Part shown: in pieces, positions 1-40,441 of the stretch
Layout: each line of letters opens with the position of its first letter
Position numbering within the stretch: the first letter of the stretch is position 1
Assembly: GCA_003246895.1 (NCBI GenBank)
Contig: QKCL01000070.1
Location: forward strand, 1-40,441
Origin: Spirochaetota bacterium
GTDB taxonomy: Bacteria > Spirochaetota > UBA4802 > UBA5550
Direction of reading: 5' to 3'
Length of the DNA stretch: 40,441 nucleotides
The notes under the pieces: model-generated
Told to the model about the DNA's origin: nothing
The model's input: only the letters and a program-made list of their open reading frames with translations
Databases searched by the model: none
Program-made: the position numbers and the translations under genes

Positions 1-110
1 TAGCTCAAGAATTAATATGATAAATAATCATATAATTAAAAATTTTTCGGAACAGCCTTTTTTAGAGATACCCACAAAAAACCCCAGAGAGGTATTTTCA
101 GTAAAAATTT

Positions 111-140
111 AAAAAAAGCTGAGTCACGCATACCCAGCTT
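111..140 (-). terminator. Rho-independent terminator of the MORN-repeat gene
   Basis: Read on the minus strand, positions 140-116 form a 9-bp stem (AAGCTGGGT with ACTCAGCTT, one G-T pair) around a 7-base loop. A run of T follows at 115-111. It lies about 35 bases past the MORN gene's stop codon and points the right way. Bases 1-110 hold no gene that I can support. Confidence 0.8.
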
Positions 141-175
141 CATAATAAAGGGAAATATCAAAGAACTTAGCTCTA

Positions 176-1475
176 TTAGATGGTACCTATAAAATTATGA
201 AACTCTGTATCATTCATTTTAATTCTTTTACCATTACGGATAAAATATCCTTCAATTGGGAGATCATTTTTACAGATTACTAAATATATAAGATTCCCAT
301 GTTCATCAAACATTTTCATTTCACCCTGCTTCAGCCCATTCTCATATTTAAAGATGGAGATTAAATTCCCTTTCTTTGAATAAGACTGCTGTATTCCATT
401 TGCCTTGCCATTAATAAATTGAATAGTATACTGAAGCTCACCTGTTTCATAATAAGCTTTCTTAACACCATTTGGATATTCATTTTTAATGGGCACAGTA
501 TATTGCAACTCTCCGGATGTATAATACCCCTTGGCAATGCCATTGGGATGGCCATCTTCAAATGGCAAAATATACTTTATTCCCCCTGTTATATAATAAC
601 CGGTTCTGGGTCCAACAGCCTTTCCATTTTCATATAATAGAGTCGATTGCAGTTCACCTGTTTTATAATAATATTTTTCAATGCCTTTTGGCTTGCCGTT
701 TTCATTTAACAATGTATACTGAAGTTCACCTGTCTTTTTTGATTCCTTCTGGAGAGCCATTCTTATAGTACAGAGCAGATTGGAGCTCGCCGGTCTTATA
801 ATAATATTTTTCAAGGCCATTTGGTTTACCATTCTTAAAAGGCAAAGTATACTGCAATTCCCCTGTCATATAATAACCTTTTTTGATTCCTTCTGGAGAG
901 CCATTCTTATAGTACAGAGTAGATTGGAGCTCGCCGGTCTTATAATAACTATTTTCAATTCCGTCTGGTTCGCCATTTTTAAAAGGCAAAGTATACTGCA
1001 ATTCTCCAGTCTTATAATAACCTTTCCCAATACCGATGACCTTGCCATCTTTATAAGATAGAGCAGTCTGCAGCTCACCTGTCTTATAATAATATTTTTC
1101 AAGGCCATTTTCCTTTCCGTTTTTAAACGGAGTAATGCATTGTAACTCACCAGTTTCATAATAGGACTTTTCAATACCAATTGCCCTGCCATCTTTATAT
1201 GACAGAGTAGACTGCAACTCGCCGGTCTTGTAATAAAATTTACCTTCACCTTCTCTCCTGCCTTTTATGAAATTAAATAAAGCGCTTTCATTATCATCAT
1301 AGAATATCTTTGCAGCACCCTCAATCGCATTGCCTTGTTTATCAAAATAAATTTTTGTGCCGTCAGCAATTTCTTTTATCGTATATTGCTTATATTTATA
1401 AATTTTTACAGCATCTTCTGCATGAGCATGAAAAACAAAAGACAGGACAAATAACAGGCATAGTATTTTTTTCAT
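176..1475 (-). pseudogene. Exported MORN-repeat (YwqK-like) protein, broken by an 11-bp deletion
   Basis: The frame opens at ATG 1475, behind an AGAGGG ribosome site, with a signal peptide (MKKILCLLFVLSF, cleavage after HAHA). About twelve 24-residue MORN_2-type repeats follow, built around YYxTGELQ, as in COG2849/YwqK proteins. Translation stops at 726 after 249 residues, because the repeat unit at 729-746 lacks 11 bases that the sister unit at 862-890 has (GIKKGYYMTG shrinks to GIKK-D-R-stop). The remaining repeats continue in another frame down to 176. Restoring 11 bases gives one protein of about 436 residues. MORN_2 repeats are often annotated as antitoxin-like, but no toxin partner is seen. 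The product was probably secreted or periplasmic; its ligand is unknown. A truncated product could still be exported. Confidence 0.8.
741..949 (-). repeat. Near-identical 72-bp-period repeat units inside the MORN gene
   Basis: The stretch starting at 741 is repeated almost base for base from 885, 144 bp away, which is two 72-bp units. Over about 60 bases I see only one difference at first reading. Such homogenised units indicate recent duplication or gene conversion and give the substrate for the 11-bp loss next to 734. Confidence 0.7.
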
Positions 1476-1754
1476 TAAACAACCCTCTGATAAAATTGTA
1501 AAAATCAACATTGCATATAAAGAGCAAAATCGCAAGATATTTTCCTAATAAATCAACATTAAAGGAGAGTGCCTATAAAGAGATCTTCAGGTATTGCTCA
1601 AGAAATATACTTTGTATTACCCGCAGGGTTTGAGGAATTCGTCATTGCTCACGCAATCAATACAATAAGAGGCAGGAGGCCCTAACAGGAATAAATATTA
1701 AACCATTATCTTTAAAAGAACAGAGAAGTTAAACTGCCGGACTTATCAGAACAA
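1476..1754. other. Intergenic region with a possible short reading frame
   Basis: This 279-base gap lies upstream of the MORN gene and downstream of the MATE gene. A 38-codon plus-strand frame (GTG 1569 to TAA 1683-1685, containing VLPAGFEEFVIAHAINTIRG) is open, but it has no properly spaced ribosome site and no family I recognise. It could be a relic of a gene. A spaced inverted repeat at 1732-1740 and 1771-1779 (AACTGCCGG/CCGGCAGTT, 30-base loop) straddles the MATE stop codon. It may aid transcription termination, but it lacks a strong T-run on the minus strand. Confidence 0.35.
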
Positions 1755-3116
1755 TTAAATACAATCTGCACCGGCAGTTTTTCCAGAGAGCACATTTCTG
1801 ATCCACAGAAAAGATACTGAACCGGAAACAATATTTGAAAAAAGAAGCGCGGCAAATATCCCTTTCACTCCCCAGAAATGTGATCCAAGAAGAACACATG
1901 GTACAGTAAGAACCATCATCTGAAGAAACATGAGCAATGCTGAAGGTTTAGGCAGATTTAAGGCATTGAAAGCACTGCTTGTAAGGCGCAGCACACCCTG
2001 AAACCCGTAACCTGCTGAAACAAGAACAAGATATGTAGATGCAGTATTGACAATCTCCCTGTTGTCATTAAAGAAACGTGAAAACTCTCTGGAAAAATTC
2101 AGAAAAATAACAAATACAAAGAACCCCCAGCACATTGAAAATATATGGCCCGAACGGATGCCGTAAATTACCCTGCATCTCTTCCCCGCTCCCATATTCT
2201 GCCCGACGAACGGGGCTAGCACAGAACCCAGGGCTGCCACCACTGCCATTGCACACATATCAAGTTTGGACCCAATTCCAAATCCGGCTACAGCATTATC
2301 TCCATACCCTGAAAGAACCCTTGTTATTATACCTATTGAAACAGGCATTAGCAGATTTGTAAGTGATGCAAAAATCCCGATATACAGAATACTCTTCCAT
2401 GAATTGATAACTTCACTCACCGGTACAGCTGAAAAACTCAGCATTTTCTCTCTCCGATGAAGAACATAAATGGCTGCTACAAAAGTCACCACTCTTGCTA
2501 TGACTGTTGCTATGGCTGCTCCCGTTAGTCCCAGTTCAGGGAACGGCCCGGCTCCGAAAATCAGGAGAGGATCAAGTATTATGTTGACTATCATGGCCAG
2601 AATCATTATCTGTGACGGAGTAGTTGTATCACCTGTTGCCCGGATTGCATTGTTTCCTACCATGGGTATGAACACAAATGGAAGTCCCAGATACCAGATG
2701 AACATATACTCTCTCACAAGTTCAAGCACTCTGCCTGAAGCCCCCAGAAGCCTGAAAAGCGGATCCATGGTCAAAAGCCCGGTTGCTGAAAAAAAAGAAA
2801 TAACCACAAGGGTTAGAAGTATGGTATCAGTGGTAAGACGCTGAACTTTCTGGTGATTGCCTTCTCCAATTGCCCGTGAAACAAGAGATGAAACACTCAC
2901 ACCCAGCCCCATGGCTATACTGGCTATGACAAAAATTACCGGAAACGTATAACTCATGGCAGCCAGTTCATCGGCCCCGAGCTGCCCCACAAACCATGTA
3001 TCTGTAATATTGAATACGGTCATCCCCATCATGCCTGCAATCATGGGTATAGTAAGTTTAACAAGGGTTTTATTTATACTACCCTCGGTAAGATTCCCTT
3101 TCGCTCTGGTGTTCAA
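1755..3116 (-). CDS. MATE family multidrug/sodium antiporter
   Basis: A 453-residue, highly hydrophobic protein with the two-fold six-helix pattern of MATE exporters. The N-terminal block has the family's usual features: TIPMIAGMMGMTVFNITDTWFVGQLG, here in parts TIPMIAGMMG, then NITDTWFVGQLG. Length is normal for the family. It should sit in the inner membrane and expel cationic drugs or metabolites using a sodium or proton gradient; the substrate cannot be read from sequence. The start is TTG at 3116: its TTGA overlaps the TGA stop of the upstream MarR gene, and AGGAAGGA lies just before it, so the two are translationally coupled. Control by that MarR protein is the natural inference. Confidence 0.9.
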   Translation of the reverse strand: MNTRAKGNLTEGSINKTLVKLTIPMIAGMMGMTVFNITDTWFVGQLGADELAAMSYTFPVIFVIASIAMGLGVSVSSLVSRAIGEGNHQKVQRLTTDTILLTLVVISFFSATGLLTMDPLFRLLGASGRVLELVREYMFIWYLGLPFVFIPMVGNNAIRATGDTTTPSQIMILAMIVNIILDPLLIFGAGPFPELGLTGAAIATVIARVVTFVAAIYVLHRREKMLSFSAVPVSEVINSWKSILYIGIFASLTNLLMPVSIGIITRVLSGYGDNAVAGFGIGSKLDMCAMAVVAALGSVLAPFVGQNMGAGKRCRVIYGIRSGHIFSMCWGFFVFVIFLNFSREFSRFFNDNREIVNTASTYLVLVSAGYGFQGVLRLTSSAFNALNLPKPSALLMFLQMMVLTVPCVLLGSHFWGVKGIFAALLFSNIVSGSVSFLWIRNVLSGKTAGADCI

Positions 3117-3574
3117 TTATCCTTCCTCTTTCTGGCGGCAAGGCATGCATTACCGGTCATTACTTCCAAAAATTTCAGAACTGAACTTCTGTCTTCTGCA
3201 CTGAAACCTGCCAGCAGGCATTCAGTCCATTCATCTATTATTCTGTAAATTTCGGGGATAATAGACTTACCCTTTTCGGTCAGGCAAATTCTGTAGGATC
3301 TTCTATCACTGTTATTCTTTTCCCTTGAAATATATCCTTCTTTAATCAAAGGTTTTATATTCTTTGTGACGGTTGTTTTATCAGTGACCAGAAAATCTGA
3401 TATACTTTCCTGATTAATTCCGTCATTACAGTTAAGAGCTTTCAGTATCATGAGCTGGCCTGTTCCTATATTATACTTCTTCAGCTCATTCTCCAAAAAG
3501 ATGACAGAATTTCTGTGGATAATTGAGATTGCTCTTGCTGCTGAAATGCGGGATTCTGCTGTTTTTTTCACCAT
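3113..3574 (-). CDS. MarR family transcriptional regulator
   Basis: About 153 residues with a winged helix: the recognition-helix region is ISDFLVTDKTTVTKNIKPL, followed by the wing SREKNNSDRRSYRICLTEKG, whose D-R-R is typical of MarR DNA binding. I chose ATG 3574; a TTG at 3607 would add eleven odd residues, and neither start has a good Shine-Dalgarno. The gene overlaps the MATE pump by four bases. MarR proteins usually repress a neighbouring efflux gene and let go when they bind a phenolic or other small ligand, so this pair is probably a self-contained efflux switch. The ligand is unknown. Confidence 0.88.
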   Translation of the reverse strand: MVKKTAESRISAARAISIIHRNSVIFLENELKKYNIGTGQLMILKALNCNDGINQESISDFLVTDKTTVTKNIKPLIKEGYISREKNNSDRRSYRICLTEKGKSIIPEIYRIIDEWTECLLAGFSAEDRSSVLKFLEVMTGNACLAARKRKDN

Positions 3575-3611
3575 GAACCATGGTAAAAAAAATGGTTGGA
3601 GATGCAACTAT

Positions 3612-3641
3612 TTTATACGCTTTTATTCATTCACGACACAA
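3612..3641 (-). promoter_or_regulatory. Candidate promoter of the marR-MATE operon
   Basis: On the minus strand TTGTGT (3641-3636) and TATAAA (3617-3612) are 18 bases apart. Transcription would start near 3605, about 30 bases before ATG 3574. The site overlaps the end of the pseudogene upstream. Consensus match only; no operator is clear, though ACCATGAACCATGGT near 3571-3585 is partly palindromic. Confidence 0.4.
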
Positions 3642-4150
3642 TTCCGTCCAGAATTCTTTGCCCCGTAAAGCCTTTCATCTGCAGCAGCAGGCAGATTTTC
3701 CAGAACAGTTGCTTCAGTGCTGTCGGAGATTTCAAAACTTGCCGTAACCCTGTATTTAATCCCGGGAAAATTATGTTCCTCTATGAGGTACGGAGTATAC
3801 CCTGAAATCAAGCCAGATGGCTGTACTTGGAAGAAAAAGCGCTATGAAAAATTGGGAGAACCCCAGAACAGCTGCATTAACAGAAACCATGATACCCGTT
3901 ATGATGAAAACATAAAATATATCAAACCTGTACCTGTCCGAAGCGGCTGAAAAGAAATAATCAAGAAACATATAGAGAATCCCTGATGCCGTATCTGCTG
4001 CAAGGCCTGCTATCCGAAGGGGGGAACAATATATCCCCACCGGTTTGAAGGAAAAAATATTCTGGAGTGTCATGGCAGGAAAAACAAGAATGGAGAGTCT
4101 GGCGAGAACTATAATAGCCCTGTGATTATAGCTGAAAATTATAATTCATT
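3623..4150 (-). pseudogene. Remnant of a membrane-bound GGDEF (diguanylate cyclase) gene
   Basis: Two fragments in different frames lie in order. The upstream one (about 4140-3771) encodes three hydrophobic segments, including FYVFIITGIMVSVNAAVLGF. The downstream one (about 3811-3623) ends ADERLYGAKNSGRNCVV, the closing signature of GGDEF domains (usually ADEALYxAKxxGRNRV). The central GGDEF catalytic part is missing altogether, and the fragments overlap out of frame. The likely original ATG near 4152 also runs into a stop after seven codons. This is an inactive relic with at least one internal deletion and two frame disruptions. The membrane part cannot be assigned to a named sensor family with confidence. 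Confidence 0.65.
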
Positions 4151-4212
4151 ATACCGTTCTGCAAAATATCCTATAAGGCCATTTCAAAAAACGAATATAT
4201 GAATACCACCTG

Positions 4213-4989
4213 CTACTTTTCAATTATCTTCTGTATAAAGTTCTGTATCCTCGGATTGCATGCATTATTAAAAAATGTCTCAGTATCCGAATCCTCAAGA
4301 AACTCTCCATTATCCATGAATATTATTCTTGAGGCCACATCCCTGGCAAACTGCATCTCATGCGTAACTACTATCATGGTCATGTGATCATCCGCAAGAT
4401 TTTTCATTACTTTGAGCACTTCTCCCACAAGCTCTGGATCAAGTGCAGATGTAGGTTCATCAAAAAGCATTACATCTGGCTTCATTCCCAGAGCCCTTGC
4501 AATGGCTACACGCTGTTTCTGGCCGCCAGAAATTCTGGAAGGATAATAGTTTTTCCGGTCAAGGAGGTCGACTTTCTCAAGGAGTTCAAGGGCATAATCA
4601 GTGGCTTCTTTTTTCGAAACCCCCTTTACTATGATTGGAGCTTCAATTATATTCTCAAGTACTGTCTTGTGCGGGAAGAGGTTAAAATGCTGAAAGACCA
4701 TACCCACCTTCTTTGTAATTTCCCTCTTCTCATTCTGGTTTACGGAATCAGGTTCTCCTCCTGGTCTGTTGGCAAAGAGTCTGTTTTCTATTTTTATGAT
4801 ACCTGAATCTATTGTTTCCATTCCGTTCAGGCATCTCAGAAATGTGCTCTTCCCTGAACCGGAAGGACCTATGACGGAAACTACTTCCCCCTTTCTTATG
4901 GTTACATCAACACCCTTCACCGCTTCATGGGAACCGAAACTCTTTCTGATCCCGTTACCTTCAATCATAATATCACAACTGCTACTCAT
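4213..4989 (-). CDS. Polar amino-acid ABC transporter ATP-binding protein (GlnQ type)
   Basis: 258 residues. Walker A is GPSGSGKST, the signature motif ISGGQKQRVAIARAL, Walker B VMLFDEPTSALDPE, and the switch histidine is in VVTHEMQFA. This layout is characteristic of the PAAT (GlnQ/HisP) subfamily. It hydrolyses ATP on the cytoplasmic face to drive amino-acid import through the permease encoded just upstream. I place the start at ATG 4989, inside the permease's final codons (ATGAGTAG overlap), with AAGGAAG about ten bases before it; ATG 4968 is the alternative. It is the last gene of a three-gene operon. Confidence 0.93.
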   Translation of the reverse strand: MSSSCDIMIEGNGIRKSFGSHEAVKGVDVTIRKGEVVSVIGPSGSGKSTFLRCLNGMETIDSGIIKIENRLFANRPGGEPDSVNQNEKREITKKVGMVFQHFNLFPHKTVLENIIEAPIIVKGVSKKEATDYALELLEKVDLLDRKNYYPSRISGGQKQRVAIARALGMKPDVMLFDEPTSALDPELVGEVLKVMKNLADDHMTMIVVTHEMQFARDVASRIIFMDNGEFLEDSDTETFFNNACNPRIQNFIQKIIEK

Positions 4990-5623
4990 AGAATGAATAC
5001 TTCCTTTCAAGTTTATTAAAAACCTTCACTATTACCCATGTCATCATTAAATAGATACATGCAGCTACCACAAAAGGTGTTACGGTAAAATCACGCGTAA
5101 AGATCTCGTTGGCTGACCTCATCAGATCCCCCATTCCAATAACTATGACAAGAGCCGTATCCTTTACAAGAGTAATGGCTTCATTGCATGTGGGAGGAAT
5201 TGTCCGCCTGACGACCTGAGGCAGGACTATCCTCCGGATTGTTTGTGGGTAAGTCATGCTCAGGGCCTTCGCAGCTTCATACTGTCCCTTGTCTATCGAA
5301 AGTATACCCGCACGGTATATCTCTGTAAGGTAGGCTGCATAATTGATAATGAAAGTGAGCGCAGCGGCTGTAAATGGCTGAAGTGAAATGCCAATTATGG
5401 CAAGGCCGTAATAAATGAAAAACAGCTGGAGAATAAGCGGAGTTCCCCTGAAAACCCAGGTGTAAATGCCTATACCATACTGTAAGGATTTAAATCTTGA
5501 TATTTTCATGAGAGCGAAAACAACACCAAGCGGAATGGAAAAAATTATTGTGACTGCATATAACTGAAGAGTCAGGAGGCTCCCCTTTAATATAAACAGT
5601 GAAACATCTATAATGTAGGACAA
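4982..5623 (-). CDS. Polar amino-acid ABC transporter permease (HisM/GlnP type)
   Basis: 213 residues with about five transmembrane helices. The coupling-loop region EIYRAGILSIDKGQYEAAKALS is the EAA-type contact site for the ATPase; its key part is GQYEAAKALS. An N-terminal GSLLTLQL segment is typical of the His/Glu/Gln/Arg permease family. The protein forms the membrane channel, probably as a homodimer since only one permease gene is present. The start is TTG 5623, supported by a strong GGAGG seven bases upstream. It lies between the binding protein and the ATPase genes, in the usual PAAT order. Confidence 0.9.
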   Translation of the reverse strand: MSYIIDVSLFILKGSLLTLQLYAVTIIFSIPLGVVFALMKISRFKSLQYGIGIYTWVFRGTPLILQLFFIYYGLAIIGISLQPFTAAALTFIINYAAYLTEIYRAGILSIDKGQYEAAKALSMTYPQTIRRIVLPQVVRRTIPPTCNEAITLVKDTALVIVIGMGDLMRSANEIFTRDFTVTPFVVAACIYLMMTWVIVKVFNKLERKYSFYE

Positions 5624-5624
5624 A

Positions 5625-5635
5625 GGAGCGCCTCC
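5625..5635 (-). promoter_or_regulatory. Ribosome site inside a small palindrome, deciding a TTG start
   Basis: GGAGG (5635-5631) is placed seven bases before TTG 5623 and fixes that start for the permease. The same bases form a GGAG-GCG-CTCC palindrome that could pair and mask the ribosome site, which might lower permease yield compared with the binding protein. Confidence 0.4.
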
Positions 5636-5643
5636 ATAAACTT

Positions 5644-6438
5644 CTATTTTAAAATATCAGCACCAAACCATTTCTTTGAAATTTTGCTTCCAGTGCCGTC
5701 CTTTTTCATTTCAGACAATGCCTTGTTAACAGCATCGGAAAAACTCACATCTTCCTGACGGAACCCGACACCGTACTCTTCGTGACCGAAGTCATCCTTG
5801 ATAACATCATACTGGTCAGCCTTCTTTGCGATGTAGTATCTGCCGACAATTTCATCCACCACGACAGCATCGACTCTTCCGGCTGCAAGGTCAAGCAAAG
5901 CAAGTGTATTGTTTGAATATTTTTTTACTTCCTTGAGAGACTTTGATGTTGCAGCGTCATCGGACAGAGCCTTTTCACTGCTTGATCCAAGCTGCAGACC
6001 GACTATCTTTCCCTTCAGGTCCGCCTTTGACGCTACCTTTGACCCTTTTTTTATTACAATTATCTGCCTGTTATCCAGATATGCTTTTGAGAAGGTTATC
6101 TGTTTCTGCCTTTCCGGAGTGATTGTCATACCGTTCCATATCAGGTCGATGTCGCCCTTTTTAAGGCTTAAAATTACACCTTTCCATTCAACAGATTTCA
6201 GTTTCAGTTCCACGCCAAGACGTTTTGCAACCTCTCTGGCCAGATCTATATCAAAACCAACAATTTCATTTGACCCCTTTTCCCTGAATCCCATTGGAGG
6301 GAATTGATCATCAAGCCCAAGAACAAAAAAACCCTTTTTCTTAATGTCCGCAAGAGATGTATCTGAAGATTTACTCTTCCCGCAACCCGCAGCAAAACAG
6401 ACAGAAAGAATCAGGATCAAAGCCGAAATTTTTTTCAT
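5644..6438 (-). CDS. Amino-acid ABC transporter substrate-binding lipoprotein
   Basis: 264 residues from ATG 6438 (GGAGAG ribosome site). The leader ends CFAAGC, a lipobox, so the mature protein is a lipoprotein anchored at the membrane. The body is a bacterial family-3 solute-binding fold: FVLGLDDQFPPMGF near the start, GFDIDLAREVAKRLG, and the ligand loop NGMTITPERQKQITFSKAY. The NGMTITPER segment carries the arginine that normally binds the amino-acid carboxylate. It captures a polar or charged amino acid and hands it to the permease; the exact amino acid cannot be told. First gene of the import operon. Confidence 0.93.
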   Translation of the reverse strand: MKKISALILILSVCFAAGCGKSKSSDTSLADIKKKGFFVLGLDDQFPPMGFREKGSNEIVGFDIDLAREVAKRLGVELKLKSVEWKGVILSLKKGDIDLIWNGMTITPERQKQITFSKAYLDNRQIIVIKKGSKVASKADLKGKIVGLQLGSSSEKALSDDAATSKSLKEVKKYSNNTLALLDLAAGRVDAVVVDEIVGRYYIAKKADQYDVIKDDFGHEEYGVGFRQEDVSFSDAVNKALSEMKKDGTGSKISKKWFGADILK

Positions 6439-6485
6439 AATATACGCTCTCCTGATTTTAATTATGCCCAAACGGCACAGATGCT

Positions 6486-6514
6486 GGAATATTGTTTTTT
6501 TGATGAACAGTCAA
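6486..6514 (-). promoter_or_regulatory. Candidate promoter of the amino-acid importer operon
   Basis: On the minus strand TTGACT (6514-6509) is followed after 17 bases by TATTCC (6491-6486). The -35 is good and the -10 weak. It sits about 50 bases before ATG 6438. A plus-strand TATAAT at 6525-6530, with TTGATG 19 bases upstream, may serve the divergent kinase. Confidence 0.35.
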
Positions 6515-6655
6515 GAGGTTTTTGTATAATACAAATCCCTGTACTCAGCATTCTCTTTTTATATATTAAAACAGCGGATAATTCATTTTTTTGACTCATA
6601 TCTGTTTTATATGTAAATTAAACAGGTATTTGCTAATAATAAACCGGCGGCAACG

Positions 6656-9600
6656 ATGATAAAAAATTTTTTTATTACAATCATTTCTTTTTTCATTCTA
6701 CCGCTGCATTTATCCTGTCCCGCACATGCACAATCCCTGCAGAAAAAGGCAGGCCTGAATATTCTTTTTCTGTCATCTTTTGATAAATCTTCAAGCGCAT
6801 ATATCGACTTTGATAAAGGCCTTAGAAAATCTCTCAGCATTGATTCAGGAGAAAACAATCTGTATACTGAATTTCTTGGGAGCCCCTATATTCCTGAAAA
6901 AAATTTTGACAATCAGTATTACATCCATCTCAGAAAAAAATACAGTCATGTCAAATTTGACTTCATCATCGCCTGGGCGCCGCGCGCAATAAATTTCATT
7001 TCACAAGCCCCTTCAATGTTCCATGGTTCACGCCGGATTTATATCGACGGAACGCAAAAACAGGGAAGCATAGACCAGCCGAATGTAACAACAATTGAAT
7101 TCCAGAAAGACTACGACTCATCCCTGAATGAAATAATACGGATAGCCAGACCCAAAAAAATATACGTCATTGGAACAACCACTTCTTCTGAAGGCAAAAG
7201 GAGAATTGAAAGATTTAACAGTTCAATATCAGCACATGGGAATAATATTGCAACTGAATTCCTCATTAATATGAAACTCTCTGAAATAGAAAAAAAACTT
7301 CAGAACATAAAAGGGAAAAACTCAATAGCTCTCTATCTCCTGATGTTCACAGACGGTGAGGGAAGAAAAATTACTCCCTTTGAAGTATCAAGGCTAATCT
7401 GCAGTAAATCATCAATACCTGTTTTCTCATACTGGGAAAGCATTATGGATACAGGCCTAGTCGGAGGGCATCTCTTCAGTCACAGGAAAACAGGCATTGA
7501 AACCGGGAACATCATAAAAGAGGGGAATCTGCTCAGACATATCTACATTTATTCAATGAACTATACCTATGACATGTCCGCCATGAAAAAATGGGGCTAC
7601 CAGGATACAGTCATTCCTGCAGGCTCAACAATTATCAACGATGACCCGGAAATAGTCCTGAAATATAAGTGGTACATAACAATGGCCCTGGCAGGTCTTG
7701 TATCCATCTTTTTTCTTGCAGTCCTTCTTTTCAGGGCACTGAAACTGAAAAAGAAAATCATAAACGATCTGGACATGGAAAGAAACAGCCTGGAAGATAA
7801 AATCAGGCTGAGGACCGGCAACCTTATATCCACTAATATCAACCTGAAAGAGAGTAATGAAAAATTTCAGACTCTCTTTAACACTACATTCGAAGGCATA
7901 ACGATATCAAAAAACGGTTTTATCACAGAGGTAAATGAAACGCTTGCCGGAATGTACAACACGACTGCTGATAAAATAGCCGGATTGCCGATTATGAACC
8001 TTATCATTCCGGAAGACAGGGAAAAGGTCAGCTCTAAAATATTAAATCATGACGAGGGACCATATGAAGCAACTGCCCTCCGCTTCGATGGAACCACTTT
8101 CCCGGCGGAAATACATGCCAGGATGTTCAGATATAATAATCAGGATTACAGGATAAGCGCTGTTCTTGACATCACAGAGAGAAAAGAGGCCGAAGATGAA
8201 CGCACTTCAAGCCTTTACTTCTTCGAAAACATGGATCTGGTAAACAGGACAATCCAATCTTCCCAAAACCTCGAATCACTGATGAACGACATCCTTGAGG
8301 TAGTTCTGAAAATTTTCAGCTGCGACAGGGCCTATATTGTCTTCCCATGTGATCCTGAAGCTTCTTCATGGCAGATTAAAAATCAAAAAAACAATCCCTC
8401 TTACCCCGGAGTTTATCCAAAGGGTATACCGCTGCCCATGAACAGTGATATATCCTCCCATATGAAAAAACTTACTGAATCTGAAGACCCTATTGTTTAT
8501 GGTCCGGGGGGAGATTTTCCTGCCTCAAAAGAACTGTCTGAAAGGTATAACATCAACAGCTTCATGTCTGTCGCCCTGCGTCCGAAAAACTCGACACCAT
8601 GGGAGTTCGGTATACATCAGTGCTCCAGAACTAAAATATGGAAAAGTAATGATAAAAAACTTTTCAGGGAGATCGCGAGAAGAATAAGTGATGTTCTTAC
8701 AGTCATGCTCTCTCACAGGGAACTGCAGGAAAACGAAAATTTCCTTAAAAGCATTTTTGAAAATCTCCCCAGCATCGTCTTTGTTAAAGATGCGGAGGAT
8801 CTTAGATTCATAAAAATAAACAGGGCATTTGAACAGATAATCGGCTATACTGAAGATGAGTTAAGGGCAAAAAATGATTATGATGTATTCCCGGAGGACG
8901 AAGCGGATTATTTCCGTAAGATGGACAGGGATGTTATCAGATCCGGAAACCTTACAGATATAAAAGAAGAAAAGATAATGAATCAAAACGGAGAAGAGCT
9001 GATTTTACACACTAAAAAAATTCCGATATTCGACAAGGACGGCATTCCAAAATATCTTATGGGAATTTCAGAGGATATTACAGAAATAAAAAAACTTGAA
9101 GAACAGCTTCGGCAGTCACAGAAGATGGATGCTGTTGGACAGCTTGCTGGCGGCATTGCGCACGACTTCAACAATATGCTGGGCGTTATCATGGGTTACA
9201 CTGAACTGAGCATGATGGAGATTGACTCTGAAAGCAGCCTTTACAGCCATCTTAATGAAGTCAGAAATGCAACCGAAAGATCATCCACATTAACAAAACA
9301 GCTTCTCGCCTTTGCAAGAAAACAGACAATTGCTCCGGAAACAATAAACCTGAACGATACAATAGACGGCATGCTGAAAATGATAAAAAGACTCATCGGT
9401 GAGGATATCGAACTTTCCTGGTTTCCGGGAGAAGATGTACGCCCGGTTTTTATTGATCCTACACAGATAGACCAGATACTTGTTAACCTGTGTGTAAATG
9501 CCAGGGATGCAATCGACGGCATAGGTAAAATTACAATTGAAACATCGGATTCATCCCTCGATGAAACATTCTGCAGCGGCAATATAAATTGTGTACCCGG

Positions 9601-10243
9601 GAATTACTCCATGCTGGCTGTCAGTGACAACGGATCAGGCATGAACAGCGAAACCAAAGAAAGGCTCTTTGAACCGTTTTTCACGACCAAGGAGACTGGA
9701 AAAGGCACAGGACTTGGCCTGGCTACGGTGTACGGCATTATAAAACAGAACGGAGGAATAATTAATGTCTACAGTGAACTGGGGCATGGCACAACATTCA
9801 AAATATTTCTCCCCTACAGCAAGGACGAAAACTTCACTGTCGCTGAGACATCCCATGAAATGAAGGATCTCATGGGAAATGAGACTATACTCATAATTGA
9901 GGATGAAATTTCTCTCTTAAGAATGACAAGAGAAATACTGGAAAAATACGGATACACCATAATTCCGGTTTCAGACCCATTTGAAGCTGTTCAGATAATT
10001 GATCTCCAGGTTGAAAAAATAGACCTGCTCATTACCGATGTTATAATGCCGAAAATGAATGGGAAAGACCTGGCAGAAAAAATCCGGAAAAAATTTCCGG
10101 ATATCAAAATACTGTATATGTCGGGATACACTGATAATGTGATAAACTCATACGAACTAATAGACACCCACTCAAATTTCATTGAAAAACCATTTACAAT
10201 GAAATCAATTACTGAAAAGGTAAGACATATACTTGATAAATAG
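6656..10243 (+). CDS. Hybrid histidine kinase with periplasmic substrate-binding-like sensor
   Basis: 1195 residues. Domains in order: signal peptide (1-25); periplasmic region resembling ABC-type substrate-binding sensors (about 33-325, beginning LNILFLSSFDKSSSAYIDFD); one transmembrane helix (338-360); coiled coil; PAS (400-515); GAF (520-690); PAS (695-815); HisKA with phospho-acceptor H836 in GGIAHDFNNML; HATPase with [14 protein letters not shown]-terminal receiver with D1128 in LLITDVIMP. The kinase should phosphorylate itself and its own receiver. No output domain is attached, so a separate phosphotransfer partner or reverse control of the kinase is expected. From GAF to receiver it is a paralogue of the kinase at 22441-26779. 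No good Shine-Dalgarno precedes the ATG. Confidence 0.9.
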   Translation: MIKNFFITIISFFILPLHLSCPAHAQSLQKKAGLNILFLSSFDKSSSAYIDFDKGLRKSLSIDSGENNLYTEFLGSPYIPEKNFDNQYYIHLRKKYSHVKFDFIIAWAPRAINFISQAPSMFHGSRRIYIDGTQKQGSIDQPNVTTIEFQKDYDSSLNEIIRIARPKKIYVIGTTTSSEGKRRIERFNSSISAHGNNIATEFLINMKLSEIEKKLQNIKGKNSIALYLLMFTDGEGRKITPFEVSRLICSKSSIPVFSYWESIMDTGLVGGHLFSHRKTGIETGNIIKEGNLLRHIYIYSMNYTYDMSAMKKWGYQDTVIPAGSTIINDDPEIVLKYKWYITMALAGLVSIFFLAVLLFRALKLKKKIINDLDMERNSLEDKIRLRTGNLISTNINLKESNEKFQTLFNTTFEGITISKNGFITEVNETLAGMYNTTADKIAGLPIMNLIIPEDREKVSSKILNHDEGPYEATALRFDGTTFPAEIHARMFRYNNQDYRISAVLDITERKEAEDERTSSLYFFENMDLVNRTIQSSQNLESLMNDILEVVLKIFSCDRAYIVFPCDPEASSWQIKNQKNNPSYPGVYPKGIPLPMNSDISSHMKKLTESEDPIVYGPGGDFPASKELSERYNINSFMSVALRPKNSTPWEFGIHQCSRTKIWKSNDKKLFREIARRISDVLTVMLSHRELQENENFLKSIFENLPSIVFVKDAEDLRFIKINRAFEQIIGYTEDELRAKNDYDVFPEDEADYFRKMDRDVIRSGNLTDIKEEKIMNQNGEELILHTKKIPIFDKDGIPKYLMGISEDITEIKKLEEQLRQSQKMDAVGQLAGGIAHDFNNMLGVIMGYTELSMMEIDSESSLYSHLNEVRNATERSSTLTKQLLAFARKQTIAPETINLNDTIDGMLKMIKRLIGEDIELSWFPGEDVRPVFIDPTQIDQILVNLCVNARDAIDGIGKITIETSDSSLDETFCSGNINCVPGNYSMLAVSDNGSGMNSETKERLFEPFFTTKETGKGTGLGLATVYGIIKQNGGIINVYSELGHGTTFKIFLPYSKDENFTVAETSHEMKDLMGNETILIIEDEISLLRMTREILEKYGYTIIPVSDPFEAVQIIDLQVEKIDLLITDVIMPKMNGKDLAEKIRKKFPDIKILYMSGYTDNVINSYELIDTHSNFIEKPFTMKSITEKVRHILDK

Positions 10244-10357
10244 TATAAATCCTCAGTAACCGGAAAGTTTTTATCTGCCAGGAATAATTAGTAATTGCAC
10301 AAATTTCTTATGAATAGAAATTTTACAGGAAAAACCTCTTAAACTGATCAGGCGTCC

Positions 10358-13336
10358 ATGAGATTATACAAAAAAAACAGAACCGGATACCATTTAACAA
10401 TACTCATGGTATCTCTGATTATAATATCTATACCGCAAATGTGCCTTCATGCCAATGCCGAAGTACAGAATGGCGTTATCTCTTTTTCAAAGGATGAACT
10501 TCAGAAAAAAGGCTCCATAGGCCTTGACGGGAACTGGGAATTTTACTGGAACAAATCATATACACCGCAGGATTTTAAAAAGCCTGGAAAAATACACCCC
10601 GACGGCTACTTCCCTGTTCCAATGTACTGGCCAAAAAATAAAAAATTGCCACTCCCTTCCAGGGGACTGGCAACATACAGACTCAGTATAAAGTCAGACC
10701 TGAAGGCTATACCTGTTTCCATTTCTATTCCTGAAATCTATACCGAATACAGGCTCTTCATAAACGGAAAAACAGTGTACAGTCACGGCAGATTCAGTGA
10801 CGGGAAAACACATTTTCTCAACCCACGGACTTTCACGGTATACAATGACAGGGATGAGATCGAAATAATATTAAACATAGCCAATGAAAGGCATGGCAAT
10901 GCCGGCATAGGCCAGAGCCTTTTTATAGGCACACCTGAAAATATTGAAAACAGGGACCTTTTCAACCGTATAATGGAGATTATTCTTATAGCGGTCTGTA
11001 TCTTCGCAGGTATTTATCATATAATACTTTTTTCTTTCAGGAGAAAAGAAACTGAACTTCTATACTTCGGGCTTTTTTCCATTGCCGTAGCAGTGCGTAC
11101 GGTTTCAACAGGGACTTCCCTCATTATGGATCTGTTTCCTGAACTTTCCTTTGAAACAGGATCAAGACTTGCTACGTTAATAGTACCACTGAACGTAATG
11201 GCATTTCAGCAGTATGTCTATAAATTCTTCAACAGTAACAGATTTAAAACAGTTCACAGAATCCTCATGTCCATTCATATGGCATACGGTATTTCTATAT
11301 TTTTAACATCGACATTTTTTTACAGCACACTCTTCACGGAATATCTCATGCTGATAATGATAAGTGTCGCTTTCGTTACCTTCATGACCGTGCACGCATA
11401 TATAAATAAAAACAGATACTCCGGAATTTTTATGGCGGGTTTCTCATTCATAATCCTGGGAGTACTCAACGATACACTCCATTATCTCCAGATCATTAAC
11501 ACCGGACACTATCTTTCACTTTTCTTTTCCTGCTTCATAATCGCCCAGTCCATAATGCTGGCAATAAAATTTTCACGTGAACATACTGTTGTTGAAAATC
11601 TTTCAAGAAAGCTTCAGGTGCTGGATAAACTGAAGGATGAATTCCTTGCCAATACATCCCATGAACTTAAGACTCCCCTTAACGGCATAATTGGCATCAG
11701 TGAATCTCTGATTGAGGGCACTGCCGGGCCGCTTACGGAAGATGTAAAATATAATCTTAAACTAATATCCTCAAGCGGCAGAAGGCTTTCCAGTCTTATA
11801 AATGATATTCTCGATTATTCCAGACTTAAAAACCGGGATATTGTTATCTCTGAAAAGGATATTGATCTAAAGCAGACGGTTTCAGTTGTAATTACAATTA
11901 TCAACTCAACCATAAAAAAAGAAAATGTGGAAATTATTAACAACATTCCGGACCGTATCTCCACGATCAGGGGTGATGAAAACAGAATCCAGCAGATTCT
12001 GTTTAATCTTCTGGGAAATGCAGTGAAATTTACCGAACAGGGCTACATCAAGGTAAACGCCTCCGATGAAGGTAATTTTATCAGGGTATCTGTTGAAGAT
12101 ACCGGTATCGGAATACCTCCCGAAAGCCTTGAAAACATATTTATTTCATTCGAACAGGCCGACGGAACAATCTCCAGAAAATACGGCGGAACCGGACTTG
12201 GACTGCCCATAACCAAAAATCTGGTGGAACTTCTGGGCGGTACAATAGGTGTTACTTCTAAACCGGGGAAGGGGTCAATTTTTTATTTCACTATGAAAAA
12301 AAGCAGAGAAGGAGATCTTAACCCGTTATCAGACTCCATAGTAAAAAATACCGGAACCGTTCTGTTAGATTTTAACCGAAATGATTCCGCACATATTAAA
12401 TGTACGGAATCAGCATCTTCAAGCCGGATAGATGAAAAAGTACTTATAGTGGATGACGAAACTGTAAACATAAAGGTAATTGAAAATTATCTTTCACTCG
12501 AAGGCTACAGGACCAGCTTTGCTACAAACGGAGAGGATGCTCTTCCCATGATTGAAAAGGAATCATTCGATATTGTGCTGCTCGATATAATGATGCCGAG
12601 AATGTCTGGATTTGAAGTCTGCAGCAGATTGAGGAGGAAATACAGTTCATATGAGCTCCCTGTCCTTATGCTGACCGCAAGAAATATCAGCCACGATATA
12701 GCAGCGGCTTTTGATTCAGGAGCAAACGACTACCTGGTAAAACCCATAGACAGAAACGAACTGCTTGCCCGGATCAGAACCCACATATCCCTGAGTTATG
12801 CCGTTGATGATGCAATAAAAAATGCGCACCTCGCCAATACGGATGAACTCACAGGCCTGTACAACAGAAGATTTCTGATGCAGTCAGGGAAGAGGGAATT
12901 CCGGAACTGCCGCCTTAAGAGCAAGTCCTTCTCCGTACTTATGCTGGACATTGACAGATTCAAACTAATAAATGACACACTTGGCCACTCAAGCGGGGAT
13001 CTGGTTTTAAAGGATATTGCAGAAATAATTGAAAAGAATATCCGCGGCGGTGATACAGCAGCCAGATACGGAGGAGAGGAATTTACAATTCTGCTTCCGG
13101 CAACGGATCTTGAAGGGGCAAAAATTGCTGCGGAAAAACTCCGGTCAGCCATAGAAAAAAGTTCCGTTATAAATCACAGTAATAGAGAAATTAAATATAC
13201 TGCCAGTATAGGCATCTCAACCAGCCATGACAGATATTCCGGAATTGACGAACTCATTGAAGAGGCGGATAGAATGCTCTATAAGTCAAAACAGGAAGGC
13301 CGTAACAGAGTTTCATGGAATAACAATGAGGATTAA
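10358..13336 (+). CDS. 7TMR-DISM sensor kinase fused to receiver and diguanylate cyclase
   Basis: 992 residues. Signal peptide (to about 34); 7TMR-DISM extracellular jelly-roll-like domain (about 35-190); seven transmembrane helices (about 205-405); HisKA with H435 in NTSHELKTPLNG; HATPase with NLLGNAVKFT and GTGLGLPI; receiver with D743 in VLLDIMMPRMSG and the lysine in DYLVKPID; GGDEF domain with intact GGEEF at 905-909 and an RGGD inhibitory-site motif at 896-899. It should sense an external, possibly carbohydrate-like, ligand and turn kinase activity directly into cyclic-di-GMP synthesis, with product inhibition. It starts 114 bases after the preceding kinase gene; the two may share a transcript or a pathway. 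Confidence 0.92.
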   Translation: MRLYKKNRTGYHLTILMVSLIIISIPQMCLHANAEVQNGVISFSKDELQKKGSIGLDGNWEFYWNKSYTPQDFKKPGKIHPDGYFPVPMYWPKNKKLPLPSRGLATYRLSIKSDLKAIPVSISIPEIYTEYRLFINGKTVYSHGRFSDGKTHFLNPRTFTVYNDRDEIEIILNIANERHGNAGIGQSLFIGTPENIENRDLFNRIMEIILIAVCIFAGIYHIILFSFRRKETELLYFGLFSIAVAVRTVSTGTSLIMDLFPELSFETGSRLATLIVPLNVMAFQQYVYKFFNSNRFKTVHRILMSIHMAYGISIFLTSTFFYSTLFTEYLMLIMISVAFVTFMTVHAYINKNRYSGIFMAGFSFIILGVLNDTLHYLQIINTGHYLSLFFSCFIIAQSIMLAIKFSREHTVVENLSRKLQVLDKLKDEFLANTSHELKTPLNGIIGISESLIEGTAGPLTEDVKYNLKLISSSGRRLSSLINDILDYSRLKNRDIVISEKDIDLKQTVSVVITIINSTIKKENVEIINNIPDRISTIRGDENRIQQILFNLLGNAVKFTEQGYIKVNASDEGNFIRVSVEDTGIGIPPESLENIFISFEQADGTISRKYGGTGLGLPITKNLVELLGGTIGVTSKPGKGSIFYFTMKKSREGDLNPLSDSIVKNTGTVLLDFNRNDSAHIKCTESASSSRIDEKVLIVDDETVNIKVIENYLSLEGYRTSFATNGEDALPMIEKESFDIVLLDIMMPRMSGFEVCSRLRRKYSSYELPVLMLTARNISHDIAAAFDSGANDYLVKPIDRNELLARIRTHISLSYAVDDAIKNAHLANTDELTGLYNRRFLMQSGKREFRNCRLKSKSFSVLMLDIDRFKLINDTLGHSSGDLVLKDIAEIIEKNIRGGDTAARYGGEEFTILLPATDLEGAKIAAEKLRSAIEKSSVINHSNREIKYTASIGISTSHDRYSGIDELIEEADRMLYKSKQEGRNRVSWNNNED

Positions 13337-13340
13337 GACG

Positions 13341-13374
13341 TGGTATTCCTGTTTATTTTACTACAGGAATACCA
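13341..13374. terminator. Perfect 11-bp hairpin between convergent genes
   Basis: TGGTATTCCTG (13341-13351) pairs perfectly with CAGGAATACCA (13364-13374) across a 12-base loop. It lies between the stop of the plus-strand kinase (13336) and the stop of the minus-strand lipoprotein (13389), so it could end transcription in both directions. Neither side has a real T-run, so it may only protect 3' ends. Confidence 0.55.
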
Positions 13375-13388
13375 TTCAGTTCTGAACA

Positions 13389-14087
13389 TCAGTTCTTTTG
13401 AAATCTCCAGTTCAGAAAGAAAAATGAATTGTCTGTGATGTGATATGTCACCTCTTTCTTTTCCTTATCAAACTTAAAAACTGAAGAAGAATCCTTCTCA
13501 ACTTTCTCAATATCTTCAAAATTTATGGAAGGGTCAACAAATCCAATTTTAAGAAGTTTACCTTCATTAAGAAATTCGTATCTGAAGAAATGGACAGATG
13601 TATCCTTGGTAAACATTCCCGAAACAAGAGCCATGACACCGCCATTGCAGAAAAGAATCGCAGCGGGATTCATTTCTCCTCCAGGATATCTGTAAATTTT
13701 TCCGGTGTCAAAAGCCGCTGACTCAACTGATTTTTTAAAATCAGAAGGAAGAACGGTCTTTCCTGAAGAAACAGATGAAAGAAGCAGATTCTTTAAATCA
13801 GCAGCAGAACCTGTTTCAGATGAAATAATCCATCCGGGTTTGCCTTCCAGAACTGTTTTATAATATTTTTTGTCATTCATTTGAGACTTTTCCTGGAGCA
13901 CGATGCCCGAGGCAAAGGGGATCTGAGAAATTTTTTCACCGCCGGGAGTTTTGCAGAACGCTCCCCCATCCAGTGATATTACAGTTGCCTTACGCGGCAG
14001 AACTTCTCCGTCATCTTTATCTTTTTTGCATGAAACAAATGAAACAGCTACAATAAGTGAAAATAATAGAACCAATCTAGTCTTCAT
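13389..14087 (-). CDS. SH3-like lipoprotein of unknown function
   Basis: 232 residues. The leader ends FVSC followed by KKDKDDGE, so this is a lipoprotein with a charged linker. Residues about 35-90 (ISLDGGAFCKTPGGEKISQIP, of which GAFCKTPGGEKISQIP is the core, and later KPGWIISSETG) have the spacing of a bacterial SH3 domain ending in a GW motif. The C-terminal half, with FFRYEFLNEGKLLKIGF, is unrecognised. The start ATG 14087 has GAGG seven bases ahead, and the gene begins only four bases after the ankyrin gene's stop, so the two are co-transcribed. Bacterial SH3 domains commonly bind peptidoglycan peptides, which would fit with the M23 enzyme at the head of the operon. Confidence 0.75.
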   Translation of the reverse strand: MKTRLVLLFSLIVAVSFVSCKKDKDDGEVLPRKATVISLDGGAFCKTPGGEKISQIPFASGIVLQEKSQMNDKKYYKTVLEGKPGWIISSETGSAADLKNLLLSSVSSGKTVLPSDFKKSVESAAFDTGKIYRYPGGEMNPAAILFCNGGVMALVSGMFTKDTSVHFFRYEFLNEGKLLKIGFVDPSINFEDIEKVEKDSSSVFKFDKEKKEVTYHITDNSFFFLNWRFQKN

Positions 14088-14091
14088 TTAA

Positions 14092-17000
14092 CTACCTCAC
14101 AATATCTCTGAGATCATTTATGCTGCTTTCACGGGCATAATCAGCTGCTGACTTGCCTTCGTTATCGGCGATATTTATCAGACTGCCCCTTGCAGTAAGA
14201 ACAGGATAAATATCCTTTACCTTTGCTATGTTCTTTGTGTTGGCCTCCTTTATTATATGAGTGAGTACTGTTCTTCCGAACCTGTCCTTTGCATTAATAT
14301 CAGCACCGGCCTTTATGAGCATATCAATCATTTTGGTCACTGCTTTTGTCTCCTTTGCAGAAGTTCTGTAGTCACCGATAAAGTTCAGAACTGTCCTCTT
14401 CAGGGCGGTATTGCCGTTTGTATCTGCGGCATCAATTTTAGCTCCCCCCTTGACAAGAGCCTGAACAATGAGAGTATTCTTCTGCATGGCTGCAATATGT
14501 ATTGGGATTCTTCCATATTTGTCTGCAAGATCCGGATTTGACCCCTTCCCGGTGAGTTCCTTGATCAGATTAGCCGCTGTTTTGGAATCCGAAATATCCT
14601 TGCTTGTTTTATATGGAGTCTTGGAAAGCATCATTATGAGAGTTTCATTCTTGCTGTTGCGTATATCCGGATTGGCACCGTTCTTCAGAAACAGGCTCAC
14701 TATGGAAAACTTTCTGTTTGATGCGGCATAATGCAGGAGAGGCACACCGGAACCTGTTGTGTCATTTATATTTGCACCTGCCTTCACCAGATAGGACGCG
14801 GAGTAATACCCGTTCCTTGCAATTATACTCTTTGCAAGGGCAGTCTCGCCGTTTTTGTCCTTGAGGTTCACGTCCGCCTTGCCGTCAATAAGCGCCTTCA
14901 CAGAACCGCTGTAGTCCTTCTCCGCTGCGAGTATCAAAGGAGTATTCCCTTCACTGTTGCGGCTGTTTACATCGGCGCCGCCGGCAGCAAGATATCGAAT
15001 GAAGCTTATTCTGTTCCCCATTGCAGAAAGATGAAGGAATGTGTTCCCATTTTCAAAGGTTTCCTTTGTTGAAGCTCCTCCCTTAATGAGTTCATTAAAT
15101 ATATCTGACCTGTTCATTGTATAGGCTATATTAAGAAGGCTCTTTCCGTCGGGGGAGCTTATCTTTGCATCCGCACCCTTCTCAACGAGATATTTAACCA
15201 TCTCCAGATTCTTCTTCATAACAGCAACAAGAAGCGGTGTATTCCCTGAACTGTCTTTTACATTTACATTTGCCCCTGAATCGGCCATGTATTTAACAAT
15301 GGCATTTCTATATTTTTCAACGGCCTGGATGAGAGGATACTCCCCGGATCCATAGGCTTTATTAACACTGACGTTCTTGACCATAAGAAATCTTACAGTG
15401 GCATAGTCATTTTTTTCAATTGCCTTGTAGAGAATGCTCTTGCCCTGGGAATCTGTGCTGTTTGGGTCAGCTCCCTTTTCAACAAGCATTTTCATTATGG
15501 AGGAGTTTTTATCGTATGCCACCGATGCATGCCGTCCACCGGCACTATCTATACCATTGGGATCTGCTCCTGAATCAAGCAGGAAACTGACATTTTTTGT
15601 AATACCGTATTTTACTGCAACAGCCAGCGCTGTCATCCCTGAATTATCCCTTGTCTTTATGAATGAAGACAATTCCTTAACAACTGAAAAGAGCCTGTAT
15701 GAATCCTTTGACATGGCCATATAGTGAAGCACTGTCCTGCCCATATTATCCCTGTGATTCATGTTTATCTTCTCAGGTGTTTTCAGAAGCTCAAGAGCAA
15801 AGGCTATTCTGTTATTTTCAATTGCAAGGAGCATGGGCGTCTTGCCCTCTTTATTTGTTATATTCAGATCCGGATTATTTTCAGAAAGGGTTTTGTAAAA
15901 CTTGAGATCCCCTTTAGCTGAAACAAGATGCAGAATTGAATCCCCGTTTCCGTCCTTCAGGGAAGTATTGGCACCGGCCTTCGAAAGTTCCTTAAAAATT
16001 GAATTTCTGCCCTTTTTGTAGGCATAGAGTACAAGAGGATCTGTCCCCTTCTCAAGTGTATTTATATTTAAACCGTTTTTCAAAAGTACAATAAACGCGG
16101 AGGTATTATTTGAATCTGTTGCCTGACCAGCCGGACTCATCCCGCTGTTATCATAAACATTTACTTTTCCGCCTTTCTGGATTATAAGCTCCGCAAGACC
16201 GCTCCACAGTTTTCCCGAAAGCTTAACTGTTTCATGAAGGGCTGTACGCCCTGCACCATCCTTTGCGTTTAGATCTATTCCCTTTTCAACGAGCAGCTTT
16301 GCAATCGAATACTGCCCCGCCTTAATAGCCCTGTGAAGGAGAGTTTCATTTGAACTGTTTACAAATCTGAAATCAGCACCTGCATCTATTAGATACTTAA
16401 CATTTTCCCATCTCTTTGCTTCAACTGCCTCCATAAGAGGAGTCCTGCCTGAATCATCTTCTGCATTAATTTTTACGGAACGGCCGGAGAGTGACATTAT
16501 CATCTTTCCCCTGTTTCTTCCCATGGCAAGTATATGCATTATGTTTCTTCCCCTGCTGTCAACATTGCCGAGATTGGCACCGCTTTTCACCAGCAGATCT
16601 GTCAGAGAAGAATACCCTTTTTCAGCGGAGAGAAGGAGAGGAGTCATGCCTGAAGAATTTTTCAGATCACTGGAAGCCCCCTTCCCTGTGAGAAATTTAA
16701 CCATTTTCATATCGTTCTTCATGACCGCAAGGTGCATGAGTGTATTGCCGGAATTATCTGTCGAGTTAAGACCCGATCCCGCGCCTATCAAAAAATTTAC
16801 AACCTTTGTCTGACGTATCCCGTAGGCATATATTGCAATAGGGATTCCGTCAATTGTATAGTCAGACCTGAGCCCCTTTTTCATAAAAAGCTCGAGTACT
16901 GGGACATTTCCTTTTTTTACAGCTATTATTACAGGAGTCTCTTTCCGTTTTGAATAATCAAGTGCTGTAAAATCTCCACTTCTGTCTAAAACCTTCCCGA

Positions 17001-17325
17001 CGAGTCCCAGAGCCTTTTTATTTTTGCTTGCTGCAAGAACATGAAGAACAGATGACCCATAACGGTCCCGCTGATTAACATCAGCTCCCTGGTCTACAAG
17101 AAATTCACCAGTGGAATATTTGCCGGATAATGCAGCAGTCATAAGAAGGGAGCGACCGTTGCTGTCAGCAGTATTGATGCTTAATCCACTATCAAGATAT
17201 TTTCTTATATCTTTGTCTTTACCGTATTTTGCCGCTTTAAGAAGCTGGGCCTCTGTGGCAAAAAGAGAGGCAGACAGCACAAAAACTGCTGCCGCCGCTG
17301 AAACTAAGGAAAATATTTTTTTCAT
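14092..17325 (-). CDS. Exported giant ankyrin-repeat protein
   Basis: 1077 residues. After a signal peptide (MKKIFSLVSAAAAVFVLSA, cleavage near LFA-TE), the whole chain consists of about 30 ankyrin repeats of roughly 33 residues, recognisable from recurring G-x-T-P/ALxxA, LLxxGADxN and DxxGxTxLH patterns such as NSEGNTPLILAAEKDYSGS. There is no other domain. Ankyrin repeats bind proteins; the leader puts this one in the periplasm or outside. It lies between an M23 endopeptidase (19 bases upstream) and an SH3-like lipoprotein (4 bases downstream), which suggests a scaffold in cell-wall remodelling. An effector delivered to a host cell is the other common role, but no host-interaction gene is nearby. 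Confidence 0.88.
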   Translation of the reverse strand: MKKIFSLVSAAAAVFVLSASLFATEAQLLKAAKYGKDKDIRKYLDSGLSINTADSNGRSLLMTAALSGKYSTGEFLVDQGADVNQRDRYGSSVLHVLAASKNKKALGLVGKVLDRSGDFTALDYSKRKETPVIIAVKKGNVPVLELFMKKGLRSDYTIDGIPIAIYAYGIRQTKVVNFLIGAGSGLNSTDNSGNTLMHLAVMKNDMKMVKFLTGKGASSDLKNSSGMTPLLLSAEKGYSSLTDLLVKSGANLGNVDSRGRNIMHILAMGRNRGKMIMSLSGRSVKINAEDDSGRTPLMEAVEAKRWENVKYLIDAGADFRFVNSSNETLLHRAIKAGQYSIAKLLVEKGIDLNAKDGAGRTALHETVKLSGKLWSGLAELIIQKGGKVNVYDNSGMSPAGQATDSNNTSAFIVLLKNGLNINTLEKGTDPLVLYAYKKGRNSIFKELSKAGANTSLKDGNGDSILHLVSAKGDLKFYKTLSENNPDLNITNKEGKTPMLLAIENNRIAFALELLKTPEKINMNHRDNMGRTVLHYMAMSKDSYRLFSVVKELSSFIKTRDNSGMTALAVAVKYGITKNVSFLLDSGADPNGIDSAGGRHASVAYDKNSSIMKMLVEKGADPNSTDSQGKSILYKAIEKNDYATVRFLMVKNVSVNKAYGSGEYPLIQAVEKYRNAIVKYMADSGANVNVKDSSGNTPLLVAVMKKNLEMVKYLVEKGADAKISSPDGKSLLNIAYTMNRSDIFNELIKGGASTKETFENGNTFLHLSAMGNRISFIRYLAAGGADVNSRNSEGNTPLILAAEKDYSGSVKALIDGKADVNLKDKNGETALAKSIIARNGYYSASYLVKAGANINDTTGSGVPLLHYAASNRKFSIVSLFLKNGANPDIRNSKNETLIMMLSKTPYKTSKDISDSKTAANLIKELTGKGSNPDLADKYGRIPIHIAAMQKNTLIVQALVKGGAKIDAADTNGNTALKRTVLNFIGDYRTSAKETKAVTKMIDMLIKAGADINAKDRFGRTVLTHIIKEANTKNIAKVKDIYPVLTARGSLINIADNEGKSAADYARESSINDLRDIVR

Positions 17326-17344
17326 ACTTTTACCGGCCTGAATA

Positions 17345-18934
17345 TTATTGATGTATATACTTCAGAGGATCAACAAACTCCTCGTATGCTCTTATTTCAA
17401 AATGAAGGTGACACCCGTATGAATGCCCCGTGTTCCCAACGGTTCCGACCTTATCACCTGAATTCAATTTCTGTCCGTTGCTTACAGAAATTGATGTTAA
17501 ATGTCCGTACACTGTCCTGAATCCGTTCTTGTGCTCAACAATTACATAATTTCCGTAACCGCAGCTTGTACAGTTCCTGTTATTATTAACAACAAGTATT
17601 ACATTACCGTCTGCCGCAGAAGTAACCTTCGTACCGCATGGTGCCGCGAGGTCAACACCTGTGTGATTGCTGACTTTTCCTTTAAGTATTCTCTTACCGA
17701 ACTTACTCGATATAAAGTACTTGCCCTCCTCAATGGGGACCTGGAACAGATTGTTTATATCATCCCCTTCCTCCCTTGAACTGCTGTCTGTAGAAAGGAA
17801 AGCTCCGAATACCCAGCCCTCATAATCAAGGTACTTTACCTTTACCCATTTCGATTTCTTTCCGCCCAGAGTAATCTCATCACTCTCCATATCGGTTATG
17901 GTAACTTTTTGCCTGTTTTCAAGGCTGAAAACGACGATTCCCATATCATCAGGGGCATCCCTGACTCTGAGAATATCTGATTTTACATAGAGAGTTCTAC
18001 CTTTCTCAAGATATGATGTATACTCCGGTTTGTTATCCACAGGGTCTGAACCGATCTCCTTCAGATAATAGCTGAATACCCAGCCGGTAACCGAATCCAT
18101 GCGGACCTTTGCCCATCTCCCCCTGTTACCTGCATAATAATCATAGTAGGATGTGTATTCCAGCACTTCAACGACATCGCCGCTGTACAGTTTTCCTGTA
18201 ACTTCGGATGTTGTACCCGGAGAGTCCCTCAGATTAAGAACTGAAGCGGAAACCTTCATTTTCTTAAGTGTATTTACATTTGTATCATTCCCTGTGCTGA
18301 ACTGGGCCAGCACAAACATGCCGCTGTCATTGGATTCTTCCTGCCAATCTGCAGGATTATCAACACTGATCATGGGTCGTCCGTTTAAAAATCCAAGACT
18401 GCCCCCCTCAGCTGAAGGTTTTTTCCTCAGGAGAAGGTTACCCGGAATATATCCCTCAATTCCATCTGATGTTTTTACAAGAAACCAGTTCTTTGTAAGG
18501 GTCTTATACTGTTTTATTTTTGTCGCGGCAGGTTTCATGAGTACCGAAACCCTGTCCCCCTTCTTTACTGTTGCCGTGAATTCTCTTACACTGTCATAAG
18601 GGAGGGATCTGAGTTTATAACTTTCAGCTGTCCAGGCATAGTACTCTTTCTGATTTTTTATTTTGGCTTCTGCATCGAGTTTACCTATATCCTGTGCATA
18701 GTCAAGGCCCACAGGCAGTTTCAGTTTCATGCCTGGCGCAAACTGTTCGACTCTTTTCTTGAAATCCTCAAACTTCTTGAGAATGCGGGCTCGCCGTTCC
18801 TCATCCTTCCTTTTTATCTCCTCCCTGATCTGCTTATCCTTGTTTAGAATACGCTCAACTCCAGACTCTGAAAATGCAAATACCAGAGGATAAAGTAATA
18901 ATAACGATATTGATATTAAATATTTCTTTTTCAT
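17345..18934 (-). CDS. SH3-domain M23 (LytM) peptidoglycan endopeptidase
   Basis: 529 residues. Signal peptide (to about residue 22), a charged coiled-coil stretch rich in K, R and E (about 25-65), three SH3-type domains (about 120-165, 210-280, 295-370, each ending near a GY/GW motif such as TGWVFSYYL), and a C-terminal M23 domain. The zinc site is intact: HTGVD supplies His and Asp, and HLHFE supplies the second zinc histidine. It should cut peptidoglycan cross-bridges in the periplasm. ATG 18934 is preferred to the GTG at 18943, though neither has a strong ribosome site. It heads the operon with the ankyrin protein and lipoprotein. Confidence 0.9.
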   Translation of the reverse strand: MKKKYLISISLLLLYPLVFAFSESGVERILNKDKQIREEIKRKDEERRARILKKFEDFKKRVEQFAPGMKLKLPVGLDYAQDIGKLDAEAKIKNQKEYYAWTAESYKLRSLPYDSVREFTATVKKGDRVSVLMKPAATKIKQYKTLTKNWFLVKTSDGIEGYIPGNLLLRKKPSAEGGSLGFLNGRPMISVDNPADWQEESNDSGMFVLAQFSTGNDTNVNTLKKMKVSASVLNLRDSPGTTSEVTGKLYSGDVVEVLEYTSYYDYYAGNRGRWAKVRMDSVTGWVFSYYLKEIGSDPVDNKPEYTSYLEKGRTLYVKSDILRVRDAPDDMGIVVFSLENRQKVTITDMESDEITLGGKKSKWVKVKYLDYEGWVFGAFLSTDSSSREEGDDINNLFQVPIEEGKYFISSKFGKRILKGKVSNHTGVDLAAPCGTKVTSAADGNVILVVNNNRNCTSCGYGNYVIVEHKNGFRTVYGHLTSISVSNGQKLNSGDKVGTVGNTGHSYGCHLHFEIRAYEEFVDPLKYIHQ

Positions 18935-18965
18935 AGGCACCACTTCTTAATTAAAAATCGTTTCA

Positions 18966-18993
18966 AAATTATTTTAAAAATAATAAAAGTCAA
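18966..18993 (-). promoter_or_regulatory. Candidate promoter of the M23-ankyrin-lipoprotein operon
   Basis: On the minus strand TTGACT (18993-18988) and TAATTT (18971-18966) are 16 bases apart, about 30 bases before ATG 18934. The surroundings are very AT-rich. Confidence 0.4.
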
Positions 18994-19072
18994 ATGAAAT
19001 AACCATTATTATTGCACCGAGTCCATGGAAAAAGGGGGGAGAAAGATATTTCCACAACTGTTACGGGTTAAA

Positions 19073-19109
19073 TTACAGAATTATACCTTCATTAATTACA
19101 ATTCTGTAA
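19073..19109. promoter_or_regulatory. Spaced inverted repeat in a divergent intergenic region
   Basis: TTACAGAATT (19073-19082) and AATTCTGTAA (19100-19109) are perfect inverted arms of 10 bases around 17 bases. The site lies between the divergent M23 operon and the CHASE-GGDEF gene, where neither gene ends. It is therefore more likely a regulator site or an RNA leader element than a terminator. No regulator gene is adjacent. Confidence 0.45.
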
Positions 19110-19190
19110 CTTTATATATAACTGAAATCTACTGCATTTCACTTGATTAAAAAACAAAAAAATGTATCCTTGCCCTCATGGAGTTCATAG

Positions 19191-20963
19191 ATGTCACAGA
19201 AAAGAAACATAAAATTTAAAATTACCGGTTTCCGTTCATTTTTATTTATTGCCGCGCTGTCCGTCACGGCTGTATCGTCGGATATGTTCATAAATAATTT
19301 TTTTCTGGACCGTTACCTGAATATACAAAAGGAACGTGTATACCTGGAATTATCCAATAGCCGCATAAAAATCGAAGAAACCCTGAACAAAAATCTCTAC
19401 ATAATATACGGAATGGCATCCTACATATCCGTAAACAATGGAATAATTAGCCGTGAAGTTTTTAACAGGATGGCACGCATGCTGCTATCCAACAGTGACT
19501 CTCTGAAAAATATTGCAGTGGCTCCTGATTTTATAATCACACATATATATCCGATGGAGGAGAACAGAAAGGCCCTGGGTCTGAATTACAGAAATATTCC
19601 GGAACAGTGGAAAGAGGCAAATGAAGCAAGAGTAAAAAAATCCATGGTCATAGCAGGCCCCATAAAACTTGTTCAGGGAGGTACCGGCCTTGCGGCCAGA
19701 ATACCGGTTTTCATTAATAACGGCAGAACTTTTTGGGGCCTTGTTTCCGCAGTAATTGACTTTGATACCATAGTAGAAAACAGCGGCATCAAATCATCAG
19801 ACTCATATATTGATATACTCATTGAAAAGGAAACCGGTGCGAATAATTTACTTAAAAATAAAATCATGGGCAATCCGGAACTTTCCGGAAGCAGCAGCCT
19901 CATTTCAATGCCCCTGAACCTTCCGCATACGAAATGGATAATATCAGCCCGTCCTCGTGCAGGGTGGCTTACACAAAGCCCTTCAAGGTGGCTTCTCCAT
20001 TCGCTTATTACAATAATATACATATCCATTCTCTTTATATGGATTCAGAGACACAAAGCGAACATCTCACTATTTGAGAGTGAAAGCAGGCTTCGTGCTA
20101 TGAGCAGGTCAAGCCACGATGCCCTAATAATGATAGACAGCAATGATATCATTGGTTTCTGGAATACTGCTGCCGAGCAGATGTTCGGCTACAGTGAGGC
20201 TGAAACACTCGGCAGAAAAATGCACGAAATAATCTCTACCCCTGAAGACAGGGAAAAGGCCGAAGAGGGGCTTCGGCACTTCAAAAGTACGGGGCAGGGC
20301 CCCATAGTCAACAGCGTCAGAGAAGTGAATTCAGTAAGAAAGTCGGGGGAGATATTTCCTTCAGAACTTTCCGTTTCTTCATTCCAGATAAAAAACAGCT
20401 GGTATGCCGTTGGAAGCATAAGAGACATTTCTGCGAGAAAAGAGGCTGAAGAGAAGCTGATAACACTGGCCACCACAGACTCGTTAACCGGAATACTCAA
20501 CAGGAGAAAATTCATGGAATCCTGTTCCCTCGAGGCTGAAAGATCAAAAAGGTACGGTCACAGAATGAGTTTCATAATGTTCGACATAGATCACTTCAAG
20601 ATAGTAAACGACAATTTCGGACACGACGCAGGGGACAAAGTATTGAAGGAGATTTCCGCATATATTTCTGCTATGCTCAGAAAAACAGACCTCTTTGCGC
20701 GGGTCGGCGGAGAGGAATTTGCAGTTCTCCTGCCTGAAACAGGAATTGAAACTGCCCAAAAACTTGCCGAGAGACTAAGGGAGGGTGTCAGTCAGCGGAA
20801 GATTCCAGGATATGACAGAATAAAAATAACATCAAGTTTCGGTGTTACAGAGATGCACCCTCATGGTGAAAATATTTCAGATATAATGAAAAGGTCAGAC
20901 AGGGCTCTTTACACTGCAAAGAATACCGGCAGAAACAGGGTTAGCACTGAAAACTGGTCATGA
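19191..20963 (+). CDS. CHASE-PAS-GGDEF membrane diguanylate cyclase
   Basis: 590 residues. First transmembrane helix (about 15-32), an extracytoplasmic CHASE-type sensor domain (about 45-235, with YGMASYISVNNGIISREVF), second helix (about 263-283), PAS domain (293-420, FWNTAAEQMFGYSEAETLG) and GGDEF domain (425-588). The active site is GGEEF at 506-510 and an inhibitory RKTD motif starts at 497, so it should make cyclic-di-GMP and be product-inhibited. CHASE domains sense small extracellular molecules. The ATG at 19191 has GGAG seven bases upstream. It is monocistronic and divergent from the cell-wall operon. Confidence 0.92.
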   Translation: MSQKRNIKFKITGFRSFLFIAALSVTAVSSDMFINNFFLDRYLNIQKERVYLELSNSRIKIEETLNKNLYIIYGMASYISVNNGIISREVFNRMARMLLSNSDSLKNIAVAPDFIITHIYPMEENRKALGLNYRNIPEQWKEANEARVKKSMVIAGPIKLVQGGTGLAARIPVFINNGRTFWGLVSAVIDFDTIVENSGIKSSDSYIDILIEKETGANNLLKNKIMGNPELSGSSSLISMPLNLPHTKWIISARPRAGWLTQSPSRWLLHSLITIIYISILFIWIQRHKANISLFESESRLRAMSRSSHDALIMIDSNDIIGFWNTAAEQMFGYSEAETLGRKMHEIISTPEDREKAEEGLRHFKSTGQGPIVNSVREVNSVRKSGEIFPSELSVSSFQIKNSWYAVGSIRDISARKEAEEKLITLATTDSLTGILNRRKFMESCSLEAERSKRYGHRMSFIMFDIDHFKIVNDNFGHDAGDKVLKEISAYISAMLRKTDLFARVGGEEFAVLLPETGIETAQKLAERLREGVSQRKIPGYDRIKITSSFGVTEMHPHGENISDIMKRSDRALYTAKNTGRNRVSTENWS

Positions 20964-21101
20964 TATTTTTCCGGTAAACATCTTCCGCAGAGGAAGAATC
21001 CACATCTTGCAATGTTAATACCAGAGTAAATATGGAAAGTAACTTTTATACATCAAATCCCATTATACAGTGAAAAGTATTTCTCAATAGGTCATCATAA
21101 T

Positions 21102-22190
21102 TTATTCAGCATGATTCAAAAATGGATAATCTGTGTAACCTTTTTCCCCGGGTGTGTAAAAAGTTGACCTGTCGGGAATGTTAAGTGCTGCTCCACTCTC
21201 AAGGCGCAGGGCCAGGTCAGGATTTGCAATTGCAGGCCTTCCGAATGCAATAAGGTCAGCAGGCCCCTCCATAAGATCATAAGCCGCTCTTTCCGCATCA
21301 TAGCCTCCGCATAGAATAAGTTTACCCCTGAAGGCCTTGCGGATTTTCTCAACTGTTTCCATGGGCACTTCAGGAGCCCCCATGGAAGAGTGATTCACAA
21401 GATGAATGTATACCAGGCCGATTCTGTTTATTTCACTGGCCAGATATACATACTGTTCCTCAGTTTCAGGGAAGGCCGAAACGTCATTGGATACTCCATA
21501 TGGAGAAAGCCTTATTCCAGTCCGATCCTTCCCCACCGCTTCTGAAACAGATGAAGCCACTTCAAGTACAAACCTGCACCGGTTTTCCACGGATCCGCCG
21601 TAGATATCAATCCGCCTGTTTGAGTCCGGCTGCAGAAACTGGTCAAGGAGATAACCGTTTGCTCCATGAAGTTCAACACCGTCAAATCCCGCTTCCATTG
21701 CATTCTCCGCAGCCCGGACAAACTCATCCCTTGCCCTGCGTATATCCGAAAGGTTCATCTCCCTCGGAACAGGGAGGGGCATGAGACCTGAAGTGTCTGT
21801 AAATATTTCTCCCTTTGCCGCAACTGCAGAGGGCCCAAGAACATCACTCCCCTGAGGCATATTTTCAGGATGCCCCACTCTGCCCGTGTGCATTATCTGG
21901 AGAAAAATTACACTTCCATTTTCATGAACCAGTTCTGTAATCCGCTTCCATCCGGCGATCTGAGTCTGAAGCCATATTCCGGGTATTCTTGCATACCCGA
22001 GACCGTTAGGAGAGGGGGCGGTGCCTTCGGTGATAATGAGCCCCATTCCTGACCGCTGTCCGTAATATTCTGCCATAAGTTCATTTGGAACATTATTCAG
22101 AGCCCTGCTCCTTGTCATGGGGGCCATAACTATGCGGTTTTTTATATTTCTGCTTCCTATTCTTGTCTCTGAAAAAAGTATTTCACTCAT
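21102..22190 (-). CDS. Old Yellow Enzyme family alkene reductase
   Basis: 362 residues, the normal length for NemA/XenB-type enzymes. It shows the FMN-binding start IVMAPMTRSRA, the ligand pair H and N in ELHGANGYLLDQFL, and RLSPYG further on. It reduces activated C=C bonds of enones, maleimides or nitro compounds, using NAD(P)H and bound FMN in the cytoplasm. It stands alone behind a good promoter. The nitroreductase and YhdH-type reductase at 35-36.6 kb may belong to the same electrophile response, but no shared operator was found here. Confidence 0.93.
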   Translation of the reverse strand: MSEILFSETRIGSRNIKNRIVMAPMTRSRALNNVPNELMAEYYGQRSGMGLIITEGTAPSPNGLGYARIPGIWLQTQIAGWKRITELVHENGSVIFLQIMHTGRVGHPENMPQGSDVLGPSAVAAKGEIFTDTSGLMPLPVPREMNLSDIRRARDEFVRAAENAMEAGFDGVELHGANGYLLDQFLQPDSNRRIDIYGGSVENRCRFVLEVASSVSEAVGKDRTGIRLSPYGVSNDVSAFPETEEQYVYLASEINRIGLVYIHLVNHSSMGAPEVPMETVEKIRKAFRGKLILCGGYDAERAAYDLMEGPADLIAFGRPAIANPDLALRLESGAALNIPDRSTFYTPGEKGYTDYPFLNHAE

Positions 22191-22247
22191 CGCTTTACCA
22201 TTTTTAACTGAATCTTCAAAGTCACTACATCAGTATCCAGTACAAAA

Positions 22248-22276
22248 AATATAATAACGCCAAAAGTGTTATTCAA
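22248..22276 (-). promoter_or_regulatory. Strong sigma-70-like promoter of the OYE gene
   Basis: On the minus strand TTGAAT (22276-22271) and TATATT (22253-22248) are exactly 17 bases apart. Transcription would begin near 22241, about 50 bases before ATG 22190. This is among the best promoter matches in the window. Confidence 0.65.
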
Positions 22277-22440
22277 AAAAAATACCATACCACTGGAAAA
22301 TTAACCTCTTCTGCGAAAATATGTCAATAAGTCAACGGCTATACTTCTTAGAAAATACCATAGATCAATCATGACCAAGCAGGTTTCGGGTGATAGTGCA
22401 TTCAATAAACCCGGTAATTAAGGAAGTTCCATACCTGATG

Positions 22441-25400
22441 TCATTCAGAATCAAGGACTTCCCTTATTCTCCTTGCAAGATTGTGCTTGGTAAAAGGCTT
22501 CTGCAGAAATTTTGCCCCCATATCAATGACTCCCTGACGTGTAATTATGTTTGCAGTATAACCGGAAATAAAAAGCGTTTTTATATCAGGATAAAGTGAT
22601 GACAGTTTTATAGAAAGGTCTCGTCCATTCATCTCAGGCATTATGACATCGGTAATTAAAAGATCTATACTGCCGCTGTAATCCCCCGTTAATGAAAGCG
22701 CATTGCCCGGTGTAGATGCAGAAAGAACACTGTAACCGAGTTCGGTGAGCATTTCAATGCCAAGTTCAAGTATGCTGTTTTCATCCTCAACAAAAAGAAT
22801 AGTTTCAGTACCGCCTTTAACTTCACTATAATTATTCTCCTGGAGAGTCCCTTCTTCAGGTTTTTCATCACACGATGGAAGGTATATGCGGAAAACACTG
22901 CCATATCCGGGTTCACTGTAAACATTTATGAAACCGTTATTCTGTCTGATAATTCCATATACAGTCGCAAGGCCCAGTCCGGTTCCTTCACCAATTTTTT
23001 TTGTGGTAAAAAACGGTTCAAAAATTTTTTCACGTGTTTCCCTGTCCATACCATGCCCTGTATCTGTAACAGATATAATGACAAACTCTCCTTCACAGAA
23101 TTCAATATTGCGTTCACAGTAATCTTTGGATATTGATGTATTTTCGGTTTCAATTGTTATCCTGCCTGTACCGGTTATGGAATCCCTTGCGTTAACTACG
23201 AGATTTACAAGCACCTGATCCAGTTGTGCAGGATCAATCCGTACAGTCTTTAATAATTCAGACTTTTCCAGAATCAATTCTATATCTTCTCCAATAAGTC
23301 TCTTGAGAATACTGAGCATGTTCTCTACTGTTCTGTTCACATCCATTATTTCCGGAGCAACACTCTGGTTACGGGAAAACGCCAGAAGCTGCCTGGTGAG
23401 ATCCGAGGAACGCACAGCAGCCTTCTGTATTTCTTTAAACCGTTTATACAGAGAATCTTTTTCGGTGAGTTTCATGAGAGCCATTTCAGCATGCCCGAGA
23501 ATTACATTGAGCATATTGTTAAAAATTGAGCATATTGTTAAAATCATGCGCCACGCCGCCTGCAAGACGGCCGACAGATTCCATTTTCTGGGACTGTAAA
23601 AGCTGACTCTGGAGATTCACCCTTTCGGCTTCCGATTTTTTTAGTTTTGAAATATCAAGGACCGTCAATGCTATACCTTCCAGTATATTTTCCGGGTCAA
23701 GGGCACTGAAACTTATCAAAACATCCATTGAATTTCCTTCTTTATTTATAAAAACAGTTTCTACCGTTCCCGTACCATTTTCCATGATCTGCCTTTTTTT
23801 CTCATCCCCAACTTGTTCAAATGCTTCCCTTGTAGCATAGAGTATCGACGTGTCCCTGCCGATAAGCTCATTTCTGCTGTATCCTGTCATGACACAAAGA
23901 CGGTCATTTACCTCCTGAATCATACGCCCCACAATAAGGGCAATACCAATTGGTGCTGATTTGGAAAAAGCCTGAAGCTTTGCCTCCCTTTTGATTAAGA
24001 GTTCCCTGGTTTTTACATGTTCAGTAATATCAATAATTGCAGAACCAACTGAGGCAACCTCATTATTAACACCCATGACCGGAAAATATGATACAATCAA
24101 ATGTGTCACAGAATCAGAGACTTCAGCAAAGTTTAGAGAGATATCAAGATTTCTCATTGCCTTTCCTGTTTTAAAGACATCATTGATATATTCTTCGGCG
24201 AGTTCCGAGATATCCGGGAAAAGGTCAGAAAACCTTGCACCGATATGTCTTTCAACAGGAAAACCGTCAATTTTTGAAACAGCCCTGTTCACCATGAGAT
24301 ACCTGTAATCCCTGTCAAAGAGGACAAGTCCTACCGGTACATTGCTGAATATGGCCTGCAAACGGCTCTCACTTTCCCTGACCATATTCTCTGCATTTTT
24401 CACTTCTGTCACATCAATTATAATAACGCCGACAGATTCAACATCTCCTTCATCATCTTTAACCGGAAAATGATATATTGAAAGATATTTCCTTTCTCCC
24501 GTATTTTTATTGATGACCCAGCTGAAATCAATCTTATGAGGTTCTCCTGTCTCAAAAACTTTCTTTAAGTTATCAATAACATATCTTGAGGCTTTCTCTG
24601 ATATTACATCTGCTACTTTTCTTCCCATCCTCCTGTCTGCCGGGATTTTATTTAATGAAGCGGCATTTTCGTTCAGCATTATATATCTGTATTCAGAATC
24701 AAAAAGAGCCAGGCCCACAGGGGAATTGTCAAAAATACTTCTTAAACGCTCTTCATTTTCAAGAAGCCGCTTCTCTGTATTCTTTAAAGCAGTAATATCA
24801 ACATGGGTTCCAACGACTCTTTCCGCAACGCCGGCTGCATCGAAGAAAACTCTCCCCCTTAAAAAAATCTCTACAAAATGGCCATCCCTGTGTTTCATCT
24901 GTATCTCTTTCTCAAAATGATCCAGTTCTCCTTCCCGGATTTTTCTGATCACGTCAGCAGCTGGATTCCTTTGCGAATCATCTACAAGGCTCTCCCATAT
25001 GGAGATATCATCGGGAAGTTCATGAGGCTCATAGCCAAGCATGCTCTTCCATCCCGGTGAGAAATAAATTTCATCTGTACGGAGATTCCAGTCAAAGAGC
25101 CCGTCCCGGCTGGCCTCCATGGCCATATCGAATCTGGCGGTGCTCTTTTGCAGTTCAATCTGCAAAAGTTTCAGTTCAGTAATGTCAGGAAAAATAGATA
25201 GCACGGAAACCAGTTCATGATCCCTGTTGTAAATAGGGATGGCATTCATCATTATCCATCTTCTTGTTCCATCAGCACGCTCGACGATAAGTTCCTGGTT
25301 ATGGGTTGAATGGCCTTCCATAGCCTTGAATGCGGGATGCTCATCATGGGGCATTAATTTTCCGTCGGAGTAAAAATGTTTATATAAACAAGGAGTCATT

Positions 25401-26779
25401 TTCAGCTCATCCACATCAGAACTTTCTGGATCAATCTGAAGTATTTCACCTGCTGCTGAATTATAAATCCGGACATTTCTTTTTACAGCGTCTGTAAGAA
25501 CTATGGGGACAGGAGACTGTTCTATTACAGACTCCAGAATAAAATTGGTATCCCATACTGCCTTTTCAGCCCTTCTTCTTTCTGAAATATCTCTCAATAT
25601 ACTCTTTATCTTAACCGGATTATTCCTGCTGTCCCTGTCCACAGTCGAGCTGATAGAAAAAGGATGAACAGATCCATCCTTCCGGATCAGATCTACATTA
25701 TAATCCAGAATTTCTCCATTCCGCCTTGTACCCTCTATTAACTGATCTCTCTGTGAAATGTCATGGTAATAATCCAGTACCGATAGTCCGATCAACTCCT
25801 CCCTTTTATACCCCATAACCCGTTCCACAGATGGACTCAGTTCAAGGAATGTCCCGTCGAGCGATGTTTCTACATAAACATCATGAATACTTTCATATAT
25901 ATCCCTGTATTTCTTTTCACTCAGCTTCAGATTCCTGTAGAGTATCATTCTGCTGAGGACATACTCCACCTTTACAGCAATCTCATGGAATAGCTTTTTT
26001 TCATTCTCCAGCCATATCCGCTTATTTGAACACTTATGCACTCCGAATACCCAGGATTTCTCAGATTCAGGATGAAGAGCCTTAACCATATACGACTTAA
26101 CAGATAATTTGCCGTCAGGATCAAATTCCGGATTGTCTTTTATATTTCCGTAAAACAGGTCACCCGAATCCTGAACAGACTGCAGCAGGTGCAGCATGCC
26201 GGATTCACTATCCTCTGCAGATATACACGGGAATTCTTTTTTTGTTCTTTCCATAGGAACAACCCATGCAGTTTCATCAGAACCACGGGGAGGCATAAGC
26301 CATACCCTGTCACAGTCAAATATATAAAGCATATGATCAAGTATGGCTCCAAGTGCATTTTCAATATCAGTCTCAGATCTGATGAGACTGTCAATTTCTG
26401 ATAATATTTTCAGATTAACTAAATCCCTGTTATGGCTGGTTATACATGAGATCTTTTCAATTAACTCTTCCTCTATAAACGGCGGATACAGGTAATCCTT
26501 TCCTCCGGAGGAATATACTGCTCTTTTGATTTCACCACTGCATTGTTCCCCTGTAAATACTACCGGTATATTTCTGTATATGCTTTCCGTATTAAAAAGG
26601 CAAGTCAGTGACTGCGGAAACTGGTCAATGTTTACAAAAACCAGTTCAGGAAGTTCTTTTTCTGAAGTATTATGGTATTCAATATTTTCATAAAAAAAGA
26701 TCTCATCCTGCAGACTTCCTGAGATATTTTTCAGAACTGCAGCCAGTTCAGGTGTTGAATCAAAAACATGTATTGCCAT
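22441..26779 (-). pseudogene. Giant multi-PAS hybrid histidine kinase, split by a 19-bp duplication
   Basis: Frame from ATG 26779, chosen over ATG 26794 because GGAG lies six bases before it. Domains: degenerate receiver (1-120), GAF (125-290), about six PAS domains (305-1060), HisKA with H1078 in GGVAHDFNNML, HATPase ([13 protein letters not shown]) and a C-terminal receiver (LLITDVIMPEMNG). There is no transmembrane segment, so it is cytoplasmic. The 19-bp tandem duplication at 23506-23543 shifts the frame four residues after NNML begins: the first part stops at 23519 and the ATPase and receiver continue in another frame. Removing one copy restores 1439 residues. As written, the sensor half has no ATPase. 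The N-terminal receiver has asparagine where the phospho-aspartate belongs (VFVNIDQF) and proline for the lysine. Confidence 0.85.
23506..23543. repeat. 19-bp perfect tandem duplication in the kinase H-box
   Basis: ATTGAGCATATTGTTAAAA occurs twice in a row, at 23506-23524 and 23525-23543. On the coding strand it encodes the FNNMLN part of the H-box, just after the phospho-accepting histidine. Since 19 is not a multiple of three, the frame breaks. The exact identity of the copies points to a very recent event. Confidence 0.95.
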
Positions 26780-26806
26780 GGACTGCTCCGACATGAAGAT
26801 ACATAT

Positions 26807-26834
26807 ATAGTATTGATAATCAGGCGAGATTCAA
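26807..26834 (-). promoter_or_regulatory. Candidate promoter of the split hybrid kinase
   Basis: On the minus strand TTGAAT (26834-26829) and TACTAT (26812-26807) are 16 bases apart, about 28 bases before ATG 26779. The rest of the 358-base gap up to 27137 holds no gene that I can support. A weak hairpin around GGAAACACTTTCC near 27010-27040 is its only other structure. Confidence 0.4.
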
Positions 26835-27137
26835 AAATTATTGCACATAATATTGCAGGCTTCTGAAAACCAAAACCTGGATATATCAGGTGATTACATT
26901 ACTAATTAAACCAGCATTCAGTTATTTTAAAATAATAGTAAATACTGACTTAACCTGATTTACTGACGATTATCTCAGTGTCAGTCCAGGCAGATAGAAT
27001 ATATTAGGGAGATCGGAAACACTTTCCCTGTCTCTGTAAAAAATATGAATTGTAATTATTTACCCCATCACTTAAATAATTATAAAACTTCGGCATGGTC
27101 TTAAAATATACCTCTTAGTTAATATCCGGGTGACAGC

Positions 27138-28007
27138 ATGAATATAAAATCTCTTGAAATCTTTGTTTCAGTGGCCTCGGAGCTGAACATGACATCTGTT
27201 GCAGGGCAATTCTTCATGAGCCAGTCTGCGGTAAGCCAGACAATAATGGAACTTGAAAGGGAACTTGGAGTCAAACTCTTTGATAGAATCAACAAACGCA
27301 TAAGCCTAACTGAATATGGTAAAATATACCTGCCCTATGCAAAGAAAATACTGTCCATACATGATGAATCACTGTCCAAACTGAAGGGCATTAATCCCGT
27401 AAGGATCGGGGCAAGCACAAGTATCGGAATATATATCATGCCTGAACTGATTGGCGCCTTCAATACAGAACAGAAAAGCTATGATATTTCACTTAAAATC
27501 GGAAACACAGACAGTATTCTGGAAATGCTTCTTGAAAATTCAATTGATATTGCGTTCGTGGAGGGCAATGTAATAGACAGCAGATTCTGTTCAGAAAAAA
27601 TCTGGAAAGATGAAATTGTTTTCATCTCTTCCTGCAGACGTTTTAAAAACAGCCGGGTATTAACAACCGGTGAACTCTCATCGGAAGATTTCATAATAAG
27701 GGAGACAGGAAGCGGAACCAGAGCCATAATAGAAGAGAAGCTCATGGCTAAAAAAATCAAGCTCAACATCAGATATGAATTCGGAAATACCGAAGCAATT
27801 AAACAGGCTGTAATTTCGGACATGGGCATATCTGCCGTTTCCCGTATTACAATCAAAAATGAACTATCCTCCGGAAGAATCTGTTCATTCACGGTAAAGG
27901 GACTCACAATGGAAAGGTACTTTCATCTTGTCTCTCTCAAAGACAGACCTTCAAAAAAAACGCTCATTACTCTGACCGAGTTCTGCAGAAAATATTCAAT
28001 AAGATAA
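27138..28007 (+). CDS. LysR family regulator (YeiE/CysB-like), paired with yeiH
   Basis: 289 residues. The N-terminal helix-turn-helix covers about residues 1-60 (FVSVASELNMTSVAGQFF, then SQSAVSQTIMELERELGVKLF). The rest is a LysR substrate-binding domain with IGASTSIGIYIMP at its start. GGGTGA precedes ATG 27138. The gene lies just upstream of and parallel to a YeiH-type transporter, the pairing known for YeiE-YeiH in enterobacteria. It probably activates the transporter in response to a small sulfur-containing or organic ligand; that ligand is an inference from the family. Confidence 0.9.
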   Translation: MNIKSLEIFVSVASELNMTSVAGQFFMSQSAVSQTIMELERELGVKLFDRINKRISLTEYGKIYLPYAKKILSIHDESLSKLKGINPVRIGASTSIGIYIMPELIGAFNTEQKSYDISLKIGNTDSILEMLLENSIDIAFVEGNVIDSRFCSEKIWKDEIVFISSCRRFKNSRVLTTGELSSEDFIIRETGSGTRAIIEEKLMAKKIKLNIRYEFGNTEAIKQAVISDMGISAVSRITIKNELSSGRICSFTVKGLTMERYFHLVSLKDRPSKKTLITLTEFCRKYSIR

Positions 28008-28031
28008 TCTTATATACATAATAAGTATTAT
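27999..28031 (+). promoter_or_regulatory. Twin AT-rich palindromes, likely LysR binding site
   Basis: ATAAGAT-A-ATCTTAT (27999-28013) matches the LysR T-N11-A pattern. ATAATA-AG-TATTAT (28018-28031) follows four bases later. The first overlaps the lysR stop codon; both sit directly upstream of the yeiH promoter, the usual place for recognition and activation sites. Confidence 0.45.
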
Positions 28032-28059
28032 TTGTTTTACTTATCCTTAATAATATGAT
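28032..28059 (+). promoter_or_regulatory. Candidate yeiH promoter
   Basis: TTGTTT (28032-28037) and TATGAT (28054-28059) are 16 bases apart, and the start of transcription would be about 20 bases before ATG 28086. The -35 abuts the second palindrome, as expected for LysR activation. Confidence 0.4.
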
Positions 28060-28085
28060 TGTATAACTGAAAAACAGGAGACAGC

Positions 28086-29051
28086 ATGTTTAAAGGATTA
28101 TTGCTCTGCGCCTCTATCGGTTCAGTATCATTTCTTGCATCAAAATACATTCACTCACTGGGAAGTGTCACCATAGCCCTTATTCTGGGTATTGCCTTTG
28201 GGAATATTTTCCGGACAGATTCCTTTTCAGAGGGCATAAAGTTTGCAGAGAAAAGAATTCTTCCGGCGGCAATCGCACTCATGGGTGCCGGTATTAATTT
28301 TCAGATTCTTTCAAAATTCGGACCCTGGGTGCTTGCCCTGGTAATCTCCATAATAGCGGTAACAATTGGTGCAGGTATTCTGATTTCCCGTGCACTGGGA
28401 ATATCTCACAAAACAGGGATACTGCTTGGAATAGGGAATGCTGTCTGCGGATCATCCGCAATAATGGCCTCATCAAGGGTACTGGAGCCTGACAAGGAGG
28501 AGACTGCCATTACTGTTGGAACCGTAAACCTTCTCGGCATAATCGGGATATTCACCGCTCCGGCAATCGCTTCCGCCCTGCATTTCAGCAGCTTTGAGTC
28601 AGGGATGCTAATAGGAGGATCAATACAGGCCGTGGGCCAGGTTGTTGCTTCAGGTTTCTCCGTCAGCGACCAGGTGGGGCAGTATTCAACAATCATAAAA
28701 ATGTACAGGGTCCTGATGCTGGGATTTGTTGTACTTGCTCTCCAGTTTTATGTAAACAGAGGTTCAGAAAAAGGAAACGGAATAATAAGTTCACTTAAAA
28801 TTCCGCTTTTTATCACAGTGTTCTTCATTCTGGCAGGAGCAAATTCCCTGGGCATTGTACATCCATATATCCTGAAGGCCGCGGCCATTGGAGAAAAATC
28901 ACTGCTCCTTACTGCAATGTCGGCAATCGGCCTGCTCATAGACTTCAGATCATTTGTCAGTAAAGGTGGCAGGGTTCTCTTTGCCGGACTTATCAATTCA
29001 GCAGTACAGGTATGCTTCATCGTATCCGTCATGGAGGTCTTCAGATTTTAG
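28086..29051 (+). CDS. yeiH: YeiH family putative sulfate/anion exporter
   Basis: 321 residues, almost entirely hydrophobic, with about nine or ten transmembrane helices (PF03601 family). The family core GIGNAVCGSSAIMA is present, as is a second conserved stretch, GGSIQAVGQVVASG. These proteins are annotated as sulfate or taurine-related exporters in the inner membrane, though transport has been shown for few of them. AGGAGA lies four bases before ATG 28086. The adjacent LysR gene and the twin palindromes between the two suggest inducible expression. It ends eight bases from the convergent DUF1456 gene. Confidence 0.88.
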   Translation: MFKGLLLCASIGSVSFLASKYIHSLGSVTIALILGIAFGNIFRTDSFSEGIKFAEKRILPAAIALMGAGINFQILSKFGPWVLALVISIIAVTIGAGILISRALGISHKTGILLGIGNAVCGSSAIMASSRVLEPDKEETAITVGTVNLLGIIGIFTAPAIASALHFSSFESGMLIGGSIQAVGQVVASGFSVSDQVGQYSTIIKMYRVLMLGFVVLALQFYVNRGSEKGNGIISSLKIPLFITVFFILAGANSLGIVHPYILKAAAIGEKSLLLTAMSAIGLLIDFRSFVSKGGRVLFAGLINSAVQVCFIVSVMEVFRF

Positions 29052-29059
29052 GAAGCCTG

Positions 29060-29539
29060 TCAATCTCCGGATCTGTTTTTTAGATAAACTGCAAGCCCCG
29101 AAAAGAACCGTTTAAGAATCTGATCTCCGCATGGTTTAAAATGCTTGTGCCCCTTTTTTCTGAAAAGTGCGGAGAGTTCATGCTTTGAAAGTTCGAAACC
29201 ACCAAACGTGAATACCTCAAGCATATCACTCTCCCTGAAGTCCATGGCTATACGGAGTTTTCTCAGCACCACATTGTTATCCATGGCTCCTCCGGGCTTA
29301 TGCTTCAGGCCTTCAGGATTTTCAGGAACACCCCTGTAATTTATTATAAGCCCGTCCAGGAACATTTCCAGTTCCCGGTCCGTACACTTACGATAGCCCT
29401 CTTCCTCCTCCTTTTTCATAATGGAGGAAACTTCGGATGGCGCAATTCCATGGCCCGAAAGCTTGAATATCGCAGACATTGTATTTCCTGACATGTCAAG
29501 GGCATACCTGAGTCTTCTGAGTATATCATTATTCAGCAT
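29060..29539 (-). CDS. DUF1456 (YehS-like) duplicated-domain protein
   Basis: 159 residues made of two copies of one small alpha-helical domain: about 1-70 (NNDILRRLRYALDMS, LSGHGIAPSEVSSIM, ELEMFLDGLII) and 88-155 (NNVVLRKLRIAMDFR, FGGFELSKHELSALF, ILKRFFSGLAVYL). This is the DUF1456/YehS layout. Its biochemical role is unknown; the family is cytoplasmic. The gene begins four bases after the RRM gene, so it is the third gene of an operon with DUF2293 and an RNA-binding protein, which may hint at a role with RNA. That is inference from position. Confidence 0.85.
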   Translation of the reverse strand: MLNNDILRRLRYALDMSGNTMSAIFKLSGHGIAPSEVSSIMKKEEEEGYRKCTDRELEMFLDGLIINYRGVPENPEGLKHKPGGAMDNNVVLRKLRIAMDFRESDMLEVFTFGGFELSKHELSALFRKKGHKHFKPCGDQILKRFFSGLAVYLKNRSGD

Positions 29540-29543
29540 GATT

Positions 29544-30458
29544 CTATCCCTTTTTCCTTCCTGAAGGCCGTCCTGTCTGCCTGTTTACAGAACCGCTGAC
29601 CCGGCGCGGACGCTGATTTCTTTCATATCCGTCACCTGAGAATTCCCTGTCCCTTCTGTCTTTTCTGTTGTCACCATGACCGGATCTTTCCCCTTTCAGC
29701 ACCCGTTCAGAAAAATTCTGTGTACCACGGGATCCGCGTTCAGGCCTGCTCTCCCTTCCTTCACGGTCATCATTGTATCTGCCTTCCTTTCTGAATCCGG
29801 ATCCATGCTTTTTACCGGACTGAGCATGATCATCTCTCCTGCCTTTACCGAAACCTTCTCTTCTCCGTGAAAAATCGCTGCTGTACTCACTGCTACTTCC
29901 ATGAGAACGCCCGCCGGAATATTTATTTCTGCTTCTGTCAGAAGATCCCTGTCCCTCACCGGATTCCTCACTGTTTTTGTATCTTCCTGCGTTTCCTGAA
30001 AACCTTCCGGAACCGGAATGTTCCCTTTCTGTTTCAGAACCGGTATCTCTGCCCCTGAAACCGGGCTTCTTCATTCTGCTTCCGTATTTGGATTCCCAGT
30101 GTTCCCTGTCGCTCTTCTTCTTCTCGGCACGCTCTTTAATTTCCCTGGCCTTTTTGACCTTTTCCCTGTGAATGTTTTCACCATCTTCGGTATATCTCTT
30201 TATTGTGTTCTTTTTTGCGGCACCGGGCCTGAGTTTGAGGCTCACCCTGATATTACGTCCGTAGAGTTTTCTGCCATCAAGCAGTTCCACTGCCTTTTCT
30301 GCCTCCTCAGGCGTTGACATTGTTACAAAGGCTATCCCCTTCTTCTTTTTCTTGATTACCACACTTTCGACATTTCCGGCTTCCGAACAGATAGAACGGA
30401 TTTCACCTTCCGCCATATCAAAGTTTAGATTGCCCATGAATATTTCCCTGTTTTTCAT
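29544..30458 (-). CDS. RRM RNA-binding protein with long R/S/G-rich disordered tail
   Basis: 304 residues. An N-terminal RNA recognition motif (about 3-75) has RNP2 IFMGNL and RNP1 KGIAFVTM, as in bacterial Rbp-type proteins. After a basic helical stretch (80-125) comes a tail of about 180 residues made of R, S, G, E, D and K with hardly any hydrophobic residues (GGRSHGSSSEYSS, for example). Bacterial RRM proteins usually have only a short glycine tail, so this one is unusual. It should bind single-stranded RNA; the tail may add RNA affinity or drive condensation. The ATG directly follows the DUF2293 stop codon (TAAATG), so the two are coupled. Confidence 0.88.
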   Translation of the reverse strand: MKNREIFMGNLNFDMAEGEIRSICSEAGNVESVVIKKKKKGIAFVTMSTPEEAEKAVELLDGRKLYGRNIRVSLKLRPGAAKKNTIKRYTEDGENIHREKVKKAREIKERAEKKKSDREHWESKYGSRMKKPGFRGRDTGSETEREHSGSGRFSGNAGRYKNSEESGEGQGSSDRSRNKYSGGRSHGSSSEYSSDFSRRREGFGKGRRDDHAQSGKKHGSGFRKEGRYNDDREGRESRPERGSRGTQNFSERVLKGERSGHGDNRKDRRDREFSGDGYERNQRPRRVSGSVNRQTGRPSGRKKG

Positions 30459-31166
30459 TTACATACCTGTTCCATTTATCATGCTTTTATTTTCTGTTAA
30501 GTTATCAATTGCCGTTTTAAGCGGACACTTCGGAGACGGATCATCACCGCGTCTGTAGCTTTCAAGCACTTCAGACGATTTCTTCGCAAGGAGCCTTCGT
30601 GTTTCACGCCGCATGCCCTTTATTCGCGGTATAGTCATGGTATCGTAAGCCGTTGTTTTATGACGCATCCAGGCGATTACGGCCCTTGACGCCCTCTCCT
30701 GCACAGGAATCATTTCTGTGCGTGCAACGGTTCCGCTCCCCACTGGCACCGCGTGTTCCGTGACAGCTCCGGCGAATATCTCCTCCATTTCCCTGAACTT
30801 CATATGAAAAGAAAGAAATTTTTTTACCTCTTCATAAAAAAGAATCCTGTAGGCCTCCTGCTTTTTCTGCCGGTATCTCCGCCCGGACTCGAGCCTGCTC
30901 TGATATTCCATGCCGGACCTCATGGCACGGACATCTTCAACGGCATGTTTTACTATCTCCTCCGGTGCCCATACCCCCTTTGACATGATTCTCCTGCCCT
31001 TTCTGAAAACAACTTTCCAGTACAGGCCCTTTGAAGTAACTTTTCTGGTCACCGCGGCATCACCGGCAGGCAGAAAAATCCAGCCTACCGGAGGAACCGC
31101 CGGCCTGCCCTTCTCATCTGAAAGAACACCATTATTTCCCCAGGTAAGCGTTTTTATATTTTCCAT
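30459..31166 (-). CDS. DUF2293 domain protein
   Basis: About 235 residues from ATG 31166 (GGA six to eight bases upstream; a GTG at 31202 would add twelve). The C-terminal region around residues 165-220 carries the DUF2293 pattern: RAVIAWMRHKTTAYDTM, followed by IKGMRRETRRLLAKKSSEVL. The N-terminal part (GWIFLPAGDAAVTRKV, KGLYWKVVFRKGRR) is basic and not recognised. No catalytic motif is apparent, and the high lysine and arginine content suggests nucleic-acid contact. It is the first gene of the operon with the RRM and DUF1456 genes. Confidence 0.75.
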   Translation of the reverse strand: MENIKTLTWGNNGVLSDEKGRPAVPPVGWIFLPAGDAAVTRKVTSKGLYWKVVFRKGRRIMSKGVWAPEEIVKHAVEDVRAMRSGMEYQSRLESGRRYRQKKQEAYRILFYEEVKKFLSFHMKFREMEEIFAGAVTEHAVPVGSGTVARTEMIPVQERASRAVIAWMRHKTTAYDTMTIPRIKGMRRETRRLLAKKSSEVLESYRRGDDPSPKCPLKTAIDNLTENKSMINGTGM

Positions 31167-31314
31167 ATTTTTTCCAAAGATTTCCCTGATCAGAATATAC
31201 ACTAAAAATCTGACTGATAAAATTTCAAATTGCCATTTTTAAATGGGACTGATAAAAAACAATATCTTTTGTGCAACAGAGCATTATTATATTCAAAAAA
31301 TAAGGAGAAACCCC

Positions 31315-31521
31315 ATGCCATTTGTAAACATAAAAGTAACCGGCGGAAACGAAGCCCCCAGTGCCGAACAGAAAGCCCAGCTTATCAAAGGTGTAACGGA
31401 CCTCCTTGTCAAGGTGCTTGGAAAAAATCCGGCCACCACAGTTGTGGTAATTGAGGAGGTGGAGATGGATAACTGGGGTATCGAAGGGAAAACCGTTACA
31501 GAAATAAGATCCGGGAAATAA
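31315..31521 (+). CDS. 4-oxalocrotonate tautomerase family enzyme
   Basis: 68 residues beginning MPFVNIKV: once the methionine is removed, proline is the N-terminal catalytic base of this family. The later pattern TVVVIEEVEMDNWGIEG is typical. AAGGAG eight bases before ATG 31315 fixes the start. The enzymes work as hexamers in the cytoplasm on 2-oxo-enol compounds or related electrophiles; the natural substrate here is unknown. It stands alone, divergent from the DUF2293 operon. In the leader region an 11-base direct repeat (GACTGATAAAA at 31212 and 31247) flanks a small palindrome CCATTTTTAAATGG. Confidence 0.88.
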   Translation: MPFVNIKVTGGNEAPSAEQKAQLIKGVTDLLVKVLGKNPATTVVVIEEVEMDNWGIEGKTVTEIRSGK

Positions 31522-31609
31522 ATGCTTCAAACCGCCTGGCCTCTGAATTTGTAATAAATAGCTGAATAGAGCCTGCAGTACTGTTCCAGGGCCTTTAAAA
31601 TGTATTTTA

Positions 31610-31969
31610 TCAGCATATTGAATCTATTGTCTGAAGCAGGTCCTCAAACCTGTAGGGCTTGTTCAGATATCTGAGAATATTTGCCTCCGAGGCTCTCTCC
31701 TGTGTGGAGGAATCATTTGATGCAGTGGTTATTATGACAGGAATAAATTTTGACCTGTGAATCTCCTTCACAGCCTCAATGCCGTCAATTTCATCTTCCA
31801 GATATATGTCCACTATCATTAAATCAGGGTCATTTTCAAAGGCGCATCTTATTGTGTCTCTGCCTGTTTTTGAAATACAGCAGACCCTGTATCCGCAGCA
31901 TTCAAGCTTCTTTCTGGTAACAGTTGCCACAAGGAGTTCATCTTCGGCTATGAGTATTTTTTTAACCAT
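31610..31969 (-). CDS. Stand-alone response regulator receiver
   Basis: 119 residues, one receiver domain and nothing else. The acidic pocket is AEDE, the phospho-aspartate lies in LMIVDIYLEDEIDG, and the conserved lysine in LNKPYRFEDLL. The long loop after the aspartate (YLEDEIDGIEAVKEI) is typical of receivers that work with HisKA_2 kinases. AAGGAGG lies seven bases before ATG 31969, inside the end of the kinase gene (22-base overlap), so the pair is co-translated. With no output domain it probably passes the signal on by phosphotransfer or protein contact. Confidence 0.9.
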   Translation of the reverse strand: MVKKILIAEDELLVATVTRKKLECCGYRVCCISKTGRDTIRCAFENDPDLMIVDIYLEDEIDGIEAVKEIHRSKFIPVIITTASNDSSTQERASEANILRYLNKPYRFEDLLQTIDSIC

Positions 31970-33210
31970 CGGTCATCCTCCTTATCAACACGGTCAAAAA
32001 CAATGGTATATGCAGTGCCTTTATTGCGGGACAGTTCAACAAATCCGTTAAGCTGCTCCACAAGGACTTCAATGAGCTCATGGCCAAGGCCCCTGGGACT
32101 GGCAATAACCTCATCTGGTATTCCGCAGCCGTTATCCCTGATTTTCATGCAGAATGTGCCTTCATTGAGCTGCAGGATCTGTACAGTAATCACTCCGTTA
32201 GATATATCATTGAAGGCATGTTTTATGGAATTAGTCACTATCTCATTAATAATTAGCCCCACTGTTACGGCAGTATCAATATTTACTATGAGGCGGTCAT
32301 CGATATTTACTTCCCACCTGTAGTTGTTCCTCTTGTCGTGAAATGTAATCTCAAGGTTATTCATGAGCATTTCTGTGTACTCTTTCACACTGACCCTCTC
32401 AAAATTCCCCGATTTATAGAGAATATTATGGAGAATACCCATGGACTGTATTCTGGTCTTTATGCTCCGGAATCTGGAATGTATCATGTCTCCGGTTTCA
32501 TTCATTGCCTGGAGATCAATGAGGCTTATTATAATCTGGAGATTGTTTTTTACCCGGTGATGCACTTCACTTAACAGCAGATCCTTTTCTCTCAGGGATT
32601 TTTCAAGCTGCCTGTTTACACTGTTCAGGGCAGCTATGGTTGTTTCCAGTTTCTCATGAGATTCTTCGAGTTCCCTTGACTTTAAAATCAGATCTTCCAG
32701 ATCCTTCTCAATACTGTCCCTGATTACAGTAATGAGGGAGATATATGATTCAGAATAAAAATTTTCACATGAATCGAGCACACATATTGTGCCGAAGACC
32801 TCACCGTCAGGCCAGAGTACAGGCAGTCCCATGTAGGAGATCATTCCAAGTTTTATGTCAGGATTCCTGTCCCATGCAGGATCCTTTTCTGCATCAGGAA
32901 CAATAAGCATCTCCCCACTTCCCATTACAGTTTCACAGTAGAGGCCCATATTAAGTTTTTCAGAATCACCGGGAGAATAGGGATTGCCCTCTGTCCTGCT
33001 TGAGATGAATACACTTATTCTTTCCTCCCCCACAGACATGATAAGAGCGGCAGGGATATTGAAGCACCCGGCAATGGAATCTATAATTCCCTGCCATTTA
33101 TCCTGTATATGCCGGCTCACTTCAGGCTTTGACCGGGATGTAACAGGAATTCTTACGGGGAAGGCCTCCCCCGAGACCTTCACTCTGGCATAACCTTGTT
33201 CTGAAACCAT
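31948..33210 (-). CDS. GAF sensor histidine kinase of the HisKA_2 family
   Basis: 420 residues from ATG 33210, chosen because GGAG is six bases upstream; ATG 33243 has no ribosome site. A GAF domain (about 30-180, CFNIPAALIMSVGEERISVF) with no membrane segment is followed by a coiled coil and the HisKA_2 dimerisation domain, with the histidine pair at 217-218 in SEVHHRVKNNLQI. The ATPase domain has INEIVTNSIKHAF and DNGCGIPDE. GAF plus HisKA_2 is seen in many light-, redox- or stress-sensing soluble kinases; the cofactor is not evident. The cognate receiver gene overlaps its end. Confidence 0.9.
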   Translation of the reverse strand: MVSEQGYARVKVSGEAFPVRIPVTSRSKPEVSRHIQDKWQGIIDSIAGCFNIPAALIMSVGEERISVFISSRTEGNPYSPGDSEKLNMGLYCETVMGSGEMLIVPDAEKDPAWDRNPDIKLGMISYMGLPVLWPDGEVFGTICVLDSCENFYSESYISLITVIRDSIEKDLEDLILKSRELEESHEKLETTIAALNSVNRQLEKSLREKDLLLSEVHHRVKNNLQIIISLIDLQAMNETGDMIHSRFRSIKTRIQSMGILHNILYKSGNFERVSVKEYTEMLMNNLEITFHDKRNNYRWEVNIDDRLIVNIDTAVTVGLIINEIVTNSIKHAFNDISNGVITVQILQLNEGTFCMKIRDNGCGIPDEVIASPRGLGHELIEVLVEQLNGFVELSRNKGTAYTIVFDRVDKEDDRWLKKYS

Positions 33211-33266
33211 TTCTTTCTCCAACCTGAACTTTAAAAACTCCATAAAACCGGTGCGAAAACAGTATC

Positions 33267-33295
33267 AAAATAGCGATTGTACACATACTATTCAA
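33267..33295 (-). promoter_or_regulatory. Candidate promoter of the HisKA_2 kinase operon
   Basis: On the minus strand TTGAAT (33295-33290) and TATTTT (33272-33267) are exactly 17 bases apart, giving a leader of about 50 bases to ATG 33210. The remainder of the gap to 33620 holds no gene I can support. It has a 6-bp hairpin CGGGAC...GTCCCG near 33380-33400 and a small stem (33543-33562) ahead of rsgA. Confidence 0.5.
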
Positions 33296-33620
33296 AAAAA
33301 AAGTCTTATTCCGCCTCTACCATGAAATTAAATATATTTGAAGGAGATTAGATACCCAAAACAAAATAACATACTATAAACGGGACTTCATTCCCGTCCC
33401 GGCCGCCTCTAAACAATAATTTTCCATTAAAGATCCCTGTTGAAGAAAATTTCTTGAATTTCCTTTGGCATTATTTATAGTAAAAGCAAAATTATACAGA
33501 TGGAGTCTTTTTGAAAAATCTTCCTTTAGAAATGGATATTGCGTGCTGCCGGAGGGCAGTGCAGAGATGATTTGATCTTTCCTGCCTTCTGTTTCCGTAA
33601 ACAAATACAGGAGGATAGAA

Positions 33621-34700
33621 ATGGTAAATCTTGCAGATTACGGCTTTGATGATTTTTTCAGATCCCAGGCCGAAGAATACAAAAATCTGATGCCCGGCAG
33701 AGTTACGGGCCAGCATAAAAACAGCTACAATGTAATTACAGCCCAAGGCGCAACAGCCGCTGAACTTTCCGGCAGGTTTCTCTATGTCTCGGAAAAGGAC
33801 GAATACCCTGTTGTGGGAGATTTCGTCATGCTCATTCACGGGGAGGGTGTTTCAATAATACACCAGTGCCTTAAAAGGAAAAGCTTTCTTCAGAGAAGGC
33901 AGACCACAGGGGAAAGGGACAAAGGTTCAGCAGTACAGGGTATTGCCGCAAATGTCACAACGGTTTTCATATGCATGTCCCTTGACCGGGACTTCAACAT
34001 ATCACGCCTTGAACGTTACCTATCAGTCACATGGTCATCAAATGCAGTTCCGGTCATAGTACTCACAAAACGCGACATCTGCGGAGATTGGGAACAGAGG
34101 CTTTCGGAAACAGAAAGTGCCGCAAATGGCGCGGATATTCTGGTAACATCTAAAGATGACAGGGAGACAATAGACAGACTGGGCAGTCACATAAGCCCCG
34201 GCACAACTGTCGTCTTTGCCGGATCTTCAGGTGTGGGGAAAACAACTCTCATAAACGCCCTTCTCCAGAGAGAGGCCGGTGAAACAAAAGAAATAAGTTC
34301 ATACGGCAAGGGGCGCCATACCACAACATCAAGGGAGCTCTTTCTTCTTCAGGGGGGAGGCTGCCTCATTGACACACCGGGCATGCGTGAACTTGGAGTG
34401 GACTTCGGCGATATTGAAAAGACTTTTTCTGACATAGAAGGCCTTGCCATACAGTGCAGATTCAGGAACTGCACCCACACGGGTGAGCCTGAATGTGCGG
34501 TGCTGAAGTCAGTCGAAACAGGAGAACTTGACAGGCGGAGGTACGAAAACTATCTGAGGCTCAGGAAGGAATCCCGGTATGACGGACTCAGCTCCAGGGA
34601 AATAGAAAACGAAAAGACCAACACCATGCTCAAAGATATCGGAGGAATGAAGAACATGAAAAAGTTCATCAGGGAGAAGGACAGGCAGAAGGGCCGTTGA
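33621..34700 (+). CDS. rsgA: Ribosome small-subunit-dependent GTPase RsgA
   Basis: 359 residues. An N-terminal OB-fold (about 20-95) is followed by a circularly permuted GTPase domain: TKRD (G4) comes before GSSGVGKTTL (G1, near 200) and DTPGM (G3, near 251). The C-terminal zinc knuckle is complete: C279, C284, H286 and C292 in CRFRNCTHTGEPEC. It assists late maturation of the 30S subunit in the cytoplasm and is GTPase-active on 30S. GGAGG lies before ATG 33621. The gene is monocistronic and followed by a REP-like repeat. Confidence 0.93.
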   Translation: MVNLADYGFDDFFRSQAEEYKNLMPGRVTGQHKNSYNVITAQGATAAELSGRFLYVSEKDEYPVVGDFVMLIHGEGVSIIHQCLKRKSFLQRRQTTGERDKGSAVQGIAANVTTVFICMSLDRDFNISRLERYLSVTWSSNAVPVIVLTKRDICGDWEQRLSETESAANGADILVTSKDDRETIDRLGSHISPGTTVVFAGSSGVGKTTLINALLQREAGETKEISSYGKGRHTTTSRELFLLQGGGCLIDTPGMRELGVDFGDIEKTFSDIEGLAIQCRFRNCTHTGEPECAVLKSVETGELDRRRYENYLRLRKESRYDGLSSREIENEKTNTMLKDIGGMKNMKKFIREKDRQKGR

Positions 34701-34801
34701 TTGTGGAAGATCCCCCTGACATCTGACAACTGTGAAATCCTGTTCAGGGACCTGTAAATGGTCCCGCAAAGAGCAAAGACCTTCGATATGACAAAAGTGC
34801 A

Positions 34802-34879
34802 CTGTCATTCCGAATACCAAGAGGTGAGGAATCTTTTGTAAATGAAGGATAGGATTTCTCACTTCGCTCGAAATGACAG
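34802..34879. repeat. REP/MITE-like imperfect palindrome
   Basis: A 78-base element starts CTGTCATTCCGA and ends TCGAAATGACAG: 12-base terminal inverted repeats with one mismatch. The interior has GAGGAATC and GATTTCTCACTTCG. Elements of this look (TGTCATTTCGA...) are scattered in intergenic DNA of many bacterial genomes; no transposase is encoded. The rest of 34701-34954 shows nothing else clear. Confidence 0.7.
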
Positions 34880-34954
34880 ATACTGTTCAGGATGACAGTA
34901 ACGAGAAAACATTACAAACCATTTGTTGGAAAAAATGTCTTTAGTTTTCCAAAT

Positions 34955-34984
34955 AAAAAAGCGGCCCCCCCAGGGGGCCGCTTT
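34955..34984 (-). terminator. Strong terminator of the nitroreductase-YhdH operon
   Basis: On the minus strand a 9-bp all-GC-type stem (GCGGCCCCC with GGGGGCCGC, 3-base loop, 34981-34961) is followed by six T (34960-34955). It lies about 30 bases after the stop codon at 35015. This is a textbook intrinsic terminator. Confidence 0.9.
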
Positions 34985-35014
34985 CACAATCAACATGGAA
35001 ATTCTTAAGGAGAT

Positions 35015-36031
35015 TCAGGCATTGAGGTTAACTATACGCCTTTTCTTCAGATTTCCCTTTAAAACTGTATCTATTAAAAAATCAAGTTCATCCAGAGTAC
35101 ACTCCACTGCGAGCTCCTCCAGATTGTCACCCTTCCACTCATCTGCCATTCTGCTCCAGGTTTCGAGACGGTAATCCATGGGGCACTCTACAGAGTCTAT
35201 GCCGAAGAGCGTAACACCCCTGAGTATGAATGGAAAAACTGAGGCATAAAAATCTGTTCCTGCTGCATTGCCGCAGGTTGTAACTGAACCGCTGTAGTTT
35301 GTTTCCCTGATGGCAGTGGAAAGAACGTTCCCGCCCACCGTATCTATCACTCCCGCCCATTTTGTCTTAAGCATTGGCCTCTTTGCATCCCCATCAACCT
35401 CTTCCATTGGAATTACATTCTTCGCTCCAATGGAAAGGAGAAACTTCTCATCTTCAGGAAACTCCTTCTCTGGGTTCTCCATTATGCCCGTTACGGCTGT
35501 GACACTGTAACCGGCCTTTGCAAGAAACCTCACGGCATGACTGCCCACACCGCCTCTGGCGCCTGTTACAAGAATTTCCCCGTCATCGGGCTTCACGCTG
35601 CCTGTAACTGTGAGTTTATAAACTGAAAGTGCGGCAGTAAAACCGGCTGTACCGTATATCATTGCTTCCTTAAGGGATAGATTTTCAGGCCTCTTCACAA
35701 CCCAGGCTGCCGGCACCCTTATATACTGCCCGAACCCGCCGGAAGTGTTCATTCCCAGATCGTATCCTGTTACAATTACCTCATCGCCTTTTTTAAAGAA
35801 GAAGGAACCGCTCTCCTCAACAGTGCCGGCGGCATCTATTCCCGGAGTATGGGGAAAGTTTTTTGTTACTCCCCGGTTTCCCCGTGAAGAAAGGGCATCC
35901 TTGTAGTTAAGGGATGAATATTCCACCCTGATGAGAACATCTCCCGCAGGAAGATCAGCAGTATCGAGTTCAGTCACTTTTCCTTTAAATTTATCATTAT
36001 CTTCAGTCACATAATAGGCTCTGTATTTCAT
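35015..36031 (-). CDS. YhdH/AcuI-type quinone oxidoreductase (acrylyl-CoA reductase-like)
   Basis: 338 residues from ATG 36031 (AAGGAT eight bases ahead). This is a medium-chain dehydrogenase/reductase without the zinc ligands. The N-terminal region has SSLNYKDALSSRG and HTPGIDAAGTV, and the Rossmann nucleotide motif is VTGARGGVGSHAVRFL. The family reduces activated double bonds such as acrylyl-CoA using NADPH. It lies 16 bases after the nitroreductase gene in one operon, apparently controlled by the divergent HxlR regulator, so detoxification of electrophiles or quinones is the likely role. Confidence 0.9.
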   Translation of the reverse strand: MKYRAYYVTEDNDKFKGKVTELDTADLPAGDVLIRVEYSSLNYKDALSSRGNRGVTKNFPHTPGIDAAGTVEESGSFFFKKGDEVIVTGYDLGMNTSGGFGQYIRVPAAWVVKRPENLSLKEAMIYGTAGFTAALSVYKLTVTGSVKPDDGEILVTGARGGVGSHAVRFLAKAGYSVTAVTGIMENPEKEFPEDEKFLLSIGAKNVIPMEEVDGDAKRPMLKTKWAGVIDTVGGNVLSTAIRETNYSGSVTTCGNAAGTDFYASVFPFILRGVTLFGIDSVECPMDYRLETWSRMADEWKGDNLEELAVECTLDELDFLIDTVLKGNLKKRRIVNLNA

Positions 36032-36047
36032 AATTATATCCTTCGTA

Positions 36048-36563
36048 TTACTTCTGCCACTTCTCTTCATGTATGAGAGACCTGTCAAAGCGCTCAGGCT
36101 GATCAGGCTTCTGGTCCGGAATGCCGAAAGCCACTACCCCCATGGGCACAACATTTTCCGGAAGCCCCAGGGTCTTTGAAATAGCGGCTTTTCTCTCTTC
36201 AACAGGATGAACTCCAAGCCACACAGAACCTATGCCCATGCTGTGTGAGGAAAGAAGCATATTCTGGACAGCCGCTGCACAGTCCTGGACCCAGTATCCT
36301 GGAAACTTCTCCTTTGAAAGATCGGCACATACAACAACTCCGAAAGCCGCATCAGCCAGCATCTTCCCGTGGGGCAGGCTTTCACAGACCGCCTTTTTCA
36401 TTTCACTGCTTTTTATTATAATAAACTCCCATGGCCGCTGATTTCCGGCACTTGGTGCATACATGGCTGCCTTCAGTATTTCATCTATATCGTTCTGAGG
36501 AATTTCACTGTCTCTATACTTTCTTATGCTTCTTCTTTCAAGAATCGCCTTCATTGTATCCAT
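36048..36563 (-). CDS. Nitroreductase family FMN oxidoreductase
   Basis: 171 residues. The start IxERRSIRKYRD and the FMN pocket YAPSAGNQRPWEF are hallmarks of the family; the end has GxVAFGIPDQKP. At this short length it resembles the NfnB/NADH-oxidase-like compact members. It should use NAD(P)H to reduce nitro compounds or quinones as an FMN dimer in the cytoplasm. AGGAGA precedes ATG 36563. First gene of the operon with the YhdH-type reductase; divergent from hxlR. Confidence 0.92.
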   Translation of the reverse strand: MDTMKAILERRSIRKYRDSEIPQNDIDEILKAAMYAPSAGNQRPWEFIIIKSSEMKKAVCESLPHGKMLADAAFGVVVCADLSKEKFPGYWVQDCAAAVQNMLLSSHSMGIGSVWLGVHPVEERKAAISKTLGLPENVVPMGVVAFGIPDQKPDQPERFDRSLIHEEKWQK

Positions 36564-36613
36564 GGCATCTTCTCCTACATGAAATACACAGTATCTGTAT
36601 ATATTAATTATTC

Positions 36614-36655
36614 AAGTACTTTTCTTTCAGGATAGTACTTACCAAAAAGTACTAT
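36614..36655. promoter_or_regulatory. HxlR-type operator between nitroreductase and hxlR
   Basis: A perfect 9-bp inverted repeat, ATAGTACTT (36632-36640) and AAGTACTAT (36647-36655), has a 6-base spacer. A third box, AAGTACTT, is at 36614-36621. The AGTACT core resembles the sites bound by the YodB/CatR members of the HxlR family. The palindrome sits just upstream of the hxlR -35, and the third box lies on the nitroreductase side, so both directions could be repressed. Confidence 0.7.
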
Positions 36656-36670
36656 TTAGAACTTTTTATA

Positions 36671-36698
36671 TTGACAGCAGAGGGTTTACGGCTAAGAA
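36671..36698 (+). promoter_or_regulatory. hxlR promoter, probably giving a leaderless message
   Basis: TTGACA (36671-36676) and TAAGAA (36693-36698) are 16 bases apart. Transcription would begin at about 36705, directly at ATG 36706. No Shine-Dalgarno is present, in agreement with a leaderless mRNA. Confidence 0.5.
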
Positions 36699-36705
36699 TA
36701 CCTGT

Positions 36706-37044
36706 ATGTCAAAAAAAGAAATCACATACAGGGGAAAAACCTATACCTGCAACATAGAACTGTGCCTGGACCTCATCGGAGGCAAATGGAAGGCCCTGGT
36801 TCTTTTTCATCTCATAAAGGTACCCAGAAGATCCGGAGACCTGAAGCGCCTTCTCCCGGGGATTTCGGACAAGATGTTTACGCAGACAGTACGGCAGCTT
36901 GAGGAGGATGAACTCATTGCAAGGGAAGTGTACCCCGTTGTGCCGCCGAGAGTTGAATATTCACTTAGCCGGAAGGGAAAGACTCTTGTTCCTGTACTGA
37001 AAAAAATGTGCGCATGGGGGGAGGAATTTCTTCAACAGGATTAA
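36706..37044 (+). CDS. HxlR family redox/electrophile-sensing repressor
   Basis: 112 residues, all of it the HxlR winged helix. The conserved cysteine C15 precedes the family's GGKWKALVLFHL motif by the usual distance (C15 to W28), and a second cysteine, C20, is near. The recognition part is ISDKMFTQTVRQLEEDELI and the wing is VYPVVPPRVEYSLS. In the related YodB and HypR, the equivalent cysteine reacts with quinones, diamide or disulfide stress and releases DNA. Divergent from the nitroreductase operon across a palindromic operator, so self-regulation and control of that operon are expected. Confidence 0.9.
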   Translation: MSKKEITYRGKTYTCNIELCLDLIGGKWKALVLFHLIKVPRRSGDLKRLLPGISDKMFTQTVRQLEEDELIAREVYPVVPPRVEYSLSRKGKTLVPVLKKMCAWGEEFLQQD

Positions 37045-37200
37045 CAGGCTGAAGATTCCTCTGAACCGCTGATGTTCCCTGCGCAGGTTTTTACCCGCAA
37101 AAAATACTAAGCAAGTTTTGTGCCAATCTCAACAAACAGCCCATGGGACTGCTCCTGAGTTGTTGGGAGCTGGTCGGAGTTGTTCGGTAAAAAAAAGTTC

Positions 37201-37233
37201 AAAAAAAGGCAAAAAAAATTCATTTTTCCTGCC
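37201..37233 (-). terminator. Terminator of the AraC-hydrolase operon, with phased A-tracts
   Basis: On the minus strand GGCAGGAAAAAT (37233-37222) pairs with ATTTTTTTTGCC (37219-37208), 12 bp with two G-T pairs and a 2-base loop. Seven T follow (37207-37201), about 30 bases after the stop codon at 37265. A8, A7 and A8 runs starting at 37189, 37201 and 37211 are near helical phase, so this DNA may also be bent. Between 37045 and 37188 I see only a G/T-rich stretch with a repeated GAGTTGTT. Confidence 0.6.
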
Positions 37234-37264
37234 CAAATACCCCGGCTGCCCCTGCGGTTAAGGT

Positions 37265-37777
37265 TTATCTGCCCGCAGTTTTAACCTCGGCAAAGACAGA
37301 ACCCAGAGTTTTAATACTGATTTTATGAACCAGAGAAGTCCCTAAAAAGCCCCTGGCCGCGCATGCATCTGAGTATAAAATCATTTCATAGCCCAGATCA
37401 AACCCCGCACGAACCGTTGTATCAACACACATGTTTGTCATGGCGCCCGCTACGTGCAGTCTCTTTACCCCTTTCTCTTCAAGGTACTCTCCGAGGCCGG
37501 TTTCCCTGAATGAACTGGGATAGTGTTTGATAAAAACTTTCTCACCCTCAAGAGGTGAAACTGCACTGTTTATTTCAGATCCGAATGTGTCTTTTTCAAA
37601 AAATGCAGCGGGCTCCTTCAGAGAAATATGCCTGATGTGAACCACAGGCATGCCTGCATCCCTGAATCTTTTTGCCAGTACCGCTGCATTTGCAGCAGCC
37701 CTCTTCATGTTTTTCAGGGGGAATCTCCCGCCCCTGAAATAATCATTCTGAATGTCTATGAGCAGTAACGCGTCCAT
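37265..37777 (-). CDS. Isochorismatase-like cysteine hydrolase
   Basis: 170 residues. The catalytic set is visible: D8 in LLIDIQNDYF, a lysine in KVFIKHYPSSF, and C117 in AGAMTNMCVDTT with the family's cis-peptide region just before it. These enzymes hydrolyse amides or related bonds of small molecules such as nicotinamide, N-carbamoyl compounds or isochorismate; the substrate is not evident. GGAGG sits before ATG 37777. The AraC regulator gene ends 111 bases upstream on the same strand and probably controls or shares its transcript. Confidence 0.9.
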   Translation of the reverse strand: MDALLLIDIQNDYFRGGRFPLKNMKRAAANAAVLAKRFRDAGMPVVHIRHISLKEPAAFFEKDTFGSEINSAVSPLEGEKVFIKHYPSSFRETGLGEYLEEKGVKRLHVAGAMTNMCVDTTVRAGFDLGYEMILYSDACAARGFLGTSLVHKISIKTLGSVFAEVKTAGR

Positions 37778-37888
37778 ATCTCCTCCATATTACTTATTAA
37801 TTCTCAAATTCTCAGTTTTCTTAAAATGAATATGGCATTTAAGGCTTGAAGATGGAAGTGCGGATAATCAGCAAATATATGCGGATTG

Positions 37889-38788
37889 TCAGAGTGCTGA
37901 ATTTTTTTCCCTGTATGCCGACGGTGAAAGGCCTGTTTCCTTTTTAAAGACCCGGCCGAAATGGGCGGCGTCCTCATATCCGGTGCGGTAGACAATTTCC
38001 GCCACGGGAAGTGCTGTATCGCGCAGAAGAAGGCATGCCATATTGATCCGTATCTTTGAAAGATATGAAATTACAGACATACCGGCGGATTTCATAAACC
38101 TTTCGGAAAGAGTAGTGCGGTTTGTGCCGAAGAATCCGGTTATCTCCCCAATGGTAATCTTCTCATGGTAATGGCAGTTGATGTATTCCATCACAGACCT
38201 TACCAGTTCGTCACTTCCCGGCAGGCTGCCTCCGGCCAGTGGATTCTGAACAAGGCTGCCCAGAAGGTTCATGAGTTCCAGAAAAAAAGACCTGCTCCTG
38301 CAGGGCCAGAATCCGTCTCTCTGAAGTGTAAGCTCATCGTTTATGTTTCTGAGGAGTTCAAGAATTTTCAGGGCTGTGCCGGGACCCGTTAGCAGAACAC
38401 CTATGTACTTTTCACCCCTCTCCAGAAAGCCCCTGAGAAAATAGAGGTCAAGAATCTGTGACTGTTCAGTTACGGATGATGCGTCCCTGACATTTTCGAA
38501 ATTAAATGAAGAGTTTATAATTGAAGGAGAGAAGAAGAGCCCGTGAATCCGGAACCCTTTATCCGGGCTCACCTCCAGGACCTCCCTTTCGTGGAGGAGC
38601 AGGCACGCAGGAGATATTACAGAAACCGGTTTTCCGTCAATGCAAACTGAACCGTTTCCCTTTTCAAAGAAAAGAAACCTGAAGCTTTGCCCAAGCCCTG
38701 TTTCTTCGCTGAACTCCTGTGGCTTCAGATACCTCATGTCCATTGCAAAAACCCTTTCGGGAGACCTGTTTTCAGTGTGCAGTTCCAT
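37889..38788 (-). CDS. AraC family transcriptional regulator
   Basis: 299 residues. The N-terminal half has a cupin-like ligand domain (FRFLFFEKGNGSVCIDGKPV). The C-terminal about 100 residues hold the double helix-turn-helix: ITIGEITGFFGTNRTTLSERF and, in the second, VAEIVYRTGYEDAAHFGRVFKKETG (core IVYRTGYEDAAHFGRVFK), then LSPSAYR. This is the layout of AraC activators. AGGAA precedes ATG 38788. It lies directly upstream of an isochorismatase-like gene on the same strand, a frequent pairing. The effector molecule is unknown. Confidence 0.92.
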   Translation of the reverse strand: MELHTENRSPERVFAMDMRYLKPQEFSEETGLGQSFRFLFFEKGNGSVCIDGKPVSVISPACLLLHEREVLEVSPDKGFRIHGLFFSPSIINSSFNFENVRDASSVTEQSQILDLYFLRGFLERGEKYIGVLLTGPGTALKILELLRNINDELTLQRDGFWPCRSRSFFLELMNLLGSLVQNPLAGGSLPGSDELVRSVMEYINCHYHEKITIGEITGFFGTNRTTLSERFMKSAGMSVISYLSKIRINMACLLLRDTALPVAEIVYRTGYEDAAHFGRVFKKETGLSPSAYREKNSAL

Positions 38789-38806
38789 ATTTCATTCCTG
38801 AAGATG

Positions 38807-38835
38807 ATTCAGACACCAAAAAGAAGAGGTGTCAA
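38807..38835 (-). promoter_or_regulatory. araC promoter overlapped by an inverted repeat
   Basis: On the minus strand a perfect TTGACA (38835-38830) is 17 bases from CTGAAT (38812-38807). GACACC (38812-38817) and GGTGTC (38828-38833) form inverted arms across a 10-base gap and cover the -35 and spacer, so a regulator bound there, perhaps AraC itself, would block it. Confidence 0.45.
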
Positions 38836-38905
38836 TTCATAAAATGGCTTGTATTTTCAGACTGTATGGTGACAGTTACAGTATAACAATTTCAGGGAAG
38901 GTACG

Positions 38906-39331
38906 ATGATGCTTGATGTTGGATTCATAAAGGCAATTGTTCTTGCAGTTCAGATACTCTTTAACGTCTCCGGGGCGCAGACCGGGTACATGGATATTCT
39001 TCACCAGGGAAAACTCATGGGTACAGTTGAGTACCGGGCCTCGGGAAAAGACATGACCCTCTACATGAACTCCTCAAAGGCCATGGATATTACTGCACTT
39101 GATAATTACAGATACAGCATCAAACTTGCATCTGAAAGGCCTGTAACTGCAGATCTTTCCGAGTTCTTTTCACGGTTAGACTTAAAAAATATTGAGAAGG
39201 CCGATCTTTCAATTGATTCAAAGGAGATGGGTAAAGTTGACATTCAATCGGGGAAAACAGGAATTTTTATCAGGTATGACAGCAGGCTCTTTATAATAAA
39301 CCGGGAGCAGCTTATAAAGAAGGAGAAATAA
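38906..39331 (+). CDS. Small exported protein of unknown function
   Basis: 141 residues. Hydrophobic residues 6-22 look like a signal peptide or N-terminal anchor (AIVLAVQILFNVSGAQ; cleavage after SGA is plausible). The remainder is polar and probably beta-rich (YMDILHQGKLMGTVEYR, DITALDNYRYSIKLA). I recognise no family. AGGGAAGG lies before ATG 38906. It is divergent from araC and convergent with the next gene, which ends seven bases away. Codon use looks like its neighbours', so it is likely a real gene. Confidence 0.65.
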   Translation: MMLDVGFIKAIVLAVQILFNVSGAQTGYMDILHQGKLMGTVEYRASGKDMTLYMNSSKAMDITALDNYRYSIKLASERPVTADLSEFFSRLDLKNIEKADLSIDSKEMGKVDIQSGKTGIFIRYDSRLFIINREQLIKKEK

Positions 39332-39338
39332 CTTTCCC

Positions 39339-39749
39339 TCACTTTTTCTGATCGCAGTATTCGGGATAGAGTTTTTCCGTGCATTCGGGACAGATACTGT
39401 GCGAAAATTCAGCCTCTGACCTGTTTTTCACATATATCTCAAATGGAACCCACTCACCCTCTTTGCTCCTTATTTTTTTGCAGGAGATACAGACAGGAAG
39501 AATACCCCCCAGAACTCTTATTTCATGAAGAAGCCTCAGGGTAAAATAAACAACAACTCCTGCGACCATGATTATCAGAATGCTTTCAAATACTGACTCA
39601 GTCAGGTTTACAGGGGTCTTTTCCGCTCCCAAAAGGACATGGGGAATGTCCAGTATCTCGTCAAGCCAGAGGAGCAGAATTATCGCCGAAAAGGCAATGA
39701 CCTCACATATGATCACCCTTCTGGTTATTATGCATTTTATACGCTCCAT
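39339..39749 (-). CDS. Two-helix membrane protein with C-terminal four-cysteine zinc-ribbon-like module
   Basis: 136 residues from ATG 39749 (GTG 39761 is the alternative). Two transmembrane helices (about 10-30 and 55-75) are followed by the module LPVCISCKKIRSKEGEW, then EAEFSHSICPECTEKLYPEY. The CxxC...CxxC pair should bind a metal, most likely zinc. That module is familiar as a C-terminal tag on PAS kinases and response regulators (LPICxxCKKIRDDxGYW...HxICPECxKKLYP). Here it stands alone on a membrane anchor with no kinase. Its function is not known; it may be a docking or redox module on the cytoplasmic face. Confidence 0.75.
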   Translation of the reverse strand: MERIKCIITRRVIICEVIAFSAIILLLWLDEILDIPHVLLGAEKTPVNLTESVFESILIIMVAGVVVYFTLRLLHEIRVLGGILPVCISCKKIRSKEGEWVPFEIYVKNRSEAEFSHSICPECTEKLYPEYCDQKK

Positions 39750-39868
39750 TTTTATACACACCTGCCGGATAATGTTTTTATATCTGTTTTCATGTAATTA
39801 ATATAACAGGACATGGAGTCAAAGAAAACCGGCCGAGGGAAAAACTTTTGTCATAGTCCAGAACCGAC

Positions 39869-40115
39869 ACCTCTGTCATGCCGAACGTACTCCCTGTCAT
39901 TTCAAACGAACGCCTCTGTCATACCGAACAAACGTGAGGGATCCTGTCCTTTAACAGAACAAAGATTTCTCCTCCCCTTGGTCGTCGAAATGACATGTCA
40001 TGCACTATGCCTCGATACGATGCCCGGTCATAGAGTGGTGACGTTGTCAGTGCATTGAGATACCGGCATAACCCGGCAAACATGCGCTGCACTGAGTTTA
40101 TCGAAGTGATGAAAC
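39869..40115. repeat. Degenerate REP-like repeat cluster
   Basis: CTGTCATgCCGAAC-like heads occur three times (39873, 39894, 39916), each about 21 bases after the last, and are followed by GAGGGATCC and GATTTCTCC and closed by TCGAAATGACA near 39985-39995. This is the same element type as at 34802-34879, with extra heads. Further on, CACTGAGTTTATCGAAGTGA (40090-40109) is a second common intergenic repeat motif. The region 39762-40119 has no believable gene. Confidence 0.6.
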
Positions 40116-40119
40116 TTTC

Positions 40120-40147
40120 GAATGGAACGGCCGGGGCCGTTCCATTC
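40120..40147 (-). terminator. Perfect 13-bp hairpin downstream of the beta-propeller gene
   Basis: GAATGGAACGGCC (40120-40132) pairs with GGCCGTTCCATTC (40135-40147) around two bases. It is about 60 bases past the stop at 40209 on the minus strand. No T-run follows, so it may be a 3'-end-protecting structure or part of the repeat cluster beside it. Confidence 0.45.
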
Positions 40148-40208
40148 CACACACCATTCCCCCGGGACTACTGTTCCCTGCAGCAGCGGGTATTCGTCAA
40201 AAACAAAA

Positions 40209-40441
40209 TCACATTCTGACTGTAATAATCGAGTTTTGAACTAATCCAGAACTGATAGGGCTGCCGATAATTTCAGTCAAAGCACCTGTTGATGAATCAA
40301 TTGAGTATGTTGATATATTATAGGGGGTACCACCACTAAGAACATACAGAAATTTTCCAGAAGGATCCACGCTAAGAGAGTTACAGTATTTAGCATTCCC
40401 AGCAATTGCGTTTACAAACGACAATTCTCCAGTATTTGAAT
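40209..40441 (-). CDS. C-terminal end of a beta-propeller (lactonase/YVTN-type) protein, cut by the window
   Basis: The last 76 or so residues of a gene whose start lies beyond 40441; the frame is open to the edge (SNTGELSF). The pattern LSVDPSGKFLYVLSGG followed by ISTYSIDSSTGALTEI is a typical blade of 6-phosphogluconolactonase-like or YVTN beta-propellers (PSGkFlYv...ystdssTGaLt). The complete protein would have several such blades and is often exported in bacteria. Activity cannot be judged from this fragment. Confidence 0.8.
   Translation of the reverse strand, partial: SNTGELSFVNAIAGNAKYCNSLSVDPSGKFLYVLSGGTPYNISTYSIDSSTGALTEIIGSPISSGLVQNSIITVRM

Follow-up and report, generated by a model that had tools for sequence, protein, structure and literature searches.

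The window analysed here, a whole contig of 40,441 bases from a Spirochaetota bacterium (genome G000; products encoded on it are called window proteins below), carries three co-directional open reading frames (ORFs) on its minus strand, encoding a DUF2293 protein, an RRM protein with a long charged tail and a DUF1456 protein. The question raised by this locus is which of the three genes belong together, and what they might do. The initial annotation read the trio as an operon for an RNA-handling or cold-response condensate system, and as a description of the gene layout it is exact, the three genes, the TAAATG junction and the 4-base gap all being present as claimed according to the ORFs, Pfam profiles, and sequence (Table 1). 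The Pfam assignments are all far above cut-off: DUF2293 (PF10056) scores 70.8 bits against 25 (E-value 1.1e-19), RRM_1 (PF00076) 57.9 bits against a curated cut-off of 20.7 (9.2e-16), and DUF1456 (PF07308) a total of 184 bits (5e-55), its repeats reaching 95.4 and 91.8 bits against 27.

Table 1. Features of the DUF2293, RRM, and DUF1456 locus and of adjacent genes in the window
Feature	Position	Strand	Remarks
DUF2293 gene	30459-31166	-	235 aa from ATG; in-frame upstream GTG at 31202 also open
TAAATG junction	30456-30461	-	DUF2293 stop abutting RRM start
AGG Shine-Dalgarno-like run	30466-30468	-	inside DUF2293 3' end, ahead of RRM start
RRM protein gene with long charged tail	29544-30458	-	304 aa
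RRM_1 domain	30246-30443	-	residues 6-71
R/G/S/E/K-rich tail, low hydrophobicity	29547-30203	-	residues 86-304; probably disordered, judged from composition
Gap of 4 bases, RRM stop to DUF1456 start	29540-29543	-	exact in sequence
Purine-rich AGGAAGGAAAAAGGG, ribosome-binding-like, ahead of DUF1456 start	29548-29562	-	from sequence
DUF1456 gene	29060-29539	-	159 aa
DUF1456 repeat 1	29330-29533	-	profile match
DUF1456 repeat 2	29084-29278	-	third helix, residues 119-125
LysR regulator beside co-directional YeiH-like transporter	27138-29051		best NCBIfam match selenium-metabolism LysR / YeiE, below cut-off
Histidine kinase (best match PhyK-like) overlapping receiver-only response regulator (PhyR family)	31610-33243		both matches below cut-off

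A three-gene system with DUF2293 at its core is highly improbable. The TAAATG coupling in G000 speaks for it, but across our survey sets, 46 genomes of one Spirochaetota order and 392 genomes of the phylum, DUF2293 never adjoins the other two genes outside G000. Matches to DUF2293 above cut-off were obtained for 4 of 148 relatives, for 4 of the 392 phylum genomes (G000 counted), and for 3 of the 46 genomes of the order (G000, G021, and G030). As a core part DUF2293 was rejected, since the two other carriers in the order have neither an RRM_1 match nor DUF1456 anywhere in the genome. In G059, from another order, it lies on a separate contig from both the RRM and the DUF1456 gene, and none of these three other genomes with an above-cut-off DUF2293 has an RRM or DUF1456 gene beside it, the neighbours being different genes. 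Nor did we find cold-shock evidence for such a system. The protein shares with its relatives a full-length domain and the GSGTVART and RRE-RR motifs, but only in G000 among the genomes examined does its gene stand directly ahead of an RRM gene. Because it extends 13-14 residues past its three relatives and the GC content of its final 60 bases is 28%, against 49% for the whole gene, as if it ran into an older RRM leader, we infer that DUF2293 was inserted into the leader of a pre-existing RRM operon. We judge it to be a local addition, apparently a chance newcomer, which would be co-transcribed with the other genes by position only.

DUF2293 may have a conserved context of its own, as suggested by the shared neighbours in G021 (L007) and G030 (L008), where it keeps the same two nearby genes, encoding a MNIIEKNYKTLEKMQFL protein and, as judged by eye, a NUDIX-like one. 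Its predicted structure (four sequences; pLDDT 79, pTM 0.56) had no Foldseek match among solved structures at E 0.001, and the likenesses obtained in a second look, to XPC (best Z 4.6, residues 2-121) and to sigma-70 helices (~85-174, below the XPC score), were judged to be noise. A PDB sequence search gave a best E of 0.027, and we found neither relatives in viral contigs and plasmids nor literature naming DUF2293.

The tail-bearing RRM protein and DUF1456 constitute a lineage-restricted two-gene module in one Spirochaetota order. The 60 RRM_1 matches in the order are spread over 24 of the 46 genomes, and eight of these matches lie in long open frames (at least 300 aa; range 304-450). DUF1456 is present in seven genomes, and in six of them (G000, G003, G004, G014, G016, and G039) it is found 3' of a long-frame RRM gene, the gaps being, in order of size, 4, 14, 15, 23, 23, and 29 bases; the RRM gene of G004 has lost its first codons at a contig end. 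This part of the originally proposed operon is therefore upheld by its neighbourhood, the two genes being adjacent in the same order and on the same strand. Pairing is found for six of the eight long-frame RRMs, against 0 of the 52 others. G002 and G027 have a long RRM and lack DUF1456, and in G035, a genome that is 76% complete, DUF1456 has no adjacent RRM and none was matched genome-wide.

On a tree of the RRM alone the eight long RRMs cluster together, with an SH-aLRT of 90 and with 0 of 500 shuffles as low, the tree being weakly resolved with 48 domains, tails excluded, and 84 columns, and some of the 60 matches lacking a usable locus. A model covering the RRM and linker of seven of these (the eighth being the near-identical G016) scores all eight at 139-154 bits by construction; in the 392 genomes its next best matches reach 84.5 bits, in G315 from another order, and then 81.4 bits. 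The long RRM of G315 is a ninth relative, found only after the pattern had been set. Its gene exits the contig within an S/R/G-rich tail, and the genome carries DUF1456 on a different contig, unlinked. DUF1456 is above cut-off in 27 of the 392 phylum genomes, being carried by 7 of 9 with a long RRM against 20 of 383 others (both genes 7, long RRM alone 2, DUF1456 alone 20, neither 363; Fisher 1.1e-7, kinship ignored). The corresponding counts within the order are 6, 2, 1, and 37 (2.0e-5), and the single case of co-occurrence outside it, G315, gives a p of 0.06, kinship again being ignored in both. No publication describing an RRM-DUF1456 pair was found in the literature searched for DUF1456 and DUF2293.

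Since five of the six pairs belong to one family, much of the linkage may be due to descent, and the pairing could be inherited synteny with no functional link between the genes. In the first DUF1456 tree the paired genes did not group together, but an AU test did not reject a single clade (p 0.55), so that common inheritance of the order's DUF1456 genes is compatible with the data, and elsewhere the neighbours of DUF1456 differ. We regard synteny without function as rather unlikely, however, because the pair has been kept while the RRMs of the other pairs have only 33-44% identity to the window protein, because the flanking genes, compared by eye, differ among G003, G014, G039, and G000 and yet the two genes stay together, and because the sixth pair (G039) is in another family.

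The RRM protein likely handles RNA because it carries an RRM. In the window protein RNP2 (IFMGNL) fits the consensus, and RNP1 (KGIAFVTM) is an imperfect fit with one usual aromatic retained. The tail following residue 85 comprises 219 residues, 13% hydrophobic and 44% charged, with a composition of R18 G16 S14 E11 K10. All eight long RRM proteins have tails of like composition (219-359 residues, 30-44% charged, 9-15% hydrophobic, net charge per residue +0.08 to +0.13) in which the charges are not blocky, and this composition suggests that the tails are probably disordered. Between G014 and G016 the dN/dS ratio is 0.21 for the tail, 0 for the RRM, and 0.13 for DUF1456, and the tail is therefore translated and under purifying selection.

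The initial annotation likened the tail to those of eukaryotic SR/RGG-box proteins, in which an RRM is likewise followed by an R/S/G-rich tail. The likeness holds for composition but not for motifs. The window protein has neither RGG triplets (0) nor an SRSR run, and its RS/SR pairs (8 against 10.7 expected, a number reached in 859 of 1000 shuffles) and RG/GR pairs (12 against 12.1 expected; 561 of 1000) are at chance; unlike the eukaryotic tails, its tail is also ~17% acidic (E11, D6). Of the eight relatives, G039 alone shows a clear excess of RS pairs (2 of 1000 shuffles). The further claim that bacterial RRM proteins usually lack such tails is correct inside the order, where the other 52 of the 60 matches lie in open frames of at most 251 aa. 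Four long tails (G002, G003, G004, and G027) have a repeated K(K/R)EW...KP-like motif, which the window protein lacks and which might serve as a short interaction motif. No members of the long-tail RRM group were found in viral contigs.

A disordered tail on a bacterial RRM protein has a precedent: RbpPg1 of Porphyromonas gingivalis has 97 aa with the RRM at residues 3-82 and a disordered C-terminus (PMC12119571). RNA binding has been demonstrated by their authors for RbpPg1 (PMC12119571) and for RbpB of Bacteroides thetaiotaomicron (PMC11697453), and RbpB indicates that proteins of this kind can bind RNA globally (PMC11697453). Both have an N-terminal RRM_1 in common with the window protein, and RbpPg1 also has a disordered C-terminus after the RRM; compared with RbpPg1 as described there, the proteins found here have 304-444 aa, of which 219-359 residues are tail, and are linked to a DUF1456 gene. 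As far as we have seen, what is new is how long the tails are, the separate grouping of these RRMs, and the partnering with DUF1456.

The DUF1456 protein is predicted to comprise two four-helix units (model from 66 sequences; pLDDT 92.4, pTM 0.87). Its model had no Foldseek match among solved structures at E 0.001, and a PDB sequence search gave no relative. The best match in a second look with VIA-align was Aca1 (7vjm_A; Z 7.1, rmsd 2.8 over 64 residues), which is under the tool's caution line of Z 8, below which scores can reflect a common arrangement. The best 30 rows are all, as grouped by title, lambda-repressor-like or POU-type helix-turn-helix (HTH) proteins, and the modelled units thus bear a suggestive resemblance to lambda-repressor-like HTH domains. 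Residues 119-125 in repeat 2 are the most conserved element across phyla (3.89 bits against an average of 2.81) and match the position of the recognition helix in this likeness. Departures from the usual tandem form were seen in G255 (L195), where the protein has a single repeat in 115-117 aa, and in G379, where two separate loci have one repeat each (frames of 76 and 110 aa).

The fold likeness is to DNA-binding repressors, for example Aca1, CI, SinR, and C proteins, and regulators encoded within the operon that they control are common; DUF1456 could accordingly bind DNA and autoregulate the RRM operon, acting through its tandem repressor-like HTH units and forming no part of an RNP. We consider this unlikely in view of the unrelated genes beside which DUF1456 stands in many phyla, of the near-invariant third helix of repeat 2, more in keeping with a single universal ligand than with many operators, and of the RRM leaders, which share little beyond the region just ahead of the start. 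A search for a structured leader of the RRM operon gave no Rfam match.

Among the DUF1456 loci of named genomes, 5 of 80 have an RRM gene within 6 kb; one of these is G039 itself, and at the other four the RRM gene is short and lies on the opposite strand. The neighbours of DUF1456 outside the order show no enrichment in RNA-related functions, which were found for 11 of 49 against 4 of 25 controls (p 0.37), or for 14 against 5 with borderline calls included (p 0.31), classes having been assigned by us from Pfam names and not blind. The 49 are those with Pfam annotation among 68 scanned neighbours, left from 86 after RRM partners, neighbours of <120 aa, and near-duplicates were excluded, and the 25 those among 30 scanned controls, the first 30 in a shuffled list of 202 genes after the same thinning. 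The identification of DUF1456 as an RNA gene from such neighbours (Tex, CvfB, DbpA, DTW, RlmJ, MraW, and pseudouridine synthase) was dropped because controls scored similarly. DTW proteins function in tRNA or rRNA modification. A DTW-domain gene adjoins DUF1456 in G270 (L206), with a 4-base overlap, and in a Moraxellaceae MAG (L105), at 22 bases, and in G102 (L071) the gene before it encodes what by eye is a DTW protein. The Escherichia coli homologue yehS is called uncharacterised or unknown in two reports (PMC6131188, PMC8571399), in the first of which its knock-down or knock-out changes growth in n-butanol or n-hexane (PMC6131188).

We put at about an even chance the proposal that the module is a lineage-specific, tail-bearing RRM RNA-binding protein with a dedicated DUF1456 partner acting on RNA. 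The RRM would bind single-stranded RNA, and the R/G/S-rich tail, with its well-mixed positive and negative charges, would add many weak RNA contacts, by analogy with other RNA chaperones that have disordered tails. DUF1456 would be the dedicated partner, most likely an adaptor, or a second subunit that binds nucleic acid, acting at the same RNA or RNP, and the two proteins would be made from the same transcript with coupled translation. A more far-reaching version, which we hold to be quite doubtful, is that DUF1456/YehS is a tandem HTH-like protein whose single ligand, an RNA or RNP, is nearly universal, that it has become a near-obligate partner of the tailed RRM here, and that the two form a multivalent RNA-binding particle, possibly a condensate.

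DUF1456/YehS (PF07308, COG4807) has the same two full repeats here as elsewhere, but its neighbours elsewhere are unrelated genes, whereas here its neighbour is a long-tail RRM gene. The family is widespread across many phyla, including in E. coli, without an assigned function, and its tie to an RNA-binding protein in this lineage provides a direct, testable hypothesis. The long-tail RRM group, for its part, offers a bacterial case of a charged, probably disordered tail in which sequence changes fast and composition is kept.
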